A DNA stretch of 64,000 bases. Origin: Desulfatitalea tepidiphila. GTDB taxonomy: Bacteria; Desulfobacterota; Desulfobacteria; Desulfobacterales; Desulfosarcinaceae. Positions 1 through 64,000 of the stretch are shown here, piece after piece; position 1 is the first letter of the stretch, and each line of letters opens with the position of its first letter. The position numbers and the translations under genes were made by a program. The notes under the pieces were generated by a model, which saw only the letters and a program-made list of their open reading frames with translations, ran no database searches and had not been told where the DNA came from. Location: NCBI RefSeq assembly GCF_001293685.1, contig NZ_BCAG01000003.1, forward strand, positions 620,001 through 684,000, written 5' to 3'.

Positions 1-1521
1 GGCTATGAATCATTTTGTCGAGTGGCTACCTTTGGCTGCGGCTGTGCATCCCCGATTTTTGACAGTGAGGGGGAGATCCTTGGATTCCTCACTGTCGCCG
101 GACCGCAGCACCTTTTCAATCCTCACACGCTGGGTATGGCGGAGGCGGCAGCACGAGCTATCGAGCACCAGATGGCCCTCCTGGATTCATGTCAACAAAG
201 TGAAATGGCCAACCTTCATAAAACAACCATCATGGAATCCATGTCTGAAGGTGTCTTAACGTTAGATCGCAATCACAGAATTACCCATATCAATATGATT
301 GCAGGCAGAGTTCTGGGGATCGATTCAGCAAAGTCGGAAGGTAAAGCTCTTGAGAACCTGATGCCTCCCGGCAATGAACACTTTCTTTCCAAGCTATTCA
401 GTAGCAAGAGACTTTCCGCAGAGCCTTTGTTGATCCGCAAAAAGGGAAAACTGGAAAAATTGGCCGTCAGTTCTACTGCTTTAATAGGACAAAATGGCAG
501 GATCCTTGGCACGGTTGTCATCCTCCAGCCTATGAAACAGTACAAACAATTGATTGAAAGAGTCTCGGGAGCCCGCGCCAATGTTACTTTCGACCAAATC
601 ATAGGCCAAAGCCGTGAATTTACATCTGCCTTATCCTATGCCCAAAAGGCTGCCGACTCAGACTCCAACGTGCTTTTGCTGGGTGAGAGCGGAGTAGGTA
701 AGGATTTGTTTGCCCAGGCGATTCATAACGCCAGTGATCGTTCTAAGGAACCATTCTTTGCTATTAATTGTGCTGCGTTGCCCAAGGAACTCATATCCAG
801 TGAGTTGTTCGGCTATGAAGACGGAGCATTTACCGGTGCACGAAAGGGAGGAAATCCCGGTAAATTCGAGCTGGCTGACCAAGGGACGGTCTTTCTTGAT
901 GAGATTGGAGAAATGCCGTTGGACATGCAGGCCTCGCTGTTGCGATTGCTTGAGGAAGGGACTGTCGTTCGACTGGGAGGCAAAGAGGTGATTCCGGTTA
1001 ATGTGCGAATCATCGCCGCCAGCAACAAAAACCTATTGGAGGAAGTCAAAAACGGCAATTTTAGACTCGACCTCTATTATCGACTGGGGGTCATGGATAT
1101 CAGAATACCTCCCCTGAGAAACAGAAAGGATGATATTCCAGGATTGGTAACCCACTTCATAAAGTCAATCGGTCCTAAGCTGGGTAAATCGGTTCTTGGT
1201 GTTGATGATAAGGCAATGGCCTTGCTGCTGAATTACGACTGGCCTGGTAACGTGAGGGAGCTGAGCAACGCCATTGAACGCGCCATCAACCTCTCCTCGA
1301 AGACTTTGTTGACGGCAGACGATTTTTCTCTGGAGATAGGAAAACAAACACAAGCAGTCCCAGCGAGTATGGACTTTAGAACCACTAAGATGAACATGGA
1401 AGATCAGTTGATCAGGACATGCCTGCTAAAGCACAACAATAACCGGGTCAAGGCGGCCGAGGAACTGGGAATCAACCGAGCTACACTCTATAGAAAAATG
1501 GCAAAGTATTCTATCAAGTGA
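1..1521 (+). CDS. Sigma-54-dependent transcriptional activator (GAF-PAS-AAA+-Fis), 5'-partial
   Basis: The reading frame is open from base 1, so the true start lies outside the window; an internal GTG at 22 would give 499 residues. The visible N-terminus resembles the end of an AcoR-type GAF sensor domain, followed by a PAS-like segment. The AAA+ core has Walker A GESGVGKD (residues 221-228 from the GTG), the sigma-54-contacting GAFTGA loop, and Walker B around VFLDEIGEM. A Fis-type helix-turn-helix closes the protein. Family knowledge: such proteins hydrolyse ATP to open sigma-54 promoters after sensing a ligand. The sigma-54 promoter and paired upstream sites near 7.1-7.35 kb make it the likely activator of the convergent glycyl radical genes. 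The effector is unknown. Confidence 0.93.
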   Translation, partial: GYESFCRVATFGCGCASPIFDSEGEILGFLTVAGPQHLFNPHTLGMAEAAARAIEHQMALLDSCQQSEMANLHKTTIMESMSEGVLTLDRNHRITHINMIAGRVLGIDSAKSEGKALENLMPPGNEHFLSKLFSSKRLSAEPLLIRKKGKLEKLAVSSTALIGQNGRILGTVVILQPMKQYKQLIERVSGARANVTFDQIIGQSREFTSALSYAQKAADSDSNVLLLGESGVGKDLFAQAIHNASDRSKEPFFAINCAALPKELISSELFGYEDGAFTGARKGGNPGKFELADQGTVFLDEIGEMPLDMQASLLRLLEEGTVVRLGGKEVIPVNVRIIAASNKNLLEEVKNGNFRLDLYYRLGVMDIRIPPLRNRKDDIPGLVTHFIKSIGPKLGKSVLGVDDKAMALLLNYDWPGNVRELSNAIERAINLSSKTLLTADDFSLEIGKQTQAVPASMDFRTTKMNMEDQLIRTCLLKHNNNRVKAAEELGINRATLYRKMAKYSIK

Positions 1522-1554
1522 TAATATCTTTGTTCAATGTTCAAAAGGGTTGAA

Positions 1555-2472
1555 CTATGCCCGTCTTGCCAGAACTTTTACACCATATGTCTCTATAGTT
1601 TGCCTTAATTGTTCCATCTGATCCCGTTTGGGAGGCTCAGTATCTCTAAGCAAATAATCTCTACCCATTCGAATATACGTATTCAGGCCAAATTGATGAT
1701 ATGGGAGCAGCTCTATCTTCAGAAGATTTTTTCCGAGGCCGGATGCAAACTTCGCAGTGGCTTTGATGTTGTCAACATTATCATTACATCCAGGGATCAC
1801 AGGGACACGAAGGATCAGGGGCCGAACTTGGGCAACCCTTTGTGCATTCTTTAATATCAGGTGGTTTGAGACCCCGGTCAACTCACGGTGGCGCGTGTCG
1901 TCCATATGCTTGATGTCCATATAGACCAAATCCAAGTGCTCGAGGAGGCTTTCCAATTTTGCCTGTTGGCAATACCCACAGGTTTCAATTGCCGTGTGAT
2001 AAAATTGCCGTTTGCACAAAGCCAAAAACTGGGCCACAAATTCAGCCTGAAATGTTGGCTCACCGCCGCCAACTGTCACGCCTCCTTTGGAACGTCTGAA
2101 AAATGCACTATCTTTGCTAACCTCTTTAACGAGTTCATCCGGCGTGACTTTTTTTCCGACAAGCTCCAAAGCCTTGGCAGGACAGTTCTCTGCGCATTTT
2201 CCACAGTAATCACATAAAATTGCATCAACACTGACTCCCGTTTCATGGGATAACGATATAGCGTTTAATGCGCATGTTTCAACGCACGTGTTGCACTCCA
2301 CACACTGTGTAGCGTCATATAACAACTCCGGGGTGTACTTCTGGGTATGCGGAGAGGAGCACCATAGACATCTTAACGGACACCCCTTCATAAAGACCAA
2401 GGTGCGTATGCCGGGTCCATCATGAATGGCAAATCTTTCGATACCTGATATAAGTCCGACCGCTTCGGCCAA
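1555..2472 (-). CDS. Glycyl-radical enzyme activating enzyme (radical SAM)
   Basis: 305 residues, the usual length of activases with an inserted ferredoxin domain. The radical SAM CxxxCxxC motif is Cys31/Cys35/Cys38, reached through the typical HDGPGIRT segment. Two further Cys-rich clusters (CVECNTCVETC and CDYCGKCAENC) should bind two extra [4Fe-4S] clusters. GGGEPTF is the SAM-binding GGE-type motif. Family function: reductive SAM cleavage gives a 5'-deoxyadenosyl radical that takes a hydrogen from the C-terminal glycine of the partner enzyme. The partner should be the glycyl radical enzyme at 4436-6937 on the same strand. The gene converges with the sigma-54 activator, 33 bp away. Confidence 0.95.
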   Translation of the reverse strand: MAEAVGLISGIERFAIHDGPGIRTLVFMKGCPLRCLWCSSPHTQKYTPELLYDATQCVECNTCVETCALNAISLSHETGVSVDAILCDYCGKCAENCPAKALELVGKKVTPDELVKEVSKDSAFFRRSKGGVTVGGGEPTFQAEFVAQFLALCKRQFYHTAIETCGYCQQAKLESLLEHLDLVYMDIKHMDDTRHRELTGVSNHLILKNAQRVAQVRPLILRVPVIPGCNDNVDNIKATAKFASGLGKNLLKIELLPYHQFGLNTYIRMGRDYLLRDTEPPKRDQMEQLRQTIETYGVKVLARRA

Positions 2473-2610
2473 TTTAATACTCCCTCATGTTGTATTTTAT
2501 TGTCGATCTTTTTTATTCAAACTACACATGTGCAGATAAACATATTCCCCATATTTGTTGATATTCTTTATTGCTAAACTAAAGAAATTCATCTAATTCT
2601 CTCCATCACG

Positions 2611-4164
2611 TTATTTATTCCAGTAGGGATCACGCAGTTGTTTTTTAATTACCTTTAAAAGAGCATTCCGTGGGAACTCTTTTCTAAATTCAATGGCGCT
2701 TACCTGCTGATACTTAGCAAGTCTTGAGTTTAGCCATTCTTTGAGGTCTTCTTCACTGACATGTGATCCTTCCCTTCTAATCACCAGTGATAGTGGCGTC
2801 TCGCCCCATTTCTGATGAGGAATTGCAATCACTGCCGCATCCACCACGTCGGGGTGCATCTTGAGTACCGATTCAATATCTGAGGCATAAATGTTGACCC
2901 CTCCGGAAATGATCATGTCTTTCTTCCGGTCCACGATGTAAAGAAAACCTTCTTCGTCGTACTTGCCCATGTCTCCCGTCTTTATAAATGTATAGCCGCG
3001 CTTATCCATCCACATTGACTCTTCATCTAAATCCCGTCTTTTGTAATATCCTCTAAACATGGTCGTTCCGAAACCAATTATTTCACCGTATTCACCCCAA
3101 GGCAATTCCTGCCCGGAATCGTCTATAATCCGAAAATCCATGCAATGCATAGGTTTGCCTACTGAGGCTACTTTTCTCAGCATGTTGGCCGGATCCAGAC
3201 AAGTTGAGATACCCTCTGTATTTCCGTATATCTCAAAAAGTACATTGCCGAATCGCTTAATAATCGCCTTTTTCATCTCCGGCATTAATGTCGAGCCAGT
3301 GGAAAAAATGCATTTGAAGTTGGCTATGTCATAATCCCTTATTTTTGGATGATTCATGATAACGCCAAACTGAGTGGGAACCAGAAACGAGTGGGTCGGC
3401 CTTTCTTTCTCGGCTACTTTCATCCACCCTTCAGGATCAAATTGGGGTATTATAATAATTGTTCCGCCTTTTAACAGGGTCGGTTGCATAATTGACATAC
3501 TTGCCGAGTGATATAAGGGAGTGCTGACGAGAGTTTTAGAGGTGTCTGTGATCCCAAAAAACGCGGTTAATTCGAGGGTCCATATGTATCGGCCGCAGTG
3601 GGTAAACAAAGCCCCTTTAGGAGTCCCAGTTGTTCCAGAAGTGTAAAGGATAAGGCCATGGTCTTCATTATCATATTTGACCACCGGATCCTTATCAGAC
3701 ACTTCCCATGTGAAATCCTCATAAGAAACCCAACCTTCCTTCTCGAATCCTACTGAAATGAAATACCCGGGTTTAATATTTATGAGTTTCTTTCTTATAG
3801 GATCTATGAGTGCTTCCATTTCTGGACCGACAAAGATTGCAGATGCGTCAGAGTCATTAATCAAAAGGCGCAGAGTTTCTGGTTGGGATAGAGCTGATAA
3901 GGGCACCATTGCCGCCCCAGACTTAGTAATGCCGTACATGATCTCGACAGTGCTGATCGCGCTGGGTAGAAGCGTACAGACCTTATCGCCCTTGCCAATC
4001 CCTCGTTGAATTAAACTGTTTCCAACTCGGTTCATGCGGCGGTTAAGTTCCCCCCAAGTGATACTATCTTCGCCGCATATCAAAGCTACTCTGTCAGCGT
4101 AGTGCAATCCATGGTGATTAAAACAGTCTTGTAGAGTGAAATATGGAATCCCAAATCTATTCAT
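2611..4164 (-). CDS. AMP-forming acyl-CoA ligase
   Basis: ANL superfamily ligase: adenylates a carboxylic acid with ATP, then transfers it to CoA. Seen: the P-loop-like YTSGTTGTPKG motif, the YGNTE adenylation motif, the hinge region GDMGKYDEEGFLYIVDRKKD, and a C-terminal lysine segment (RNALLKVIKK). The ATG at 4164 (517 residues) has AAAGG upstream; an in-frame ATG at 4179 would add five residues. It lies between the activase and the glycyl radical enzyme on the same strand, so it may activate the acid substrate or product of that enzyme. The substrate cannot be read from the sequence. Gaps of 138 and 271 bp to its neighbours leave room for separate promoters. Confidence 0.92.
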   Translation of the reverse strand: MNRFGIPYFTLQDCFNHHGLHYADRVALICGEDSITWGELNRRMNRVGNSLIQRGIGKGDKVCTLLPSAISTVEIMYGITKSGAAMVPLSALSQPETLRLLINDSDASAIFVGPEMEALIDPIRKKLINIKPGYFISVGFEKEGWVSYEDFTWEVSDKDPVVKYDNEDHGLILYTSGTTGTPKGALFTHCGRYIWTLELTAFFGITDTSKTLVSTPLYHSASMSIMQPTLLKGGTIIIIPQFDPEGWMKVAEKERPTHSFLVPTQFGVIMNHPKIRDYDIANFKCIFSTGSTLMPEMKKAIIKRFGNVLFEIYGNTEGISTCLDPANMLRKVASVGKPMHCMDFRIIDDSGQELPWGEYGEIIGFGTTMFRGYYKRRDLDEESMWMDKRGYTFIKTGDMGKYDEEGFLYIVDRKKDMIISGGVNIYASDIESVLKMHPDVVDAAVIAIPHQKWGETPLSLVIRREGSHVSEEDLKEWLNSRLAKYQQVSAIEFRKEFPRNALLKVIKKQLRDPYWNK

Positions 4165-4412
4165 CCTACAACCTTTCATTTTTAGTGATTTTATAGAATA
4201 ATAGTACTTGTATTTTGGTTACGTGATAGATCAACTAGACTACTGATTTTTTTGATTTCAAACTGAACCATATATTTCTGCTTATGAAAATTTTGGTGCA
4301 TTATAAACTTCATAAACCTTAGGTATGAATAACGTGATGAACCAAAATTTATGCCTTACGAGGTATTTTATCGAATAACAAATACTTGTTTGATAATTTT
4401 TATCCATAATCA

Positions 4413-4431
4413 AGATAGGAGGATCCTATCT
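4413..4431 (-). terminator. Hairpin just after the glycyl radical enzyme stop
   Basis: Perfect 8-bp inverted repeat AGATAGGA/TCCTATCT with a 3-nt loop, four bases past the stop codon of the leftward enzyme gene. The following bases on that strand are only moderately U-rich (TTGATTATGG), so it could be a weak terminator or a 3' mRNA stabiliser. The rest of 4180-4435 is AT-rich and shows no clear promoter. Confidence 0.4.
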
Positions 4432-4435
4432 TTTA

Positions 4436-6937
4436 TTAATGGCCATGTTCAGTTCTCGCAATAATGCTGTCCTGAAGTGGCTTGACCAATTTTACAAAAT
4501 AGGCAACATATCCTGCGACCCTAACCATCAAATCCTGATAGTCTTCAGGCCTTTCCTGGGCAGCTTTCAGGGTAGCGGAAGAGACGAGGTTAAACTGGAT
4601 ATGATGGATTTTTAAGTCGATGAATGTTCTGATAAAACTTACCAGACGTGAAATCCCTTCCTGGTCACTGAAAACCTCCGAATTTAGTCTCATGTTCAGG
4701 GTTTCACCAAAAAAAACTGATGGGTTATCGATTTTGGCCACTGATTTTAAAACTGCCGTCGGTCCGTTGATATCGCTGCCAAGTGTAGGGGAGATCCCAT
4801 CAGAAAGCGGTTCCCATGCCTTACGTCCCGAGGGGAGGGCGCCAATCATTTTTCCATGGCTAAAGTATGCGGCGAGAGGATTTTGATATGGCATCAGGTG
4901 CCCACCTCTGGTGTTTTTATGCTTCACAGTCTCCTTGCAAAACACCTCTGTCACCCATGCGACGAGGCTGTCAACGCTGTCATCGTCGTTCCCAAATTTT
5001 GGAGCATGAAGAAGCTGTGTTCGAAGATTCTCGTATCCCTCAAAATTGTTTTTCAATGCCGATAGTAATTGGTCCATGTCTATTTTCTTTTCATCAAACA
5101 CCAGCTTTTTTATGGCAGCCAGAGAATTACCCACATCCACGGCTCCGGAAGTGGCAATGCAAGGGCCAAAGTTATAGCGAGCGCCTCCTGATTCTCTTGG
5201 AACACCCTTTTCAATGCAATCTTCGATCAGCGCAGACTGATAGACTGTGGGATACATTTCAGCCATGGCCAGTTCAAAGCAATCTATAATAATCGCGCAG
5301 TGCCAGGCTAGATATTCCAGCTGTTTGACAAAGGCCTCTTGCAGATCCTCAAACCTTTTAAATTCCCTGGGGTCCCCTGTCTTTATAGTCATCTGTTTGT
5401 TGTGCATCGGGCTCCACCCGTTCCATAGAGCCATCTCCAGGACTGCAGGAAGCGGTATGGCTGCCCCGAGGGTATATTCCGAATCATAATTGGCCACGTG
5501 GTTTTCGTTACATCCAATGGCTCCGCTCGTACGAGCTAATCCAAGAGGAACGGTGGGGCCCCCAAGATTTCCTCGCGATAGAAAGTTTTCAACGAATACG
5601 TCATTGTTTAGAAACGTTGGATGGCCGGTCCCTAAAGAACATAATTGACAGGCTTTGATCAGTAAATCATCGGGCGTCTTGCTATGCACCAAGATCCCGA
5701 TATTCGGTTCAACCAGCCGAGTATGCATCATTCCTTCGAGGAACATAAAAGAGAGTTCATTGGTGGCATCGCTACCATCTGCATTAAGACCACCCACATC
5801 AAGGTGATAGCCGGCGCCCGAATGCGAATGGTAGGGAGTGGCATCCTGAGAAAACCGCATCATCCAGCAATCAATCAATTCCTGGGCTTCTTCTTTAGTA
5901 ATTTTTCCTGCCTTCAGGTCATTGGAATAGTAAGGGTAGAGATATTGATCGGCCCGGCCGGGTGATACGGCTAATACCAAGGGCGTTTCCCAAAAGTTCA
6001 TAATCTGAGTAAACCATACTGATTGCAGGGCCTCATGGAAGGTACGAGCGGGGTGCGCGGGAACCCAATCACATATTTCAGCAATTTTTTGGAATACTGC
6101 CTTTCCAACCGAATCAGGCTCCATTCGAGCCATTTCCCAGGCTTTATCTGCAAACCTCTTGCCGACCCCCGCTGCTGCTTCCATGGCTATGATTACAGCT
6201 TTTATAAAGGGGAGTTTCCTGAGATCTTCCGGGTTTCTCATGTCCAGCCTGGCCAGCCGATTCTCCGCATCTTGCTTTATCCCTAAAAAACCTTTTTCCA
6301 AAACCTTTTCATAACCGAAACTGCAGTGGCCCACATGCTGGTTCCGCATCAACTCGTCAATCAAACCCCGTCCCAGTGTTTCATGCTTTTTTTTCAACTT
6401 GATATAAGGGCTGCCATGAGGATCTGACAGGCTGACCATCCAGGCCTTTTCGCCGTCAGGGTCAGCATCCCCATAAAGAATATAACGGGTTTCGGGAGGC
6501 ATCATCTGATAAGCTCGCGTTCCCCAATTTTTTCTCCATCCACCATCCCCCTTCCAGTAGGGGATGATTTCCTCCTTCAAAACACGCCGGTCTTCCTCGT
6601 CAATCTTCTCAATGTATTCGAGTTGCAGCTCAAATTTGGCTCCACGCTGCTCGGGACAGGCTGCAGTGGATTCCGGTGTTCCGGCAATCCAACCCACAAA
6701 CAGTTCGTCCGGATATATGTTTATCGGCATTTCAGCCACCACGGCGGCAAAGGCCTTCGCCCGTCGCAGCACCATTGGTTCCCCTTCAGTTTCCTTCATT
6801 ACTCTGGCAATAGCGCGGTCGGCATAGATGGTGTAGCTAGGCTGAGAATGTTTAAAGTTTTCCAAGTAAGCATTACGAAGACGCTCTACTCTAGTAGTAG
6901 GACTCGTGGTCATGAATTTTTCATAATTCCTCAGCAT
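4436..6937 (-). CDS. Glycyl radical enzyme of the PFL/lyase-decarboxylase superfamily
   Basis: 833 residues, normal for this superfamily. The C-terminus carries the glycyl radical motif RVAGY with Gly809. The active-site thiyl cysteine is Cys476 in GAIGCNENH, with Glu478 two residues on; this Cys-X-Glu arrangement is shared by lyase, dehydratase and decarboxylase members such as choline lyase, glycerol dehydratase and arylacetate decarboxylases. Those enzymes usually have GCVE, whereas here it is GCNE. The start has the ribosome site AGGAG 7 nt upstream. With the activase and CoA ligase it forms a catabolic module on the same strand, behind a sigma-54 promoter. No small subunit gene of the 4-hydroxyphenylacetate decarboxylase type is adjacent. 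Substrate unassigned; arylacetate-like decarboxylation followed by CoA activation is a guess. Confidence 0.93.
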   Translation of the reverse strand: MLRNYEKFMTTSPTTRVERLRNAYLENFKHSQPSYTIYADRAIARVMKETEGEPMVLRRAKAFAAVVAEMPINIYPDELFVGWIAGTPESTAACPEQRGAKFELQLEYIEKIDEEDRRVLKEEIIPYWKGDGGWRKNWGTRAYQMMPPETRYILYGDADPDGEKAWMVSLSDPHGSPYIKLKKKHETLGRGLIDELMRNQHVGHCSFGYEKVLEKGFLGIKQDAENRLARLDMRNPEDLRKLPFIKAVIIAMEAAAGVGKRFADKAWEMARMEPDSVGKAVFQKIAEICDWVPAHPARTFHEALQSVWFTQIMNFWETPLVLAVSPGRADQYLYPYYSNDLKAGKITKEEAQELIDCWMMRFSQDATPYHSHSGAGYHLDVGGLNADGSDATNELSFMFLEGMMHTRLVEPNIGILVHSKTPDDLLIKACQLCSLGTGHPTFLNNDVFVENFLSRGNLGGPTVPLGLARTSGAIGCNENHVANYDSEYTLGAAIPLPAVLEMALWNGWSPMHNKQMTIKTGDPREFKRFEDLQEAFVKQLEYLAWHCAIIIDCFELAMAEMYPTVYQSALIEDCIEKGVPRESGGARYNFGPCIATSGAVDVGNSLAAIKKLVFDEKKIDMDQLLSALKNNFEGYENLRTQLLHAPKFGNDDDSVDSLVAWVTEVFCKETVKHKNTRGGHLMPYQNPLAAYFSHGKMIGALPSGRKAWEPLSDGISPTLGSDINGPTAVLKSVAKIDNPSVFFGETLNMRLNSEVFSDQEGISRLVSFIRTFIDLKIHHIQFNLVSSATLKAAQERPEDYQDLMVRVAGYVAYFVKLVKPLQDSIIARTEHGH

Positions 6938-7120
6938 AATACATCTCCTATAGTAATTGGTGAACTTTCATAATCGGCTAACCGATAGTTACGAATTTAA
7001 ACAACCAAAAATACCTGGCCAGAAATAATAGGATATTTTTTATAGATCATCCGGCCGCGTCTTCTCGGCCGATAGCGGACATGATCAGAAGATCAATACT
7101 GTTTTACAACAAAGCTGATA

Positions 7121-7135
7121 ACAATATCCGTGCCA
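7121..7135 (-). promoter_or_regulatory. Sigma-54 (-24/-12) promoter for the glycyl radical enzyme
   Basis: Read on the minus strand this is TGGCACGGATATTGT, matching the consensus TGGCACG-N4-TTGC with one mismatch (TTGT). It points at the enzyme gene, whose start codon is about 185 bp downstream. A 10-bp palindrome GACAATTGTC (7141-7150) lies just upstream of the -24 box. Confidence 0.75.
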
Positions 7136-7241
7136 TTCTTGACAATTGTCGAAATTGCAGGATGAATACTAAAAGGATCATCGCGATGAGGTTCCCGGCC
7201 TGAATTTAATTCGCGAAAAAGCAACATTCTCGGAAACTTGA

Positions 7242-7259
7242 TGTCGCATTTTTACGACA
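7242..7259. promoter_or_regulatory. Upstream activator site 1 (TGTCGC-N6-ACGACA)
   Basis: Inverted repeat TGTCGC-ATTTTT-ACGACA, about 107 bp upstream of the -24 box. It matches a second site at 7328-7345 and has the form and position expected for an enhancer-binding protein site. The binding protein is inferred to be the sigma-54 activator at the start of the window. Confidence 0.55.
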
Positions 7260-7327
7260 ATCCAGCCTGTGCTATCTCTGGATCTTCTTTCTGCTGAGAT
7301 TATATATTACAATTTGATTACTTTAGG

Positions 7328-7345
7328 AGTCGCAGAAAAGCGACA
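7328..7345. promoter_or_regulatory. Upstream activator site 2 (AGTCGC-N6-GCGACA)
   Basis: Inverted repeat AGTCGC-AGAAAA-GCGACA with the same half-sites and 6-bp spacer as the site at 7242-7259. The centres are 86 bp apart, close to eight helical turns, which would place bound activators on one DNA face. Confidence 0.55.
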
Positions 7346-7735
7346 ACTTTGAAAACAGTTCAGGGTTTAAAAAATTACCACACTACCAGTCGAAACAGCG
7401 TAAACTGCGATGCATATGAGCGTTATGATCAGAGCGGATTTCATAATGCACTTAATGCCCTTAGAATATCCTGTTCTCAATTCAGGATGATAGGCGAAAT
7501 GGCAGGCGTTGAATTTTGAGATATCCATAGGAAAAGCGTAGGTATCATCGCTTATAGCCAATTATAGATATGTCTTTAGCCTCATTAATCCACATCATAT
7601 TGTAATATCGGGCGACTCAAGATTTTTCTGCCCCCTAAATCCCTCCACCCCGCCTCCATCTATATATATTAATCCCCAATAGACCACCAAACCCATCCCA
7701 CCTAAATCCATCAACCCAACCAAGGAGGCAAATCC
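7346..7735. other. Gene-free stretch before ssb
   Basis: Contains only a weak leftward frame (7367-7561, TTG start, 64 residues with one hydrophobic C-terminal segment) without a convincing ribosome site. Bases 7620-7735 are strikingly C-rich on the plus strand and form the leader of ssb. No clear promoter was found. Confidence 0.4.
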
Positions 7736-8080
7736 ATGCTCAATTCATGCATTTTAACCGGCAACCTGGGCGCCGACCCCGAGATTTTCTATTCCAGCGA
7801 GGGCGACCCGGTAGCCACATTCAACCTGGCTTTCCGGTCATCGAAAAAGAAGACCGGCTGGATCAAGATCACCTGCTTTCAAAAACTGGCAGAAATCACA
7901 GAACGCCATTTGCATAAAGGCGCCCGCATCGCTGTAGTCGGCATCTTGGACCAGAACAAGTGGGAAACCGATGAAGGCGTCACCCGCACATCGATCCAGC
8001 TGATTGCCAATTCCATCGAGTTTATAAAGACAGACGGCAGGGGATTTGGCGACAACCCAGCCGATGATGTCCCTATCTGA
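7736..8080 (+). CDS. ssb: Single-stranded DNA-binding protein
   Basis: 114 residues with a single OB-fold: the opening MLNSCILTGNLGADPE and the ITCFQKLAEITERHLHKGARIAVVGIL segment are typical of bacterial SSB. It lacks the long flexible tail and acidic DDDIPF tip of chromosomal SSB, ending DDVPI, so it looks like a short element-encoded version. Strong ribosome site AAGGAGG 8 nt upstream. First gene of a rightward DNA-processing cassette that runs to 14119; it presumably coats single strands made by the helicase and nuclease encoded downstream. Confidence 0.93.
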   Translation: MLNSCILTGNLGADPEIFYSSEGDPVATFNLAFRSSKKKTGWIKITCFQKLAEITERHLHKGARIAVVGILDQNKWETDEGVTRTSIQLIANSIEFIKTDGRGFGDNPADDVPI

Positions 8081-8095
8081 ACCACAAGGAGGGCG

Positions 8096-8236
8096 ATGAA
8101 GACAAGAACCGCTGAACTGATCATCGCAATTGGACTTGAGCTGCTCGACTGGCTCAAAATCATACTCACGGAGAAACGGAGGAACCATGACGGCAAAAGA
8201 GATACAGAAAAGAAACCAGAAGGCGGAACAACTTAA
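8096..8236 (+). CDS. Small protein overlapping the SWIM gene (46 aa)
   Basis: ATG at 8096 follows a strong AAGGAGG ribosome site by three bases and the frame runs 46 codons to a TAA at 8234. It overlaps the start of the next gene by 50 bp in another frame. The first half is hydrophobic/amphipathic (AELIIAIGLELLDWLKIIL), the second half very charged. It may be a real small protein or act mainly to couple translation to the downstream gene. No family recognised. Confidence 0.45.
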   Translation: MKTRTAELIIAIGLELLDWLKIILTEKRRNHDGKRDTEKKPEGGTT

Positions 8237-9170
8237 AGTGCTGCAAAGCGATGACGGCCAATACTTCGTCGAAAGCAGCGAGGGCAAGATTTTATACAAC
8301 GTGATCATCAGCGATGCGGGCGATTCATGCACCTGCGGAGACTATGCCCGCAATGTGAAAAAGTCACCTGACTTTAAATGCAAACATATCCTGGCTGTAT
8401 ACAACGCCATTCCCCAAAAACAGGTCGAAGGGGCCACTTTCTTAGAACGTCAAGCGCCCAAATTGGATGAACGCTGGATCACAAAGATTGAGGGAAAGGA
8501 ATTTGTCAAATATCCGGGCCTGCTCGACCTGGGACATCAAAAGGGAATTTCCAGCATCGAAGTTGAGATCGTCCAGATGCCCACCGGGGACAATGGACAT
8601 TTTGCTGTGTGTCGGGCAACCGTAATGTCAAAGCTCGGTGAGACGTATTCTGACATCGGAGACGCCAATCCCTCCAATTGTTCGAGCAAGGTATCGAAAC
8701 ATTTACTCAGGATGGCCAGCACCCGTGCCATTGCAAGAGCGCTCAGGTCCTATACCAATGTGGGGATGACCGCTTTGGAAGAGCTTGCCGACATCAATGA
8801 AGCCATCAACGAAGGGGGAAATCATGAGCATCCTAAAGCGCAATCCAGACCGGCGAAAAAGGCTCCTTCCAAGGCGCCAAAAAAGAGTGCTGCTGAAGAT
8901 GACCAACCGAAATCAGACGCAGAGCCGGTGGCACCTGCCGTGGAAAACCAAAATCAGCCGGAGCCTTCTTCAAACACTGCTTCAAAGAGTCCTGCCCGTG
9001 CCGGGATGAGTGAGGCACAGCGCCGTGCCATATTCAATCTGTCCAGACGCCGGGGCATCAGCGTTGAGGAGATCGAGTGCATGGTTGAAGAATCCTATGG
9101 TGTCACGCTCGACAACCTAACCAGCAGCGATGCCTCGGCCTTCATCAGGCAACTGCAGACCGCTGCCTAA
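8187..9170 (+). CDS. SWIM zinc-finger protein, possible recombination mediator
   Basis: 327 residues from the ATG at 8187, chosen for its GGAGG site; an upstream in-frame ATG at 8130 has none. N-terminal SWIM finger: Cys48-x-Cys50, then Cys65-x-His67. The middle (about residues 110-220) has a GDANPSN...KHLLRMASTRAIARALR segment like Rad52/Rad22-type annealing proteins of phages, a resemblance from memory only. A low-complexity Pro/Ala/Lys linker (about 225-285) precedes a C-terminal helical domain (AQRRAIFNLSRRRGIS) like those that close many phage recombination proteins. It sits between ssb and a RecB-like nuclease, which suits a role in annealing or repair. Confidence 0.7.
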   Translation: MTAKEIQKRNQKAEQLKVLQSDDGQYFVESSEGKILYNVIISDAGDSCTCGDYARNVKKSPDFKCKHILAVYNAIPQKQVEGATFLERQAPKLDERWITKIEGKEFVKYPGLLDLGHQKGISSIEVEIVQMPTGDNGHFAVCRATVMSKLGETYSDIGDANPSNCSSKVSKHLLRMASTRAIARALRSYTNVGMTALEELADINEAINEGGNHEHPKAQSRPAKKAPSKAPKKSAAEDDQPKSDAEPVAPAVENQNQPEPSSNTASKSPARAGMSEAQRRAIFNLSRRRGISVEEIECMVEESYGVTLDNLTSSDASAFIRQLQTAA

Positions 9171-9180
9171 GGGAATTAAA

Positions 9181-9315
9181 GCAGATCCTTAACGTATGCC
9201 ATTTTAAAGGCGATAGGCAGATCCTAACTCGCGCCAACCGGATGCCTATCGCCTTCGTATTTTAACAAATACGCAGCAACTGCGTTTTTAGGATGCCTAT
9301 GAGGAGGAACTGATA
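9181..9315 (+). promoter_or_regulatory. Candidate structured leader/attenuator RNA upstream of the nuclease gene
   Basis: Three hairpins are packed into this gap. P1 is a perfect 13-bp stem (9207-9219 with 9243-9255). P2 is CGTATTT-TAAC-AAATACG (9256-9273). P3 is CGCAG-CAA-CTGCG (9272-9284) followed by TTTTT, a short intrinsic terminator. P2 and P3 share bases, so they exclude each other. GGATGCCTAT occurs twice (9240-9249 and 9291-9300); the second copy abuts the GAGGAGG ribosome site and could compete for the same P1 strand. This suggests switching between terminator and open forms. Confidence 0.5.
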
Positions 9316-10143
9316 ATGGTTTTAAGTGAATTGCGGCAAACGCCGCACCTATCGGCATCGAGCATCAACGAATATGTGGAGTGCTCGCTGCTGTATAAAT
9401 GCGGGCGCATCGACAAACTGCCTATGGAGTTTAAATCCGATGCCCTTGAGTTTGGCACCTGCATTCATCGGGTGCTTGAAGCATATTACAGCGCCAAGAT
9501 GATGGGGGACCGGATGCTTTTAAAAGAGGTCCATGAGTTTTTCGTGTTCACCTGGTTGGATATGGCAAGGGGCAGAGATGACATCCGGTATGCGGACGGC
9601 AACGATTACAACTCGCTTTTGATGTTTGGAAGAGATCTACTGACTGCCTGGTATACCAAGTTGCCCGATGACGATTTTACGATCCTGGCCATAGAAGAAG
9701 CATTCAGTTTCAACCTGCCGGGTATCGATATTCCCATCATCGGGGCCATGGATCTGGTCGAACAGGATAGCTGCGGCACCATCATCATCACGGATTTTAA
9801 AACCAGCGGTCGGGCCTATTCAAAAGACGAAGTTGACCAGAACCAGCAGCTGACCATGTATCAGATCGCGGCCAAGCAAAACGGATACGGCAATCGTGAG
9901 ATCCTGCTGCGCTTCGATACCTTGATAAAAACGAAAGTACCTCGTTTTGAACAGTATTGGACCACCCGTACAGAATTGGATGAACGGCGTTTGATTAAAA
10001 AGGCCAGGCAGGTATGGGACGGGATCTCAAAGGGAGTGTTCGTAGCTAACGATACCAGCTGGAAGTGCAAGGGGTGCGCCTACAAAAAAGCATGTGACGC
10101 TTATCTGGAAGGAGAAGAGTATGACCAAGCGAGCAATCAATGA
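9316..10143 (+). CDS. RecB/Cas4-like PD-(D/E)XK nuclease
   Basis: 275 residues. Nuclease core: the FGTCIHRVLE helix with His51, then Asp146 in GAMDLV and Asp160-x-Lys162 in ITDFKTSG, then a conserved QLTMYQIA glutamine/tyrosine helix. Cysteines near the N-terminus (Cys23, Cys29) and a C-terminal WKCKGCAYKKAC cluster could hold an Fe-S cluster, as in Cas4 and AddB. There are no cas genes or CRISPR repeats here, so Cas4 in the adaptation sense is unlikely. The UvrD-like helicase encoded just downstream suggests an AddAB-like helicase-nuclease pair for DNA-end processing. Confidence 0.85.
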   Translation: MVLSELRQTPHLSASSINEYVECSLLYKCGRIDKLPMEFKSDALEFGTCIHRVLEAYYSAKMMGDRMLLKEVHEFFVFTWLDMARGRDDIRYADGNDYNSLLMFGRDLLTAWYTKLPDDDFTILAIEEAFSFNLPGIDIPIIGAMDLVEQDSCGTIIITDFKTSGRAYSKDEVDQNQQLTMYQIAAKQNGYGNREILLRFDTLIKTKVPRFEQYWTTRTELDERRLIKKARQVWDGISKGVFVANDTSWKCKGCAYKKACDAYLEGEEYDQASNQ

Positions 10144-10411
10144 CGTTCAATCGTTTTTAACGTTCATGCAGTCAGACGGGGACCGGGTCTATCAGATCGT
10201 CAATGTGGAGTTGTTGCTCAGACGCCATCCACCCGAGGCGGTCGTGTCATTTTTGCAGGAGCTTCACAAAGATTACGGCAAGGCGCTGTCCAGGCTCATT
10301 CAGGAGGACAAGACCAGTTCCCAGATCAATGAACTGGTGGCCAAGCGCTTCCGCATCAAGATGGCCATCAACACCATTCGCAACCTTGAAAAGGAGGATC
10401 AGGCAGCATGA
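10121..10411 (+). CDS. Small hypothetical protein (96 aa)
   Basis: ATG at 10121 follows GGAAGGAGAAG and overlaps the end of the nuclease gene; an in-frame ATG at 10094 has no ribosome site. The protein is helical and charged, with no cysteines or hydrophobic segments and no family I recognise. Its stop overlaps the ATG of the helicase gene (ATGA), so the nuclease, this protein and the helicase are probably translationally coupled and may act together. Confidence 0.65.
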   Translation: MTKRAINDVQSFLTFMQSDGDRVYQIVNVELLLRRHPPEAVVSFLQELHKDYGKALSRLIQEDKTSSQINELVAKRFRIKMAINTIRNLEKEDQAA

Positions 10412-12285
10412 GCGAATTAAATCCCAAACAGCAGGAAGCGGCACAGTTCAAAGAGGGCATCGCCGCCGTCATAGCAGTGCCGGGTAGCGGTAAAACCAGA
10501 ACCATGATGGAAAGGATCGGCATCCTTGTCACCGAATACGGCATACCGCCCGAGCATATCCTGGGATTGACCTTTACCAGAAATGCCGCCGACGAAATGC
10601 GATCACGCCTGGTGCCGGTATTAGGGGAGATGTCGTCACGGGTCCGATTGTCCACCATCCATTCGTTTTGTCTGCATCTGCTCAAAGTCGAGGGCAAAGT
10701 TTTTGAAATCCTGTCCGGCAAAGAGCAGCTGGTGTTCATCAAAAACGTCATGAAGGGCCTTAAGGTAAAGGATCTGACAGTGGGCACCGTGCTGCGAGAA
10801 ATCTCTCTGGCCAAAAACAACATCATCGACCCGGTAGAGTTTAAAGCGCTTTTTGAAAGCGACAAGACCATGATGCGCATTTCTGAGATCTACCAGGCAT
10901 ACGATGAAGCCAAGGAACACAAGCTGCTGCTCGATTTTGATGACCTGCTCCTTGAAACTTACTTCCTGCTGCGGGATAACGATGAGGTGCGAGCGAAATA
11001 CCAGGGCAGCTTTCAATCGATCCTCGTAGATGAATTTCAGGACACCAACCCGGTGCAGTTCGAGTTGCTGCGCCTGCTGATTCGGGAAGACGGCAATCCT
11101 GACGCTTCAAGTTTCTGGGTGGCCGGCGACGATCATCAGGCAATCTATTCATTTACCGGCGCATCCGTTGGCAATATCCTCAACTTTCAGTCCATGTTTC
11201 CCGGCTCCCGTCAGTTCATTTTGGATTTAAACTATCGATCAACGCCCCAGATCCTTGCTGCCTGTCAAAACCTGATCCGTCACAACGTCAAGCAGATCCA
11301 TAAGGAATTAAAGACCGACAACCCGGATGGAGATGATGTCGTTGTGCTCGAAGCGTCCAATGAGGAAACCGAAGCCATGGGCGTGGTCAATGAAATCGTG
11401 GATCTTATCGAGCGCCATGGATATCAATACAGCGATATTGCCGTGCTCTATCGAGCAAATTTTCAATCCCGGTATGTGGAAGAGGCCTTCTTGCAAAACA
11501 AAATCCCGTATCACATTCAAAGCGGGCGCACCTTTTATGATCGCTACGAGGTCAAGTGTTTGCTGGACTATCTGCGGGTAATCCATGCCCCGGATAGCGA
11601 TGAAGCAGACGAGGCGCTACTCAATATCCTCAATGTGCCGGTCCGCTATGTGAGCAACCAGGTCAAGGATCAATTGAAAGAATACTGCCGAAAGCGGGGG
11701 ATTCATCTGTATGCAGGATTACAATCCATGATCATCACCGTTGCCTATGTGAGAAAGCTGATCAGAGAATTTGCAGCGTTCATGGACCCGCTGATTGAAA
11801 GCGCCGAAACATTAGAGCCCGTGCAGGTCATACAGAAAATTCGCATCATCTGGGACTATGATCGCTTTATCGTGGACGAAGACATTCCCAGTCCCGATGA
11901 CATCAAGATTTCAAACATCAACCAATTGCAATTAGCGGCCGCCCGTTATTCAAACATTGCCGCCTTTCTTGAATATGCCGACAGCTTCACGGACGAGACA
12001 GTGGGTGACGACAAAGAGGGCGTGAGTTTAATGACCGTGCATAAGGCAAAGGGTCTGGAGTATGCCGTGGTGTTCGTGATTGGTCTGGTCGAGGGGCTGA
12101 TGCCCAGCGGTAAAGGAAACTTGGAAGAAGAAAGGCGCATATGTTTTGTCGCCATCTCAAGGGCCATGAGATTGCTGTTTGTGTCATACCCATTGAACTA
12201 TCTGGGGCAACCAGCCAAAAAGTCCCAGTTTTTGGATGAAATGCTCGGCAAGCGTAATGTCGACCTGCATAAATCCGCCGCTTAA
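10408..12285 (+). CDS. UvrD/PcrA/Rep-family DNA helicase
   Basis: 625 residues with the superfamily 1A motifs in order: Walker A AVPGSGKT (Lys29), motif Ia LTFTRNAADEM, motif II ILVDEFQDTN, motif III VAGDDHQAIYSFTGA, motif IV LDLNYRSTPQIL, motif V MTVHKAKGLEY and motif VI ICFVAISRAM. It is shorter than chromosomal UvrD (about 720) and lacks an extended C-terminal tail. It should move 3'-5' on DNA using ATP. Coupled by overlapping stop and start codons to the small gene upstream and lying next to a RecB-like nuclease, it is probably part of an element-encoded replication or repair unit. Confidence 0.93.
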   Translation: MSELNPKQQEAAQFKEGIAAVIAVPGSGKTRTMMERIGILVTEYGIPPEHILGLTFTRNAADEMRSRLVPVLGEMSSRVRLSTIHSFCLHLLKVEGKVFEILSGKEQLVFIKNVMKGLKVKDLTVGTVLREISLAKNNIIDPVEFKALFESDKTMMRISEIYQAYDEAKEHKLLLDFDDLLLETYFLLRDNDEVRAKYQGSFQSILVDEFQDTNPVQFELLRLLIREDGNPDASSFWVAGDDHQAIYSFTGASVGNILNFQSMFPGSRQFILDLNYRSTPQILAACQNLIRHNVKQIHKELKTDNPDGDDVVVLEASNEETEAMGVVNEIVDLIERHGYQYSDIAVLYRANFQSRYVEEAFLQNKIPYHIQSGRTFYDRYEVKCLLDYLRVIHAPDSDEADEALLNILNVPVRYVSNQVKDQLKEYCRKRGIHLYAGLQSMIITVAYVRKLIREFAAFMDPLIESAETLEPVQVIQKIRIIWDYDRFIVDEDIPSPDDIKISNINQLQLAAARYSNIAAFLEYADSFTDETVGDDKEGVSLMTVHKAKGLEYAVVFVIGLVEGLMPSGKGNLEEERRICFVAISRAMRLLFVSYPLNYLGQPAKKSQFLDEMLGKRNVDLHKSAA

Positions 12286-12366
12286 AACCCCACACAACCG
12301 CTACAGCACCCGTTCTCTCTATACCCCATTATAGATATCACACCTTATATAAAAGGAGGTCCAATC

Positions 12367-12843
12367 GTGGATTTTCAGCTGATTCATTTCAGAGACGCAG
12401 ACAAGATCATCGAGCAAAAGGCAATGGTCTCGGATGTGGCCATGACCATGGAATATGTGTTTACCGCCCTGCAAGGATCACTTTATCGAAAAGAGCTGCT
12501 ACGTCTTGCCCTGGATGAAATGGGATGGCGGGAAAGCGGATGTCTCAATGTCATCGCCGGCCGCCGTTACCAATACAAGGGGTTCAAGCACGGTGTTGCC
12601 ATCGATGGGCATTTTAGCGCCTACGAATATATCCTGGAGGGTCTGATGCGACTTCAGATCGGCTATGACAAGGGCAACATCGAAGCAGGAATCCTCATGC
12701 TGACCGCCAAGCGAAGTGAAAAAAGTCCTTATGGGGATATCGTGAGCATGGTCAAAGAGGACGTGGATTCGCTCTATCCAACCATATCCATGCCCGTATC
12801 GATCTGCCTGTTTGATTTGGGAGAGCCCTATTTGCCTGATTAG
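12367..12843 (+). CDS. Hypothetical protein (158 aa)
   Basis: GTG start at 12367 with a perfect AAAAGGAGGT site. No family recognised with confidence. The central part has a VAIDG...EYILEGLMRLQIGYDKGNIEAGILML layout reminiscent of BglII/BstYI-fold endonucleases (a VAIE-type strand and a strand ending a core), but the catalytic residues are not clear, so this is only a hint. It lies in the DNA-processing cassette between the helicase and DUF932 genes. Confidence 0.6.
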   Translation: MDFQLIHFRDADKIIEQKAMVSDVAMTMEYVFTALQGSLYRKELLRLALDEMGWRESGCLNVIAGRRYQYKGFKHGVAIDGHFSAYEYILEGLMRLQIGYDKGNIEAGILMLTAKRSEKSPYGDIVSMVKEDVDSLYPTISMPVSICLFDLGEPYLPD

Positions 12844-12857
12844 ATGGAGGTAATGAC

Positions 12858-13040
12858 ATGGCCTACCCATTTGAAAAGATGACGACCCGTAAGTTGAGAA
12901 GTAAACTGCATGATAAATGCAAAGATGGTCGTCCTCATTGTGAAAACTTTGACCGTTCAGAAGCAAACCCATTGAACGTCAACTCCCGCAGATTCAATCC
13001 CACCCATTGTAAAATCAACGAGAATCCAACCAGCCGGTAA
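12858..13040 (+). CDS. Small basic hypothetical protein (60 aa)
   Basis: ATG at 12858 with GATGGAGGT upstream, 14 bp after the preceding stop. The product is rich in Lys, Arg and Asn with three cysteines (KCKDGRPHC and a later Cys), perhaps a small metal-binding protein. The C-terminal half has odd composition and may not be constrained. The 150 bp that follow hold only the ribosome site of the next gene. Confidence 0.4.
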   Translation: MAYPFEKMTTRKLRSKLHDKCKDGRPHCENFDRSEANPLNVNSRRFNPTHCKINENPTSR

Positions 13041-13189
13041 TCATCAGCAATAGTCCGTAACCAGCATCTTTCCGGAAGCCACCCGTCCGCTTGTATGGAT
13101 ACGCACCCTGTAGAGTCGTCAGGGAAAATATAGTGCGCCAGGTGGTGAAAGGCGCATCTCCCGGAATTCAACCCTTAAAGGAGAATCGT

Positions 13190-14119
13190 ATGAAACCCAA
13201 TTTGACAACCCTTGGCAAAGTGTTCGACCGCGTGGATGCAATGTCGGTAAACTGCTTTGATCAGAACATCGCCGTGCCGGACATATCGTTTGATAACCTG
13301 GACATCGTTCGCATTGCAGGAGAGCCCCACCCGTTAAGGCCTGTGGCGCAAAGGTCCATATCCAATCGCCTGGGGATCCCCTATCCGTATTTGACCAGAT
13401 GTCCATCCGATGTGCAGGCGATGAATTTAAACCACTGGATCAAGCATGAGAAAAATGACCAACTGCTGTTCCGGTTCGATGGACAGGAGGTGCGGGCAGT
13501 GTTTACGACCAAGTATATTCCCGTGGACAATTTCGAGGTGATGGAGCGTTTGGATTCCCTGGGATATAAACCCGAGACTCCGGTTCAATGTCATCTGGAT
13601 ACAGAGTTCATGTCGTTGAGCATCCCGGATGGTGCCAAGGCATTTGACATCAACGGGGACAAATTCAAACCGGGCATATCGATATCTAATTCGGAAGTAG
13701 GTCTGGCATCATTATCCATTGCAGCATTTGTGTTGAGACTGGTCTGCACTAATGGTCTTGTGGCGAAATCCGATGTGTCTGCCTCCTATCGGCATGTGAG
13801 CACCAAGATTTTAGGTGAGTTTCCCATCGTAATGGACAAGGTGTCGCTGGAATTGGGCGCCCAGCGGGAACAGTTCCGGTTGTCTTTGGAATCACGGGTG
13901 GATAATCCAGAATCGACCCTGGCCAGCTTCAATCGTCAGTTTGCGTTAAATGGCGGCGAAAAAGATGCTGTGGAGTGGGCCTGGCCACAGGAAGCTGGAG
14001 AGACCATGTTTAATGTGGTCAACACGTATACCAGGGCGGCACAGAAGGAGGATTTGCCGGCCGAATCGAGTTTTCGATTGTCACGGGTTGGCGGGAATAT
14101 ATTGGGGATGTTGAACTGA
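13190..14119 (+). CDS. DUF932 (phage/plasmid-like) protein
   Basis: 309 residues from the ATG at 13190, chosen for its AAAGGAGA site; an upstream in-frame ATG at 13091 has none. It matches the DUF932 pattern known from plasmids, phages and integrative elements: NLDIVRIAGEPHPLRPVAQRSISNRLGIPYPYLTR near the N-terminus and the FVLRLVCTNGLV segment in the middle. The biochemical role of the family is not settled. It closes the cassette that starts with ssb and is followed directly by an intrinsic terminator, so it is likely the last gene of this unit. Confidence 0.85.
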   Translation: MKPNLTTLGKVFDRVDAMSVNCFDQNIAVPDISFDNLDIVRIAGEPHPLRPVAQRSISNRLGIPYPYLTRCPSDVQAMNLNHWIKHEKNDQLLFRFDGQEVRAVFTTKYIPVDNFEVMERLDSLGYKPETPVQCHLDTEFMSLSIPDGAKAFDINGDKFKPGISISNSEVGLASLSIAAFVLRLVCTNGLVAKSDVSASYRHVSTKILGEFPIVMDKVSLELGAQREQFRLSLESRVDNPESTLASFNRQFALNGGEKDAVEWAWPQEAGETMFNVVNTYTRAAQKEDLPAESSFRLSRVGGNILGMLN

Positions 14120-14120
14120 G

Positions 14121-14142
14121 AAACGAACTGTGGTTCGTTTTC
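14121..14142 (+). terminator. Intrinsic terminator after the DUF932 gene
   Basis: Perfect 8-bp stem AAACGAAC/GTTCGTTT with a TGTG loop immediately after the TGA stop; the distal arm ends in TTT, giving a short U-tract. A second hairpin (GGCCCGGT 14158-14165 with ACCGGGCC 14181-14188) follows. Confidence 0.65.
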
Positions 14143-14189
14143 TGGGGGATGAAATCTGGCCCGGTAGGTTGGGAGGGGGCACCGGGCCA

Positions 14190-14450
14190 TATCAGCAAGC
14201 CTGTCATCATCGAATAGCGGCCCAGCTTGGGCTCATGAGCTGGGGCTTTATAGACGAAGTCAAAAATTTTTCGAAAACCAACCAGATCAAAAAATTTGAT
14301 CAGCGGCAAAACGCCGCAAAATGCGCTCAGCTGCTCGCTACACGTATCATAAGCGGTTGACGCATTGATTTTCTTGGCTTTCGTGCCATTTGGGCTAAAT
14401 CCTTTAAGGTTGCGGTTTTTGCTGAAATCTGATTTCTTGGATTTTACCAT
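14190..14450 (-). pseudogene. IS1380-family transposase N-terminal relic
   Basis: On the minus strand the ATG at 14450 (behind AGGAGGT) opens a frame with the N-terminal signature of IS1380-type transposases as I recall it: a Lys-rich start, then TAYDTCSEQLSAFCG, LIKFFDLVGF and EPKLGRYSMMTGLL. Similarity stops at about 14190, where the frame runs into unrelated Pro-rich sequence. Over 80% of the usual length (about 430 residues) and the DDE core are missing, so this is an inactive left-end fragment. It marks the right edge of the ssb-DUF932 cassette. Confidence 0.6.
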
Positions 14451-14516
14451 CTGGGTACCTCCTGTTGTTATGGGTTGTCTTTGCAACTCCCACATTAGCA
14501 AGGGTTCCCAGATGGT
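14446..14516 (-). repeat. Inverted repeat covering the transposase ribosome site
   Basis: ACCATCTGGG (14446-14455) pairs perfectly with CCCAGATGGT (14507-14516). On transcripts entering from outside the element the stem covers the transposase ATG, and its AGGAGGT site lies beside the stem. Sequestration of this kind protects some IS elements from read-through expression. The outer end of the IS probably lies within 14507-14560. Confidence 0.5.
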
Positions 14517-14625
14517 TTCTACCCTTTCTCGCTATTCAGGTGAAAAATTCAGGTAATAGTTTGTGCCAGGTAAATTAATGTGCTGGAAAGAGAATAACAA
14601 ACAATGATAGATCTTACAAAGCAGA

Positions 14626-15720
14626 ATGGAAATAATTTCCGATCTCACTAAAAGAGTCCAAAATTCTACATATATGAAACTTTTGGAACAAAACCAAGAA
14701 CTGTATCACTTGCTTTTTCATCAAAGCCCTATAGGAGTCTATCTTTATGACAAACACTTGGTGATTACGGAGTGCAATGAGAGGTTCCTATCCATGATCC
14801 GGTCGAGACGCGAGCGGATAATCGGTCTGGACATGAATATGCTTTATGACAAACGCACGCTCCCGGCAATGCGTAGAGCCCTTCAAGGCAAATTAGGCGT
14901 CTATGAAGGCCCGCACCGGCCGAGTAAGAAGGCGCCCGAAACCTGGGCATATCTGAGATGTGCTCCCCTGTTCGACCGTAACGATGAGGTGGACGGCGGC
15001 GTTGCCATTATCGAAGACATCACCCGGCGGAAAACGCTTGAGACAAAGCTCCAGAATTCGCTTACGCGCATGCGCCAATATTCAGCTCGAATCGTACAGG
15101 AAGGTGAGAAAGAAAGGGCGCGGGTTGCACGCGAAATCCATGACATGCTCGGTCAGTCCCTTACATGCTTGAAGATGGATTTGGAATGGATGGCAGACAG
15201 AATAGGCCAACCGGAATACAGAGAGAAAATTTATTCCATGTCAAAAATGGTTGATTTAACAATCGAGTCCATGAGGAAGATTTGCACCGAATTGCGACCC
15301 AGCGTTTTGGAGGAACTGGGGCTTTCAGCCGCTGTGGAGTGGCTTGCGCAGGACATAGAGAACAGAACCGGTTTGAAAATCGAGGTCGATTGCGAAGACA
15401 TTTTCCTATTCCCGGATCAGGCGACCACGGTTTTTCGCATCATTCAGGAGGCATTGACTAACATTTGTAGGCACGCGAAGGCGACGAAAGCGATCATCGT
15501 TCTTTTCATCAAGGACAAAATCCTTCATCTGGAGATCAGTGACAACGGCATCGGAATCAGTGAAGAGATTGTTACAATTAATAATTCTTTGGGCTTGATG
15601 GGAATACGCGAGCGAGTGCTTCTTTGGAACGGCACCGTGCATATAAAAGGGACCCCCGGCCGGGGAACCAGTGTCAGTGCAAGAATCCCTGTACCTGAAT
15701 CGGAAGGTCGGGAGGTATGA
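14626..15720 (+). CDS. PAS-domain histidine kinase (NarL/DegS-type, HisKA_3)
   Basis: 364 residues, apparently cytoplasmic: no membrane segment. An N-terminal PAS domain (about residues 25-140) ends in the usual DITRRKTLE linker. The dimerisation helix carries the phospho-accepting His172 in AREIHDMLGQ, typical of the HisKA_3 group that partners LuxR-type regulators. The ATPase part shows the N-box EALTNICRHAKA, the G1 box ISDNGIGI and GTPGRGTS. The start at 14626 lacks a strong ribosome site; an ATG at 14674 is an alternative. The stop lies one base before the TTG start of the response regulator, so the two are coupled. It may sense an intracellular cue for the ligase/oxidoreductase operon that follows. 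Confidence 0.92.
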   Translation: MEIISDLTKRVQNSTYMKLLEQNQELYHLLFHQSPIGVYLYDKHLVITECNERFLSMIRSRRERIIGLDMNMLYDKRTLPAMRRALQGKLGVYEGPHRPSKKAPETWAYLRCAPLFDRNDEVDGGVAIIEDITRRKTLETKLQNSLTRMRQYSARIVQEGEKERARVAREIHDMLGQSLTCLKMDLEWMADRIGQPEYREKIYSMSKMVDLTIESMRKICTELRPSVLEELGLSAAVEWLAQDIENRTGLKIEVDCEDIFLFPDQATTVFRIIQEALTNICRHAKATKAIIVLFIKDKILHLEISDNGIGISEEIVTINNSLGLMGIRERVLLWNGTVHIKGTPGRGTSVSARIPVPESEGREV

Positions 15721-15721
15721 A

Positions 15722-16348
15722 TTGATCAGAATTTTTATACTGGATGATCATTCGGTTGTAAGGGAGGGGTTAAAGCGGATTATCGAGGAATCCCCAGATC
15801 TGAAGGTGATGGCGGAAGCCGCCGACGGGGCCGAGGCTCTTAGAGTGCTAAGCAAAACCGAGGTGGACCTGGTCATTACGGACTTATCGGTGCCCGGAAT
15901 CAGCGGAGTGGAGCTGATCAGCCGAATGAAGGCTTTGAGGCAGAAGACGCCAATTTTGGTGCTAACAATCCATCCCGAGGATCAGTTCGGTTTAAGGATA
16001 CTCAAGGCAGGGGCGTCAGGTTACTTGACGAAAGAGAGCGCCCCGCGAATGCTTCTGAGGGCGATTCAAAAAATTCTTGCAGGCGGAAAATTCATTAGCG
16101 AAACGCTTGCCGAACAGATAGCCCTACAGCTCGACAACGTGGACAAACTCCCGCATGAAAAATTATCCGACCGGGAATTTTCAGTACTATGTATGTTCGG
16201 TATGGGCAAAACAGTGTCGGAGGTTGCCTCCGAACTGGGTCTGAGTGTCAAGACGGTCAGCACTTACAAGGCAAGGATCATGCAGAAAATGCAGATCAAG
16301 ACTACCGCTCAACTGATACGCTACACCATCATGAATAATCTCGTCTGA
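15722..16348 (+). CDS. LuxR/NarL-family response regulator
   Basis: 208 residues from a TTG at 15722 behind GGGAGGT; this start makes the receiver domain begin normally (MIRIFILDDHSVVREG). The phospho-acceptor is Asp54 in VITDLSVPG, with the conserved Thr in LVLTIHPED and Lys in GYLTKES. A LuxR helix-turn-helix (LSDREFSVLCMFGMGKTVSEVA, then LGLSVKTVSTYKARIMQKM) fills the C-terminus. Partner of the kinase immediately upstream. Its likely target is the 16717-25358 gene set, inferred from position only. Confidence 0.93.
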   Translation: MIRIFILDDHSVVREGLKRIIEESPDLKVMAEAADGAEALRVLSKTEVDLVITDLSVPGISGVELISRMKALRQKTPILVLTIHPEDQFGLRILKAGASGYLTKESAPRMLLRAIQKILAGGKFISETLAEQIALQLDNVDKLPHEKLSDREFSVLCMFGMGKTVSEVASELGLSVKTVSTYKARIMQKMQIKTTAQLIRYTIMNNLV

Positions 16349-16716
16349 GACACATTTACGGCCGCAGGCCGCCTCAAAGAACTCGCCAAGGCAGGGTCGT
16401 TGGGCAAGCGACGCCGACCAGTTTCCACAATACAAATGATCGCAAAGCCGCATTCTAAGACCAATCAGCATGAAACCTTACAATCTTTATAGGTTTTTTC
16501 CTACAAATTTTTCCGGCCTTGTCTGATTGTTTCCTTTTTTTGGGCATGTAATATCAACATCAGGGAAATGAGGCTCAATTTGGGTATCTGATCGATTTCG
16601 GTTGGCGCATTCCTAAATACAGCAGATCCGTCGCTGGGTAAGCAGTTAATCATTATGGAATTGAACGATTTTCTATCTTACATTATTGCAAAACATACAA
16701 AAATAGGAGAAATTTA
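16349..16716. other. Gene-free stretch between the two-component system and the ligase operon
   Basis: A weak terminator-like hairpin (AAACCT 16473-16478 with AGGTTT 16491-16496, then a T-run) may end the regulator transcript. The 100 bp before the ligase are AT-rich, with TTGAAC near 16661 as a possible -35 box. No sigma-54 motif found. Confidence 0.35.
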
Positions 16717-18363
16717 ATGGCCACCATCCCAGAAGCGTATTTACCTCCCAAAGAATGTCTCCCCGAGAAGATTTTTGCACTCCCCGAATGCCGCCTTCCT
16801 GAGCGGTTGAACATTGTAGATTACTGCATCGACAGGCATGTGCGGGCAGGTAGAGGTGAACACATTCTCATTTATTTCAAGGACCAAAGAATTACTTACC
16901 GGCAGATGCAGGAATTGGTCAACAAGCTTGCAAACGCCCTACGCGAACTTGGCATGGATAGAAACGACCGGGTGATGCTGCGATCAGAAAACAATCCGAA
17001 AATATTTGCCGCCTATTTTGCATGCTGGCGAATTGGCGCGATCCCGGTGCTGACCCACCATTTGCTGCGAGCAGAGGAAATTGCTTTCAGGGCCAACGAT
17101 TCGGAAGCTATATCCATCATTGCAAGCGCTAAGGGCTTCGATGACGTGCAAAAAGCAAGGCCCAGCTTCAAGACGGTCAAGGACGTCATCCTGTTGGACG
17201 GCACGATGGAAAACTGTCTATCCTATGATACCCTTGTCTCCAACCAGTCTGCGGACTGCGAAAGTGCAGACACCCATAAAAACGATTTGCTTAGAATTAT
17301 TTACAGTTCAGGCACCACAGGCAATCCCAAGGGGATCATCACGTCGGTTGGAGACATTGTCTGCCTGATGGAAAGTTACTGCCCGAATATCTTGGACTTG
17401 AGACCTGAGGACGTCATTGGCGGCCATCCCGCATTTGCATTTGCTTTCGGCTTTTCTTTGCTCCTTTTTCCAGGTTTTAAGGGCTCCAGCGTGTCTTTAG
17501 TCGAAAGTTTCGACCCGAAGCAGATGTTCGAAACCATCCAGCAGCATAAGATTAGCGTCCTGTTCTGTGTGCCCACGGCATTCAGGATGATGCTGGGCGT
17601 CCAAAACGCAGAAAAGACATATAATTGCAGTTCGCTGCGAATCTGCCAAAGCGCAGGCGAATGGCTACCAGGGGTAACTACCAGGGAGTGGAAAAAGCGT
17701 TTCGGCGTGACGATCATAGATTCAGTTGGATCCGGTGACCTTAATTACTGGCTTACCACAACGATAGATACCCCAGATGACAAACTGGATTCATCGGGCA
17801 GACCCTTTCCAGGCGTTGAATGCAAAATCGTTGACGATTTTTTCAAGGATGTGCCCGTCGGTACGGAAGGCGAACTTTTGGTGCGGGCGCCATGGGGACA
17901 ACAATATTGGCGGCGCCCGGACAAACAAAAGGAGGGTGTAGTGAAAGGCTGGAATAGGCCTGGGTTGATCTATTTAGAGGATGAGGACGGCTATTTTTGG
18001 TATCGCGGCCGCAACGATGAAATGATTGTCAGTGGGGGCTATAAAATTCCCGGTGGAGAAGTCGAGTCAGCGCTTCTTCAGCATCCTGCGGTGATCGAAT
18101 GCGCCGTTATTGCAGTGCCCGACGAGGTAAGGGGTAACATCGTAAAGGCCTATGTGGTTTTGAAAGATGGATATACCGGCTCTGAGTCCCTGGTGGAGGA
18201 AATGAGGGATTTTGTCAAGCAGAAGATCGAGGTATACAAGAATCCACGAGCGATCGAGTTCGTTAAATCAGAGAATTTGCCAAGGACCATCACTGGCAAA
18301 ATACAGCGGTTCGCACTGAGAGATCTGGAGAGGGCAAGACAGCAGAAAACCAATCGACAATAG
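16717..18363 (+). CDS. AMP-forming acyl-CoA ligase (benzoate/aminobenzoate-CoA ligase-like)
   Basis: 548 residues of the ANL superfamily. Seen: IYSSGTTGNPKG, a GSGD-type adenylation motif instead of YG-TE (SVGSGDLNYW), the hinge YFWYRGRNDEMIVSGGYKI, and the catalytic lysine segment LPRTITGKIQRF. The N-terminal layout (LNIVDYCIDRHV...ITYRQMQELVNKLANAL) recalls benzoate- and 2-aminobenzoate-CoA ligases, a family impression, so an aromatic acid is a reasonable guess. It opens an operon with a Mo/W oxidoreductase and a TRAP transporter, suggesting import of an organic acid, CoA activation and then a redox or hydration step. Ribosome site AGGAGA. Confidence 0.9.
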   Translation: MATIPEAYLPPKECLPEKIFALPECRLPERLNIVDYCIDRHVRAGRGEHILIYFKDQRITYRQMQELVNKLANALRELGMDRNDRVMLRSENNPKIFAAYFACWRIGAIPVLTHHLLRAEEIAFRANDSEAISIIASAKGFDDVQKARPSFKTVKDVILLDGTMENCLSYDTLVSNQSADCESADTHKNDLLRIIYSSGTTGNPKGIITSVGDIVCLMESYCPNILDLRPEDVIGGHPAFAFAFGFSLLLFPGFKGSSVSLVESFDPKQMFETIQQHKISVLFCVPTAFRMMLGVQNAEKTYNCSSLRICQSAGEWLPGVTTREWKKRFGVTIIDSVGSGDLNYWLTTTIDTPDDKLDSSGRPFPGVECKIVDDFFKDVPVGTEGELLVRAPWGQQYWRRPDKQKEGVVKGWNRPGLIYLEDEDGYFWYRGRNDEMIVSGGYKIPGGEVESALLQHPAVIECAVIAVPDEVRGNIVKAYVVLKDGYTGSESLVEEMRDFVKQKIEVYKNPRAIEFVKSENLPRTITGKIQRFALRDLERARQQKTNRQ

Positions 18364-18390
18364 CTTGGTTAGGAATTTAAGGAGATCGAA

Positions 18391-20514
18391 ATGTCTATTA
18401 AAAAATATGGATTTTTTTGTTTCTTTTGCGGGAAGCACTGTAGTCTCATCGCCCACGTGCAAGATGGGAAGGTTATCAAGGTCACCAAAGACAGGGAAAG
18501 CGGTATTCTTTCCGATATATGCCCGGATGCAAAGGGTCCCGTAACCATTCCCGGTGTATACAATCATCCGGGACGGCTGAAATATCCACTCAAGCGAAAG
18601 GGAAAAAAAGGCGGCGGCCAATGGGAGCGCATTAGCTGGGACCAAGCCCTGGATGCAATTACCAGCACTTTTCAGTCTTGCAAAGACCAATTCGGACCGG
18701 AAAGCATCGCCATGGTCCTGGGAGAGCCCAAGGGCCTAGATTTCGCCTTCGGACAACGTCTCGCTTCGGTAATAGGGACCCCTAACGTTATCACGCCAGG
18801 CTGCTACTGCGGTGTACAAACAGCGGCCGCCAATCAGTTTACGCACGGTTCAATGATGGTGAACGCTGATTACGATACGAAAAAGACACGCTGCATGGTG
18901 ATATGGGGTAATAACCCAAGGCATATCGGCGGGACTTTCAACGGCATGATGCCGACCGAGATCGATGAACGCCTTGACAACGGATGCAAGCTTATTGTCA
19001 TTGATCCCGGCACTATCGATTATGCATCCAAGGCCGATCTGTGGATCAAGCCTAAGCCTGCTATGGACGGGCTTTTAGCCCTCGGCATGATCAAGGTGGT
19101 CATTGAAGAAGGCCTTTACGACAAGAAATTCGTGGGGCGTTGGACGGTGGGATTCGATCAACTCAAGGAACACATCGCAACGTTCTCCCTTGATGACATC
19201 GAAAGGGAAACCTGGGTGCCCCGTGATCAGATCGTCGCTGCGGCCCGAATGATTGCGTGTAACACACCTTGCATCATCGGCACGGGAAATGCCCTTGAGG
19301 GAACTATTGCAGCGCTTCAAACCTGCCGAGCGATATTTATATTGAACGGACTGACCGGCAGCGTGGGGGTTCCCGGCGGACTCATCGTCAAAACCCAGAA
19401 CAAATTTTACAGGCCGGGCAAGTTTTACTTTCCGAAAGGATTTCCACGACAGAAGGAAAATTCCATTGCCAACCAATTTGTACTTGCGATCGGGTCGGCC
19501 TATGTTCCAACCCAGACGTTAGTGAATACCATCCTGACCGACAAGCCATACAGCATCAAAGCCGGCTTTTTCTCGGTGACCAATCCTCTCTGCACTTACC
19601 CGGACGCAAAGGCGACCTACGACGCCCTGATGAAATTAGAATTCATGGCCGTAGCGGAAATTTTTCACACTCCAACCACTGCTATCGCGGATATAGTCCT
19701 CCCAGCTGCATTGCCTGGAGAACATGCCACCATTGCCTATTGGCCAGCATGGACAGGGCAGGTCAAATGTGATCCGAAATTCATCGACCCACCTGGAGAA
19801 GCATGGCCCGACATGAAAATTTTCAACGAACTGGCAAAACGGCTTGGGTTCAGTGAGTATTTCTTCGAGGATACCGATGAGAAAATGCTGGATTTCTGGC
19901 TCGAGCCGGGAGGCATTACGTTCGAAGAATTCAAAACCAAACGGATTCTGTACCCTGATCATATCTACCTCAAAGGAAACGAGGACGGGTTTTTTCAGAC
20001 GCCTTCGGGGAAGATGGAAGTTTTTTCGGCCCAAATGGAGCAATTGGGCATCGACCCGCTGCCCTACTATAAAGAACTCATGAAGCCTAAACAGGTGGCC
20101 TCCGAATCCGAGGATTACCCTCTCATCTTCACTAACAGAAAGGAAACGGGCTACATGCTTTCCGGTTATCGCTCCGACCCTGCGATGCGGAAGCGTTATC
20201 CAGAACCCTTGGTCGAACTTCACCCAGACACTGCTCGGGACGCCGGGATAGAAAAGGGTGACATGGTTTACATTGAAGCTGCCAAAGGCCGCATCGTTCA
20301 AAAGGCGCAATTTAACCCCGACTTAGACCGCCGGGTCGTCATGCCCGCGTTTGGTTGGTGGTTTCCCGAAGAGTCTGAAGAAACCCAATACGAGTGGCGG
20401 AAATCCAACATTAACATCCTGACCAACGGATACCCGGAGGAACTTTCCACCGGGGCCGTCCAACTCAGAGGAATACCGTGTCGCATTTACAGAGTGGACG
20501 ACCAGGTGCTTTGA
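18391..20514 (+). CDS. Molybdo/tungsto-pterin oxidoreductase, DMSO-reductase family (Cys version)
   Basis: 707 residues, no Tat signal, so cytoplasmic. The N-terminal [4Fe-4S] ligands are Cys10, Cys13, Cys17 and Cys44. The metal-binding region reads TPGCYCGVQTAAA; Cys140 aligns with the selenocysteine codon of the paralogue at 30021-32120 and, from memory, with the tungsten-ligating Cys141 of acetylene hydratase, which has a similar layout. The C-terminal MopB-type domain (about residues 580-700) is present, ending with the NILTNG segment. No electron-transfer subunits are encoded beside it, so it may be a hydratase-like or ferredoxin-linked enzyme. Linked to the CoA ligase upstream (28 bp) and the TRAP genes downstream. 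Confidence 0.88.
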   Translation: MSIKKYGFFCFFCGKHCSLIAHVQDGKVIKVTKDRESGILSDICPDAKGPVTIPGVYNHPGRLKYPLKRKGKKGGGQWERISWDQALDAITSTFQSCKDQFGPESIAMVLGEPKGLDFAFGQRLASVIGTPNVITPGCYCGVQTAAANQFTHGSMMVNADYDTKKTRCMVIWGNNPRHIGGTFNGMMPTEIDERLDNGCKLIVIDPGTIDYASKADLWIKPKPAMDGLLALGMIKVVIEEGLYDKKFVGRWTVGFDQLKEHIATFSLDDIERETWVPRDQIVAAARMIACNTPCIIGTGNALEGTIAALQTCRAIFILNGLTGSVGVPGGLIVKTQNKFYRPGKFYFPKGFPRQKENSIANQFVLAIGSAYVPTQTLVNTILTDKPYSIKAGFFSVTNPLCTYPDAKATYDALMKLEFMAVAEIFHTPTTAIADIVLPAALPGEHATIAYWPAWTGQVKCDPKFIDPPGEAWPDMKIFNELAKRLGFSEYFFEDTDEKMLDFWLEPGGITFEEFKTKRILYPDHIYLKGNEDGFFQTPSGKMEVFSAQMEQLGIDPLPYYKELMKPKQVASESEDYPLIFTNRKETGYMLSGYRSDPAMRKRYPEPLVELHPDTARDAGIEKGDMVYIEAAKGRIVQKAQFNPDLDRRVVMPAFGWWFPEESEETQYEWRKSNINILTNGYPEELSTGAVQLRGIPCRIYRVDDQVL

Positions 20515-20662
20515 AGGATGTTTCGGTTGCCCGCAGCCACCGAAAAGCAACTGGCAGATGGAAAATTGGCGGCAGAAAATATTTTGAAGAGGAGGTGATT
20601 GCCTGCATCCCATCGTCAGCCCTTGCGTAAAAATGTAGCTTAAACCAGAAAAGGAGAATCAA

Positions 20663-21700
20663 ATGAGACTTAATTATCGATCCTGCTTCACATACTTGAT
20701 GTGCCTGACCATCGTACTTCTGACAGGTACTGCTATGGCTGAATCGGCAAAAACCTACAAATTCAAACTACAAAACATATATGTTCCCGGGACCACGATA
20801 GAGACCTATGCAGGGCCGAAATTCATCGAGCTCGTGGACAAGCTGTCGGGTGGCAGGATTAAAATCGAGAATTTTCCTCCCGGTGCCCTTGCCCCGCCTA
20901 CGGAAATACTTCAGGCTGTAGGTGCGGGAATGTTTGAGATGTCGGCTTCGGCCGGAGCCTATGCGGCCGGAACCATTCCCGCTGCCTATCTGGAATTCGG
21001 CGTCCCTGGAGGGCCGAGAACTTTCGGGGAATTTGCATCCTTCTTCCGTAATACGGGCTATCTCGAACTGCTCAGGGAAGAATATGCCAAACAGGGCGTC
21101 TTTTTCATCGCGCCCTTAATTGACGAATGGTATGGTATGATTTCCAAGAAGCCTGTCCGGAAACTGGACGATTTCAAAGGGATGAAAATTCGGGCCACTG
21201 GGCTGGTTGCGAAAATGTTCGCAGAACTGGGAGCCTCACCCGTTTTTATACCATTGGCTGAAGTCTACACAGCCCTTTCGATGGGTACCATTGACGCAAT
21301 GAGTTTCGCGGATCCTGATTCTCACTGGGATATGAAGCTGATGGAGGTGGCCAAATTCGAGATCGCCCCGCCCATTATGGTTTCGGCAGGCAACTTGATC
21401 ATGAACCTCAAGATTTGGAAGTCTCTGCCCGAAGACCTCCAAGCCATCATCGAAGTGGCGGCCTGGGAGATTTCCTTCAGGGTTTTTGCCGCCACCAAGG
21501 TCGCCAGTTTCGATGCATTGGACAAGATGAAAAAAGAGCACGGCGTCGAAATAACTACCCTGCCTCCGGAAGAGGTGGAAAAGTGGGATGTTGTTAATCG
21601 CAAGGTGATGATGGACATCGCCAACAAGGGCCCCGCCGCAAAGAAAGCGGTCGATATGATGGTTCAGTGGATCGAAAAGAATCGAGAATATTTCGATTAA
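20663..21700 (+). CDS. TRAP transporter substrate-binding protein (DctP family)
   Basis: 345 residues with a clear Sec signal peptide (hydrophobic LMCLTIVLLTG, cleavage after TAMA, about residue 26), so periplasmic. DctP features: FPPGALAPPTEILQAVGAGMFEM, KKPVRKLDDFKGMKIRATG, and the ligand-arginine segment around residue 180. It delivers an organic acid to the DctQ/DctM permease encoded next. The operon context (CoA ligase, Mo/W enzyme) suggests a carboxylate, perhaps aromatic. The 148 bp before it hold a GAGGAGG sequence at 20588 with no long frame behind it. Confidence 0.95.
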   Translation: MRLNYRSCFTYLMCLTIVLLTGTAMAESAKTYKFKLQNIYVPGTTIETYAGPKFIELVDKLSGGRIKIENFPPGALAPPTEILQAVGAGMFEMSASAGAYAAGTIPAAYLEFGVPGGPRTFGEFASFFRNTGYLELLREEYAKQGVFFIAPLIDEWYGMISKKPVRKLDDFKGMKIRATGLVAKMFAELGASPVFIPLAEVYTALSMGTIDAMSFADPDSHWDMKLMEVAKFEIAPPIMVSAGNLIMNLKIWKSLPEDLQAIIEVAAWEISFRVFAATKVASFDALDKMKKEHGVEITTLPPEEVEKWDVVNRKVMMDIANKGPAAKKAVDMMVQWIEKNREYFD

Positions 21701-21791
21701 AAAAGTCGGGTCGTGCCCGGTATAATTCCGTTCCTTTGCTTAAGCGCAACTTCGGGATTTATGTGGCGGGGATTTCACCAGGAGAAAATAC

Positions 21792-22286
21792 ATGAAGGTT
21801 TTTTTTCGAATCGTCGACGGGATTAGTGTAGGCTTCATGTGGATATCGGTTGTCATGACATGGGCAATGGTGCTCATCGTTTTCAGTGGCGTCGTGGCCA
21901 GATATTTTTTCAATTCTCCGATAAATTGGATTCCCGAGTTTTCCCAATTTCTTTTCGGTGCCTCGTTCATGCTCGGAGGTGCCTATGTGTTAAAGATAAA
22001 CGGACACGTTCGCATCGACATACTAGTCCGCCGGATTGGCCGCAAAGCGAGGGCCTTTCTCGAGTGCGTGAACTCCTCCGCATTCTGGCTGTTTAGCATG
22101 GTTTTGCTTTTCAAAGGAGCCGAAATGGCGATGACATCGCTGAGAAACATGGAGACTTCGGGCACCTATTGGGATCCTCCGGTTTACCCAATCAAGATGG
22201 TGATTCCTTTGGCGGCGGCACTGATAATGATTCAGGGACTGGGCAAGCTGATAGCCGATTTTACTACCATCTTCAAAGGCGATTAA
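21792..22286 (+). CDS. TRAP transporter small permease (DctQ family)
   Basis: 164 residues with four hydrophobic segments, as expected for the small membrane subunit. It has the usual WIPEFSQFLFGASFMLGGAYVLK...HVRIDIL stretch in the middle. Four bases separate it from the dctM-type gene, so both are made from one transcript. It anchors the large permease in the inner membrane. Ribosome site CCAGGAG before the ATG at 21792. Confidence 0.93.
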   Translation: MKVFFRIVDGISVGFMWISVVMTWAMVLIVFSGVVARYFFNSPINWIPEFSQFLFGASFMLGGAYVLKINGHVRIDILVRRIGRKARAFLECVNSSAFWLFSMVLLFKGAEMAMTSLRNMETSGTYWDPPVYPIKMVIPLAAALIMIQGLGKLIADFTTIFKGD

Positions 22287-22289
22287 TAA

Positions 22290-23606
22290 ATGGACATAGA
22301 ATTAGTCACAGTTCTGATGTTTTTATTTTTTATTGTCGGCTTGTTCATCGGTATCCCGCTGGCATTTGTACTCGGTGCAATCGGAGTCGTTTTCACCATT
22401 GGCTTGTGGGGGGTTAACGGCCTGTATGTTGTTCCATCGTTGACTTGGCAGATGATGGGTTCGGAGGTTTTGATTGCCGTGCCCCTTTTCGTTTTGATGG
22501 GTGCCATCTTGCAACGGTCCGGTATTGCCGACGATCTGTACGATGTCGCCTACAAATGGGCGGGATCCATCAATGGAGGACTAGGGGCGGGCACGATTGT
22601 CATCTGCGCCCTATTTGCGGCCATGGCTGGCATTGCCGGTGCGGCCACGGTTTCTCTTGGCCTGATCGCCTTACCGGCCATGCGCAAGCGCGGATACGAT
22701 ACACGACTATCCATCGGTACCATCGCGGCCGGAGGAACGCTAGGGATTCTCATACCCCCGAGTGTGCCGATGATTTTTTATGCCCTTTTTGCTAGGATGT
22801 CCATTGGACAACTTTTTCTGGCCGGGATTTTGCCAGGGGTGCTCTTTGCCTTGCTACTAGGCATCTATATTCTCATAAAGGGAAAGTGCAGTCCGAACAC
22901 TTGTCCCTCCATTCCATTTGAGGAGAGGGCTTCGCTTCGAGAAAAATTTGCGGCCCTTCCCGAGGTATTGCCCTCAATCATCCTAATCATTCTGGTTCTG
23001 GGATCCATCTTTTCAGGCATCGCCACTCCAACGGAGTCCGCCAGCGTCGGAGTTGTCGGATCATTCATCATTGCACTCATCAAACGAAAGGTAGATTTCA
23101 GGCTCATCAGAGAATCTACTTTTCAGACCGTCCATATCACTACGATGGTAATATGGGTGATGATGGGAGCTGCTGTCTTTGCCGCAGTTTACCAGGCTCT
23201 GGGTGCCTCACAGCTCGTGCAGAAAATTGCGGTTTCGGGAGACCTCTCGGTCAATCGATGGTTCATCATGGCCATCATTATCGCCATTCTTTTCATCGTT
23301 GGTATGTTTTTAGATGCATCCGCTATAGTGATTCTCTTCGTGCCGACCCTTGTTCCTCTGATAACGCAGCTGGGTTTTGATCCTCTGTGGTTTTCCGTGA
23401 TTTTCATCATTTCCCTAATGGTTGGATATCTGTCGCCTCCTTTCGGGCTTTCGCTCTTTTATATCAAGGGCATCGTCCCACCCGATGTGAGCGATTCGGA
23501 TATTTACACATCGGTCTTGCCATTTATCGGTGTTTTCATCCTCGGGACCTTGTTGCTCATACTTTTTCCCTCCATCGTACTGTGGCTACCGAAGGTCCTG
23601 ATGTGA
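22290..23606 (+). CDS. TRAP transporter large permease (DctM family)
   Basis: 438 residues, highly hydrophobic with about 12 membrane segments, normal DctM length. Typical elements include the LFVLMGAILQRSGIADDLYD segment, GGTLGILIPPSVPMIFYA, and a C-terminal LSPPFGLSLFYIKGI. It carries out Na+-coupled import of the substrate captured by the DctP protein at 20663-21700. Completes a standard P-Q-M set in the same orientation as the CoA ligase and oxidoreductase. Confidence 0.95.
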   Translation: MDIELVTVLMFLFFIVGLFIGIPLAFVLGAIGVVFTIGLWGVNGLYVVPSLTWQMMGSEVLIAVPLFVLMGAILQRSGIADDLYDVAYKWAGSINGGLGAGTIVICALFAAMAGIAGAATVSLGLIALPAMRKRGYDTRLSIGTIAAGGTLGILIPPSVPMIFYALFARMSIGQLFLAGILPGVLFALLLGIYILIKGKCSPNTCPSIPFEERASLREKFAALPEVLPSIILIILVLGSIFSGIATPTESASVGVVGSFIIALIKRKVDFRLIRESTFQTVHITTMVIWVMMGAAVFAAVYQALGASQLVQKIAVSGDLSVNRWFIMAIIIAILFIVGMFLDASAIVILFVPTLVPLITQLGFDPLWFSVIFIISLMVGYLSPPFGLSLFYIKGIVPPDVSDSDIYTSVLPFIGVFILGTLLLILFPSIVLWLPKVLM

Positions 23607-23756
23607 TGCGATTAAATTGGTCCGGCTGGTGATGATGAGATCGGTTGTAGGAATTCTCGATTAAAAGGGGTGGACTTGCCAACAGTTCCGAATCCTTAAT
23701 TAGAGGAGTTGATTGCGGCCTAAAACAGGATACGCTGCGGCAAATAAGGAAATCTC

Positions 23757-24026
23757 ATGCTATCTTTGCCTTCAAAGCCATGGAAAAAAGTACGGATTGA
23801 GCTAATCGGACAAAACCTATGCCGGTTGACCTTTCTCAATCCCATTCCTTCTGTCCGTGAGTTTGAACAATTCTTGGAGGATCTCGAAGATGTCATTTCC
23901 GATAACGAGGACATCGTTATCAGGGATTTCGGGAAACGATATGTGGAATTGCGCATCACCGATTATAAGTCATTTAAAATACGTTTGGTTTTCTTGAATA
24001 TCTCTGTCGCCCAGGAAGACGTTTGA
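23757..24026 (+). CDS. Small hypothetical protein coupled to a radical SAM gene (89 aa)
   Basis: ATG at 23757 with AAGGAAA upstream. An alternating beta/alpha acidic protein (PSVREFEQFLEDLEDVISDNEDIVIRDF) with no cysteines apart from one near the N-terminus. The size and the direct abutment to a radical SAM gene (stop TGA at 24024, next ATG at 24027) recall small partner proteins such as PqqD, but the sequence does not clearly match. The function is unknown. Confidence 0.6.
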   Translation: MLSLPSKPWKKVRIELIGQNLCRLTFLNPIPSVREFEQFLEDLEDVISDNEDIVIRDFGKRYVELRITDYKSFKIRLVFLNISVAQEDV

Positions 24027-25358
24027 ATGCATATGGAGCTTACCGACCGGAAGTTGGACCAAACGCTGAGCCTTTGTCCTTTCTGCCTAAAAACCCTTCC
24101 TGCAACGATCAGGTTAGATGCTCGAGGGGAGGTATGGATGGAATGGGTTTGCCCGGAACATGGCCCGCAGACTTCCCCGGTTTGTCCGAATTTAGAAAGC
24201 TACCTATCGATCCGCAACATACCCCGAAAAGTAAAAAAACCTGCTGCTCAGAGGGAATCGACCGATGCTGGCTGCCCGAATGATTGCGGACTGTGTCCTG
24301 CCCACAAACAGCATACCTGCCTGGCCATATTGGAAATTACAAACCGCTGCGATGCAGGGTGTCACATTTGTCTGGCCAATTCAGTTGAACACGGCTGTGA
24401 TTTGAGTATCGAGGCGGTAGAATTCGCCTTACGCCGATTCATCCACTATGAGGGAGCACCTGCACCTCTTCAGTTGAGCGGTGGTGAACCAACACTGCAT
24501 GCGAATCTTTGTTCGATTATACGGTTGGCACAATCGCTCGGCTTCAGAAAAATAGAAATTGACACAAACGGCGGTGTCCTTTCGGAGAATCAGGACCTCT
24601 GTTTCAAGTTGAAAGAGGCCGGGCTGTCCGGTATCTATCTCCAGATGGACGGCATCAGGTCCGACATTTCTCGCAGAATACGCGGCCGCGATTTGACCGC
24701 AAGCAAACTAAAAGCGATCGATAACTGCAAGCGCTCCGGACTGCAGGTTGTCCTTTCCGTTACTCTTTTGCCTGGTCTAAATACAAATTATATTTGGGAA
24801 ATGGTTCAGTTTGGAATTCACCAAGGACTGACCGGCGTCAACTTCCAGCCGGTCGTTTTAAGCGGACGGTATCCGCAAGATCTCCCCGCCGAACGGTCCT
24901 CTCGGTTGACGCTCGGGCATTTCCAGAAAAAGATTGAGACACAGAGCGGAGGGATAGTGTGTGTCGGGGATATGCAGCCGATTCCCTGTCCTAGCCCTTT
25001 GTGCGGTGCCATGGCCTACGTGATCATCTCCAACGGAAAGATAACGCCGCTCAATCGGCTCGTGGGGAAGGATTCTTTATCGGGCTTTCTTGCAGATCAG
25101 AGCGATTGGGAGGAAGTCCTGAAATGTCTGGACGAGGATTGTTCTTGCGGCCGGCCCTGTCTATCAGGAATCGGCAACTCGGACAGCCTCAGCGGCGCTC
25201 ACGATTTTTTCTCGATAGGATTTCACGGTATGATGGACGCTTTCAGTTTTGATATAGAAAGAGCCAAACGCTGTTGTGTACATGAGCTGCTTCCAGATGG
25301 ACGGCTTATTCCTTTTTGTCTTTACAACACTAAGTATAGAGGGAAATTGCCTGTTTGA
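24027..25358 (+). CDS. Radical SAM protein of the MJ0619 / Tes type
   Basis: 443 residues. The Cys-rich N-terminus has CPFC (17-20), a WVCPEHG segment and GCPNDCGLCPAHKQHTC, then the radical SAM motif CDAGCHIC (Cys108, Cys112, Cys115). SGGEPTLH binds SAM. The C-terminus ends with FHGMMDAFSFDIERAKRC...LIPFCLYN. This layout is that of the pterin methylase MJ0619 and tetraether lipid synthase (Tes) relatives, as I recall them. Sitting in a cluster for Mo/W-pterin enzymes with FmdE- and MoeA-like genes, a pterin or cofactor modification is a fair hypothesis. Lipid chemistry is the main alternative. Confidence 0.8.
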   Translation: MHMELTDRKLDQTLSLCPFCLKTLPATIRLDARGEVWMEWVCPEHGPQTSPVCPNLESYLSIRNIPRKVKKPAAQRESTDAGCPNDCGLCPAHKQHTCLAILEITNRCDAGCHICLANSVEHGCDLSIEAVEFALRRFIHYEGAPAPLQLSGGEPTLHANLCSIIRLAQSLGFRKIEIDTNGGVLSENQDLCFKLKEAGLSGIYLQMDGIRSDISRRIRGRDLTASKLKAIDNCKRSGLQVVLSVTLLPGLNTNYIWEMVQFGIHQGLTGVNFQPVVLSGRYPQDLPAERSSRLTLGHFQKKIETQSGGIVCVGDMQPIPCPSPLCGAMAYVIISNGKITPLNRLVGKDSLSGFLADQSDWEEVLKCLDEDCSCGRPCLSGIGNSDSLSGAHDFFSIGFHGMMDAFSFDIERAKRCCVHELLPDGRLIPFCLYNTKYRGKLPV

Positions 25359-25367
25359 TATAATAAC

Positions 25368-25544
25368 GCGGTTATCCACAAAACCCAAGTGATTAAAAAG
25401 GCTCGGGTCTCATCCACCTGAGTTGGAGCCATGACAAATTATCGAAAATGGCTCCGAATGCGCAAAAGATGGGAATCTGGGCACTAACGTCGGCCACCTC
25501 GGATAACTGATCGAATCTGTCACTTGGGTTTTGTGCATAACCGC
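25368..25544. mobile_element. MITE-like element with 25-bp terminal inverted repeats
   Basis: The ends (25368-25392 and 25520-25544) are inverted copies of GCGGTTAT[C/G]CACAAAACCCAAGTGA-type sequence with one mismatch in 25. The 177-bp element has no gene; internally GGAGCCAT (25425-25432) pairs with ATGGCTCC (25448-25455). It lies directly beside an IS1595-type relic, which may be the source of the ends. No clean target duplication is visible. Confidence 0.6.
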
Positions 25545-25554
25545 ATTAAATAAT

Positions 25555-25890
25555 GGACGCGCCAAACTGGCCGATCTTTTGCCGCATATAAAACGCTTTG
25601 TCGATAAGAGCGCGCATCTGATGACCGATCTGCTTTAAATCTATCGAAAGGTCGGCAAGATGTTTGCCGCTCAAGATTGGGTGAACCATAGCCAGAAAGA
25701 ATATGTTCGTGGTGAAGCTCACAATAACACGGCAGAGTCCTTTAATGCGAACCTGGAGCGCGCCAAACTGGGGGTTTTTCATTATATGAGTAAGAAGCAT
25801 TTGGCGCGCTACCTCCACGAGGTCTGTTTCAGAATGCAATGGCATCCTAAATTTGAGTTACACAACTTAAAGCCTTTTTATTGGTTATAG
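25555..25890 (+). pseudogene. IS1595-family transposase C-terminal relic
   Basis: Frame from 25555 with an in-frame TAA at 25636-25638, then open to 25890. The part after the stop has the ISXO2-like C-terminal signature: VNHSQKEYVRGEAHNNTAESFNANLERAKLG, then YMSKKHLARYLHEVCFR. The N-terminal two thirds are missing, so the gene is dead. It separates the radical SAM gene from the FmdE/MoeA genes, which may once have been adjacent. Confidence 0.75.
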
Positions 25891-25932
25891 ATCCGTTTTT
25901 TTTATCCCCAAGATAGGTTGGAGGCCATTATC

Positions 25933-26007
25933 ATGATTACCTGCACCGACATCCCCATCCTGCCCAATAAAGACAAGGAGTTGAAGGGAGGCAATGAAGG
26001 CCAATGA
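25933..26007 (+). CDS. Possible 24-aa leader ORF overlapping the FmdE gene
   Basis: ATG at 25933, 24 codons, stop TGA overlapping the ATG of the next gene (ATGA). It has no strong ribosome site of its own but contains the GGGAGG site used by the next gene. It could be a coupling leader or the tail of a gene lost when the IS entered. Confidence 0.25.
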   Translation: MITCTDIPILPNKDKELKGGNEGQ

Positions 26008-26696
26008 AAACGTTTGATCATCTCTTGGAGGCGTCCGCGGAGGCTCACGGACATCTGTGCCCAGGTCAGGTGGTGGGCGTGCGTATGGCCTTGTTGGGCT
26101 GCCGGCTCATCGGCCTGGACAATCCCCGCAGTATCGAACAGATCAAGAAACTGATCGTTTATGTGGAGATGGACCGCTGCACGGCCGACGCCGTGGCCTT
26201 TGTGACCGGCGTCAAATTGGGCCGCCGGTCGCTTAAGTTCATGGATTACGGCATCATGGCCGCCACCTTTGTTAACCTTGAGACGCAGAGCGCCTTCCGG
26301 ATCATTTCCACTGAGGAGGCGCGCGACCTGATTTCGCTCTATGCTCCCGAGATAACCGAAAAACGCAGGCAGCAGATCGTGGCTTACCGTCGGATGCCCG
26401 ACTGCGTCCTCTTCAACGTTCAGAAAGTGCGCGTGCTCATAGAGCCCCATGATCTTCCCGGGCCGACACGAAACAAAGCCACTTGTGCCCGTTGCGGGCA
26501 GGTGGTGCGTGATCACAGGGAGATCATCGAAAATGGACGTCCATTGTGCCGGCCTTGTGCCCAAAGCGCCTACTTTAAAAGTCCCCAGGCCATATCGTGG
26601 TCGGATATGAACTGGTCGCCGGGAGATGAGAAGTCAACCGCTTATCATGAAACAAAACCCGAGAAAAGAATAAGGAAAACGGTTACACCATGTTGA
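26004..26696 (+). CDS. FmdE-family protein with C-terminal zinc ribbon
   Basis: 230 residues. The N-terminal FmdE domain begins AEAHGHLCPGQVVGVRMALLG, with the conserved His/Cys pair and later EMDRCTADAV and DYGIMAATFV. The C-terminus carries a zinc ribbon CARCGQVV...CRPC. FmdE proteins accompany molybdenum/tungsten formylmethanofuran dehydrogenases and also occur alone in sulfate reducers next to molybdopterin enzymes; their role is thought to be in metal or cofactor handling. It overlaps the MoeA-like gene by 7 bp, so both likely serve the Mo/W-pterin enzymes in this window. Confidence 0.9.
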   Translation: MKTFDHLLEASAEAHGHLCPGQVVGVRMALLGCRLIGLDNPRSIEQIKKLIVYVEMDRCTADAVAFVTGVKLGRRSLKFMDYGIMAATFVNLETQSAFRIISTEEARDLISLYAPEITEKRRQQIVAYRRMPDCVLFNVQKVRVLIEPHDLPGPTRNKATCARCGQVVRDHREIIENGRPLCRPCAQSAYFKSPQAISWSDMNWSPGDEKSTAYHETKPEKRIRKTVTPC

Positions 26697-27721
26697 AAAA
26701 AGTGCCCCTGAAAGACGCTGTCGGCTCCGATCTGGCCCATGACATCACCGAAGTGAGACCGGGTGAGTTCAAGGGGCCGGCCTTTCGCAAAGGACATCGG
26801 GTCTGTGATGAAGATATTTGCCGTTTGCAGAGATTGGGCAAGAACCATCTCTACCTGATCGATCTAGAAAATGACGAACTCCACGAAAACCAGGCAGCCA
26901 GAATGCTTGCGACGGCCATCGCCGGGGAAGGCGTAACGTGGGAAGACAATCCCAAAGAGGGCAAAATCGAAATGTTTGCGCAGCACGACGGCCTACTGCG
27001 GATTGATATGGCCGCACTGGGGGCCTTGAACATGATCGATGAAGTGATGTGCGCCACCCTGCACAACCATACACGCGTCAGAAAGGGAGAATTGGTGGCG
27101 GCCACAAGGTCCATCCCGCTGGTCGTCAAGCGCGAACCGATCGAACGAGCGGTCGCCATCGCATGCCAGAAAGGCGCCGTGGTGGAAGTTAAAGCGATGA
27201 AAAAGGCGCGTGCCGGACTGATCATCACCGGCAACGAGGTTTATCATGGCCTAATTCAGGACGGCTTCGAGCCCATTTTAAAAAAGAAACTGACCGACCT
27301 TGATGCATCCGTCGAGACCGTCGATTTTCAACCGGACGATGCCGAACGTATAGCCAGGGCAATTCGAAACCAGGTGGATAAAGGATTTGATCTTTTACTG
27401 CTCACAGGCGGTATGAGCGTGGACCCGGATGACGTCACCCGGCACGGCATACAAATGGCCGGCGCCGAAGAGGTTCACTACGGTGCGGCCGTGCTGCCGG
27501 GCGCCATGTTTCTGGTTGCCTATATTGGCGAAACGCCGATTCTGGGCGTACCAGCCTGTGGCCTGCATCATCGTGCCACGGCACTGGATCTGGTCTTGCC
27601 GCGAGTTCTCGCAGGTGAACGAATCGGCAAAGCACAGTTGGCATTTCTGGGACACGGCGGGTTGTGCCGACAGTGCCCAAAGTGTTCGTTTCCCAACTGC
27701 GCGTTTGGGAAAGGCCTTTAA
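26690..27721 (+). CDS. MoeA-like molybdopterin-binding protein
   Basis: 343 residues. The C-terminal half is a MoCF/MoeA-type molybdopterin-binding fold (AGLIITGNEVYHGLIQD, then LLLLTGGMSVDPDD and the GVPACGLHH segment). The N-terminal half lacks most of the classical MoeA domain I-II pattern. The tail has a cysteine cluster CRQCPKCSFPNCAFGKG that could bind metal. MoeA inserts Mo or W into the adenylated pterin; a specialised form could serve the two oxidoreductases here. Overlaps the FmdE gene by 7 bp. Confidence 0.85.
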   Translation: MLKKVPLKDAVGSDLAHDITEVRPGEFKGPAFRKGHRVCDEDICRLQRLGKNHLYLIDLENDELHENQAARMLATAIAGEGVTWEDNPKEGKIEMFAQHDGLLRIDMAALGALNMIDEVMCATLHNHTRVRKGELVAATRSIPLVVKREPIERAVAIACQKGAVVEVKAMKKARAGLIITGNEVYHGLIQDGFEPILKKKLTDLDASVETVDFQPDDAERIARAIRNQVDKGFDLLLLTGGMSVDPDDVTRHGIQMAGAEEVHYGAAVLPGAMFLVAYIGETPILGVPACGLHHRATALDLVLPRVLAGERIGKAQLAFLGHGGLCRQCPKCSFPNCAFGKGL

Positions 27722-28046
27722 AACAAAAATCTTTATATTGAAAGAGGAAAAAAAGCGCACTGCCAAGAGCACAATTCTATTATGTGGAGGAGGCGTTTAT
27801 GGTCAAGGCGGAAAATACCAAAGTTAGGAGTATATATCGGGTGCCCACAAGTTTACTTTATACTTGATCTCGTATTTGGCTATGACGGCTATCAATATCT
27901 TCGCATCCTTTACGAGAAAGGCGCTATTATTTAAAGGATTCCGAGGAATTTGCACAGTTTCAAGCCCCCTGTGTCAGGATAGATGTCGCCTCCCGGTGAC
28001 GGGTTTTGTTTGAACAAAGGAGGGGCGATCCTGTAAAGAAGGGTTC

Positions 28047-28541
28047 ATGAAACAATATCCTGACGAATTGAAAAACAGCATTATCGCCAGAATGATGCCA
28101 CCGAACAATGAGTATGTTCCGGCCTTATCCCAGGAGACCGGAATACCCAAGGACACCCTGTATGCCTGGCGGATCAAGCATCGCAGAGGCAATCAGCGGC
28201 TGCGAGCGGAACACATTGACAGTACCAGCAAAATCAGCAGTGCCGACAAATTCGACATTGTGGTTGAGACCGCTTCTATGAATGAGGCGGAACTGAGCCA
28301 ATATTGCCGTCGCAATGGTGTGTACCCGGAACAAATCAAGGCCTGGCAGGACTCATGTCGCAGCGCGAATTTGCCGTTGACCAACCGGATCGACAAGCAA
28401 AAGAATCGAGAGTTGACCAAAGAGAATAAGCAGCTCAAGGCCGAATTGAGGCGCAAGGAAAAAGCCCTGGCAGAAGCGGCGGCGTTGTTGATATTGAAAA
28501 AAAAAGTCCAGGAACTCTGGGGGGACCCAGAGGACGACTGA
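28047..28541 (+). CDS. IS3-type transposase OrfA
   Basis: 164 residues: an N-terminal HTH-type DNA-binding region (ALSQETGIPKDTLYAWRIKH), a second HTH-like part (LSQYCRRNGVYPEQIKAWQ), and a C-terminal leucine-zipper-like coiled coil (RELTKENKQLKAELRRKEKALAE). Near its end is a run of nine A (28497-28505) read as AAA AAA AAA. The OrfB frame is open from this run, so a -1 slip here would give the OrfAB fusion transposase, as known for IS3 elements. Confidence 0.88.
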   Translation: MKQYPDELKNSIIARMMPPNNEYVPALSQETGIPKDTLYAWRIKHRRGNQRLRAEHIDSTSKISSADKFDIVVETASMNEAELSQYCRRNGVYPEQIKAWQDSCRSANLPLTNRIDKQKNRELTKENKQLKAELRRKEKALAEAAALLILKKKVQELWGDPEDD

Positions 28542-28588
28542 CAGATCTGTCGCAGCGGCTTAACGCGTTAAAATTAATTGACAGTGCC

Positions 28589-29590
28589 ATGGGCTCTGGA
28601 GCACGCTTGACAGCTGTCTGCGACATATTGAAAACTACACCAAGGACCATTGAACGCTGGCGTCATCAAACAGCTCAGGGCGATCGGCGAAAGATGGCTG
28701 CCGAGAAGCGGGTGCCGGCAAACAAGCTGACTCAATCCGAACGCAGCAAGATATTGCAGATCTGCAACCAGGCCGAGTTTGCAAACATGGCGCCCAATCA
28801 AATTGTGCCGGCCTTGGCCGATCAGGGCAGCTACGTTGCCTCGGAATCGAGTTTTTACAGGATCCTGCGACAGGAAAGACAACTGGCTCTCAGGGGCCGG
28901 GCCAAAGCCCCGGTGCACAAACGTCCTGATTGCATTGAGGCGACGGGTGCCAACCAGTTGTGGAGTTGGGACATAACCTATCTGCCGAGCGCCATCAGGG
29001 GGTTGTTTTTCTACCTGTATATGATCATGGACGTATACAGCAGAAAGATAGTGGGCTGGGAAGTATATAACAGCGAATCAGCTGAAAATGCAGCTTTGTT
29101 GATACGCAAAACATGCCTTAAGGAGACAACCACGGGCTCACCATTGATACTGCATTCAGATAATGGTTCGCCAATGAAAGGCGCTACGATGTTGGCCACA
29201 TTGCAAAAGCTCGGGGTGGTCCCTTCGTTCAGTCGCCCTTCGGTGAGTAACGACAATGCCTATTCAGAGTCGCTGTTTAAGACCTTAAAATACCATCCGG
29301 GGTATCCGGACAGTGCATTTGACGATATGGACAAGGCTCGGCAGTGGGTATTGAAATTCGTGCATTGGTACAATGAAATCCATCACCACAGCGCGATAAA
29401 GTTTGTCACCCCCGGTCAACGCCACCGCGGGCAAGATATTGAGATATTGAAAAGACGGGACGCGCTGTATTGTAAAGCAAAGGGCCGGCACCCAGAACGC
29501 TGGGCAGGTATCTGCCGAGATTGGAATCCGGTTCGGGTAGTGAGTTTGAATCCGAATAATGAATTGAAGCGATTGAGTCGAGCAGCATGA
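28589..29590 (+). CDS. IS3-type transposase OrfB (DDE integrase core)
   Basis: 333 residues from the ATG at 28589; the same frame is open back to the A9 run, supporting expression as an OrfAB fusion by -1 frameshifting. The rve-type catalytic core is intact: Asp in WSWDITYLPS, the second Asp in LILHSDNGSPM, and the Glu in NDNAYSESLFKTLKYHPGYP. The C-terminal HHSAIKFVTPGQRH motif is typical. No stop or frameshift damage was seen, so the element may be active. Confidence 0.9.
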   Translation: MGSGARLTAVCDILKTTPRTIERWRHQTAQGDRRKMAAEKRVPANKLTQSERSKILQICNQAEFANMAPNQIVPALADQGSYVASESSFYRILRQERQLALRGRAKAPVHKRPDCIEATGANQLWSWDITYLPSAIRGLFFYLYMIMDVYSRKIVGWEVYNSESAENAALLIRKTCLKETTTGSPLILHSDNGSPMKGATMLATLQKLGVVPSFSRPSVSNDNAYSESLFKTLKYHPGYPDSAFDDMDKARQWVLKFVHWYNEIHHHSAIKFVTPGQRHRGQDIEILKRRDALYCKAKGRHPERWAGICRDWNPVRVVSLNPNNELKRLSRAA

Positions 29591-29652
29591 ATCAGTGGAG
29601 AAGAGCTATTTGAAAAATAGAGATGATGCCAATCATCTCATAGCTACCCAAA

Positions 29653-29730
29653 AGCCCCCTGCAGACAGGTCGTCAAGGGCGCGGTCTTCAGCGTTCATCT
29701 TGACCCTTGACGAACTGGCTGCAGGGGGCT
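29653..29730. repeat. Long near-perfect hairpin inside the IS right end
   Basis: AGCCCCCTGCAG (from 29653) pairs with CTGCAGGGGGCT (ending 29730), and TCGTCAAGGG pairs with CCCTTGACGA further in, with a short non-paired bulge in each arm. The same AGCCCCCTG also occurs at 27963-27971 beside the left end, so part of this may be a subterminal transposase site. It may also act as a bidirectional terminator. Confidence 0.6.
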
Positions 29731-29777
29731 ACCTGAGCAAAAGTTAGAATGGGAAAAAAGCGACATCTTTCTTGACA

Positions 29778-30020
29778 ACGACCGCAAGTGCCCCGCCTGC
29801 AAGTTTCGAAACATAAAACAAGAAAGGTGCTAAATCGTGCGATAAATCAAGATGAGGTTTTTCAGTGCACGTCGTTCATACATGTGGGTCTTTAAATACA
29901 TGTTTTGGAGTTATCCCGCAACAGTAAATTCATAGATAAATCTCAGCTTTTGGTAAAGGCGACAACTATGACGTTAAAAAAACTATTATTTTTAAGGAGA
30001 GCAACTAAAGGAGGAAGCGT
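29778..30020. other. Leader region of the Sec oxidoreductase gene
   Basis: Immediately after the IS a short frame encodes a Cys-x-x-Cys tail (KCPACKFRN) and stops at 29832; it may be the 3' end of a gene broken by the IS. The rest is AT-rich, presumably promoter and leader, ending in a strong AAAGGAGG ribosome site before 30021. No specific promoter could be fixed. Confidence 0.4.
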
Positions 30021-32120
30021 ATGAAAAAATCAGTTGAAAGGGAGTGGAAACATGTATTTTGCCATGTCTGTCCAAGTCATTGCGCTCGTAAGGTAGCAGT
30101 TGAAGATGGAAAAATTGTGGCAGTGGAGCCGGACCCTGAGAGCGGCTATGCAAGTGCAAAGTGTGTTTATAACAAAAGTGAAATAATGAAAGAAGTCTGT
30201 ACACATCCAGATCGCCTAAAATTTCCACAAAAAAGATTGGGGCCAAAAGGGAGCGGCAAGTGGAAACGAATTTCTTGGGATGAAGCTTTGGATACAATTG
30301 CCAAAAAAATCTTGAAATATAAGGCTGATTTCGGTCCGGATAGTCTTGCTATGATTTTGGGAGAGCCTAAAGAGATGGAATTCGCATTCGCACAAAGATT
30401 TGCGTCTGCATTTGGTACCGCAAACACTGTTACGCCAGGGAATTATTGAGGAGTGCCTAGACTGGCAGGTGCCAGTTCTGTTTTCGGAAATATTTTTTTT
30501 GCAGACCCTGGTCCCAAAACTGGGCTCCTATTGCTATGGGCATTTAACCCGATAGGCCTGATGGGTGGTGAGATGAGAGAGAATATAGAAGCAGCACTCT
30601 CAGCAGGCGCCAAATTGGTGGTCGTCGATCCGAAAAGAATCCAACTTGCGAGGAAAGCCGATCTTTGGCTTGCACCTAGACCCCAAAGCGATGGGGCTTT
30701 AGCGATGGGTATTATTAAAATAATAATCGAAGAAAAGCTATATAATGCAGATTTTGTATCCAATTGGACAATTGGGTTAGAAGAACTTGAAAAAGAAATT
30801 AAATCATTTTCATTAGAAGATGTGGAAAATGCTACCTGGATACCGAAGAAAAAAATTGAACAGGCAGCTAGATTACTTGCAGATTCAAAAAACCAGCCTG
30901 TTTGTTACTTTGAAGGAAATGGCATAGAGAGGAGCATTCATAGTTTTCAAGCATGCCGTGCAATAAATGTCTTGAGAGCTCTTCTCGGTGACGTGAACAC
31001 CCCGGGTGGAAATTCTGAATTGACACCCCAACCTTTCGCAAGAATGGGGCGTTTTTATTTCCCGAAAGGAGTTCAAAGAAGAACAGATAGAGGCCTTTGT
31101 AGTCCCTTTCGTATAGGTGCCCCACACCTCTATGTTCCGCCACAGTCGCTAGTGAGGGCAATCTTGGACGAGAAGCCATATCCGATAAAGGCTGGCATAA
31201 ATATCTTGACCAATCCCCTTGTGAGCTATCCGGATACGGAGGCTACTTACAATGCGTTTTTGAAACTCGATTTTTTAGTTGTGTCAGAATTATTTCCCAC
31301 TCCAACATCAGCGGTTGCCGATATTGTTCTTCCAGCGGCTTGGGGTGGGGAGCATGAATCGGTGGGGTATTGGCCAGGATGGCAGCAACAAATTAGGGCT
31401 TATCCAAAGTTGGTCGATCCTCCCGGGGAGGCCAAACCGAATTCAGAATGGCTAAATGAGCTTGCAAAGAGAATTGGACTCGGAAAGTATTTTTGGGAGA
31501 ATTGGCAAGATTGTTTGGATGAAATTCTTGAACCGGCCGGGATCACCTATGAGAAGTTAAAGGAGGTGAGATGTCTTGAAGCGACAAGGCTTTTCAGAAA
31601 ACCAGATGAGGGAATTTTCCATACCGAATCGGGAAAAATTGAGCTATACTCTAATATGCTGAAACTGCTGGGCTATTCGCCAACTCCGGTATTTAGGGAA
31701 TTAACCGATTTTCTTTATGATCCTTCCGAAGAATATCCTCTGCTTATGTTCAACGGTAAGGAAGCTGCATTCATGAATAACGGATATAAACATGTTAAGA
31801 TGGCGAGGGCGAAAAGACCTTATCCAACGGTGGATTTAAATCCTAAAACGGCTGAGAAACTAGGCGTTGAGAAAGATGAATGGGTTTACATTGAAACAAA
31901 AAAGGGAAGAGTTAAACAGGTACTTAAACTGGACCCGGATCTCCATCCTAATCTGGTATTCCCATCGATGGGGTGGTGGTTCCCAGAAGAGTCTGACGAT
32001 CTTTTTCAATTTAGGAAATCAAACATAAATGTACTTACCTCTTGTGATCCGCCTTATGATCCTGAGTTAGGCGCAGTGGAGTTAGGAGCCATTCCGTGTA
32101 AAGTTTATAAGGCTGATTAA
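30021..32120 (+). CDS. Selenocysteine-containing Mo/W-pterin oxidoreductase (Sec143 by UGA recoding)
   Basis: One frame of 699 codons interrupted only by TGA at 30447-30449. Protein similarity continues unbroken across it: before the TGA the frame gives TPGNY and after it GVPRLAGASS, aligning with TPGCYCGVQTAAA of the paralogue at 18391-20514, so the UGA falls at Cys140 of that enzyme, the metal-ligand position. Immediately downstream is a hairpin with a GGU apical loop (see SECIS). Fe-S ligands are Cys14, Cys17, Cys21 and Cys48. No signal peptide. The C-terminal domain aligns with the paralogue to the end (WWFPEESDD, SNINVLTS, IPCKVYKAD). A Sec-W or Sec-Mo ligand, as in some formate dehydrogenases, is inferred. 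The substrate is unknown. Confidence 0.88.
30447..30480 (+). promoter_or_regulatory. Bacterial SECIS element (UGA plus hairpin)
   Basis: UGA at 30447-30449 is followed by a perfect 6-bp stem ACTGGC (30461-30466) / GCCAGT (30471-30476) with apical loop AGGT. The GGU starts after 18 intervening bases, the same spacing as I recall for E. coli fdhF. This fits SelB-directed selenocysteine insertion. Confidence 0.8.
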
Positions 32121-32183
32121 AAGTGCCGGTGAACCCTTGATCTGTAATGGTTAAGACGGGGGGTGGATTGGTCCGAATGAAAA

Positions 32184-32447
32184 ATGGGCGCTGATAATTG
32201 GGTGGTGTTTTTGCTTCGGTCTGTGGATGATTCTCTATACTGCGGCATTACAAACAAACTGGAAAAACGGTTATTGAAGCATACCTCAGGTAAATGCACC
32301 AAGTACACAAGATCCCGTTTGCCCTTACAATTGGTCGGTGTCAGTTCCAAAATGACAAAGAGTGCGGCGTTGAAACTGGAATACTGTCTGAAAAGGACTC
32401 CGACGCCCGACAAGATAGCTGCATTGGAACGATTGAACACAAATTGA
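32184..32447 (+). CDS. GIY-YIG nuclease superfamily protein (YhbQ-like)
   Basis: 87 residues, a single GIY-YIG domain: VVFLLRSVDDSLYCGITNKLEKRLLKH has the variant motif (VFLL...YCGIT) with the catalytic Arg in KRLLKH, then TKYTRSRLPLQLV and a conserved ALKLEYCLK glutamate helix. Members such as YhbQ are small housekeeping endonucleases of uncertain role. It lies between two UGA-containing genes in the same orientation, 20 bp from the next. Nothing indicates a link to selenium. Confidence 0.88.
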   Translation: MGADNWVVFLLRSVDDSLYCGITNKLEKRLLKHTSGKCTKYTRSRLPLQLVGVSSKMTKSAALKLEYCLKRTPTPDKIAALERLNTN

Positions 32448-32466
32448 GCAAGGAGGTAATTTTCAC

Positions 32467-32898
32467 ATGCTCCCGAATATCAATGAGGAAGACTTGATGA
32501 CAGACCTGATCTGCTATTGTTTCAATTACACCAAAAAAGATATTGAACGGGATCTGCGACAAAACGGCAAGTCCACGATCATGGAGAAAATTCTTGCCGA
32601 AAAGCGGATGGGTGGATGTCAATGCGCTGTTAAAAATCCCAAAGGGCGCTGATGTCTTTCCGATGTCCGCCAGGTGGTGGAAAAATACATAACATATAGA
32701 TTTAACAGCAAAAATATCATTTTTCGAGGAATTCTTACATGCCCCCGCAAAATCATAGGCGTCATATTCTGCATCCTGGCAGTCGGCATCTATGCTTGGA
32801 AATACAAAGAGCCGCCCCTGTGCCGACCATGTATCATGTTGCCCCTTGGTATCGGCGTCGGGTACGCCGTTTATTGGTTGGTGAGGCGGATGATTTGA
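32467..32898 (+). CDS. Candidate selenoprotein: BFD-like [2Fe-2S] domain plus membrane anchor (Sec62)
   Basis: Frame of 143 codons with one internal TGA (32650-32652). Residues 14-63 match the BFD/CopZ-N type iron-sulfur domain: Cys16-x-Cys18 (ICYCFNYTKKDI), Cys51-x-Cys53 (GCQCAVKNPKGR), then UGA at 62 and Cys63 (CLSDVRQVVEKY). In homologues I know, this last spot is a CC pair after NP-G-, so Sec replaces its first Cys. A SECIS-like hairpin lies at the right distance. The frame continues into two hydrophobic segments (GVIFCILAVGIYAW and LPLGIGVGYAVYWLV) with a CRPC between them, suggesting inner-membrane anchoring. Ribosome site AAGGAGGT is 10 nt before the ATG at 32467; an ATG at 32497 is an alternative. 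Possible roles: electron or metal/selenium transfer. Confidence 0.75.
32650..32681 (+). promoter_or_regulatory. Candidate SECIS of the BFD-like selenoprotein
   Basis: After UGA (32650-32652), TCCGCC (32666-32671) pairs with GGTGGA (32676-32681), five Watson-Crick pairs and one G-U, around an AGGT loop identical to the loop of the SECIS at 30447. The GGU starts after 20 bases. Both features fit bacterial SECIS rules. Confidence 0.7.
32833..32894 (+). repeat. Direct repeat copy 1 (3' end of the BFD-like gene)
   Basis: About 62 bp starting ATCATGTTGCCCCTTGG and including the last codons of the BFD-like gene. An imperfect second copy lies at 33934-33996. Roughly 80% of positions agree by eye. 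Confidence 0.65.
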
Positions 32899-32985
32899 TT
32901 AAAATCGTTTATTTATGATTCTCCAACATAAAAGCCTTCCTAAAACAATTATTCTATGCACCGGAGATATGATCATATTCGCTTT

Positions 32986-33798
32986 TTATGAGATCCTGTT
33001 TGTCCTCTGGGTATTTCTTATATTTTTTTCTAACATGCTGATATTTAATTCTATAGATCGAATAGAAGAATCAATTGAATCAATTTGTGGCATTAGCTGA
33101 AATTCAACTGCCATTTCTTCAATCTTGTTAAGATTTAAACCAACCGCCTGCAATATTTCATCAGCGCTTTCTGTTTCGAAAAGCAATATGTCGAATATCA
33201 AGCAATTACCTTGGGAGGTGAAGCCAAGAGTGGTTGAATGACCGCCTTTGTACCACCCTTTGTTTTTATTGTGTTTTTGATATGTAATCCAGTCATATTT
33301 AGGGAAAACTTTTCTTGCCAACGCCTCCTGCCATTCGGCAAGGTAAAAACAACCACCATAACATTGGTACCACCTATAAGTATTTCTTTTTGGTAGATAT
33401 TTCGAATAAATGCGTTCGAATTTTTCTTGAAATTTTAGGTTCACTTCCTTGACTTTTTTATCTTCTGAGCCTTGATAAAGACTATTGTCATAAACAACAA
33501 TACCAGTAAAATCGACCCCCAAGCTTTCTAATATTTTATTGTATTCATGAAATAATTCGGAATATTCTGGATCTTCCCCCTGTTTATCAGATGCATATCC
33601 ATGATGAATATAGGCTTTTGTATATTCCCATGGACCGTGTCCATTCTTTACATCCCACTGTGGCAAATGATTCCAATTAATAGGAAGCTTCGAAAATTGA
33701 AGCATGCCCTTATTAAGGAGTCCCTCTACTTCAGAATCATTAAGGTGTGGCTCGACAAGCTTCCAGTTCTTTTTGAAGTTAAAAACATTAATACGCAT
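32986..33798 (-). CDS. Hypothetical protein (270 aa) between direct repeats
   Basis: AT-rich leftward gene with several aromatic-rich segments (NWNHLPQWDVKNGHGPWEYTKAY; WYQCYGGCFYLAEWQEALA) and a C-terminal coiled-coil-like helix (EEMAVEFQLMPQIDSIDSSIRSIELNISMLEKNIRN). No signal peptide or known motif recognised. Base composition and orientation differ from its neighbours, and it lies between two copies of the 3' end of the BFD-like gene, both of which suggest recent transfer as a cargo gene. Confidence 0.7.
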   Translation of the reverse strand: MRINVFNFKKNWKLVEPHLNDSEVEGLLNKGMLQFSKLPINWNHLPQWDVKNGHGPWEYTKAYIHHGYASDKQGEDPEYSELFHEYNKILESLGVDFTGIVVYDNSLYQGSEDKKVKEVNLKFQEKFERIYSKYLPKRNTYRWYQCYGGCFYLAEWQEALARKVFPKYDWITYQKHNKNKGWYKGGHSTTLGFTSQGNCLIFDILLFETESADEILQAVGLNLNKIEEMAVEFQLMPQIDSIDSSIRSIELNISMLEKNIRNTQRTNRIS

Positions 33799-33933
33799 AT
33801 TTCACCCCCATATTAAGTGCGTGTTTGTTCGTATATCGGTTGATTCACAATTTTCATGAGAGAATATTTATTCAATATAAAAATCAACAGGGTAAAAACA
33901 GACCAAGCCAACGCCAGATTTCTATACAATTGA

Positions 33934-33996
33934 ATCATGTTGCCCCTTGGCATCGGCGTCGGGTGAGTTGGGTATTGGTTGGTGGGGAGGATGATA
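33934..33996 (+). repeat. Direct repeat copy 2 (duplicated 3' end of the BFD-like gene)
   Basis: Imperfect copy of 32833-32894, no longer part of an open gene. It lies just left of the satellite attachment site. Sequence 33997-34173 is AT-rich with no gene seen. Confidence 0.65.
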
Positions 33997-34173
33997 TCTT
34001 AAGTGGGGTTCGAGCAGTTTAAAATTGCCTCATTCTGTGTGAGAATCTGTGTGAGAAAAAGTTTTCAAAACTGACCAAAACGTGGAAAATATACAAAAAT
34101 GTAAAAAATGTATACCTAATAAATTCAATATTATAATATAAAATTAGGAGGTTAGGAAACTCAGAGGTTCTGC

Positions 34174-34219
34174 CTGTTAACCACTAGGTTGTAGGTTCAA
34201 GTCCTACTCAGGGAGCCAA
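34174..34219 (+). other. Left attachment repeat: tRNA-Asn 3' fragment
   Basis: 46 bp identical to 44797-44842: GTT anticodon region, variable loop, complete T-arm (GTAGG-TTCAAGT-CCTAC), acceptor 3' strand and CCA. The matching 5' acceptor strand (TCCCTGA) is absent upstream; the preceding bases only vaguely resemble a D-arm. So this is an att core or degenerate tRNA relic, not a working tRNA gene. Confidence 0.85.
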
Positions 34220-34226
34220 CAAAATC

Positions 34227-34264
34227 AAGGGCTTAGACGAAAAATCTAAGCCCTTTTTCTTTTT
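34227..34264 (+). terminator. Intrinsic terminator next to the left att
   Basis: AGGGCTTAGA pairs with TCTAAGCCCT across a CGAAAAA loop, then a long T-rich tract. Strong rightward terminator just inside the element. Confidence 0.85.
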
Positions 34265-34274
34265 TGGTTTCAAG

Positions 34275-34302
34275 ATACCCACCATCATACCCACCACCCA
34301 CC
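34275..34302. promoter_or_regulatory. Left integrase arm-type sites (ATACCCACCA repeats)
   Basis: ATACCCACCA at 34275-34284 and 34287-34296, then CCCACC. The same 10-mer occurs twice at the other end of the element (44655-44664, 44667-44676), with inverted copies at 44601-44620. Placement inside both att repeats fits integrase or AlpA arm sites. Confidence 0.5.
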
Positions 34303-34361
34303 AAAAACGAAAGCCCCAGGCATCGCGCCCAGGGCCTTGTCATTTAAATGAGATGGTCAGC

Positions 34362-35153
34362 TCATGCCGGGCAAGCCATCGCCTTATAGTATCGAGACTC
34401 GATCCCTCGGTGAGATACCGGGCGCCTTACGACCTGAGCATACCGTTCGGCAATCCTCATGAATGCCTGCCGATGGGATAGACCCTGATCGACGTAGTTC
34501 TCGACCATTTTCACGACCTGCCCACGGGTCAGCTTGCCATCAATAGGTGGATCATCGATAGGGGTTTCTTCCTGGAGTTCCTGGCCATCGAATAGCGCCG
34601 CGTAGGTGTCTGCCATCCGCTTGACCTTTTTGTTCACTACGTCTCGGTCCCGGTTGAACATTTTTGCCACCTCGATCTGAGTGAAACCGAACACATTGCA
34701 CAGCAGGAAAAACTTTTGATCGTCGTTGAACTTGTCGGGCTTTGCGGCCTTTATGCCCTCGCGCCTGGCGTCCAGGGCCTCGATGATGCGCTCCACATGC
34801 TCCAGGGCTTGCTTGTACATGGAGACGATGCTGTTTTCCTCGACGCCATACTTTTCGGCCAGCAGGGAAACCGGCATCCGATTGAAAAAACGATCCACGA
34901 ACACGGCCGTCTTTCTCAGGCGTAGGTCCTCGGAGCTGAATTGAATCATATCATCGGCGCTAAAATCTTCGACCTGGTTGTCCCTCAGCTCGCTGAAATG
35001 AACTTCACGGCCCATTGGATAACAGACGATCATGTCGTCGAAATGGCGCTCCATGACTCGGTTCCCGGCCCGTAGGATGCGCTCGACTTCCTTGCATGGT
35101 CGCCGGCATCGGTCCCGTTTCTTACAATCCGCGCAAAGTGCATGATGTTCCAT
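34362..35153 (-). CDS. HTH protein of the satellite (possible small terminase or regulator)
   Basis: 263 residues. N-terminal Cys cluster CADCKKRDRCRRPC, then two helix-turn-helix-like regions: RMPVSLLAEKYGVEENSIVSMYKQALEHVERI and FGFTQIEVAKMFNRDRDVVNKKVKRM. Good ribosome site AAGGAG. Last gene of the leftward morphogenesis operon, after the portal gene. No other gene in the element looks like a small terminase, and DNA-binding HTH domains are usual in those proteins, so this is a candidate for the packaging recognition subunit; a sigma-like regulator is equally possible. Confidence 0.6.
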   Translation of the reverse strand: MEHHALCADCKKRDRCRRPCKEVERILRAGNRVMERHFDDMIVCYPMGREVHFSELRDNQVEDFSADDMIQFSSEDLRLRKTAVFVDRFFNRMPVSLLAEKYGVEENSIVSMYKQALEHVERIIEALDARREGIKAAKPDKFNDDQKFFLLCNVFGFTQIEVAKMFNRDRDVVNKKVKRMADTYAALFDGQELQEETPIDDPPIDGKLTRGQVVKMVENYVDQGLSHRQAFMRIAERYAQVVRRPVSHRGIESRYYKAMACPA

Positions 35154-35230
35154 GGGGTTGCTCCTTTGGTCGGCTGGAAAGTTTTGAAGGGGGGTGCCGG
35201 CCGCTCGCTCCTGCGGCCGGCGGGGGCGGC

Positions 35231-36373
35231 CTACTCGGTGGCGAGAGTGTTGCCGCCATCCATGGCGTTCATATTCTCGGCCCGCCGGACTTCATTTTTG
35301 GTCATGAAACCGGCATCCAGGGCGATCTTGTATGCCTCAAAGCGGGTCTTGGTATCGCCGCGCAGTAGATCATGGGTCAGGTATTCAGCGAAGTAGCGTT
35401 TCTTTTCGGATTCGGTCAGCAGGGACTTAAAGACGGCCTGCTCGATGCGGGTCAACCATGGCCTTAAGGTATGGGTCAAAAAAGAGCGGTTCTGTTCGGT
35501 GACGTTCGAATATGTGGATCGCTCGTAATCCATGACCAGGTTCAGCGGCACTCTGAATATGCGCGCAATCTCTACGACGCTAAACTTCATGCTATCGATC
35601 ATTTGGCTATCTTCCGGGGAAACACCCACGGCCTGCCATTTCAGGTCGCCGGCCAGCACGGCCACCTTGTGGCTTTTCTTCGATCCTGCAAATCCCTCGT
35701 TCCAGTATTCCCGGATCGCTTTGGCCTGATCGACGTTGATGCTATGCGGTGAGGTCAGGATGCCACCCGGTGAGGCATCGTTTTTGAAGTATTTGGCGCT
35801 GTATTCCCTGATCGCAATGGCGCTGCCAAAGGTGTTCCTGCACATGGCCAGAGGCGAATAGCCGATGATCCCATCAGAGGACAGGCCACGGATATGCAGG
35901 ATGTCTGAGGACCGATATTTGCGTTCCTGGCCATCGTTCTGATGGGTATAGATCAACTCCCGATCCTTCAGTTCGATGGACATCCGGCCCGGATGCAATG
36001 GCCACAGGGCCACGACCTCGCCGGCCTCGCGCTCGATGTAGGCAAAGGCATTGCCCCTGAGGGCCAGGTGCCCGGCCATCATCTCCCACAACTCAGAGGC
36101 GGTCATCAACGGATTGGGGATGTCATGCAGGATGCGGTATAAAGAGAAGTTTCTCGCCCGGTGCCGGTCGCCGTTCTCCTGGCGCTCGTACACGATCAAC
36201 GGCAAGGATGCGATGGACTCGGCCAGGACCCTGGTACATGCGAACACGGCCGGAATCCCCATCACGGTATCGTCGGTCACCCTGGCGCCGGAAGTCGTTT
36301 CCTCGCCGCCATGATACTGATCGTAGCGTGCCCAGGATGCCGAACGGCGCTTCAGGAAGTCAAATAGACCCAT
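35231..36373 (-). CDS. Phage portal protein (HK97 type)
   Basis: 380 residues, usual portal length. Signature segments: IPAVFACTRVLAESIASLPLIVYE, LWEMMAGHLALRGNAFAYIER, HIRGLSSDGIIGYSPL, and ARIFRVPLNLVMDYERSTYSNVTEQNRSF. Portals form the ring at the capsid vertex through which DNA is packaged. It lies downstream of the capsid gene here, whereas in most HK97-like clusters the portal precedes protease and capsid. Ribosome site GAGGT. Confidence 0.94.
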   Translation of the reverse strand: MGLFDFLKRRSASWARYDQYHGGEETTSGARVTDDTVMGIPAVFACTRVLAESIASLPLIVYERQENGDRHRARNFSLYRILHDIPNPLMTASELWEMMAGHLALRGNAFAYIEREAGEVVALWPLHPGRMSIELKDRELIYTHQNDGQERKYRSSDILHIRGLSSDGIIGYSPLAMCRNTFGSAIAIREYSAKYFKNDASPGGILTSPHSINVDQAKAIREYWNEGFAGSKKSHKVAVLAGDLKWQAVGVSPEDSQMIDSMKFSVVEIARIFRVPLNLVMDYERSTYSNVTEQNRSFLTHTLRPWLTRIEQAVFKSLLTESEKKRYFAEYLTHDLLRGDTKTRFEAYKIALDAGFMTKNEVRRAENMNAMDGGNTLATE

Positions 36374-36417
36374 ATCATTACCTCAGAAGAAAAGGGGCGG
36401 TCACCCGCCCCATTGGG

Positions 36418-38157
36418 TTATCCTTCAGCACGTTCGGCCAGGGTCACACACCAGGACAGGGAATCGCCGTTGCGGGGGCTGATGTAGGTGTTCCAGGTGC
36501 CCATGCCGTCAACACGAACGATCACGCGATAGGACATCAAATCGTTGGTCCAGCCGGGGATGTTGGATTTCTCCAGGCGCAAGTCTTTGCGGAGGCCGAT
36601 GGCGTATTGAGAGAGGTCAACAAACACCAGATCGCCGGCATCACCCAGGACGGGCAAGTTCGGGGTAAAAATCAGAGGTCGGCCCAAAAGGGTGAATTGC
36701 CCGTTGGATTCTTTGAACACTTCGACACGGCTGCCGCCGGTGCCGATGGCAATGCTCATGGTGAGAAGTTGCGGAATCGTCGTTTCGTTGGCCAGCCAGA
36801 CAGCCTTGGAGCGGCCGGCGGGGTACATTCTGGCGAACATGTTGACCGCGTTTTCAAAAATGACGGTATCGGCCGATTGACCGGACTCTTTCGCCACTTC
36901 GATCTTGGCAGGGTTCTGCAAAATGCCTTGAGGCATACCGGCCCCGGTGCCGTTAATGAAGTGGTAATCCAGGCCCAGGCTGATGGACTTCTTCATGGCC
37001 ATTTCGAGTTGAGACTCGAAACCCTGGCCGTCTTCGCGCAATTCGTTGCTGATGTTGCAAAAGATGGCGCCTTTGTGGGCTTTAAAGGTAATGGATCGCA
37101 GCTTGCCGTCTTGAGCGGTGCCCTCGGCATTTTCCGCCAAAAACTCCATGGCGAAACCGCCATACAGCAGGCCGCCGGACTGATCCTTGCCATCCCATCC
37201 GGGCACGGTGCGGGTCGAACTGGTCATCGGCCATACGGTTGCCCTCGGTCTGATGATCTCGTTCTGGAGAGACTCGTCCAGCCATTGCGCTGCCAGGGGA
37301 TCGGGCACGGAAAAACCGCCGGCCGATCCGGTGCCCTCGATCATGACGCGCTTGAACTTCTCCATCTCGGCATCGTCGGCATCGCGCACTTCACCGAACA
37401 TGCCCTTGTAGGAGCGGTCCGCCGCCGGTCCGCCCTCGAACCGGATGGTCCGGTCCTGCTTTTTCTCCAGTTCGGGCTTGAATGTGCCCGAGCGTTTGGC
37501 GAGGTCTTCCTTGCCGGCCTTGGCCAGTTCGATGGCCTCGATGCGGCCGTCAAGGGTGCGGATTTCGCCCTTCAGCTCATCGAAACGAGCGGTCGCGGCA
37601 TCGTCCAGGTTCTCGGTCATGGCCAGCTCGGTGAGTTCATCGACGGCCCTTTTCTTCGCCTTCAAAATGTCGTTGTAATCCATGGTAGTCTTTTCCTTTT
37701 TGATGATAGTAGTAATTGAACGGCCAATACCGGCCGCCGGATCGGCGCCGGCCGCCACCAGGCTGCACTCATAGGGCTGCCACTTGGTCACCAGGTAACC
37801 TTTGGCGGTCCTTTTCTTCTCTTTGATGAAATATCCGATGGACAGGTTCCGAAGTATTCCGTCCTGGATGTCTCCCCATATGCGGTCTTGTGATTTGCTG
37901 ATGCGAAGCAGACCGCGCAGCTTGCCGCCTATGACCTGGAGACTTTCGACAATGCCCACGGGCAAGGATCGCTCATTGTGAGCGGATATGAGCGGCAGGG
38001 GGGCACGGGTCAGGTCGATGGCATCAGGATCATGGGAGAGGACTTCTTCGCCGTCATAGCGTCTTACGGGGTAGGTGGTGGATAGTGTGGCTTCTACGGT
38101 TCTTTGATCGGCATCACGAATCGATCCGACCTCGATTTGAAACGTACGTTTCTCCAT
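36418..38157 (-). CDS. Fused prohead protease and major capsid protein (HK97 type)
   Basis: 579 residues from the ATG at 38157, preceded by GAAAGGA. Residues 1-155 are an HK97-type prohead protease: LPLISAHNERSLPVGIVES holds the catalytic His, and GILRNLSIGYFI the Ser region. From about residue 165 (MDYNDILKAKK) starts a scaffold-like coiled coil (delta domain), then the capsid core (GGFSVPDPLAAQWLDESLQNE, RATVWPMTSSTRTVPGWDG, FKAHKGAIFCNISNELREDG, and WLANETTIPQLLTM). The fusion makes one gene supply protease, scaffold and shell; self-cleavage would free the capsid domain. A long plus-strand frame opposite (36208-37719) is a shadow. Confidence 0.93.
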   Translation of the reverse strand: MEKRTFQIEVGSIRDADQRTVEATLSTTYPVRRYDGEEVLSHDPDAIDLTRAPLPLISAHNERSLPVGIVESLQVIGGKLRGLLRISKSQDRIWGDIQDGILRNLSIGYFIKEKKRTAKGYLVTKWQPYECSLVAAGADPAAGIGRSITTIIKKEKTTMDYNDILKAKKRAVDELTELAMTENLDDAATARFDELKGEIRTLDGRIEAIELAKAGKEDLAKRSGTFKPELEKKQDRTIRFEGGPAADRSYKGMFGEVRDADDAEMEKFKRVMIEGTGSAGGFSVPDPLAAQWLDESLQNEIIRPRATVWPMTSSTRTVPGWDGKDQSGGLLYGGFAMEFLAENAEGTAQDGKLRSITFKAHKGAIFCNISNELREDGQGFESQLEMAMKKSISLGLDYHFINGTGAGMPQGILQNPAKIEVAKESGQSADTVIFENAVNMFARMYPAGRSKAVWLANETTIPQLLTMSIAIGTGGSRVEVFKESNGQFTLLGRPLIFTPNLPVLGDAGDLVFVDLSQYAIGLRKDLRLEKSNIPGWTNDLMSYRVIVRVDGMGTWNTYISPRNGDSLSWCVTLAERAEG

Positions 38158-38316
38158 GTGGCATCCTTTCAAAAAAAAGAGGGACAGGTAACGATGGTGC
38201 GGCATCGCTCCCTGCCCCCCTCTCCGCTTCGCAAACCGGCCAGCCATCCGGTCAACGAAAAATTACATTTATGTCATTCCATAAAATAAATATTACATAT
38301 TTGTCAAGTGAATTAT

Positions 38317-39936
38317 TCACATCCACATAATTGTCGGTTCTACCTTTTTGACCTGGTTGCGGATGGCGCCGTCCAAGGCCATGGCCAGGGCCACGGACAG
38401 ATCGATCTTTTCCCTGCTTTTGGACTTGGAAAATTTCACGTTCCCGGCCGGGTCCACCTCGGCAATCACATTACCCAGGCACCATTTGAGGACCGGATGA
38501 TCCGGATAGGCGATCTTGCGTTCCAGGATCAACTTTTCCAGTTCCTTGCAGGGTGGGCTCATGCTGGCAAAACCCTGCCCGAACTCGAGCACGGTCATGC
38601 CGGCCTCGGTCAGATCGTTCACAACTCGGGATGCTCCCCATCGGTCAAAGGCGATGGCCCTCAGGTCATATTTTTTGGCAAGTTCATCGATCCGGGCAAG
38701 GATCGGTCCGTAGTCGATCACCGATCCCGCCACGGCCTCGATATGGCCTTGCCGCTGCCATACGTCATAGGGCACCCGATCCGCCCGAGAGCGTTCTCTG
38801 ATGGCCTCAGACGGCACCCAGGCGAACGGCAGGACGTAAAACGGTTCATCCTCGACCTGAGGCGGAAAGCATAAGACAAAGGCGGTGAGGTCCTGCGTAG
38901 ATGATAGATCGAGTCCGCCGTAACATGGACGGCCGGAGAGGTCCGGGAAGTCCACAAGGGCACAGGCATCGATGTCGCCGGTTGACATCCATCGCGCCTC
39001 GGCATCGACGCGCTGATTCAGGTACAGGTTGCGAAATGTCGCTTCCTTGGTCGGAATCCGTTTGGCCTGCTCGGCAAATTGCTTCATTTCCTCCAGGGAC
39101 CGAAAATCACCCAGGGCAGGGTTGCAGGACTTCCAGACGACCAGGTCCCAGGGGTCCGCGTCATCCGGTGCCGCATAGACGCACCCGAAAAATGAAGGGT
39201 CTGGGGGCAGGCTGCCGTCATCCAGACCGATGGCATAGTCCACAAGTTCGGACATGACATGATGCGGATCCGGGCTTTGGGTTGATATGACGATCATCAA
39301 GGGTTCGGCACGGGCGCCGGTGCCGGTGACCAGGTTGTCGTACAGTTCACGGGTCCGAGACTGAGCGAGTTCATCGTAGATCATGAAGGACGGTGACAGA
39401 CCATGGGCTTTGCGGCCATCGGCCGTCAATGCCTTGTAGACGGTGCCGGTCACCATGTCGGTGATCGTCTTGTGGAAACTCTGGATATGGCATCGGGCTT
39501 CAAATTCGGGGATGGCCAGGATCATGGCTTCCATTTCTCGGAAGGTGATCGCCGCCTGTTCCCGGTCGGATGCCGCGGAATAGGCTTGACCGCGGGCCTC
39601 GGCCTCGGGTCCCAAAAGGTGACATAGGGCGAGGGCGGCAGCCAGGGCGGTCTTGCCATTTTTTCTCGGGAAACTTAGAAGGGCGGTCCTCACAATGCGC
39701 TTCCCGCGCCGGGTCCGATAGAGGGCCCGGACGATCTTACGTTGCCATGGACGGAGTTTGAACTTCCGGCCGGCATGGATGCCTGAGGTGATCGGCAGGG
39801 ACTCGATAAAGGCGATCACCCGAGCGGATCGGGTCTGACCTGGCTTGTCCCAGGGGTAACCGTCCGGGTAATATGGTTCCCGGCCGGCCTGCTCGGCATA
39901 TCGTTTAGCTGCACTTTTTGGTCCTCGTTTGCCCAT
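38317..39936 (-). CDS. Terminase large subunit
   Basis: 539 residues. ATPase: Walker A-like FPRKNGKT (Arg91-Thr96) and Walker B FMIYDELAQ, followed by the coupling segment VISTQSPD. Nuclease domain: GLDLSSTQDLTAFVL with a catalytic Asp, AFDRWGASRV, and a terminal acidic SLAMALDGAIRN region. It cuts and pumps DNA into the prohead. HNH and portal/capsid genes flank it on the same strand, making a complete head-packaging core. 159 bp separate it from the protease-capsid gene. Confidence 0.95.
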   Translation of the reverse strand: MGKRGPKSAAKRYAEQAGREPYYPDGYPWDKPGQTRSARVIAFIESLPITSGIHAGRKFKLRPWQRKIVRALYRTRRGKRIVRTALLSFPRKNGKTALAAALALCHLLGPEAEARGQAYSAASDREQAAITFREMEAMILAIPEFEARCHIQSFHKTITDMVTGTVYKALTADGRKAHGLSPSFMIYDELAQSRTRELYDNLVTGTGARAEPLMIVISTQSPDPHHVMSELVDYAIGLDDGSLPPDPSFFGCVYAAPDDADPWDLVVWKSCNPALGDFRSLEEMKQFAEQAKRIPTKEATFRNLYLNQRVDAEARWMSTGDIDACALVDFPDLSGRPCYGGLDLSSTQDLTAFVLCFPPQVEDEPFYVLPFAWVPSEAIRERSRADRVPYDVWQRQGHIEAVAGSVIDYGPILARIDELAKKYDLRAIAFDRWGASRVVNDLTEAGMTVLEFGQGFASMSPPCKELEKLILERKIAYPDHPVLKWCLGNVIAEVDPAGNVKFSKSKSREKIDLSVALAMALDGAIRNQVKKVEPTIMWM

Positions 39937-39955
39937 TACGAACTTTCTCTCAAAA

Positions 39956-40351
39956 TTAACTCCGCGCCGTGTTGCCAGCCCGGTCGATGGCGTTGCCTAC
40001 GCGATGATTTTCCCGCCGGAGAGCGGCCTCACGCGCTGTTTTCCGCTGATGGCACCGTCTGCATAGGCTTTGAGCGTTATCTTCACTCAGAGGCGCTCCA
40101 CCGTCCTTCAGTTCAACAATGTGATCGACAATAACAGCAGGCTCGATGCGTCCTTCAGCGAGGCATTGCTCACAAAGCGGTTGCTTCCGAATGTACCAAT
40201 CTCGGAAACGGCGCCATGCACCCGTACCATAGAACTGGTCCCGGACCTTGACCGCCTTAATGGGCTGATGCTCGGCACAGTAGTTCGAGTTGGGTTCGGC
40301 CAGGTTGTTGCATGGGAAACAGGCGCAGTATCTACGGGGTTTCATCGCCAT
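39956..40351 (-). CDS. HNH endonuclease of the packaging module
   Basis: 131 residues. HNH motif: VDHIVELKDGG, then NAQSLCRRCHQRKT, with paired cysteines CEQCLAEG and CRRCH binding zinc; extra CxxC-type cysteines at the N-terminus (CACFPCNN...YCAEHQ). HNH proteins beside TerL are required for DNA cleavage in several HK97-like phages and are a hallmark of cos-type satellites. Overlaps the preceding small gene by 20 bp. Confidence 0.93.
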   Translation of the reverse strand: MAMKPRRYCACFPCNNLAEPNSNYCAEHQPIKAVKVRDQFYGTGAWRRFRDWYIRKQPLCEQCLAEGRIEPAVIVDHIVELKDGGAPLSEDNAQSLCRRCHQRKTAREAALRRENHRVGNAIDRAGNTARS

Positions 40352-40541
40352 CGATTTCCCCCATCGTCATGCGTTCCTTGATCTGTTCCTTTGTTAAATC
40401 ATCATAAGCAGACGTCTTCTTTTTCGGTTGATGTTCCTCACAGAACTTCGATCCGGGTATGGATGGATTTTGACAGCGTAAATGTTCACAAAGAGGTCTG
40501 ACTCTCGGCTCGATCATGTTAAATTTTGGTTTTGTGGTCAT
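40332..40541 (-). CDS. Small Cys/His-rich satellite protein (69 aa)
   Basis: Contains CEHLRCQNPSIPGSKFCEEHQPKKK, which closely resembles the N-terminal zinc module of the HNH protein that follows (CACFPCNN...YCAEHQPIK), suggesting duplication of that module. Good ribosome site GAAAGGA. Role unknown; possibly a DNA- or terminase-binding accessory. Confidence 0.6.
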   Translation of the reverse strand: MTTKPKFNMIEPRVRPLCEHLRCQNPSIPGSKFCEEHQPKKKTSAYDDLTKEQIKERMTMGEIDGDETP

Positions 40542-40557
40542 TTCATTTTCCTTTCGT

Positions 40558-42243
40558 TTAGTTTTTTGCTGGTTGATACCATCCTTTTTGTTTCACGAAT
40601 CGGCAGCCGTCAACCAGTTTATACTCATACTTCATGCCTCTGGGGTTGCTCCCCTTGAATTGCCCTTTGAATTTGGAAATGGTGCAAACACCGTAATCCA
40701 GCAGCAGGGAGAGGATCGGCTTCTCGTTGCCGAACGATCCACCACGGCCATATTGGGCGTTTGGGTCCTTCTGGAGAGCAACAACAGCGATCCCTTGACC
40801 GATCTTATGATGCAGGGCTGCCAAGTACTCGGCCACCCGATAGAATTCATTGTGGACTTCCAGGTAATCGATAAGGTTCAGGTCATCGCGGCCGGTTCGG
40901 ATCACATCTTGAAAGCCATCCGAACGGGAGTAAAACTTGATCGGCCACATATCGGGGGTCATGCCTGGAAATTTGGAGACGCGCATTTTGAAGGCGCTGG
41001 CATTCAGTTCTGAGCTGAAATAGTGGACGTTCCACTTCCGCATGTTCTCCTTTGCGATGTTCATCAGGAATGCGGATTTCCCGGCATCTTGGCTGCCGGC
41101 CACCAGGACGATTGATCCGGGGGGAATTTCGATCATGGTGTCGAGTTCAAACGGCAGCCATATTTGGACCTTCTCTACGGGAGCGTTCTGCCAATCCTCG
41201 GCCGCGCAGTCGGACTCAACACGGCGATATGTACCGACTTTTCCCTTGACCTTCTCGATCAATCCTTCCTTTTCCAGTCGGCCCAGGACGACATGCCCCT
41301 TCTTTTTTTCCTCGCGTGTTGTCAAATGTTGGCATTGGAAGACAAATGTTGTCGTTATGTTGTCAGATGTTGTCAAAATGAAGTCCCGAATCTCTTGCGT
41401 AAGGTTCCGATCACGGGAATCTGAGCGTTTCAGGGCTGACTGAATTTTGGTCTGAATCTCTTTTTCCGGGAAAGGCGGGTTGCAATTTCTACCGAAAAAA
41501 TACATGTATTTTTCGATATTTGCGTTATCCATGCCACCCTTGACCAGACAGTTGGCGAGGTGAAAAAGGGTCTGGTCGCGGCCACCTTCATCAAAGGAAA
41601 TGTTGTCAAATGTTGTCGGATGTTGGCAAATGTTGGCACTCTCGGGGGGGTGCCCACATACATCCCCAAAAGGAATTCTATCATTATATGGCGCGCTCGA
41701 GGGCGCGCTAGCAACGGCGAGGGTGTCAAAGAGCATTGATGGCATTTCGGCCATCGCCACCTCATGGATGCCGAAGTTTTCCATCCATGCGTAAGGCTTG
41801 CCGTTGGCGCCAATACTCGCAGGGGCAACAACGTATCCGCCATCGGTCCGAACGTCACAATCGGTAATCACCCTGGCACGATTAACCAGGCCAGACCGAT
41901 ACCTGAACCAATAATGCCACCCGCCTGATGGGGTCCGACATATCGGGGTCAGGATGTTCTCGGGCAGGAATTCGTTAAGGGCGTCATGGCCGGCCTGAGA
42001 ATCAACGTCAACGACCATCAGGTTCGATATGGCGCCGGTAACGATCCCGATGTTGGCCTCAGGCCATTGCTGCCACCAGGCACGGATTTGCTGCTCAGAG
42101 GCGGCTTGACGCTGGCATTGCTGCCACTTGATGAGGGGCTTTTTGTCGCGGCCCACGGGGATGATGGAATAACCTTTCGATTGATACCATAGAGCCTGAT
42201 CTAAAATTGATTTCACGGCCGCACCCGATCCCTTCAATAGCAT
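40558..42243 (-). CDS. Primase-polymerase / RecA-like helicase replication protein
   Basis: 561 residues. The N-terminal Prim-Pol domain shows GYSIIPVGRDKKPLIKWQ, NIGIVTGAISNLMVVDVDS (catalytic D-x-D) and TPSGGWHYWFR. A central helical linker precedes a RecA-like C-terminal ATPase with Walker A GSQDAGKS (Lys389). Such fusions start and unwind DNA at satellite or plasmid origins. The start codon overlaps the upstream small gene. A GGCGCGCT repeat pair occurs around 41690-41710 inside the gene. The DNA origin itself was not located. Confidence 0.88.
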   Translation of the reverse strand: MLLKGSGAAVKSILDQALWYQSKGYSIIPVGRDKKPLIKWQQCQRQAASEQQIRAWWQQWPEANIGIVTGAISNLMVVDVDSQAGHDALNEFLPENILTPICRTPSGGWHYWFRYRSGLVNRARVITDCDVRTDGGYVVAPASIGANGKPYAWMENFGIHEVAMAEMPSMLFDTLAVASAPSSAPYNDRIPFGDVCGHPPESANICQHPTTFDNISFDEGGRDQTLFHLANCLVKGGMDNANIEKYMYFFGRNCNPPFPEKEIQTKIQSALKRSDSRDRNLTQEIRDFILTTSDNITTTFVFQCQHLTTREEKKKGHVVLGRLEKEGLIEKVKGKVGTYRRVESDCAAEDWQNAPVEKVQIWLPFELDTMIEIPPGSIVLVAGSQDAGKSAFLMNIAKENMRKWNVHYFSSELNASAFKMRVSKFPGMTPDMWPIKFYSRSDGFQDVIRTGRDDLNLIDYLEVHNEFYRVAEYLAALHHKIGQGIAVVALQKDPNAQYGRGGSFGNEKPILSLLLDYGVCTISKFKGQFKGSNPRGMKYEYKLVDGCRFVKQKGWYQPAKN

Positions 42244-42452
42244 TCAAGAAAAGCGTTGATGGCGTCGATTTGTTGGCTTCTCTGGGGGTCGAACGGCTGA
42301 CTTTCGAGTTCGGCCAGCAGGACCAGCATATCCAGGCGCAGTTGGCGCCGGCGGATGATGGTTTGGATTTCTCCCCGTTCCCACGGCTGCGCCACGGGCA
42401 GGACCTTGACCAGTTCGCGGATGATGTTTTGATGCTGCTCGATGGGGGTCAT
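42234..42452 (-). CDS. Small hypothetical satellite protein (72 aa)
   Basis: Short helical, charged protein (EQHQNIIRELVKVL; IIRRRQLRLDMLVLLAELESQP), probably a coiled coil. It overlaps both neighbours by a few bases (AlpA stop upstream, primase start downstream), so it belongs to the same operon. No family recognised. Confidence 0.6.
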   Translation of the reverse strand: MTPIEQHQNIIRELVKVLPVAQPWERGEIQTIIRRRQLRLDMLVLLAELESQPFDPQRSQQIDAINAFLECY

Positions 42453-42658
42453 TGTCCACCCCCTTCCGGATACACGGTCGCCCGCTGAAGAATTTCATGG
42501 ACGGTCGGCCAGAAGTAGCGAACGGATTTACCGTCCTTGGAGTACGGGAATCCCTTGCCCATATGGCGCTCATTGGCGAGGGTCTGAACGGACTTGCCGG
42601 TTCGGCGGGCCACTTCGGCGGGCGTTAGCCAGATTGGTTCTGCTTCGAATTGCTTCAT
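42449..42658 (-). CDS. AlpA-like excisionase/regulator
   Basis: 69 residues from the ATG at 42658, chosen for its AGAAGGAG site. It has the winged-helix pattern of AlpA/MerR-like phage regulators: IWLTPAEVARRTGKSVQTLANERHMGKGFPYSKDGKSVRYFW. AlpA proteins switch on excision and the operon of Gram-negative satellites. A strong terminator ends only about 16 bases before this start codon, leaving no room for a private promoter. Confidence 0.85.
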   Translation of the reverse strand: MKQFEAEPIWLTPAEVARRTGKSVQTLANERHMGKGFPYSKDGKSVRYFWPTVHEILQRATVYPEGGGQ

Positions 42659-42674
42659 GATTTTTGCTCCTTCT

Positions 42675-42715
42675 AAAAAAAAATACCTGCGAATCAAACT
42701 TGATGCACAGGTATT
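42675..42715 (-). terminator. Strong intrinsic terminator directly before alpA
   Basis: On the minus strand AATACCTG pairs with CAGGTATT (42682-42715 overall), with further pairing inside, followed by a run of nine T. It should stop transcripts coming from the integrase side, so alpA and all packaging genes would depend on read-through or antitermination. Confidence 0.8.
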
Positions 42716-42763
42716 ACATGAAGCAAAAATCTAATCAGGAGACGCAATAAAAAAGTTTTGGGG

Positions 42764-43432
42764 TTACATCCCCCTGATCGCCTCTCGGGCAAGTTTTTTG
42801 GGGTCGGAAAGATTTATGCCAATAGCCTCGAAAATAATAATCAGCAAATTGCAAAACGGACCTGGATCGGTACTTGTTGGCTTTACACCAAGGTTTTCAT
42901 AGAAACATTTTGCAATGCGGGTGGCGAGTTCCTTGCGATTGGTTCTCGATTTTGTGTTCTCTGGAATCGATTCCGCTCCCCGCTTAAATGCGTCAAGAAT
43001 TTTTTGGATATGTGGTATTGCGCGACCAGCATTGAATTGAGCGACATGATTAAAGGATCCAGCATTTTTTTCCATGGCCATATATAGTTCATCAATGCTA
43101 TCTGGAGTAAAAGGAGCTATGTCGCATTTCTCGACCTTACGGAGTAATCTCAATGTGTCCTGTAATAACTTTACTGCATCATTTACCCCTGGTCGGATTT
43201 CCGCTATTTTCCTTCTATCGTACTGCTCTCCGAGTTTGCCTCCCAAGTTTTGGCTTATAGCTATCGGGGCTGAGCATAGTGATTCAAGGAAGAAAATAAA
43301 AGTCCTCACCCGGCCATCGTCAAAGGCTTTCAGTTCTTCCTCAATACTTGCCTTTTCCTCAGGCGTAAACCGCAATTCGGTATCGGTTTTCTCAACCCCG
43401 TTGCTCAAATAGACAATTTGTTTGATTTCCAT
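42764..43432 (-). CDS. Hypothetical protein next to the integrase (222 aa)
   Basis: Charged, mostly helical protein with no recognised motif; few cysteines and no signal peptide. Starts 4 bp after the integrase stop, so co-transcribed with it and ahead of the terminator. In phage satellites this position often holds a repressor, immunity or cargo gene, but nothing here decides between these. Confidence 0.65.
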   Translation of the reverse strand: MEIKQIVYLSNGVEKTDTELRFTPEEKASIEEELKAFDDGRVRTFIFFLESLCSAPIAISQNLGGKLGEQYDRRKIAEIRPGVNDAVKLLQDTLRLLRKVEKCDIAPFTPDSIDELYMAMEKNAGSFNHVAQFNAGRAIPHIQKILDAFKRGAESIPENTKSRTNRKELATRIAKCFYENLGVKPTSTDPGPFCNLLIIIFEAIGINLSDPKKLAREAIRGM

Positions 43433-43435
43433 ATA

Positions 43436-44590
43436 TCACCCTGTCTGATCTTTCTTCTCGGTAACAGCAGCCGTCACCAGCTCGCCGGCCAGGTTGCTGG
43501 CCTGCCTCAGTGCATCGTCTCGTAAATGGGCATATCTCGCCGTCATAGTCGGGCTCTTATGGGTCAAAAGTCGTTGCAAGGTATAGAGGTCAACGCGCCC
43601 GGATGATGCCAGCATCGAGGCGTAAACGTGCCTCAGACCATGAAGCGGCCGGAATCCGACCGGCAGCATGGCTGCTTTTCTGATCCGGTCAAATGCCTTG
43701 CGGCACTCCGTTAAATGGGTGCCTTTTTTGCGGCCTGGAAACACATAGGGGTTGCCGTCCAGGGCGGTGATACCGACGAATATCTTCTCGGCCATCTCGT
43801 TCATGGGGATGGTCTGGTCCCGGCCACCCTTGGGATCGCGGATGGCGATGAACTTTCGTTCGAAGTCCAGATCGGCCCATTTGAGCCCGAAAATCTCTGA
43901 TCGACGCATCCCGGTATAGAGGGCAATTCGCATCACATTGGCAGCGGCCTGATCTTCATCGGCATCCAGGGCCTTTAGTAGCGCCTTGAGTTGATCCTGG
44001 TTCAAGTCCTCAGTGGTCTGGTTGTTCAGCCGGGGAACTTCGATTTTGAAGGGCAGGGGAGCTATCAGGCCGCGCTTGACACCATAGTTGATGGTCCGTC
44101 GCAATATCTCAAGCACTCGGGCAGCCTGGGTGCGCTTTCCGGATTTTTGCAGAGACAGACGAACTCGGTCAACGTCCAGGGGCAGCAGTTCGGCCGGGTC
44201 CTTTTTGCCGATGCCATCCCGTAGGTGCAAGTCGAATTTGCGCTTGTCATGGCCCAGGGCCTTATTGTCGGGGTTTGATTCACAATAGGCATCCCACAGC
44301 TTAGCGATGGTATATCGGCTGTCCTCGGCCCTCTTGGCTGCTTCTACTGCCGCCCGTTTTTCGACGTTCGGCAATTCCCGGCCCTCTATCTTATTGGTGC
44401 GGATCCGGTTCGCCTTGGCAGGGGTCATGTCGTCTTGGTACTGGCGCCCAGCTTTCTCTTGGATACGTTTGCCGTCCTTGCGATAGTCGATGTAATAGAT
44501 CTTTTCGGGCTTGCCGGTGGCAATGGCCTTGCCCATGATGAAATAGACACCCGGATAATCGGTTTTGAATCTCTCTTGTGCCGGCATCAT
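43436..44590 (-). CDS. int: Tyrosine site-specific integrase
   Basis: 384 residues. N-terminal arm-binding and SAM-like core-binding parts, then the catalytic set: Arg in LYTGMRRSEIFGL, the HGLRH box (His-x-x-Arg), and Tyr353 in TARYAHL. It is transcribed away from the right attachment repeat, 206 bp away, with clusters of TGGTGGGTAT/ATACCCACCA sites in between. It should catalyse recombination at the tRNA-Asn 3' end. Confidence 0.95.
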   Translation of the reverse strand: MMPAQERFKTDYPGVYFIMGKAIATGKPEKIYYIDYRKDGKRIQEKAGRQYQDDMTPAKANRIRTNKIEGRELPNVEKRAAVEAAKRAEDSRYTIAKLWDAYCESNPDNKALGHDKRKFDLHLRDGIGKKDPAELLPLDVDRVRLSLQKSGKRTQAARVLEILRRTINYGVKRGLIAPLPFKIEVPRLNNQTTEDLNQDQLKALLKALDADEDQAAANVMRIALYTGMRRSEIFGLKWADLDFERKFIAIRDPKGGRDQTIPMNEMAEKIFVGITALDGNPYVFPGRKKGTHLTECRKAFDRIRKAAMLPVGFRPLHGLRHVYASMLASSGRVDLYTLQRLLTHKSPTMTARYAHLRDDALRQASNLAGELVTAAVTEKKDQTG

Positions 44591-44600
44591 GCCCCCTTTG

Positions 44601-44680
44601 TGGTGGGTATTTTGGTGGGTGCGATCATCCCCGAAATAAAACCATCAGTTTTTCATACCCACCACTATACCCACCACCCA
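44601..44680. promoter_or_regulatory. Right integrase arm-type sites
   Basis: TGGTGGGTAT (44601-44610) and TTGGTGGGT (44612-44620) are inverted relative to ATACCCACCA at 44655-44664 and 44667-44676. The spacing of the two direct copies (12 bp) equals that at the left end (34275, 34287). They overlap the likely int promoter, so int may be autoregulated. Confidence 0.5.
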
Positions 44681-44796
44681 AAATGAATGTCAAGGTATTT
44701 TAAAGTAGGCAAGTAAATTAAAAAGTCCAATCAAAAAAGGATGATAAAACAGATATGGTATTTTCAGGTAAAACGCGGTAAGTACCAAAACAATGG

Positions 44797-44842
44797 CTGT
44801 TAACCACTAGGTTGTAGGTTCAAGTCCTACTCAGGGAGCCAA
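44797..44842 (+). other. Right attachment repeat: tRNA-Asn 3' fragment
   Basis: Identical 46-bp copy of 34174-34219. Here the bases before it (AATGG) can still form most of an anticodon stem with CCACT, so it keeps slightly more of the tRNA, but no D-arm or acceptor 5' strand follows upstream. Also not a complete tRNA gene. Confidence 0.85.
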
Positions 44843-44935
44843 TCAAAAATAGCGCATTTCGAGCGCTTGTTAATTTAACGCAAAACCCCGAGGAAGTCGT
44901 TCCTTGGGGTTTTGCACTTTTAGCCTTTATTCACA
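44834..44935 (+). repeat. Island B left repeat with bidirectional terminator
   Basis: About 102 bp from GGGAGCCA onward, matching 59960-60061 with about eight differences by eye. It includes a bidirectional terminator hairpin: AAAACCCC-AGGAA with TTCCT-GGGGTTTT (44882-44913). Weaker similarity continues for roughly another 120 bp. The repeat begins inside the tRNA 3' end, so the two islands abut. Confidence 0.8.
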
Positions 44936-45346
44936 GCCTTTTGCGGCGTCGGATCGCCGCCTCCCGATTCTCCGCTTCCAACCGTTCTGCCCGGGCATCG
45001 ACTGTAAACCCGGGGGTTGCGTCCGAATCCCAAGACAATCTTTCATGAATTCTCCAATTCTCCGTTTAACATGTCTTCTTGGTTAACGCCTGGGTTTCAA
45101 CCGAACCCCGATCCGACACTTCATGATTCCTTCCGGTAGGTAAACAGCGTCAACCGGATGATGGGTCCGGTCAAATGCAAATCACCAGACAGCGGATGCG
45201 GCCGTGAAACGGAGACCATTTTGGGTGCCGTCGACATCGCGTCAAAGCGGTTTCCGGCAAGCCCCAAGGGCTCTTCCCCAGTCCCTTCCGCGCCTGCCTG
45301 CGGCATCCACAACACAATCCTGCGGCCTTTCGCAAGGAGGGATCGG
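44936..45346. other. Non-coding left flank of the DISARM island
   Basis: The first part continues the degenerate similarity to the repeat at 60062-60190. The rest is GC-rich with no clear gene; it ends in the AAGGAGGG ribosome site of the next gene. No promoter could be fixed. Confidence 0.35.
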
Positions 45347-45568
45347 ATGCCAAAAAAAGAAAAACTTCCCCATAGAATCGACGAGACCGTCGCGGAGATC
45401 GCTGCGATACTGGCCCGGGGCTTTTTGGAATACAAAAGAAATAGGCAACCTGCCGAAGATTTGGCAAACCTTGAACGTGATGTGAGCCAATTCGAAGAAT
45501 CTAAGGAACTTGTCGAGAAACGTCTTGCTTGTTCGCCCTACCAGAGCGTTCATGCGCTCAAAAGTTAA
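45347..45568 (+). CDS. Small hypothetical protein preceding a DUF2924 gene (73 aa)
   Basis: ATG at 45347 after AAGGAGGG. Helical, with a conserved-looking ETVAEIAAILARGFLEYK segment. Small proteins of this type are commonly found before DUF2924 genes in mobile islands, so it is likely real; role unknown. Confidence 0.65.
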   Translation: MPKKEKLPHRIDETVAEIAAILARGFLEYKRNRQPAEDLANLERDVSQFEESKELVEKRLACSPYQSVHALKS

Positions 45569-45614
45569 CGGCTGGGAGATTTGAACGGTAATCCATTGAT
45601 CAAGGAGATTTCGG

Positions 45615-46139
45615 ATGGAAGCAAGACTATTTCAGGAGATTCAAGGCCTTTCACGCATGACGGTGGGCGAACTGCGGGAAAAGTATATCGAGGTCTTTGG
45701 CGAGGAATCACGCTCTTTTCACAAGGATTTTTTGCGCAAGCGCATCGCCTGGAGAATCCAGGCCCTGGCCGAAGGTGACCTGTCGGAGCGCGCCAGACGA
45801 CGGGCTGATGCGCTGGCCAACGACGCCGAACTGAGAATCCGGACCCCGCGCAAGCCGGTCGAAACCGACATGGCACAGGAGATATCCAGAATATCGACCC
45901 GCCGCATCTCAGGCGGCCGCGATCCCAGGCTGCCCATTCCGGGAACCATCCTCGCCCGTGAGTTTCAGGGCCGTGATATCGTAGTCAAGGTCCTCGACCA
46001 TGACTTCGAGTTCGAGGGTCGGCGATATAAATCATTGTCCGCCATAGCCCGGGAAGTCACCGGTACCAAGTGGAACGGGTTTCTCTTTTTTGGCATCGAC
46101 CATAATCGGGGGACCGGCTTCAAAGCCAAAAGGAGTTGA
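45615..46139 (+). CDS. DUF2924 family protein
   Basis: 174 residues. It has the DUF2924 pattern: MTVGELREKYIEVFGEESRSFHKDFLRKRIAWRIQ at the N-terminus, RDPRLPIPGTILAREFQGRDIVVKVL in the middle and YKSLSAIAREVTGTKWNGFLFFGI at the end. DUF2924 genes usually sit next to large serine recombinases in phage-like islands. Here the recombinase is missing, replaced by a small gene and the defence locus. Function unknown; ribosome site AAGGAG. Confidence 0.88.
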   Translation: MEARLFQEIQGLSRMTVGELREKYIEVFGEESRSFHKDFLRKRIAWRIQALAEGDLSERARRRADALANDAELRIRTPRKPVETDMAQEISRISTRRISGGRDPRLPIPGTILAREFQGRDIVVKVLDHDFEFEGRRYKSLSAIAREVTGTKWNGFLFFGIDHNRGTGFKAKRS

Positions 46140-46141
46140 TC

Positions 46142-46390
46142 ATGTACCAAAGGATCACAAACGAACGGCCCGATGTAGGTGATCATGTCCTGGGGCTGTT
46201 GGAGAACCTTCATCGACGAATCGAGCGCCTGGAACGCGGAGCCAGATTGCCGCTCGAGGAGGCTGAGGCTTTTGCCGATTTGTTTGAGCGTATGCAGACC
46301 GACGAGACCCACAATCTGGAGTTGCACACCAGTTTAATCATGCAGCATTATAATGGTGAGAATGAGCAATCACAAGAATCTATCGATTAA
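46142..46390 (+). CDS. Small hypothetical protein (82 aa)
   Basis: ATG at 46142, with AAAAGGAG upstream, right after the DUF2924 stop. Acidic helical protein (LGLLENLHRRIERLERGARLPLEEAEAFADLFERMQ), probably a coiled coil. No family recognised. Followed by about 200 bp of AT-rich DNA (46391-46593) that probably holds the promoter of the defence operon. Confidence 0.55.
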   Translation: MYQRITNERPDVGDHVLGLLENLHRRIERLERGARLPLEEAEAFADLFERMQTDETHNLELHTSLIMQHYNGENEQSQESID

Positions 46391-46593
46391 CCACAAGATT
46401 TTATTTGCATTTTTATCTTTCTTTGCTATAGTTTTTTATTCTAGAAAATCTAAATACATTTTACACGTGCTGATGCTGACAGGCCATTACATGAAGCACC
46501 TTGTCTATAATTTCGGTGAAAAATTGGAGTCATGTGGTCGGCTACCAATCTCTTTAATGGCCCCTGCCAACCCAAATAGCCTGCAAACTCAAG

Positions 46594-47583
46594 ATGACAG
46601 ATAACTGTATGAAAAAGATACAAATACGGATGTTGGACATGTTTTGTGGCGGTGGCGGCAGCTCACGTGGGGCGGTTATGGCTGGAGCGACGCCAGCAGC
46701 TGCTCTGGACATGTGGAAACTGGCTGCCGAAACATATAAGCTGAATTTTCCGGAATCCACAGTTTACCGAATGAAAGCCAGTTCGTTAACTCCTGCGCGC
46801 ATCCTGAATGAAGTCGGCAGGATCGACCTGCTTCTCGCATCACCGGAGTGTACGAGTCACAGCGTGGCCAAAGGCAATAAACCCCGATGTGAAATAAGCA
46901 GGGAAACTGCTTTTGAGGTTATCCGCCTCGCCAAGGTTTTAAGGCCGCGTTGGATAGTCGTTGAGAACGTCATGCAGATGCAAAAATGGCGTCGTTTCGA
47001 CGAATGGCATGAAAAAATCATGGACATTGGCTATCACACCGAGAGTGCCATATTTGATGCACAGTATTTCAGTACTCCGCAATCGCGTCGACGCCTGTTT
47101 ATTGTGGGTGATCTGGAAGGCGCACCTGTTCTGCCCAATCCCGGGGGGCGCACAAAGAAAACAGTTGATAGCAGCATCCTGGGGCGTGGTGAATCGAAGA
47201 ATGCGCCCTGGGCCTTCTCGCCGGTCAACAGCCCAAGGCGTGCCAAGGCAACTGTTGAGCGTGCAGAAGGTGCTATCAGAGAACTCGGTGCTGATACTCC
47301 ATTCATCATGGTATACTATGGCACAGACGGTGCTGGGGGATTTCAAACGCTCGATCGCCCGCTACGGACTGTGACAACACTCGACAGATTCGCTATCGTA
47401 CGGCCGAACTGTAATGGTCACGAAATGCGGATGTTGCAGCCACCTGAGCTCGCTGCTGCAATGGGTTTCCCAAATTATCATGTCTGGCCACAATCAAGTC
47501 GCCGGGAACGAATCAAACTGATTGGAAACGCTGTCTGCCCACCAGTAATGCAATCCATTGTAAAAGCGTTGACTGGCGGGTGA
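46594..47583 (+). CDS. DNA (cytosine-5-)-methyltransferase, DISARM DrmMII-like
   Basis: 329 residues. C5-methylase motifs: motif I DMFCGGGGSS, the catalytic loop LASPECTSHSVAKG with Cys86 (SPEC in place of the usual PPCQ), motif VI VVENV, motif VIII QSRRRLF and the terminal GNAVCPPV. The SPECTxHS variant is what I recall for DISARM class 2 methylases. It marks host DNA to protect it from the locus. First gene of a rightward series with small gaps to the nuclease-helicase genes. Confidence 0.87.
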   Translation: MTDNCMKKIQIRMLDMFCGGGGSSRGAVMAGATPAAALDMWKLAAETYKLNFPESTVYRMKASSLTPARILNEVGRIDLLLASPECTSHSVAKGNKPRCEISRETAFEVIRLAKVLRPRWIVVENVMQMQKWRRFDEWHEKIMDIGYHTESAIFDAQYFSTPQSRRRLFIVGDLEGAPVLPNPGGRTKKTVDSSILGRGESKNAPWAFSPVNSPRRAKATVERAEGAIRELGADTPFIMVYYGTDGAGGFQTLDRPLRTVTTLDRFAIVRPNCNGHEMRMLQPPELAAAMGFPNYHVWPQSSRRERIKLIGNAVCPPVMQSIVKALTGG

Positions 47584-47599
47584 GAAAAGAGGCCCCGAT

Positions 47600-50500
47600 G
47601 TGGCTTATCAGTTAACATACTCGGATCGTGAATTTCTGCTGCAGACATTCGACACACTTAAGTCTGAATGGCGCGGAGAGGACGAACAGCTGCTTGCAGG
47701 TGCATGCGACTGGGCAAAAAGACTTGAACCCAGCTGTGGATTCGAGCATGCACTGACGCGTGATATCGCAGTTCTTTCCAGGTTTTTAACATCCCATAAA
47801 ACAGACCAAGACCTGTCCGATATTGCCCGTGGCGGACTGCTTTATGTGTTGCGGGCGAGCCAGAACGATCCATCCAGGCTCGGGGCGCTTGGTCTTCTTG
47901 ATGACGCATTTATTACGAGTTTTGCCGTCCACGAGATCCGCGTCAGGCTTGACGAACAGGCGGTTTATAACCCTCCTCGATTATCTCGGGATGAACAAAA
48001 GCATGCTGAGAACCTGTTTTTGGAACTAGCTGAAAAACCCGTATCAAATGATCAATATCTGATCGATAAATCCCGAACCGTCTGTGATGGATTAGCCAAC
48101 CTTGCTGCCTGCGGCCTGTTTCAAAGGCTGAAAAGAAATGTTGAATTTCTCATTACAGTGGTTTCGAATGCAGACTGGAGTCAGGAACAGCGTTGCTATG
48201 CTCGTGCAGCCCTGAGCTATTTGATTTGTGAAGAAGACGCTATCGATGATCGATTAGGAATTGTTGGATACCTCGACGACAATTTTATTGCCCAGATGGC
48301 TGTAGACTTAATTGAACCAAAACGTGATCCATGGATTGAAGTCCTTGACACAACAGTGGGGGCTTGGCCATTTTTGAATTCCATGGTGATTGACGATGGC
48401 AGCGGTGGTCGCCCGATTTCTGAATACGTGATTGTGAATTCTGCACTCTCATGCCCGTTGGTAAGAGGAGGACAAAGTGGCTTGACCGCCCTTGTTGTCC
48501 CGTTTGTAGGTCCGATGCCGCTATTGCTTGGTTTTGTTGCTTCTCTTGGATTGATACAGAATTCAGGGCAGCACGAAGTTTCGGAGAATACATTTATTAA
48601 AGGACAAAAGGTTCTCGTTGATAACAATGCAATTGCCGAATTTGCCGGTATCAAAGAGATTAACGGGCATAGAAGGTTTGGTCTGACCCAGGACCTGTAT
48701 CGGAATGGCCATTACCAGCCATGCACGCATTGGTGGCCCATATCATACTTGCGTCGACTGACACTTGCTGACTCGTCGCGGTCCACCCGCGGGAAATTGA
48801 CCTGCGATCTTAGCAAGAGCGGCGCGATGCTTCCAGCCTTGGAATACTTGTTTAATGCGAGCAGGTCCGCAGATCTTGCAGCCGTCAGAAAAAAGATGCT
48901 CGTTGTGACACCGGTGACAGTTGCAGGCGATTTGGCAAAACGTTTGCGATTTTTCGGTTACCCATTGAAAGAAGTTGTACCGATGGGCAACATCGTCGAC
49001 AATGAAATCAAACCCTGGTCAAACAGCTTTGGCCAGCAAGAACCTCTGCTTGTGTTTTCATCTGATGTGGATGTTGCATGTGTCTATGCCGAAGAACATT
49101 CAGACCTAATAGATACAATCATCATTGATATGACAGGTCGAAATTCAGGAAAATTCGCGAGCCTGGGCGAACTGCAACGCATGGATTTCCAGACTCTCGT
49201 TATTACTCCAGAAAGGTCTGCGAGCGAGTTTCCTGTTGAAGACGATGATTCAATTATTATGTGGGAGTGGGATGCTAAAGATTTATCGGCATTACTGTGG
49301 CCAAAGGGTAAGGTGACAGATGCAGACGGCATAATCGTTCGATACGAGCACAGGTTGCAGACTCAATCATCCGTTGTGCCGCAAGCAAGGCTCATAGATT
49401 GCCCATTGACCGATGAAGTTTTCGAATCGGTCAGGCATCTTAAATCTGTCGCGCAACAACGGGGTGAGGACTTCTTGGCTGAACTTGATGAACTCGTCGT
49501 TTTGGCGTTTGGAGTCACATCATATATGTTCCGTTCGGCGACCTTGCTGACCGATAATATTCCGTCGTACCATGCAATAAAAAATAACATCGTAAGGATT
49601 GGGGATATTGCACGAGAGTCTCGTTATCTGTCAGAAATGGAGCAAGCTGCAGCCACCAACATAAAGGTGTTGCTTCAGGACCTTTTTGAAAAACTGAAGA
49701 TGGACAATCCAAAAGCCATCGCAGTTCAAGAAATTCTGGATGCTCAGTCGGGGCGGGCGATCATCTGTCCTGATCGTCGGCTTCTCGTCGACCTGGAACA
49801 AGTATACGGAAACCAAGGCCTCCGAATCCTGAGTGACTATGCCCCTGATGATGAAGAGAATATCGGTGGCGCTATTATCCCGGGCTGGTTTCGCAAAGAC
49901 CGCATGGCAAGAATACTCATTCCGCCTGCAACCCAACCATTGACTTTGCTGCTTTACAACCCGGAGTACCGATGGCATGCAGACTTCTGTCATGAGCGAA
50001 AGATATCCCGGATGAGGCGAGCGAGATGCGGCAGACGATCAAAGGTGTTTCCGAGTGTAAGAGGATGGGCCGAGCAGGATAACGAGAGGGCACGCTTGGC
50101 CGTGGATGAACATGATTCCAGCTTTCTACGCGAACTGGAATCCATCCAGGAGCGGATTCATGCAGCACGCCGGAAGCATGCATATCAGACCGCAAAATCC
50201 GACGGAAGCGAAATAGAGGTTCCTGCCCGCCTTGTTTTGTTTGAGGGCGGAGCCCATGCATTTTTGCGGGAGTCCTATAAGGCCACCGTCGTAACTCATC
50301 TCCTTGATGCCATTGTCGAAGACACGGAAAAAGAGAACGTGGATGTTAGCTACAAGACAGCGAAGGAGCTCAAACCCAATGATGCATTACTGTTTCATCG
50401 CCGTTCTGACCGTGACGTAATTCGGATGACCGCAGATGAAGATATGCCCGAAGGCCTTCGCGAGACTGCCATGGCGTGGCAAAAAGCGCTGGTGAGTTAT

Positions 50501-50929
50501 GCGCAACGAGAAGACTTGAAACCCCAGGAAATACGTAAGCATCTCAGGATCGCGGGTTGTGCCGTTCACATCCAGACCATCCGTGGCTGGCTTCATGATA
50601 ATGACAGGATTGCTCCCCGCCAATATGAAAGGGATATTGGCATCATTGCAAAGGTTACTGGCGATCCTTACCTCAACAATAACCTTGAGACCGTGCTTGA
50701 CTCTGTCAGCGCCGTATTTGGCGCTCATCAACGGGCTTCACACAAACTGGCACGGAAGGTTTTACGTCGCGCTGTCGAAATTTTAAAAGAAGAACGCCGC
50801 CAGTTGAAACTGATTGAGCTTGAATCCGATATAGTGCTTGCCCGTATCATCGAAATAGATGAGTACGACACAAATGTTCGCCTTTCAATGATCAACCGTT
50901 TGCAGGAATCAGAGCAATGGCACGTGTGA
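47600..50929 (+). CDS. DrmE-like DISARM protein with two DUF1232-like repeats
   Basis: 1109 residues from a GTG at 47600. Two DUF1232 (YkvA-like) segments are visible at about residues 71-107 (IARGGLLYVL...LGALGLLDDAF) and 198-232 (ARAALSYLI...LGIVGYLDDNF). The rest has no catalytic motif I can see. Position between a DrmMII-like methylase and a DrmA/DrmB pair, and its large size, fit DrmE of class 2 DISARM, whose function is unknown. It overlaps the next gene by 13 bp. Confidence 0.65.
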   Translation: MAYQLTYSDREFLLQTFDTLKSEWRGEDEQLLAGACDWAKRLEPSCGFEHALTRDIAVLSRFLTSHKTDQDLSDIARGGLLYVLRASQNDPSRLGALGLLDDAFITSFAVHEIRVRLDEQAVYNPPRLSRDEQKHAENLFLELAEKPVSNDQYLIDKSRTVCDGLANLAACGLFQRLKRNVEFLITVVSNADWSQEQRCYARAALSYLICEEDAIDDRLGIVGYLDDNFIAQMAVDLIEPKRDPWIEVLDTTVGAWPFLNSMVIDDGSGGRPISEYVIVNSALSCPLVRGGQSGLTALVVPFVGPMPLLLGFVASLGLIQNSGQHEVSENTFIKGQKVLVDNNAIAEFAGIKEINGHRRFGLTQDLYRNGHYQPCTHWWPISYLRRLTLADSSRSTRGKLTCDLSKSGAMLPALEYLFNASRSADLAAVRKKMLVVTPVTVAGDLAKRLRFFGYPLKEVVPMGNIVDNEIKPWSNSFGQQEPLLVFSSDVDVACVYAEEHSDLIDTIIIDMTGRNSGKFASLGELQRMDFQTLVITPERSASEFPVEDDDSIIMWEWDAKDLSALLWPKGKVTDADGIIVRYEHRLQTQSSVVPQARLIDCPLTDEVFESVRHLKSVAQQRGEDFLAELDELVVLAFGVTSYMFRSATLLTDNIPSYHAIKNNIVRIGDIARESRYLSEMEQAAATNIKVLLQDLFEKLKMDNPKAIAVQEILDAQSGRAIICPDRRLLVDLEQVYGNQGLRILSDYAPDDEENIGGAIIPGWFRKDRMARILIPPATQPLTLLLYNPEYRWHADFCHERKISRMRRARCGRRSKVFPSVRGWAEQDNERARLAVDEHDSSFLRELESIQERIHAARRKHAYQTAKSDGSEIEVPARLVLFEGGAHAFLRESYKATVVTHLLDAIVEDTEKENVDVSYKTAKELKPNDALLFHRRSDRDVIRMTADEDMPEGLRETAMAWQKALVSYAQREDLKPQEIRKHLRIAGCAVHIQTIRGWLHDNDRIAPRQYERDIGIIAKVTGDPYLNNNLETVLDSVSAVFGAHQRASHKLARKVLRRAVEILKEERRQLKLIELESDIVLARIIEIDEYDTNVRLSMINRLQESEQWHV

Positions 50930-52698
50930 TCCCTGCGTCGATTCATCCAAACGTGCGCAGCGGCGCAGAGCAAAAATTGTTTGGCATAATCCGCGATACA
51001 CCTGGAACAGACGATTGGGTGTGCCTGCACTCGCTTGGGCTGGCCCGGCATGCCAGGAAACGGCGCGGGGAGATCGATTTTCTACTACTTACACGCAAAG
51101 GTGTTTTTGTTCTTGAGGTTAAAGGCGGTCGCGTTTCACGTCGTGACGGCGTGTGGGAATTTACTGATCGCTATGGCATTGCTCATGAGAAGCATGAGAG
51201 CCCTTTTGACCAGGCTTCCAGCGCGATGTTCGCTCTGGAACGCGATGTACAGCAGGAGTTTCGGAGTGATCAACGAAGATCCCGCTTGCTGTTTTGCTAT
51301 GGGGTCATGTTGCCGGACATTATTTTCAATGAGGCAGGTTGTGAAGCGGACCTCAGGTTGGTTTACGATGCGCGTGATCGTCACAGGCCCATAACCGACT
51401 TTATTGAGCGTTTGTCAGCCTTTGCCAGAGAGAGTGATTCACGCAACCGTTACGCACCCACAGATAAAGACATCCAGGCGCTTGTAGATTTCCTGCGGCC
51501 CGATTTTGATCTTGTACCTCCTCTCGGGGTCCAGGCAGATGCTGCAGCAGACAAATTCTTGTCCCTCGAAAGAGAGCAATATGCGGTGATCGATGCCTGG
51601 GAGCAGTATAATCAGCCCCGGGTATTGGTTCAGGGTGGGGCAGGAACCGGAAAAACCCTGCTTGCCCTTGAAGCTGCTGTTCGCGCAGCCCAGAAGACAG
51701 AAGGTAAGGTATTGCTGCTATGCTATAACCGTTTGCTTGCAAGGTTTCTAGAGGAAAATGCAAAAACCCGCCATCTGGCAGGTGAGATCCAGGTCAAATC
51801 AATTTACAGCCTTCTGAACGATCTGATCAGCGCCTCATCGTTTTCAGGTGAGTTCATGAGCAGGCGCTCCGATCTTGATGCATCAGTTGTATATCAGCAG
51901 CTATATCCCGAATATGCCTCTCTTGCTCTGATCGAACTGAACACCATGCCGGCAAAAACACTAGTCATCGACGAAGCCCAGGACATGATGACAATAGGAT
52001 TGCTGGATGTGATTGATGCATTTGTGGAAGGTGGACTCAAGAGCGGTCAATGGCGCATATTCTGCGACGTCAATAACCAAGCCAGTGTATTTGGTGCTTT
52101 CAACCAGGAAGCTTTGGAGCGTTTGATGTCTTATGGGCAACTATCGATCCTTGCGACTAACCGCAGAAATACAAAGCCGGTCGCCGAGGAGACGGCCATG
52201 CTGACCCGCCCGAGGATTGCTGCCCCAGCTTCCATAGCTGGAATTCCGGTCCAGTACAACTGGTATAAGACACCAGATGCGCAGGGCCGAAAACTTTCAT
52301 CTGTTCTTAAATGCCTGCATCGCGAGGAAGTGGCCCCCGGCCGCATCACCGTGCTTTCAGCACGCAACCTTGAGAAATGCTGCGCTGCATCCATATCCAA
52401 TCCTAACCTTGTACCTGTGCAATGGAACAATGTATGGGAGATTGTCACCGGAAAATGTCCATCGGCCAGCTATTGCACGATTTCGGCATTCAAGGGGCTT
52501 GAAAACGATTTTATTATTCTGACTGACATAGAGGACCTTGAATCCGATTGGTGGCGATCCGTAATTTATGTGGGGATGTCACGGGCACGGGTCGGTTTAT
52601 ACTTGCTTATGCATGAGTCGCTGCGCGAGGTTTATGAGACACGTCTTCGTCAGTGGATGGCAGAGAAAAATATTCAAGAGATGGGGACTGAACAATAA
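50917..52698 (+). CDS. NERD-domain nuclease fused to a UvrD/DUF2075-like helicase
   Basis: 593 residues. The N-terminal NERD nuclease has Glu52/Asp54 and Glu67-x-Lys69 (GEIDFLLLTRKGVFVLEVKGG spans both), the PD-(D/E)XK-type set. A helicase follows with Walker A GGAGTGKT (240-247), VIDEAQDM, TNRRNTKPV and the terminal SAFKGLENDFIIL and YVGMSRAR motifs. It combines a nuclease and an SF1 helicase. It is not one of the core DISARM genes I know, but overlaps the DrmE-like gene by 13 bp and precedes drmA by 15 bp, so it is built into this locus. Confidence 0.88.
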   Translation: MARVIPASIHPNVRSGAEQKLFGIIRDTPGTDDWVCLHSLGLARHARKRRGEIDFLLLTRKGVFVLEVKGGRVSRRDGVWEFTDRYGIAHEKHESPFDQASSAMFALERDVQQEFRSDQRRSRLLFCYGVMLPDIIFNEAGCEADLRLVYDARDRHRPITDFIERLSAFARESDSRNRYAPTDKDIQALVDFLRPDFDLVPPLGVQADAAADKFLSLEREQYAVIDAWEQYNQPRVLVQGGAGTGKTLLALEAAVRAAQKTEGKVLLLCYNRLLARFLEENAKTRHLAGEIQVKSIYSLLNDLISASSFSGEFMSRRSDLDASVVYQQLYPEYASLALIELNTMPAKTLVIDEAQDMMTIGLLDVIDAFVEGGLKSGQWRIFCDVNNQASVFGAFNQEALERLMSYGQLSILATNRRNTKPVAEETAMLTRPRIAAPASIAGIPVQYNWYKTPDAQGRKLSSVLKCLHREEVAPGRITVLSARNLEKCCAASISNPNLVPVQWNNVWEIVTGKCPSASYCTISAFKGLENDFIILTDIEDLESDWWRSVIYVGMSRARVGLYLLMHESLREVYETRLRQWMAEKNIQEMGTEQ

Positions 52699-52713
52699 TA
52701 TGGAGTCAACAGA

Positions 52714-55700
52714 ATGACACATGAGGAAATCTTCAGGCAGCAGATGATAGAGGCCCTTCGGCATGAATTGATTGGTCCACCATGGCTTACGACAGGAACC
52801 GGAGGAGATGTCGGCAATGGAATTGTCGAGCAGCCCGGTGAGGTACTGCAAGAGTCTCCTGTCCAGCGGTACTCTGCTGGCGTCCTGTTCCCACCTAGCC
52901 AGCCAATAATTGAGGTAGAAGATGCCGATGTCTCAACTGATGAACCTGAACTTGATGAAGCGAGGCCAGAGATTTTTGCAGATGAGGAGGTAAGGGATTC
53001 GGATAAGAAAGGACGGGGAAGCGATGCAATCAGTGACGCATATGATGAAACCGTCCGGATGGCAAATGAATTTATGCCTGCAGCCATCGGCTTGACATTC
53101 ATTGCCAAAGTGCCAGCTGAGGGTCTGATTATTCAACCCCGCGCAGCAGTGTATAAGTCACAAAAACCTGGGGGAGCGGATTCGAAACTGAGGGAGTGGC
53201 ATCGGATTGTGCTGGACCTTGAGCCGGTAAGGCTGAAAATTCCGCAAAATACCGTTCGTGATCTGCAATCATTCAAACTCGCAGAACACCTGCGTTTGCG
53301 CGCCATTTATCATCTGCGCCAAAATGGGGCGTACCTCATTACTGTATCGTTGCTCAATACAAGGACATCCACTGGAAATACCTTTCCGTCAGGCGCCGAC
53401 TGTTTTTTTCAGACCGAGTTTGATGTGACCGCACTGGACAAACAGTATGTGTTTTTTGAGTACCGTACATCACCTGGGGTTTTGAACGATCCAGAGGAGG
53501 CAGCCCTGGAACTGCTCTACAGAAAACGCAGGGCATTTGCCGTCGGTCATGGGTGCGCCGCCGACTGGGGGACGGAATCGGGTGGCCGTACAAATCGGAT
53601 TGCGACATCCACGATACCGGCATTCAAGGTAGCACCTGTCCTGCCTCGAGAAGGTTCTGGCGATGAACTGAACATGTTCGTCCTTTCCGGCGCTGAAGGC
53701 AGAATGACACGTGAAGAGATCCCCGGATTGCTTGCTCAGCTCAAACGGGATTACGAGGCCTGGATCCGTGACAGGGAGGAGGAAGTTGACACCCTGCCAT
53801 CGCATCTTCAGGAAGCCGCTCGTCGGAATCTGGCATATTGTCGTCGGTGTCTGTCACGAATTCAGGCTGGAATTGAATTGCTCCGCACAAACGATAATAT
53901 GTTGACTGCATTCATGCTCGCCAACCGTGCCATACTCATGCAGCAGTACCACTCCCGCAGAGAAAAGCGTACAATTTCGGGACCATGGGAAGGCCTACCA
54001 ACGAGTTATGAACCGAGAGAAACACGAAATGGCCGGTGGCGTACATTCCAGCTTGCCTTTATTCTGATGAATTTGTTGTCGCTCGTAAAACAGGAGGATG
54101 GAACCGACCATCCTGACAGAAGTCTTGTGGATTTAATCTGGTTCCCGACTGGAGGCGGAAAAACGGAAGCCTATCTCGGTCTGGCTGCATGCGACATATT
54201 CCTTCGTCGTCTGAACAATCCCGAAAACGCTGGCTGTACTGTCCTGATGCGTTATACATTGCGACTTCTGACGGCACAACAGTTTCAGCGCGCAAGCTCC
54301 ATGATTTGTGCTTGTGAACTGATACGTCGCGAAATGTCAGGGGCGCTGGGGAATGAACCCATCACTATCGGACTCTGGGTCGGCCTCTCCCTTACGCCCA
54401 CTCGGCGCGGCGATGCTATCAGAGCTGCAAACGCTCTTGCCAATAAGCAAAAACAGGCTGAAAATCCGTTTCAGCTATTGAAATGTCCCTGGTGCGGAAC
54501 GGAATTGGACGACCGCGAGCACCTTGGCTATTTGCCACACCCCAGACCTAAGACCGTTATATTTAAGTGCCCTGATTCCCGCTGCCCGTTTTCGAAGAGG
54601 AGCAACCGACTACCTGTGATGGTTGTGGATGAGGATATTTATGAATCACCACCGACACTAATTATTGGTACAGTGGATAAGTTTGCCTTGCTTGCTTGGA
54701 ATGGTGATTCAGGAAGCATATTTGGTCATGGCACGCAGTACGACCCTCCCGACCTTATAATACAGGATGAACTGCACCTCATTTCAGGCCCTTTAGGTTC
54801 TGTAGTTGGCTTGTACGAAAGTGCCATCGATATGCTTTGTTCCTGGCGAGGAAGACTTCCCAAAATTGTGGCATCTACGGCAACAATTCGTCGGGCTTCA
54901 CAGCAATGCCGGTCCCTTTATGACAGGGATCTGTTTCAATTCCCGCCACAAGGACTGGATATTTCAGATTCTTACTTCGCCATAGAGGATGCGCATGCAC
55001 CAGGTCGGATATATACTGGTGTGTTCGCAACCGCAGCACCTTCATTCGTTACGGCGATGATTCGTACCTTAAGTTCGCTGTTTCAGTCCTGTAAATCAAT
55101 TGCACTTCCTGACGGTGCAAAAGAAAGCTGCCGTGACCCCTATTGGACAGTACTTCAATATTTCAACAGTCTGCGCGAGCTTGGCCATGCTGCCACTCTT
55201 GTCGAAGCCGACATCCCCGAATACATGTGGGCCATTGTCAGTCGGGATCGCATACCTAAAGAACTATGCCGACGCTTCCTCTCTAGCGAAGAGCTCACTA
55301 GTCGCCGAACTGCTGATGAAATTCCGAAGATACTCGACCGACTCGAAGTGAAATATCCGCGCCAATCCGAAAATGATCCCTATCCCCTCGATACACTGCT
55401 GGCAACTAACATGATTTCAGTAGGTGTTGATGTTTCTCGCCTGGGCCTGATGGTAGTGGCCGGCCAGCCAAAAACCACATCGGAATACATCCAGGCGAGC
55501 AGCCGCGTCGGTCGTTCGGACAAATCTCCAGGATTGATCGTTGCAATGTACAACCCAGGCAAGCCGCGGGACAGGTCTCATTACGAACAGTTCCGTGCCT
55601 ATCACTCAGCTTTTTACAGATTTGTCGAACCGACAAGTGTTACTCCATTCTCCATCCCGGCCTTGGAGAGGGCACTGCACGCAGTGCTTGTCGTAATTGC

Positions 55701-56061
55701 ACGGCATCTGGCCAGAATAGAAACGCCGGACAAGATTGAACCGACTGCAAAAGCCATAAACAATGCTGTTAACTTTATTCGTTCACGTTGTGAGAACTCG
55801 CATCCCGAGCACTCATCCCTCATTGAAAGCAAGCTGCGTGCCTTGCTGCGACAGTGGGTCGAATTCAAGCCTGGGATATGGGGAGGCTTTGGCCGGCCAC
55901 CCGAAAATCAGCCTCTGATGTACCCTGCTGGTACTGAACCGCGTGTGGAATGGGACGTTTCATGGCCTACACCAACATCTATGCGAAATGTTGACGTAGA
56001 GTGTCTTGCACGAGTGGTCTCGACATATCCTGATCCAAACGAATCAACAACGGGGGAATAG
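52714..56061 (+). CDS. drmA: DISARM helicase DrmA-like
   Basis: 1115 residues. An SF2-type helicase with Walker A PTGGGKT (478-484), DExH box Asp685-Glu-Leu-His688, and motifs V-VI in TNMISVGVDVSRLGLMVVAG and QASSRVGRSD. Between Walker A and DExH is a zinc-finger-like insert with two CxxC-type pairs (CPWCG; CPDSRCPF). The long N-terminal part (about 450 residues) is typical of DrmA. In DISARM, DrmA and DrmB form a complex that acts on incoming phage DNA. The stop codon is 3 bp before the DrmB-like start. Confidence 0.88.
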   Translation: MTHEEIFRQQMIEALRHELIGPPWLTTGTGGDVGNGIVEQPGEVLQESPVQRYSAGVLFPPSQPIIEVEDADVSTDEPELDEARPEIFADEEVRDSDKKGRGSDAISDAYDETVRMANEFMPAAIGLTFIAKVPAEGLIIQPRAAVYKSQKPGGADSKLREWHRIVLDLEPVRLKIPQNTVRDLQSFKLAEHLRLRAIYHLRQNGAYLITVSLLNTRTSTGNTFPSGADCFFQTEFDVTALDKQYVFFEYRTSPGVLNDPEEAALELLYRKRRAFAVGHGCAADWGTESGGRTNRIATSTIPAFKVAPVLPREGSGDELNMFVLSGAEGRMTREEIPGLLAQLKRDYEAWIRDREEEVDTLPSHLQEAARRNLAYCRRCLSRIQAGIELLRTNDNMLTAFMLANRAILMQQYHSRREKRTISGPWEGLPTSYEPRETRNGRWRTFQLAFILMNLLSLVKQEDGTDHPDRSLVDLIWFPTGGGKTEAYLGLAACDIFLRRLNNPENAGCTVLMRYTLRLLTAQQFQRASSMICACELIRREMSGALGNEPITIGLWVGLSLTPTRRGDAIRAANALANKQKQAENPFQLLKCPWCGTELDDREHLGYLPHPRPKTVIFKCPDSRCPFSKRSNRLPVMVVDEDIYESPPTLIIGTVDKFALLAWNGDSGSIFGHGTQYDPPDLIIQDELHLISGPLGSVVGLYESAIDMLCSWRGRLPKIVASTATIRRASQQCRSLYDRDLFQFPPQGLDISDSYFAIEDAHAPGRIYTGVFATAAPSFVTAMIRTLSSLFQSCKSIALPDGAKESCRDPYWTVLQYFNSLRELGHAATLVEADIPEYMWAIVSRDRIPKELCRRFLSSEELTSRRTADEIPKILDRLEVKYPRQSENDPYPLDTLLATNMISVGVDVSRLGLMVVAGQPKTTSEYIQASSRVGRSDKSPGLIVAMYNPGKPRDRSHYEQFRAYHSAFYRFVEPTSVTPFSIPALERALHAVLVVIARHLARIETPDKIEPTAKAINNAVNFIRSRCENSHPEHSSLIESKLRALLRQWVEFKPGIWGGFGRPPENQPLMYPAGTEPRVEWDVSWPTPTSMRNVDVECLARVVSTYPDPNESTTGE

Positions 56062-56063
56062 CC

Positions 56064-57914
56064 ATGGCACGAAAATCGTTAAGACGATCACAGGCAGTGA
56101 TCCCATTTGGCATAGGTGCGCTGGTTGATTTCCCGGGACAGAGTCTCATGGCTGCAGGGTTGGACGTTTGGCCAGATCAGCCAGAGTGTCAGGTCCGTGA
56201 TGACCGTTTGGCTCGTCGGCTTGAGGTGGATTATTTCCGTTCTCCGCCACCACCACCGCAGCCCGGGTTTGCAGGTGAATATCTTCCCTTTGTACGGTTT
56301 CCTCTGTGGCATTTTTGCCCCCGATGCAGGACTATGAAGAGGGCCAACTGGAACGACGTTTCCCCGCCGCGCTGCGACAGTGAATTGTTGCCGCTGCGTA
56401 CGGGAGCACCATCTTGTGCAACGCTTCCAGAGAAAAAACGATGGCGCATGGTTCCATTGCGATTTGTTGTGGCCTGTGAGAATGGACACATCGACGATTT
56501 TCCTTGGGTACTGTGGGCACACAGCAGGCCCGGCGAGTCATTGGATACTGTTACACCATGCAATGATCCTGTGCTGCGATTCAACTATACTGGGAAAGCC
56601 GGATTGATGGGGCTGCTCATTAAATGCGAAGCGTGTGGAGCCAAAGCACGATCATTGATGGGATCAGCTGGACCAAATTCGCTAAAGGGCTTTAAATGCG
56701 AGGGTAATCGGCCATGGCTTGGACCGCATGGCCAGGAAAACTGTATTTCCGTGGATCCGCCACGGATGCTGCAAAGAGGTGCAACCAACCTGCATTTTTC
56801 GAAAATTGCCAGCTCCATTCTTATTCCGCCATTCAGTGATCCTATCCGAAAACTGGTTGATGATGCTCATAACTGGAGTGTCTTGACGTCAGGAGTCGAG
56901 GAGGGCGGGACACCCGACGAAATGCGTTTGCGAATCTTCGCTGAAATGAAAAAACTCGACTTCAAGCGCCTTAAAGAGGTGGTTACTCAGAAACTCGCTG
57001 GTGTTGGTCTTGAAAATGGTATTCAAACCGAAGAAGAATACCGGTTCTCCGAATACAAGGCTATGTTGGAGTCCCCTGGTGACACGGATCAGGAGTTCAT
57101 CACGGAAAAACCAGAAATGGGCACCTATGAGGAGGATATCCGTGAATACATAGATCAGGTCGTATTGGTGAAGAAACTCGCAGAAACACGTGTTTTAACA
57201 GGCTTTTCACGCATCAACCCGCCACCTTACCGTGAATTTGACCAGCAGGATCAATCGCAGTTGAGCCTTCAGGCAAAACCCTGGTTGCCTGGTATACGCG
57301 TTTATGGCGAAGGTATCTTTTTCACTTTGAAGGCATCAAAAATTCAACTGTGGCTCAGCAATACGGATACCCGGCGCTATGATGAAATCTTTGCGAACCA
57401 CCGGCGCATTTATAACAAACTGGGCCGAAAACCTCGGGAAATCCCCTCCAAGTTTTTTCTGCTGCATACGCTGGCGCACATCCTGATCCGTCGTTTGAGT
57501 TTCGAATGCGGATATGGGAGCTCCTCCTTGAGGGAACGGATATATTGTTGGGAGGGCGATGACCGGGCCATGAACGGTATTCTGATATATACTGCCGCTG
57601 GCGACAGCGAAGGAACAATGGGCGGTCTTGTCGAGCAGGGGAAGCCTGGCCGGCTAGAATTCCTGTTTCAGGGTGCGCTAAAAGACGCATTATGGTGTTC
57701 CACCGATCCACTTTGCATTGAAAGTCACGGGCAGGGTATTGATTCGTTAAACCGCGCAGCATGTCACGCCTGTGCATTGTTGCCTGAAACAAGCTGCGAA
57801 GAAGGTAATCGTTTCCTGGACCGTGTAGCCGTGGTTGGAAAGCCTGATAACCTTTCATTGGGCTTCTTCTATGACATCGTGAACAATATTTTGTCAGGCA
57901 CTGAACAGGAATAG
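56064..57914 (+). CDS. drmB: DISARM protein DrmB-like (DUF1998)
   Basis: 616 residues. The N-terminus has RRSQAVIPFGIGALVDFPG, as in DrmB. The DUF1998 domain in the C-terminal third contains LHTLAHILIRRLSFECGYGSSSLRERIYC, ILIYTAAGDSEGTMGGLV, and a cysteine set (WCSTDPLCIES...CHACALLPETSCEEGN) that probably binds zinc. A further CPRC and CEACGAK pair lies upstream. Works with DrmA. Starts 3 bp after the drmA stop. Confidence 0.88.
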   Translation: MARKSLRRSQAVIPFGIGALVDFPGQSLMAAGLDVWPDQPECQVRDDRLARRLEVDYFRSPPPPPQPGFAGEYLPFVRFPLWHFCPRCRTMKRANWNDVSPPRCDSELLPLRTGAPSCATLPEKKRWRMVPLRFVVACENGHIDDFPWVLWAHSRPGESLDTVTPCNDPVLRFNYTGKAGLMGLLIKCEACGAKARSLMGSAGPNSLKGFKCEGNRPWLGPHGQENCISVDPPRMLQRGATNLHFSKIASSILIPPFSDPIRKLVDDAHNWSVLTSGVEEGGTPDEMRLRIFAEMKKLDFKRLKEVVTQKLAGVGLENGIQTEEEYRFSEYKAMLESPGDTDQEFITEKPEMGTYEEDIREYIDQVVLVKKLAETRVLTGFSRINPPPYREFDQQDQSQLSLQAKPWLPGIRVYGEGIFFTLKASKIQLWLSNTDTRRYDEIFANHRRIYNKLGRKPREIPSKFFLLHTLAHILIRRLSFECGYGSSSLRERIYCWEGDDRAMNGILIYTAAGDSEGTMGGLVEQGKPGRLEFLFQGALKDALWCSTDPLCIESHGQGIDSLNRAACHACALLPETSCEEGNRFLDRVAVVGKPDNLSLGFFYDIVNNILSGTEQE

Positions 57915-57921
57915 AGAGACG

Positions 57922-59100
57922 TTGGCTGCTATAAAAGAATTCGATTTTATAAAATTGGAAGAATCAGATCTCATCGTTGATGCTGTATACAAGGGTGGAC
58001 GCTCAGCGAATGCCGGGGATGATCCTCTGCATCCACTAATTGGGGTCAGTAATCAAGGGGGGTTTCGTTACCTTGGCAATGTTGAAACGCCGCGCTTAGT
58101 TGTACTAACGTCAAGTTTCAATGATCCGGATTGGCCGGACAACCTTGATAAAGAAACAGGGATTTTGACTTATTTCGGAGATAATAAGCGACCTGGACGT
58201 GCACTGCATGAAACTCCACGAAATGGAAACAGGTTGTTGCAAAATATGTATAATGCGGTTCATGCCAACCCTCCTCGCAGGGAGGAGGTGGCCCCAATCC
58301 TTGTATTCGGAAATGCAGGGTCTTTCCGAGATATGGTTTTTCTTGGGTTGGCTGTCCCTGGGACACAAGAATTAACAGCCATGGAAGACCTTGTCGCTGT
58401 ATGGAAAGTTGCAGGGGGACAGCGATTTCAAAACTATAAGGCTTCGTTTACAATCTTAAAAGTGCCCTGTGTTTCTCGTGATTGGATCAATGACATTAAA
58501 CTTGGCGACCCCCTGTCTATTAACTGCCCAGTTCCGTATAAGCGCTGGGTACAAAATGGAATCTATATCCCGTTAAAAGCAGAGAGCTCAGTAGAACATC
58601 GGAGCAGGGCAGAGCAGATGCCTGAAGCTGCTGAATCCCAGGAGATTGTTCGAACTATTCATGAATATTTCAAGGATGCACCGGTTTTGTTTGAAGCGTG
58701 CGCCGCAAATATAGCTCAACTGATGGATAGGAATTTTTTCTCCTTCAATCTCACCAGGCCAAGCCGGGATGGTGGTCGGGATGCCATTGGTCTTTATCGA
58801 ATTGGTCATGGTGCTTCTGCGATTTATGTGGATTTTGCCTTGGAGGCAAAATGTTATGACCTGGCAAATTCGGTTGGTGTTAGAGGATTATCACGCCTGA
58901 TTTCAAGGCTGCGACATCGCCAGTTCGGTGTTATAGTGACGACGTCATACATAAATTCACAGGCGTACCGCGAACTAAAGGAGGATGGTCATCCTGTTGT
59001 GGTAATTGCGGCGAAGGATATCGTTTCGATTTTATCGCTTTCAGGTCTCAACAGGGTTGAGGACGTTCGGCATTGGCTTGAGACCAATTTCCCGAAGTAA
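57922..59100 (+). CDS. AspBHI/Mrr-like modification-dependent restriction endonuclease
   Basis: 392 residues from a TTG at 57922. The N-terminal half (residues 1-215) resembles the SRA-like recognition domain of AspBHI-type enzymes (LIGVSNQGGFRYLG; RLVVLTSS; ILTYFGDNKRPG). The C-terminal Mrr-type nuclease has DGGRDAIG, FALEAKCY (Glu-x-Lys) and the VRGLSRLISRLRHRQFGVIVTTS segment. This family cuts DNA with modified cytosines. It occupies the place where DISARM loci usually carry the PLD nuclease DrmC, so it may replace it or add defence against modified phage DNA. Confidence 0.8.
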   Translation: MAAIKEFDFIKLEESDLIVDAVYKGGRSANAGDDPLHPLIGVSNQGGFRYLGNVETPRLVVLTSSFNDPDWPDNLDKETGILTYFGDNKRPGRALHETPRNGNRLLQNMYNAVHANPPRREEVAPILVFGNAGSFRDMVFLGLAVPGTQELTAMEDLVAVWKVAGGQRFQNYKASFTILKVPCVSRDWINDIKLGDPLSINCPVPYKRWVQNGIYIPLKAESSVEHRSRAEQMPEAAESQEIVRTIHEYFKDAPVLFEACAANIAQLMDRNFFSFNLTRPSRDGGRDAIGLYRIGHGASAIYVDFALEAKCYDLANSVGVRGLSRLISRLRHRQFGVIVTTSYINSQAYRELKEDGHPVVVIAAKDIVSILSLSGLNRVEDVRHWLETNFPK

Positions 59101-59134
59101 AAATTGGGAACTTCCGAAACCTGCAAGGCAGAAA

Positions 59135-59674
59135 ATGGCAAAAAAAAATCAGAATAAAAAACGGACAACGCCAAAGGCCGGCCACCGTTCCTGGGCTCCA
59201 GGTAATGCCCCCATACCTGGCGAACATCGTGGCGATATCATGTCTGCCGAAAAGCGCAGTTGGGTCATGTCCCGGATCAAAGGGGAAAATACCAAACCTG
59301 AAAAAATTATTTTTGCCCTCCTTGAAGAACATGACATTTCATTCTCGAGGCACGTAAAGACACTGCCGGGTAGACCTGATATAGTTTTTCATCAGGCGAA
59401 GATAGCCGTTTTTATTGACGGAGATTTTTGGCATGGCTGGCGATTCCCCTTATGGCAACATAAGCTATCTGAAAAATGGAGAGAAAAGATCGCCGCAACC
59501 AGGAAGCGAGACCAGAAAAATTTTCGGAAACTACGTCGGTTGGGGTGGCGAGTCATTCGCATCTGGGAGCACAAGGTTGAACGAGCGTCCGAGGATTGCG
59601 TGGAAAGAATTCTGAAAGCACTGAAGCGAAGTCCGTCCCGCATTTCTAAAAATGATGGACGATTACAATGTTGA
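59135..59674 (+). CDS. vsr: Vsr-type very-short-patch endonuclease
   Basis: 179 residues from the ATG at 59135, which follows AGGCAG. Vsr motifs: MSAEKRSWVMSRIKGENTKPE, LPGRPDIVFHQAKIAVFIDGDFWHGW and LGWRVIRIWEHKVE. Vsr enzymes nick at T:G mismatches created by deamination of methylated cytosine and accompany C5-methylases, here the DrmMII-like protein at the front of the locus. The N-terminal 35 residues are an unusual Lys-rich extension. Confidence 0.92.
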   Translation: MAKKNQNKKRTTPKAGHRSWAPGNAPIPGEHRGDIMSAEKRSWVMSRIKGENTKPEKIIFALLEEHDISFSRHVKTLPGRPDIVFHQAKIAVFIDGDFWHGWRFPLWQHKLSEKWREKIAATRKRDQKNFRKLRRLGWRVIRIWEHKVERASEDCVERILKALKRSPSRISKNDGRLQC

Positions 59675-59687
59675 GTTCGTATGGATT

Positions 59688-59831
59688 ATGTCTAAGTATA
59701 TCGCCTGCAACCGTGAAAATATCAAGCAGCTAATTCGGACTCCAACGATCAGAAGGCACATTTCCAAACAGCAATCCTGGATCAATGAGCTGCTTGATGA
59801 TTTCCCGTTGGAACAAAATCAGGCGATTTGA
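59688..59831 (+). CDS. Possible small ORF after vsr (47 aa)
   Basis: ATG at 59688, 47 codons, helical and basic (NRENIKQLIRTPTIRRHISKQQSWINELL). No good ribosome site and no family recognised. It could be the truncated start of a gene lost at the island boundary. Confidence 0.25.
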   Translation: MSKYIACNRENIKQLIRTPTIRRHISKQQSWINELLDDFPLEQNQAI

Positions 59832-59930
59832 TAAACAGGACATTAGCCTTAAATACGTTTCCTCTGGAGAACACGGCGTACTCTTTAAAAAGTTGATAAA
59901 TTCCAATTTGTTGGCGTTTACCTGCCAATG

Positions 59931-59966
59931 GGAGAATGTTATGAAGAGGGTTGCACCCGGGGAGCC
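59931..59966 (+). repeat. Island C left repeat
   Basis: 36 bp beginning GGAGAATGTTATGAAGAGGG, nearly identical to 62691-62726 (three differences by eye). It runs into the island B right repeat, so B and C share this boundary. Confidence 0.8.
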
Positions 59967-60061
59967 AGTCAAAAATAGCGCATTTCGAGCGCTTGTTAAT
60001 TTAACGCAAAACCCCTAGGAACCCGTTCCTCGGGGTTTTGTAGTTTTAGCCTGTATTCACA
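59960..60061 (+). repeat. Island B right repeat with bidirectional terminator
   Basis: Matches 44834-44935 over 102 bp with about eight differences. Contains the same terminator-type hairpin (AAAACCCC-AGGAA / TTCCT-GGGGTTTT, 60008-60039), in which paired arm positions have changed together at few sites. Confidence 0.8.
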
Positions 60062-60066
60062 ACCTC

Positions 60067-61164
60067 TTGCACGGCCAGGCCGAACTTGTCCGATTCTCCG
60101 TTTCCAACCGTTACACGTGGGAATCGAACGTAAACCCCGGGGTTACGTTTCAACCCCCGGTACATTTTTCCGCGAACTCTCCGTTTCAGGTAACAGGCAC
60201 TACTAATTTTGAGTTAGCCCAAAAGATCGAAGCCGATAAGAAATACCCACCCATAATAGTACCGAAGGCGTTGCGGAATCCGCACCCCTTTATTCAACAA
60301 TCCCAGGAGATCCTTGAACTATGTCAACCGAATGATGTCGGGATTATCGAGCCAAAGGACAAGAATTGTCTGGATATCCGCGTTTCAAAAAAGAGCCTGC
60401 CGCGTGCACTCAGAATTATGAATGCGCTCATCAATGCCCTGCTCGAGAGAGGATTCGAAGTTTTTCAGGAAGATGGCTCGCTTAAGGTCGAGATTGAAAA
60501 AGAATACTTGGGGATAGGTATTACCGAGGAGATCATCTCAAAAAAGACCAAACCCAGAGACACGAAGCTGGATGGATATTACCATTTCGGCCACAGCCGG
60601 TTTGACTACGTGCGTATTCCTTCTGGCAAACTGTGCCTGACCATCCATGATAGGGGCCATTATTGGGGTGATAATTTTCGTAAAAACTGGCGAGATAAAG
60701 AAAAAAAGCAAGTTGAAGACTGCCTGGATGCTTTTATTATCGGACTCCATAAAAGGATTGCCCAGAAAAAGGAACACCGGCGTCAGGAAGAAGAGCGTGA
60801 ACGACAGCGTCGTGAATTGGCGCGTCAAAGGGAGGAACAGGAAAGACGGCGTGCTGAGCTCGAACGTATGATACGGCAGGAAAAAGCGCGGGTCGCAAAA
60901 CTGGTCACCGACGCAGAAAATTATGAAAAAAGCAGACTGATTCGAGAATTCATCGATGCCGTCGAAAAGGAGCACTCAGGCGGTAACCCTGTTTATGTCA
61001 CGGATCAAGATCATGAAACATGGATGAAGTGGGCAAAAGAGCAGGCCGATAGACTGGATCCATTATCGCATAGTCCCTCATCCATACTCGACCAAGCTGC
61101 GGAGACGGATAAGGATGGGCCTGACGATGATAAAAAACCCGAAAACCCTTTTAAACGACGGTAA
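60067..61164 (+). pseudogene. 5'-truncated gene for a coiled-coil protein of unknown family
   Basis: 365-codon frame. The first 45 residues come from DNA resembling the island repeat and do not look like protein. From about residue 46 (GTTNFELAQKIEADKKYPPIIVPKALRNPHPFIQQSQEI onward, in parts) the sequence resembles a family of large hypothetical proteins that normally begin with an HTH-like domain, recalled only loosely. A strongly charged coiled coil follows at about 225-290 (EERERQRRELARQREEQERRRAEL). The island boundary probably removed the original start, so this is best taken as a fragment that may still be translated. Confidence 0.55.
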
Positions 61165-61313
61165 CGGCACAAAGATAGTTTGCCGCTTTCTGGCTGCAGC
61201 AGGGCGACATAGATGGAAGTCTCGGTAATTTCCTGATGCCTTCGATGTCCCGGGGGAATACCCAGTTGCCTTGGTTGAGGGGTGGATTCTCGGTGTGATG
61301 TGATGGGGCCGTA

Positions 61314-61360
61314 TTGACAAACATTGGCTTTTAGCTTATTCTCAATTCGCGAATCGCGAA
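61314..61360 (+). promoter_or_regulatory. Promoter and palindromic operator of the AbiE-like pair
   Basis: -35 TTGACA (61314-61319), 17-bp spacer, -10 TATTCT (61337-61342). A perfect palindrome TTCGCGAATCGCGAA (61346-61360) overlaps the expected transcription start, and an AGGAG site follows. This fits autoregulation by the HTH protein encoded next. Confidence 0.7.
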
Positions 61361-61373
61361 AGGAGAATGACTG

Positions 61374-61895
61374 ATGATTCTCAAGCCCCAAGATGTTTTT
61401 GTGTTAATTAAATTGATTTCAATTAATCCACATGAGTGGGCTTACAATACCTTGGCTGTTGATTTGGGCATGAGTCCATCCGAAGTGCATGCCGCTGTAA
61501 AGCGCTCTATCAAAGCTGGATTGGCAAACCAGGGTGAGTCCCAAATCAAACCCAATATCAGCAGGCTTGAAGAATTTCTTGTTCATGGCATCCAGTACGT
61601 ATTCGTTCCGGACAGAGGCGAGCTGACGCGCGGAATGCCCACCGCTTTTGCGGCTAAGCCCTTGCTCGGAAAAATTGTTATGCCGGATGAACCCGCGCCT
61701 GTTTGGCCAGACCCGGAAGGCCCTGAGCGTGGTCAGGCATTCTCGCCACTGTATAAATCCGTACCCAAAGCAGCACGGAAAGATGCGCTCCTTTATGAAT
61801 ACCTGGTGATCGTCGATGCTATTCGAGGCGGTAGAGCCCGAGAGCGGGAGTTGGCGATAAAAGAATTAACGATGCGATTCAGGCAATGGTTATAA
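61374..61895 (+). CDS. HTH antitoxin-like partner of a nucleotidyltransferase
   Basis: 173 residues. An N-terminal winged-helix-like HTH (WAYNTLAVDLGMSPSEVHAAVKRSIKAGL) and a middle domain (MPTAFAAKPLLGKIVMPDEPAPVWPDPEG) ending in a helical tail. Such proteins pair with nucleotidyltransferases in predicted toxin-antitoxin or abortive-infection modules. It overlaps the next gene by 10 bp and has a palindromic operator at its promoter, both typical of TA operons. Confidence 0.7.
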   Translation: MILKPQDVFVLIKLISINPHEWAYNTLAVDLGMSPSEVHAAVKRSIKAGLANQGESQIKPNISRLEEFLVHGIQYVFVPDRGELTRGMPTAFAAKPLLGKIVMPDEPAPVWPDPEGPERGQAFSPLYKSVPKAARKDALLYEYLVIVDAIRGGRARERELAIKELTMRFRQWL

Positions 61896-62590
61896 AAAAA
61901 GACCACCCCAATATCAAAATCCTTGAATCGGCCATTCAAAAACTTGGCCCGCTAGTCGATGAAATGGTCTTTTTGGGAGGCTGCGCCACCTGCTTGCTCC
62001 TTACCGATCCGGCCACACCGCCGCCCCGTGTAACCTATGATGTTGACGTCATCGTAGAAGCAGCATCTTTGTTGGATTATCACAGGTTGTCTGAAAAACT
62101 CAGAAGGCATAATTTTTCTGAAGACCTGAGTCCTGACGCATTCATATGCCGGTGGCGGTGCGGTGAGACCATTTTGGATGTCATGCCGACGCATTCGGGC
62201 ATCCTTGGATTTGGGAATCAATGGTATACGGCCGCCTACACCGCCGCAATCTCTGTACCACTGCCTTCCGGCAAACTGATTCGGGTGTTACCAGCGCCAT
62301 ACTTTTTGGCCACTAAATTCGATGCCTTCAAAGGGCGGGGTAACCAGGACTTTCTTTTGAGCAAGGATATGGAGGATATCGTAACCATTTTGGATGGAAG
62401 ACCGGAGATCGTCGATGAAATTCAGCAGGTGGCTGACGATTTAAGATCATACCTGTCCGGTGCACTCTCAGAACTATTGAACAACAGGCATTTTACCGAT
62501 GCTTTGCCTGGCCACCTGCCTCCGGATAAAGCCAGTCAATCCAGATTGCCGATCATTCTCAAGCGCATTGATTCAATATCTAAGCTTTAG
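61886..62590 (+). CDS. AbiEii-like nucleotidyltransferase (putative toxin)
   Basis: 234 residues. It has the nucleotidyltransferase signature: VFLGGCATCLLL (the GG-x motif region), TYDVDVIVE with the D-x-D metal pair, then ILDVMPTHSGILGFGN and LPAPYFLATKFDAFKGRGNQD, a stretch common to AbiEii/DUF1814-type proteins. These enzymes add nucleotides to tRNA or other targets, halting growth on phage infection. Coupled to the HTH gene upstream. Confidence 0.8.
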   Translation: MVIKKDHPNIKILESAIQKLGPLVDEMVFLGGCATCLLLTDPATPPPRVTYDVDVIVEAASLLDYHRLSEKLRRHNFSEDLSPDAFICRWRCGETILDVMPTHSGILGFGNQWYTAAYTAAISVPLPSGKLIRVLPAPYFLATKFDAFKGRGNQDFLLSKDMEDIVTILDGRPEIVDEIQQVADDLRSYLSGALSELLNNRHFTDALPGHLPPDKASQSRLPIILKRIDSISKL

Positions 62591-62690
62591 GGGCAAGAAT
62601 AGCCGATTAATATCGTTTCCATCTCCAGTAAACTGAGAAAATAATAAAAAGTAGATAAAATACGATATGTTGAGACTCTGCGGCGTAAAC

Positions 62691-62726
62691 GGAGAATGTT
62701 ATGAAGAGGGTTGCGCTCGGGGATCC
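62691..62726 (+). repeat. Island C right repeat
   Basis: Second copy of the 36-bp repeat at 59931-59966. The 2.76-kb segment between the two carries the truncated gene and the AbiE-like pair. Confidence 0.8.
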
Positions 62727-62754
62727 TGCCTGGCGGTTTCGGTCCAATAGAGCT

Positions 62755-63018
62755 TCATAACTCTTTGTCCAGATCCTCATCCGAGATCACCCGCCCATTT
62801 TGGACATCTGTCAATCCCCTTTGCACGGCATCGACGAAGCGGGCCTGTTCCGTTAGGAGGTCGAAATCGGACGGAGATATCAGCACTGCCGCTGCCTTGC
62901 CGTTCTGGGTGATGACAAGGGGGCGGTGTGAACTCTTTACTTCATGAAGCATCCTGGACGCTTTATTTTTAAAATCCGATAGGGAAACGATATCTTGAGA
63001 AATATTGATCGGTTTCAT
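62755..63018 (-). CDS. Phd/YefM-family antitoxin
   Basis: 87 residues from the ATG at 63018, with AGGTG upstream; a GTG at 63027 is the alternative. Pattern: INISQDIVSLSDFKNKASRMLHEVKSSHRPLVITQNGKAAAVLISPSDFDLL, the DNA-binding fold of Phd/YefM, with an acidic C-terminal toxin-binding tail. No toxin gene follows downstream; the expected RelE-type partner is missing. A short remnant frame (63040-63180) precedes it. Confidence 0.9.
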   Translation of the reverse strand: MKPINISQDIVSLSDFKNKASRMLHEVKSSHRPLVITQNGKAAAVLISPSDFDLLTEQARFVDAVQRGLTDVQNGRVISDEDLDKEL

Positions 63019-63180
63019 AGTTTTCACCTATTTAACTTAGGCTGATTTTGATCTTTAATATGGGCCAGAATTCGGGCTTCATCAAGTGAATGTTCTGTCA
63101 GCATTGGTGAAAGTGCAAGGAACTCCTTATTCCAGGAAATTTTGATTGAGAACAATTTCTCTTTCGAAGTCGGGAAAGGA

Positions 63181-63570
63181 TCAGGCGGGTCGTGTGTGGC
63201 GCCGGATAAACACAGCCACGTCGGCTTTGTCAATGTCGCCCCGAGCCACGGCCAGCACCATCTCGGCGAGGTCATTCTCGGGGGCGTCGAAGTCAAATCC
63301 ATTCAGGTAGAGAAAAATGAGTGCAGTTACAGCACCGACGCGCTTGTTGCCATCGACGAAGGGATGGTTCTTGACCAGGTGGAACAGACAGGCTGCGGCC
63401 ATCTCGTAAATGTCCGTATGCAGGAACTGGCCTCCATAGGTAGCCGACGGCATACCGAGGGCGGATTTGAGCAACTCGATATCCCGGATGCCGGCGGCGC
63501 CACCGTAGCGGGTAACCTGGTCCTGGTGGATTTCCAGGACCTCGCTCAGCCGGAGGAAGATAGGCTCCAC
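63181..63570 (-). CDS. doc: Doc-family toxin (Fic fold)
   Basis: 129 residues from a GTG at 63570, which lies 3 bp after the antitoxin stop. Fic/Doc core motif HPFVDGNKR (His69-Arg77), preceded by the IRDIELLKSALGMP segment typical of Doc. Doc phosphorylates elongation factor Tu and stops translation. Its partner here is an AbrB-type antitoxin rather than Phd, a known alternative arrangement. Confidence 0.93.
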   Translation of the reverse strand: MEPIFLRLSEVLEIHQDQVTRYGGAAGIRDIELLKSALGMPSATYGGQFLHTDIYEMAAACLFHLVKNHPFVDGNKRVGAVTALIFLYLNGFDFDAPENDLAEMVLAVARGDIDKADVAVFIRRHTRPA

Positions 63571-63573
63571 TGT

Positions 63574-63801
63574 TTATTCCGCCAGCTTTTTCAAGGCCTT
63601 GGGGTACCTGGTGTTCACCTTGTCGAGAGCGGCTTTGAAAGCTTTCCGTCGACCGGCATTTTTCACCGGGCTGAGAATCAGGACCTGCCCGTCGGTGGAA
63701 ATATCGAACGGGGTATCGGCGTCTGCACCAATCAGTTCCAGCACAGGCTTTTCAATCACTAGTGCCAAGCTGTTTCCGTGTTTAGTCAGGGTCTTGATCA
63801 T
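63574..63801 (-). CDS. AbrB/MazE-type antitoxin
   Basis: 75 residues from the ATG at 63801 behind GGGAGG. The swapped-hairpin AbrB fold is recognisable in IKTLTKHGNSLALVIEKPVLELIGA, followed by a short basic tail (GRRKAFKAALDKV). It should neutralise the Doc toxin encoded next and repress the operon. An upstream in-frame ATG (63870) lacks a ribosome site. Confidence 0.88.
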   Translation of the reverse strand: MIKTLTKHGNSLALVIEKPVLELIGADADTPFDISTDGQVLILSPVKNAGRRKAFKAALDKVNTRYPKALKKLAE

Positions 63802-64000
63802 GGCTCGGACCTCCCATTTGCGTTGACACATTGTCGATACAAAGATACAACAAGCAATCGACCCGGTCAAGGGCCGTTTGCAATATCCGAAATCTCTTCG
63901 CCAATAACAAGATTCACCGGTATCCTCTACCCATCCCGGTTTGCTAATTTTTCGGCATATGTTCTGGGAGTGTGTATCTACATGCGTTCCTTGCCATTTT
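63802..64000. other. Right edge of the window
   Basis: No gene seen in the last 199 bases; it should hold the leftward promoter of the AbrB-Doc pair. Confidence 0.4.

Follow-up and report, generated by a model that had tools for sequence, protein, structure and literature searches.

A 143-codon frame at 32467-32898, on the forward strand of the 64,000-nucleotide stretch of Desulfatitalea tepidiphila DNA analysed here (the window), is, with good probability, a natural fusion of a gene for a CopZ/BFD-like Fe-S selenoprotein with a membrane gene of the LCRPU family that carries cysteine in this copy. Translation of the frame meets a stop only once before the terminal TGA, at an in-frame TGA (32650-32652), and from the comparison of sequences it is almost certain that this codon encodes selenocysteine (Sec62). 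As the initial annotation had read it, this TGA lies inside one frame of 143 codons, residues 57-67 being NPKGR-U-CLSDV, and two membrane segments follow, with hydropathy windows that begin at residues 88-97 and 122-123. Residues 1-77 (32467..32697, forward strand) make up the predicted BFD/CopZ-like [2Fe-2S] domain, with C16, C18, C51, C53, U62 and C63, as judged from the translation, an alignment of 19 sequences, the NCBIfam model NF047645 and a profile match to 2hu9. The two-helix membrane domain at 32740..32895, on the same strand, is a Cys variant (CRPC) of the LCRPU family, supported by hydropathy, alignment and a score of 97.2 bits with profile A2. The novelty here lies in the family of membrane selenoproteins and in the fusion, the Fe-S part alone being already catalogued.

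Selenocysteine at codon 62

Codon 62 is TGA in 108 of the 109 stretches read, which comprise the window, two paralogues, close loci, L108 and 68 further rows of the class search among the matches listed, with two records counted twice (L113 is L040 and L135 is L043). The remaining stretch, L171 from genome G262, has TAA and, because a conserved cysteine has been lost as well, is probably a pseudogene or otherwise degenerate. At least 137 of the 389 class genomes match some part of the query, weak partial matches and matches to the membrane part only being included. Cultured relatives that carry the Fe-S gene include Desulfopila aestuarii DSM 18488, Desulfosediminicola flagellatus and Desulfovibrio cuneatus. 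Class-search rows without a stop were examined as L101-L107, among the matches listed. Read by eye over the six rows L101-L106, the weak and more distant relatives L102, L103 and L104 have cysteine at position 62 (G-x-CC), while L101 has arginine there and looks degenerate; L107 stops short of this position. L105 and L106, in which GRUC again has a TGA, belong to a BFD-like group further removed, with a differently spaced cysteine pattern. Homologues with UGA or cysteine at position 62 are thus found, and the recurrence of the TGA in other genomes and in the paralogues excludes a sequencing error, two points on which the initial annotation had seen its reading as vulnerable. Past the UGA, the C-terminal CLSDVRQVV is kept in the alignment of 19 sequences.

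The SECIS-like hairpin that had been proposed is present at 32666..32681 (forward strand) as UCCGCC-AGGU-GGUGGA, with the stem formed by 32666-32671 and 32676-32681 around the AGGU loop, 13 nt past the TGA and with the GGU at 20 nt. Its fold energy is ordinary in comparison with shuffled sequences (z of -1.2 and -0.3 in the folding check), so that energy provides no evidence, and conservation was examined instead. In a set of 31 Fe-S sequences, from which nine of 40 loci had been left out because they did not fit the pattern (all nine carry TGA at codon 62), 93.1% of the cells are paired, as against at most 66.4% at slid positions. Eight cells show double changes, with C-G replaced by U-A in seven sequences and another pair changed from C-G to A-U in one. 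The paired percentage, the count of double-change cells and the covariation score were each reached by none of 500 shuffles; the number of pairs with a double change (2) was reached by 59 of the 500 and the number of further pair types (6) by 58. Rfam, run over 27000-37000 of the window, gave five matches, all far below the gathering scores.

The machinery for selenocysteine is encoded in the genome, including the selB and tRNA-Sec on which the initial annotation had made its case depend: tRNA-Sec scores 73.4 bits and selB, selA and selD score 374, 620 and 380 bits respectively, with selD itself carrying a TGA. Taken with the conservation of the TGA and the covariation of the hairpin, this upholds the reading of UGA-62 as selenocysteine in a BFD/CopZ-like Fe-S domain. 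As SelA occurs in 359 of the 389 class genomes, co-occurrence with it says little; genome G130 has the Fe-S gene and no SelA match, and of the 12 genomes with the membrane family only G353, which is 81% complete, lies outside the 359.

Placement of the Fe-S domain

Six Cys or Sec positions (16, 18, 51, 53, 62 and 63) are invariant in all 19 aligned Fe-S sequences. Four of them, C16, C18, C53 and C63, reproduce in 19 of 19 the CxC...C...C-C pattern of the CopZ/BFD type and, together with the likeness to the solved CopZ, predict the binding of a cluster. By profile, the domain matches the N-terminal domain of CopZ in 2hu9 (E=0.0013), which has a CYC...C...NPxGRCC pattern like that of the window domain and differs from it in having Cys in place of Sec and in having no extra Cys51. 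In the alignment U62 is opposite C118 and C63 opposite C119; the cysteines of 2hu9 in the matching stretch are C75, C77, C109, C118 and C119, none of which is opposite C51. The cluster ligands of 2hu9 we take to be C75, C77, C109 and C119. Six invariant positions set against four ligands leave two over and, with C119 presumed to be a ligand, U62 would be the neighbour of a ligand, so that C51 and U62 would be the pair left over. The proposal in the initial annotation that Sec62 replaces a cluster ligand is unproven. L103 and L104, which have cysteine at position 62, also have no extra cysteine, and L102 has one at another spacing; these are too few to weigh.

The domain scores below the cut-off of each of the family models compared. 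For Pfam PF04324 (Fer2_BFD), with a cut-off of 26 bits, the scores are 17.7 bits for the whole frame and 19.7 bits for the domain, 16 of the 19 Fe-S sequences matching this model at E up to 0.01. NF047645 (CopZ_Nterm_CC), which all 19 match, gives 58.4 bits against a cut-off of 100, and NF045877 (CopZ_Nterm_CU) gives 32.0 bits against 190, in both cases with only the C-terminal part of the model covered; NF047645 and 2hu9 are both longer N-terminally than the window domain. For these reasons it is described here as CopZ/BFD-like with the form 1 motif, outside those models. AlphaFold2 gave a fair model of the BFD domain (pLDDT 82.4) and, from the single sequence, a poor one of the fusion (mean pLDDT 52). 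No informative match to the domain model was obtained with Foldseek or VIA-align, so the link to CopZ rests on sequence.

The initial annotation had considered the selenoprotein family not to be described. For the Fe-S part this does not hold, as Table 1 of a 2026 review (PMC13188914) lists a '(2Fe-2S)-binding protein (copper chaperone Copz family) form 1' (cd10141) with the motif GxUC, and a CopZ form 2 with the motif CU. The review credits the CopZ-family selenoproteins to Zhang and Gladyshev 2008, in the main text of which (PMC2398784) the words CopZ and 2Fe-2S are absent. The window has GRUC with its TGA, and a few of the 109 stretches have KKRUC or KSRUC instead of GxUC. It is very probable that the Fe-S part belongs with the catalogued GxUC form, with which, as the table describes it, the window shares the motif, a CopZ/BFD-like Fe-S domain and a single Sec; the likeness to that form, with its reference protein WP_245779778.1, is one of motif and description. 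The window copy differs in being fused to a two-helix membrane domain. NF045877 (the Csac_0668 family 2Fe-2S cluster-binding (seleno)protein, CopZ form 2) represents the same domain, to which the match is weak; it differs in that its motif is CU by the table of the review, where the window has UC, and in that the model is longer N-terminally. At L027, by eye, frames for a MerT-like transporter, an ArsR-like regulator and an AhpD-like protein adjoin the Fe-S selenoprotein gene.

The LCRPU membrane genes

The C-terminal 50 residues of the query match, in the class search, separate loci that have a TGA of their own. The genes found there are 52-55 codons long, and their consensus is MLPKIIGIIxGILAVGVYAWKFKETPLCRPUIMLPLGLGVGYAVYW, in which the TGA forms a CxxU motif (LCRPU). 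By profile search the family is present in 12 of the 389 class genomes, from nine genera, with one match each in nine of the 12; in a phylum sample of 297 genomes it was found in none other than that of the window, and the searches made of viral contigs, plasmids and phages did not find it. TGA stands at the CxxU position in each of the 13 distinct unbroken stretches of 46 codons that lie outside the window, and also in L060 and in the divergent L177 (CMPU), both of which fall outside the 46-codon pattern. The codon tests left out two broken stretches of 16 (L051 and L055), counts of TGA only leaving out the window copy too, and retained L057 despite its rearranged N-terminal half; L060 and L177 were not included. 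In the window copy this codon is TGT (Cys122, 32830..32832, forward strand), whereas every other place found by its motif has TGA; the TGT also found in L009 is the same place. The exchange is itself counted in favour of the membrane family being one of selenoproteins.

The codons 8 to 11 past the TGA, GGC GTC GGG TAC, are nearly frozen at their silent positions. They are unchanged in 48 of 52 cases, as against a simulated mean of 31.4, and in 29 of 32 among eight divergent members (one per genus where genera are given), neither value being reached in 5000 simulations. A 5-bp hairpin with the loop CGGGU takes its 5' strand, its loop and the beginning of its 3' strand from these codons. In 15 distinct sequences the hairpin is 100% paired and shows no double changes, so that its support comes from the constraint on silent sites and not from covariation. 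In none of the six sequences folded does it fold better than shuffles, and in two of them (L052 and L042) it is not the minimum-energy fold. Variants of the frozen codons are GTA GGT TAC in L065 and GTA GGC TAC in L177, by eye adding one more A-U pair; the loop of L177 has GGC and no GGU. Among the eight divergent members pN/pS is 0.34 before the TGA and 0.49 after it.

The contexts of the membrane genes vary. In L076 and L077 they follow HU/IHF genes. The gene in L078 is upstream of that for cytochrome bd subunit I, and in L052 one gene separates it from a bd-like/cytochrome c gene; the genomes of L052 and L078 are unrelated.

A scan of 12 members, L177 excluded, against Pfam and NCBIfam gave no convincing match; the best were FixS (E=0.0066, four members) and TmcB of NCBIfam (E=0.018, one member), which were taken as chance. 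DUF6132 (PF19628), considered as a candidate relative, was rejected, the model being found in none of 30 genomes, the window's own included. By names, motifs and models the family was not recognisable in the table of PMC13188914. That table does list a putative mercuric transport selenoprotein (MerT), which as catalogued is alike in being a membrane-transport selenoprotein with a C/SxxU motif; the seven Pfam families that any of the 12 CRPU members matched do not include MerT. Among the matches listed, no title in the literature on small or novel membrane selenoproteins describes the LCRPU family, and the papers listed for 'CRPU' are unrelated. From the sequence record we hold with high confidence that the CRPU genes form a real selenoprotein family, and it is likely that the family is undescribed. 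If so, its members would rank with the smaller selenoproteins known and would present a minimal membrane redox motif. They would be missed by standard annotation, which stops at the UGA 31-34 codons in.

The probable fusion and its surroundings

Two paralogous loci, in opposite orientation, lie on contig C6 of the same genome. At both the Fe-S gene stops at a TGA, and some 40 bases on there is a membrane gene that has a start and a Sec TGA of its own. In contrast to these, the window copy has AGA at the position of the Fe-S gene's stop (32698..32700), an extra base, aligned at 32747, within the former start region of the membrane gene (32739..32748), which brings that gene into the frame of the Fe-S gene, and TGT for the second TGA at 32830, all on the forward strand. 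The loss of the first stop, the gain of one base and the change of TGA to TGT together produce one fused frame with cysteine. The natural start codon of the membrane gene is out of frame in this copy. Of the 31 Fe-S sequences only that of the window runs into the membrane part, a later TGA being taken as a stop; the other 30 finish shortly past the domain. As these end after the domain, and the membrane genes sit elsewhere, the anchor does not characterise the Fe-S family. The view of the initial annotation that it is part of the selenoprotein has to be given up, since outside the window copy it is encoded by a small gene that stands apart and has its own UGA. The membrane part of the window differs by 9 synonymous and 11 other changes from one paralogue and by 4 and 12 from the other. 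Eight other full or partial copies of the membrane gene were found in this genome by profile, several of them broken or truncated. A ninth, at 33931..33996 and thus 1.1 kb downstream of the fused gene (forward strand; tblastn E=9.5e-5, also blastn), is a fragment that consists of the 3' half of the gene, in decayed form, from its TGA onwards.

Were UGA-62 an ordinary stop, the Fe-S domain would finish at residue 61, as annotation assumes by default (two ORFs are listed for 32467-32898) and as the TAA of the degenerate L171 might suggest; with TGA and not TAA or TAG at this codon in all the other stretches, with CLSDVRQVV conserved beyond it and with a hairpin that covaries, this is extremely improbable. 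The UGA of the small CRPU genes could likewise be a true stop, the DNA beyond it serving, for example, as a recombination site of nearby elements. Such a role would fit the truncated copies at 33931 and in L093, which start at the TGA, and the common 3' flank of some copies, near one of which there is an integrase gene. It is nonetheless improbable, given conservation at the protein level on both sides of the TGA out to distant genomes, the CxPU context, the hairpin at SECIS distance, the cysteine in the window copy, and the single match in most of the genomes, in contexts that differ.

A serious alternative is that the Fe-S gene is a real selenoprotein gene and the fused tail of the window copy a functionless, decaying remnant of a duplication, or an assembly error. 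The changes in the tail are not mainly synonymous, so that it could be decaying or mis-assembled, and the small excess of synonymous changes, the out-of-frame start and the nine other copies or fragments, several broken or truncated, all favour this. Against it, the tail is open and in frame over its entire length after three separate changes (the lost stop, the one base and TGA to TGT), and its substitutions are in many cases conservative. The fusion is probably a real sequence; that the fused protein is made and functional is a tentative proposition, to which we give slightly less than even credence.

On the reading of the frame as a fusion of the two genes, SelB and tRNA-Sec read UGA-62 as Sec through the hairpin just downstream. 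The second gene normally encodes a selenoprotein, a two-helix membrane protein of ~52 residues with CxxU at the start of the second helix and its own SECIS. As loss of the stop and the inserted base join the genes, the membrane part would be made only if Sec enters at UGA-62. The cluster may pass electrons to an adjoining C51/U62 selenenyl-sulfide, a pair beside the cluster that would in principle resemble ferredoxin-thioredoxin reductase. At the membrane surface an anchored CRPC/CRPU pair would act as another thiol/selenol couple; the CRPC motif of the fusion could be the partner of C51/U62 or a downstream couple, and the two couples together might form a redox or metal-handling relay. This redox mechanism is speculative, and we consider it rather unlikely in this form. 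In its broad outline, with the LCRPU proteins as undescribed 52-residue selenoproteins of the Desulfobacterota and the copy here, fused and with Sec replaced by Cys, as a selenium-gated, membrane-tethered redox relay, the proposal is possible and is put forward tentatively. The window copy probably combines a natural Sec-to-Cys exchange with the fusion of two selenoprotein genes, and since it is caught between close paralogues the order of stop loss, base gain and Sec-to-Cys change is open to study.

Directly upstream of the fused gene, at 32184..32447 on the forward strand, is a gene for a GIY-YIG domain (Pfam PF01541, 48.4 bits). DNA resembling it, found with blastn, also lies ahead of the paralogous cassettes and, in L044, where there is no Fe-S gene, ahead of the membrane gene. 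Further upstream, at 30021-32120 (forward strand), the frame for a molybdopterin oxidoreductase (formate dehydrogenase/thiosulfate reductase type) is interrupted at 30447 by an in-frame TGA. The context of this TGA is GNY-U-GVPR, probably at the position of the Mo ligand, and a hairpin, ACUGGC-AGGU-GCCAGU, then follows; from these features the oxidoreductase is likely to be a second selenoprotein, 2 kb upstream of the fused gene.

Between the fused gene and the truncated copy of the membrane gene, the window has at 32930-33996 a gene of 270 aa with no Pfam match. A homologue of it, at 1496-2736 in L093, is flanked by two pieces of membrane-gene 3' half, and the truncated copy in the window and one of those in L093 both begin at the Sec codon. 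The 3'-half copies (33931-34235 in the window; L056, L057 and L050/L063) have a common 3' flank, with 245-309 aligned bases in all, which is found in this genome and in a second genome of the genus, in one case near a tyrosine recombinase gene; the shared flank may be connected with a site of integration. Judged by eye, the region is flanked, at 28047-29590 and 34362-38247, by a pair of IS3-type transposase genes and by phage genes for portal and capsid.
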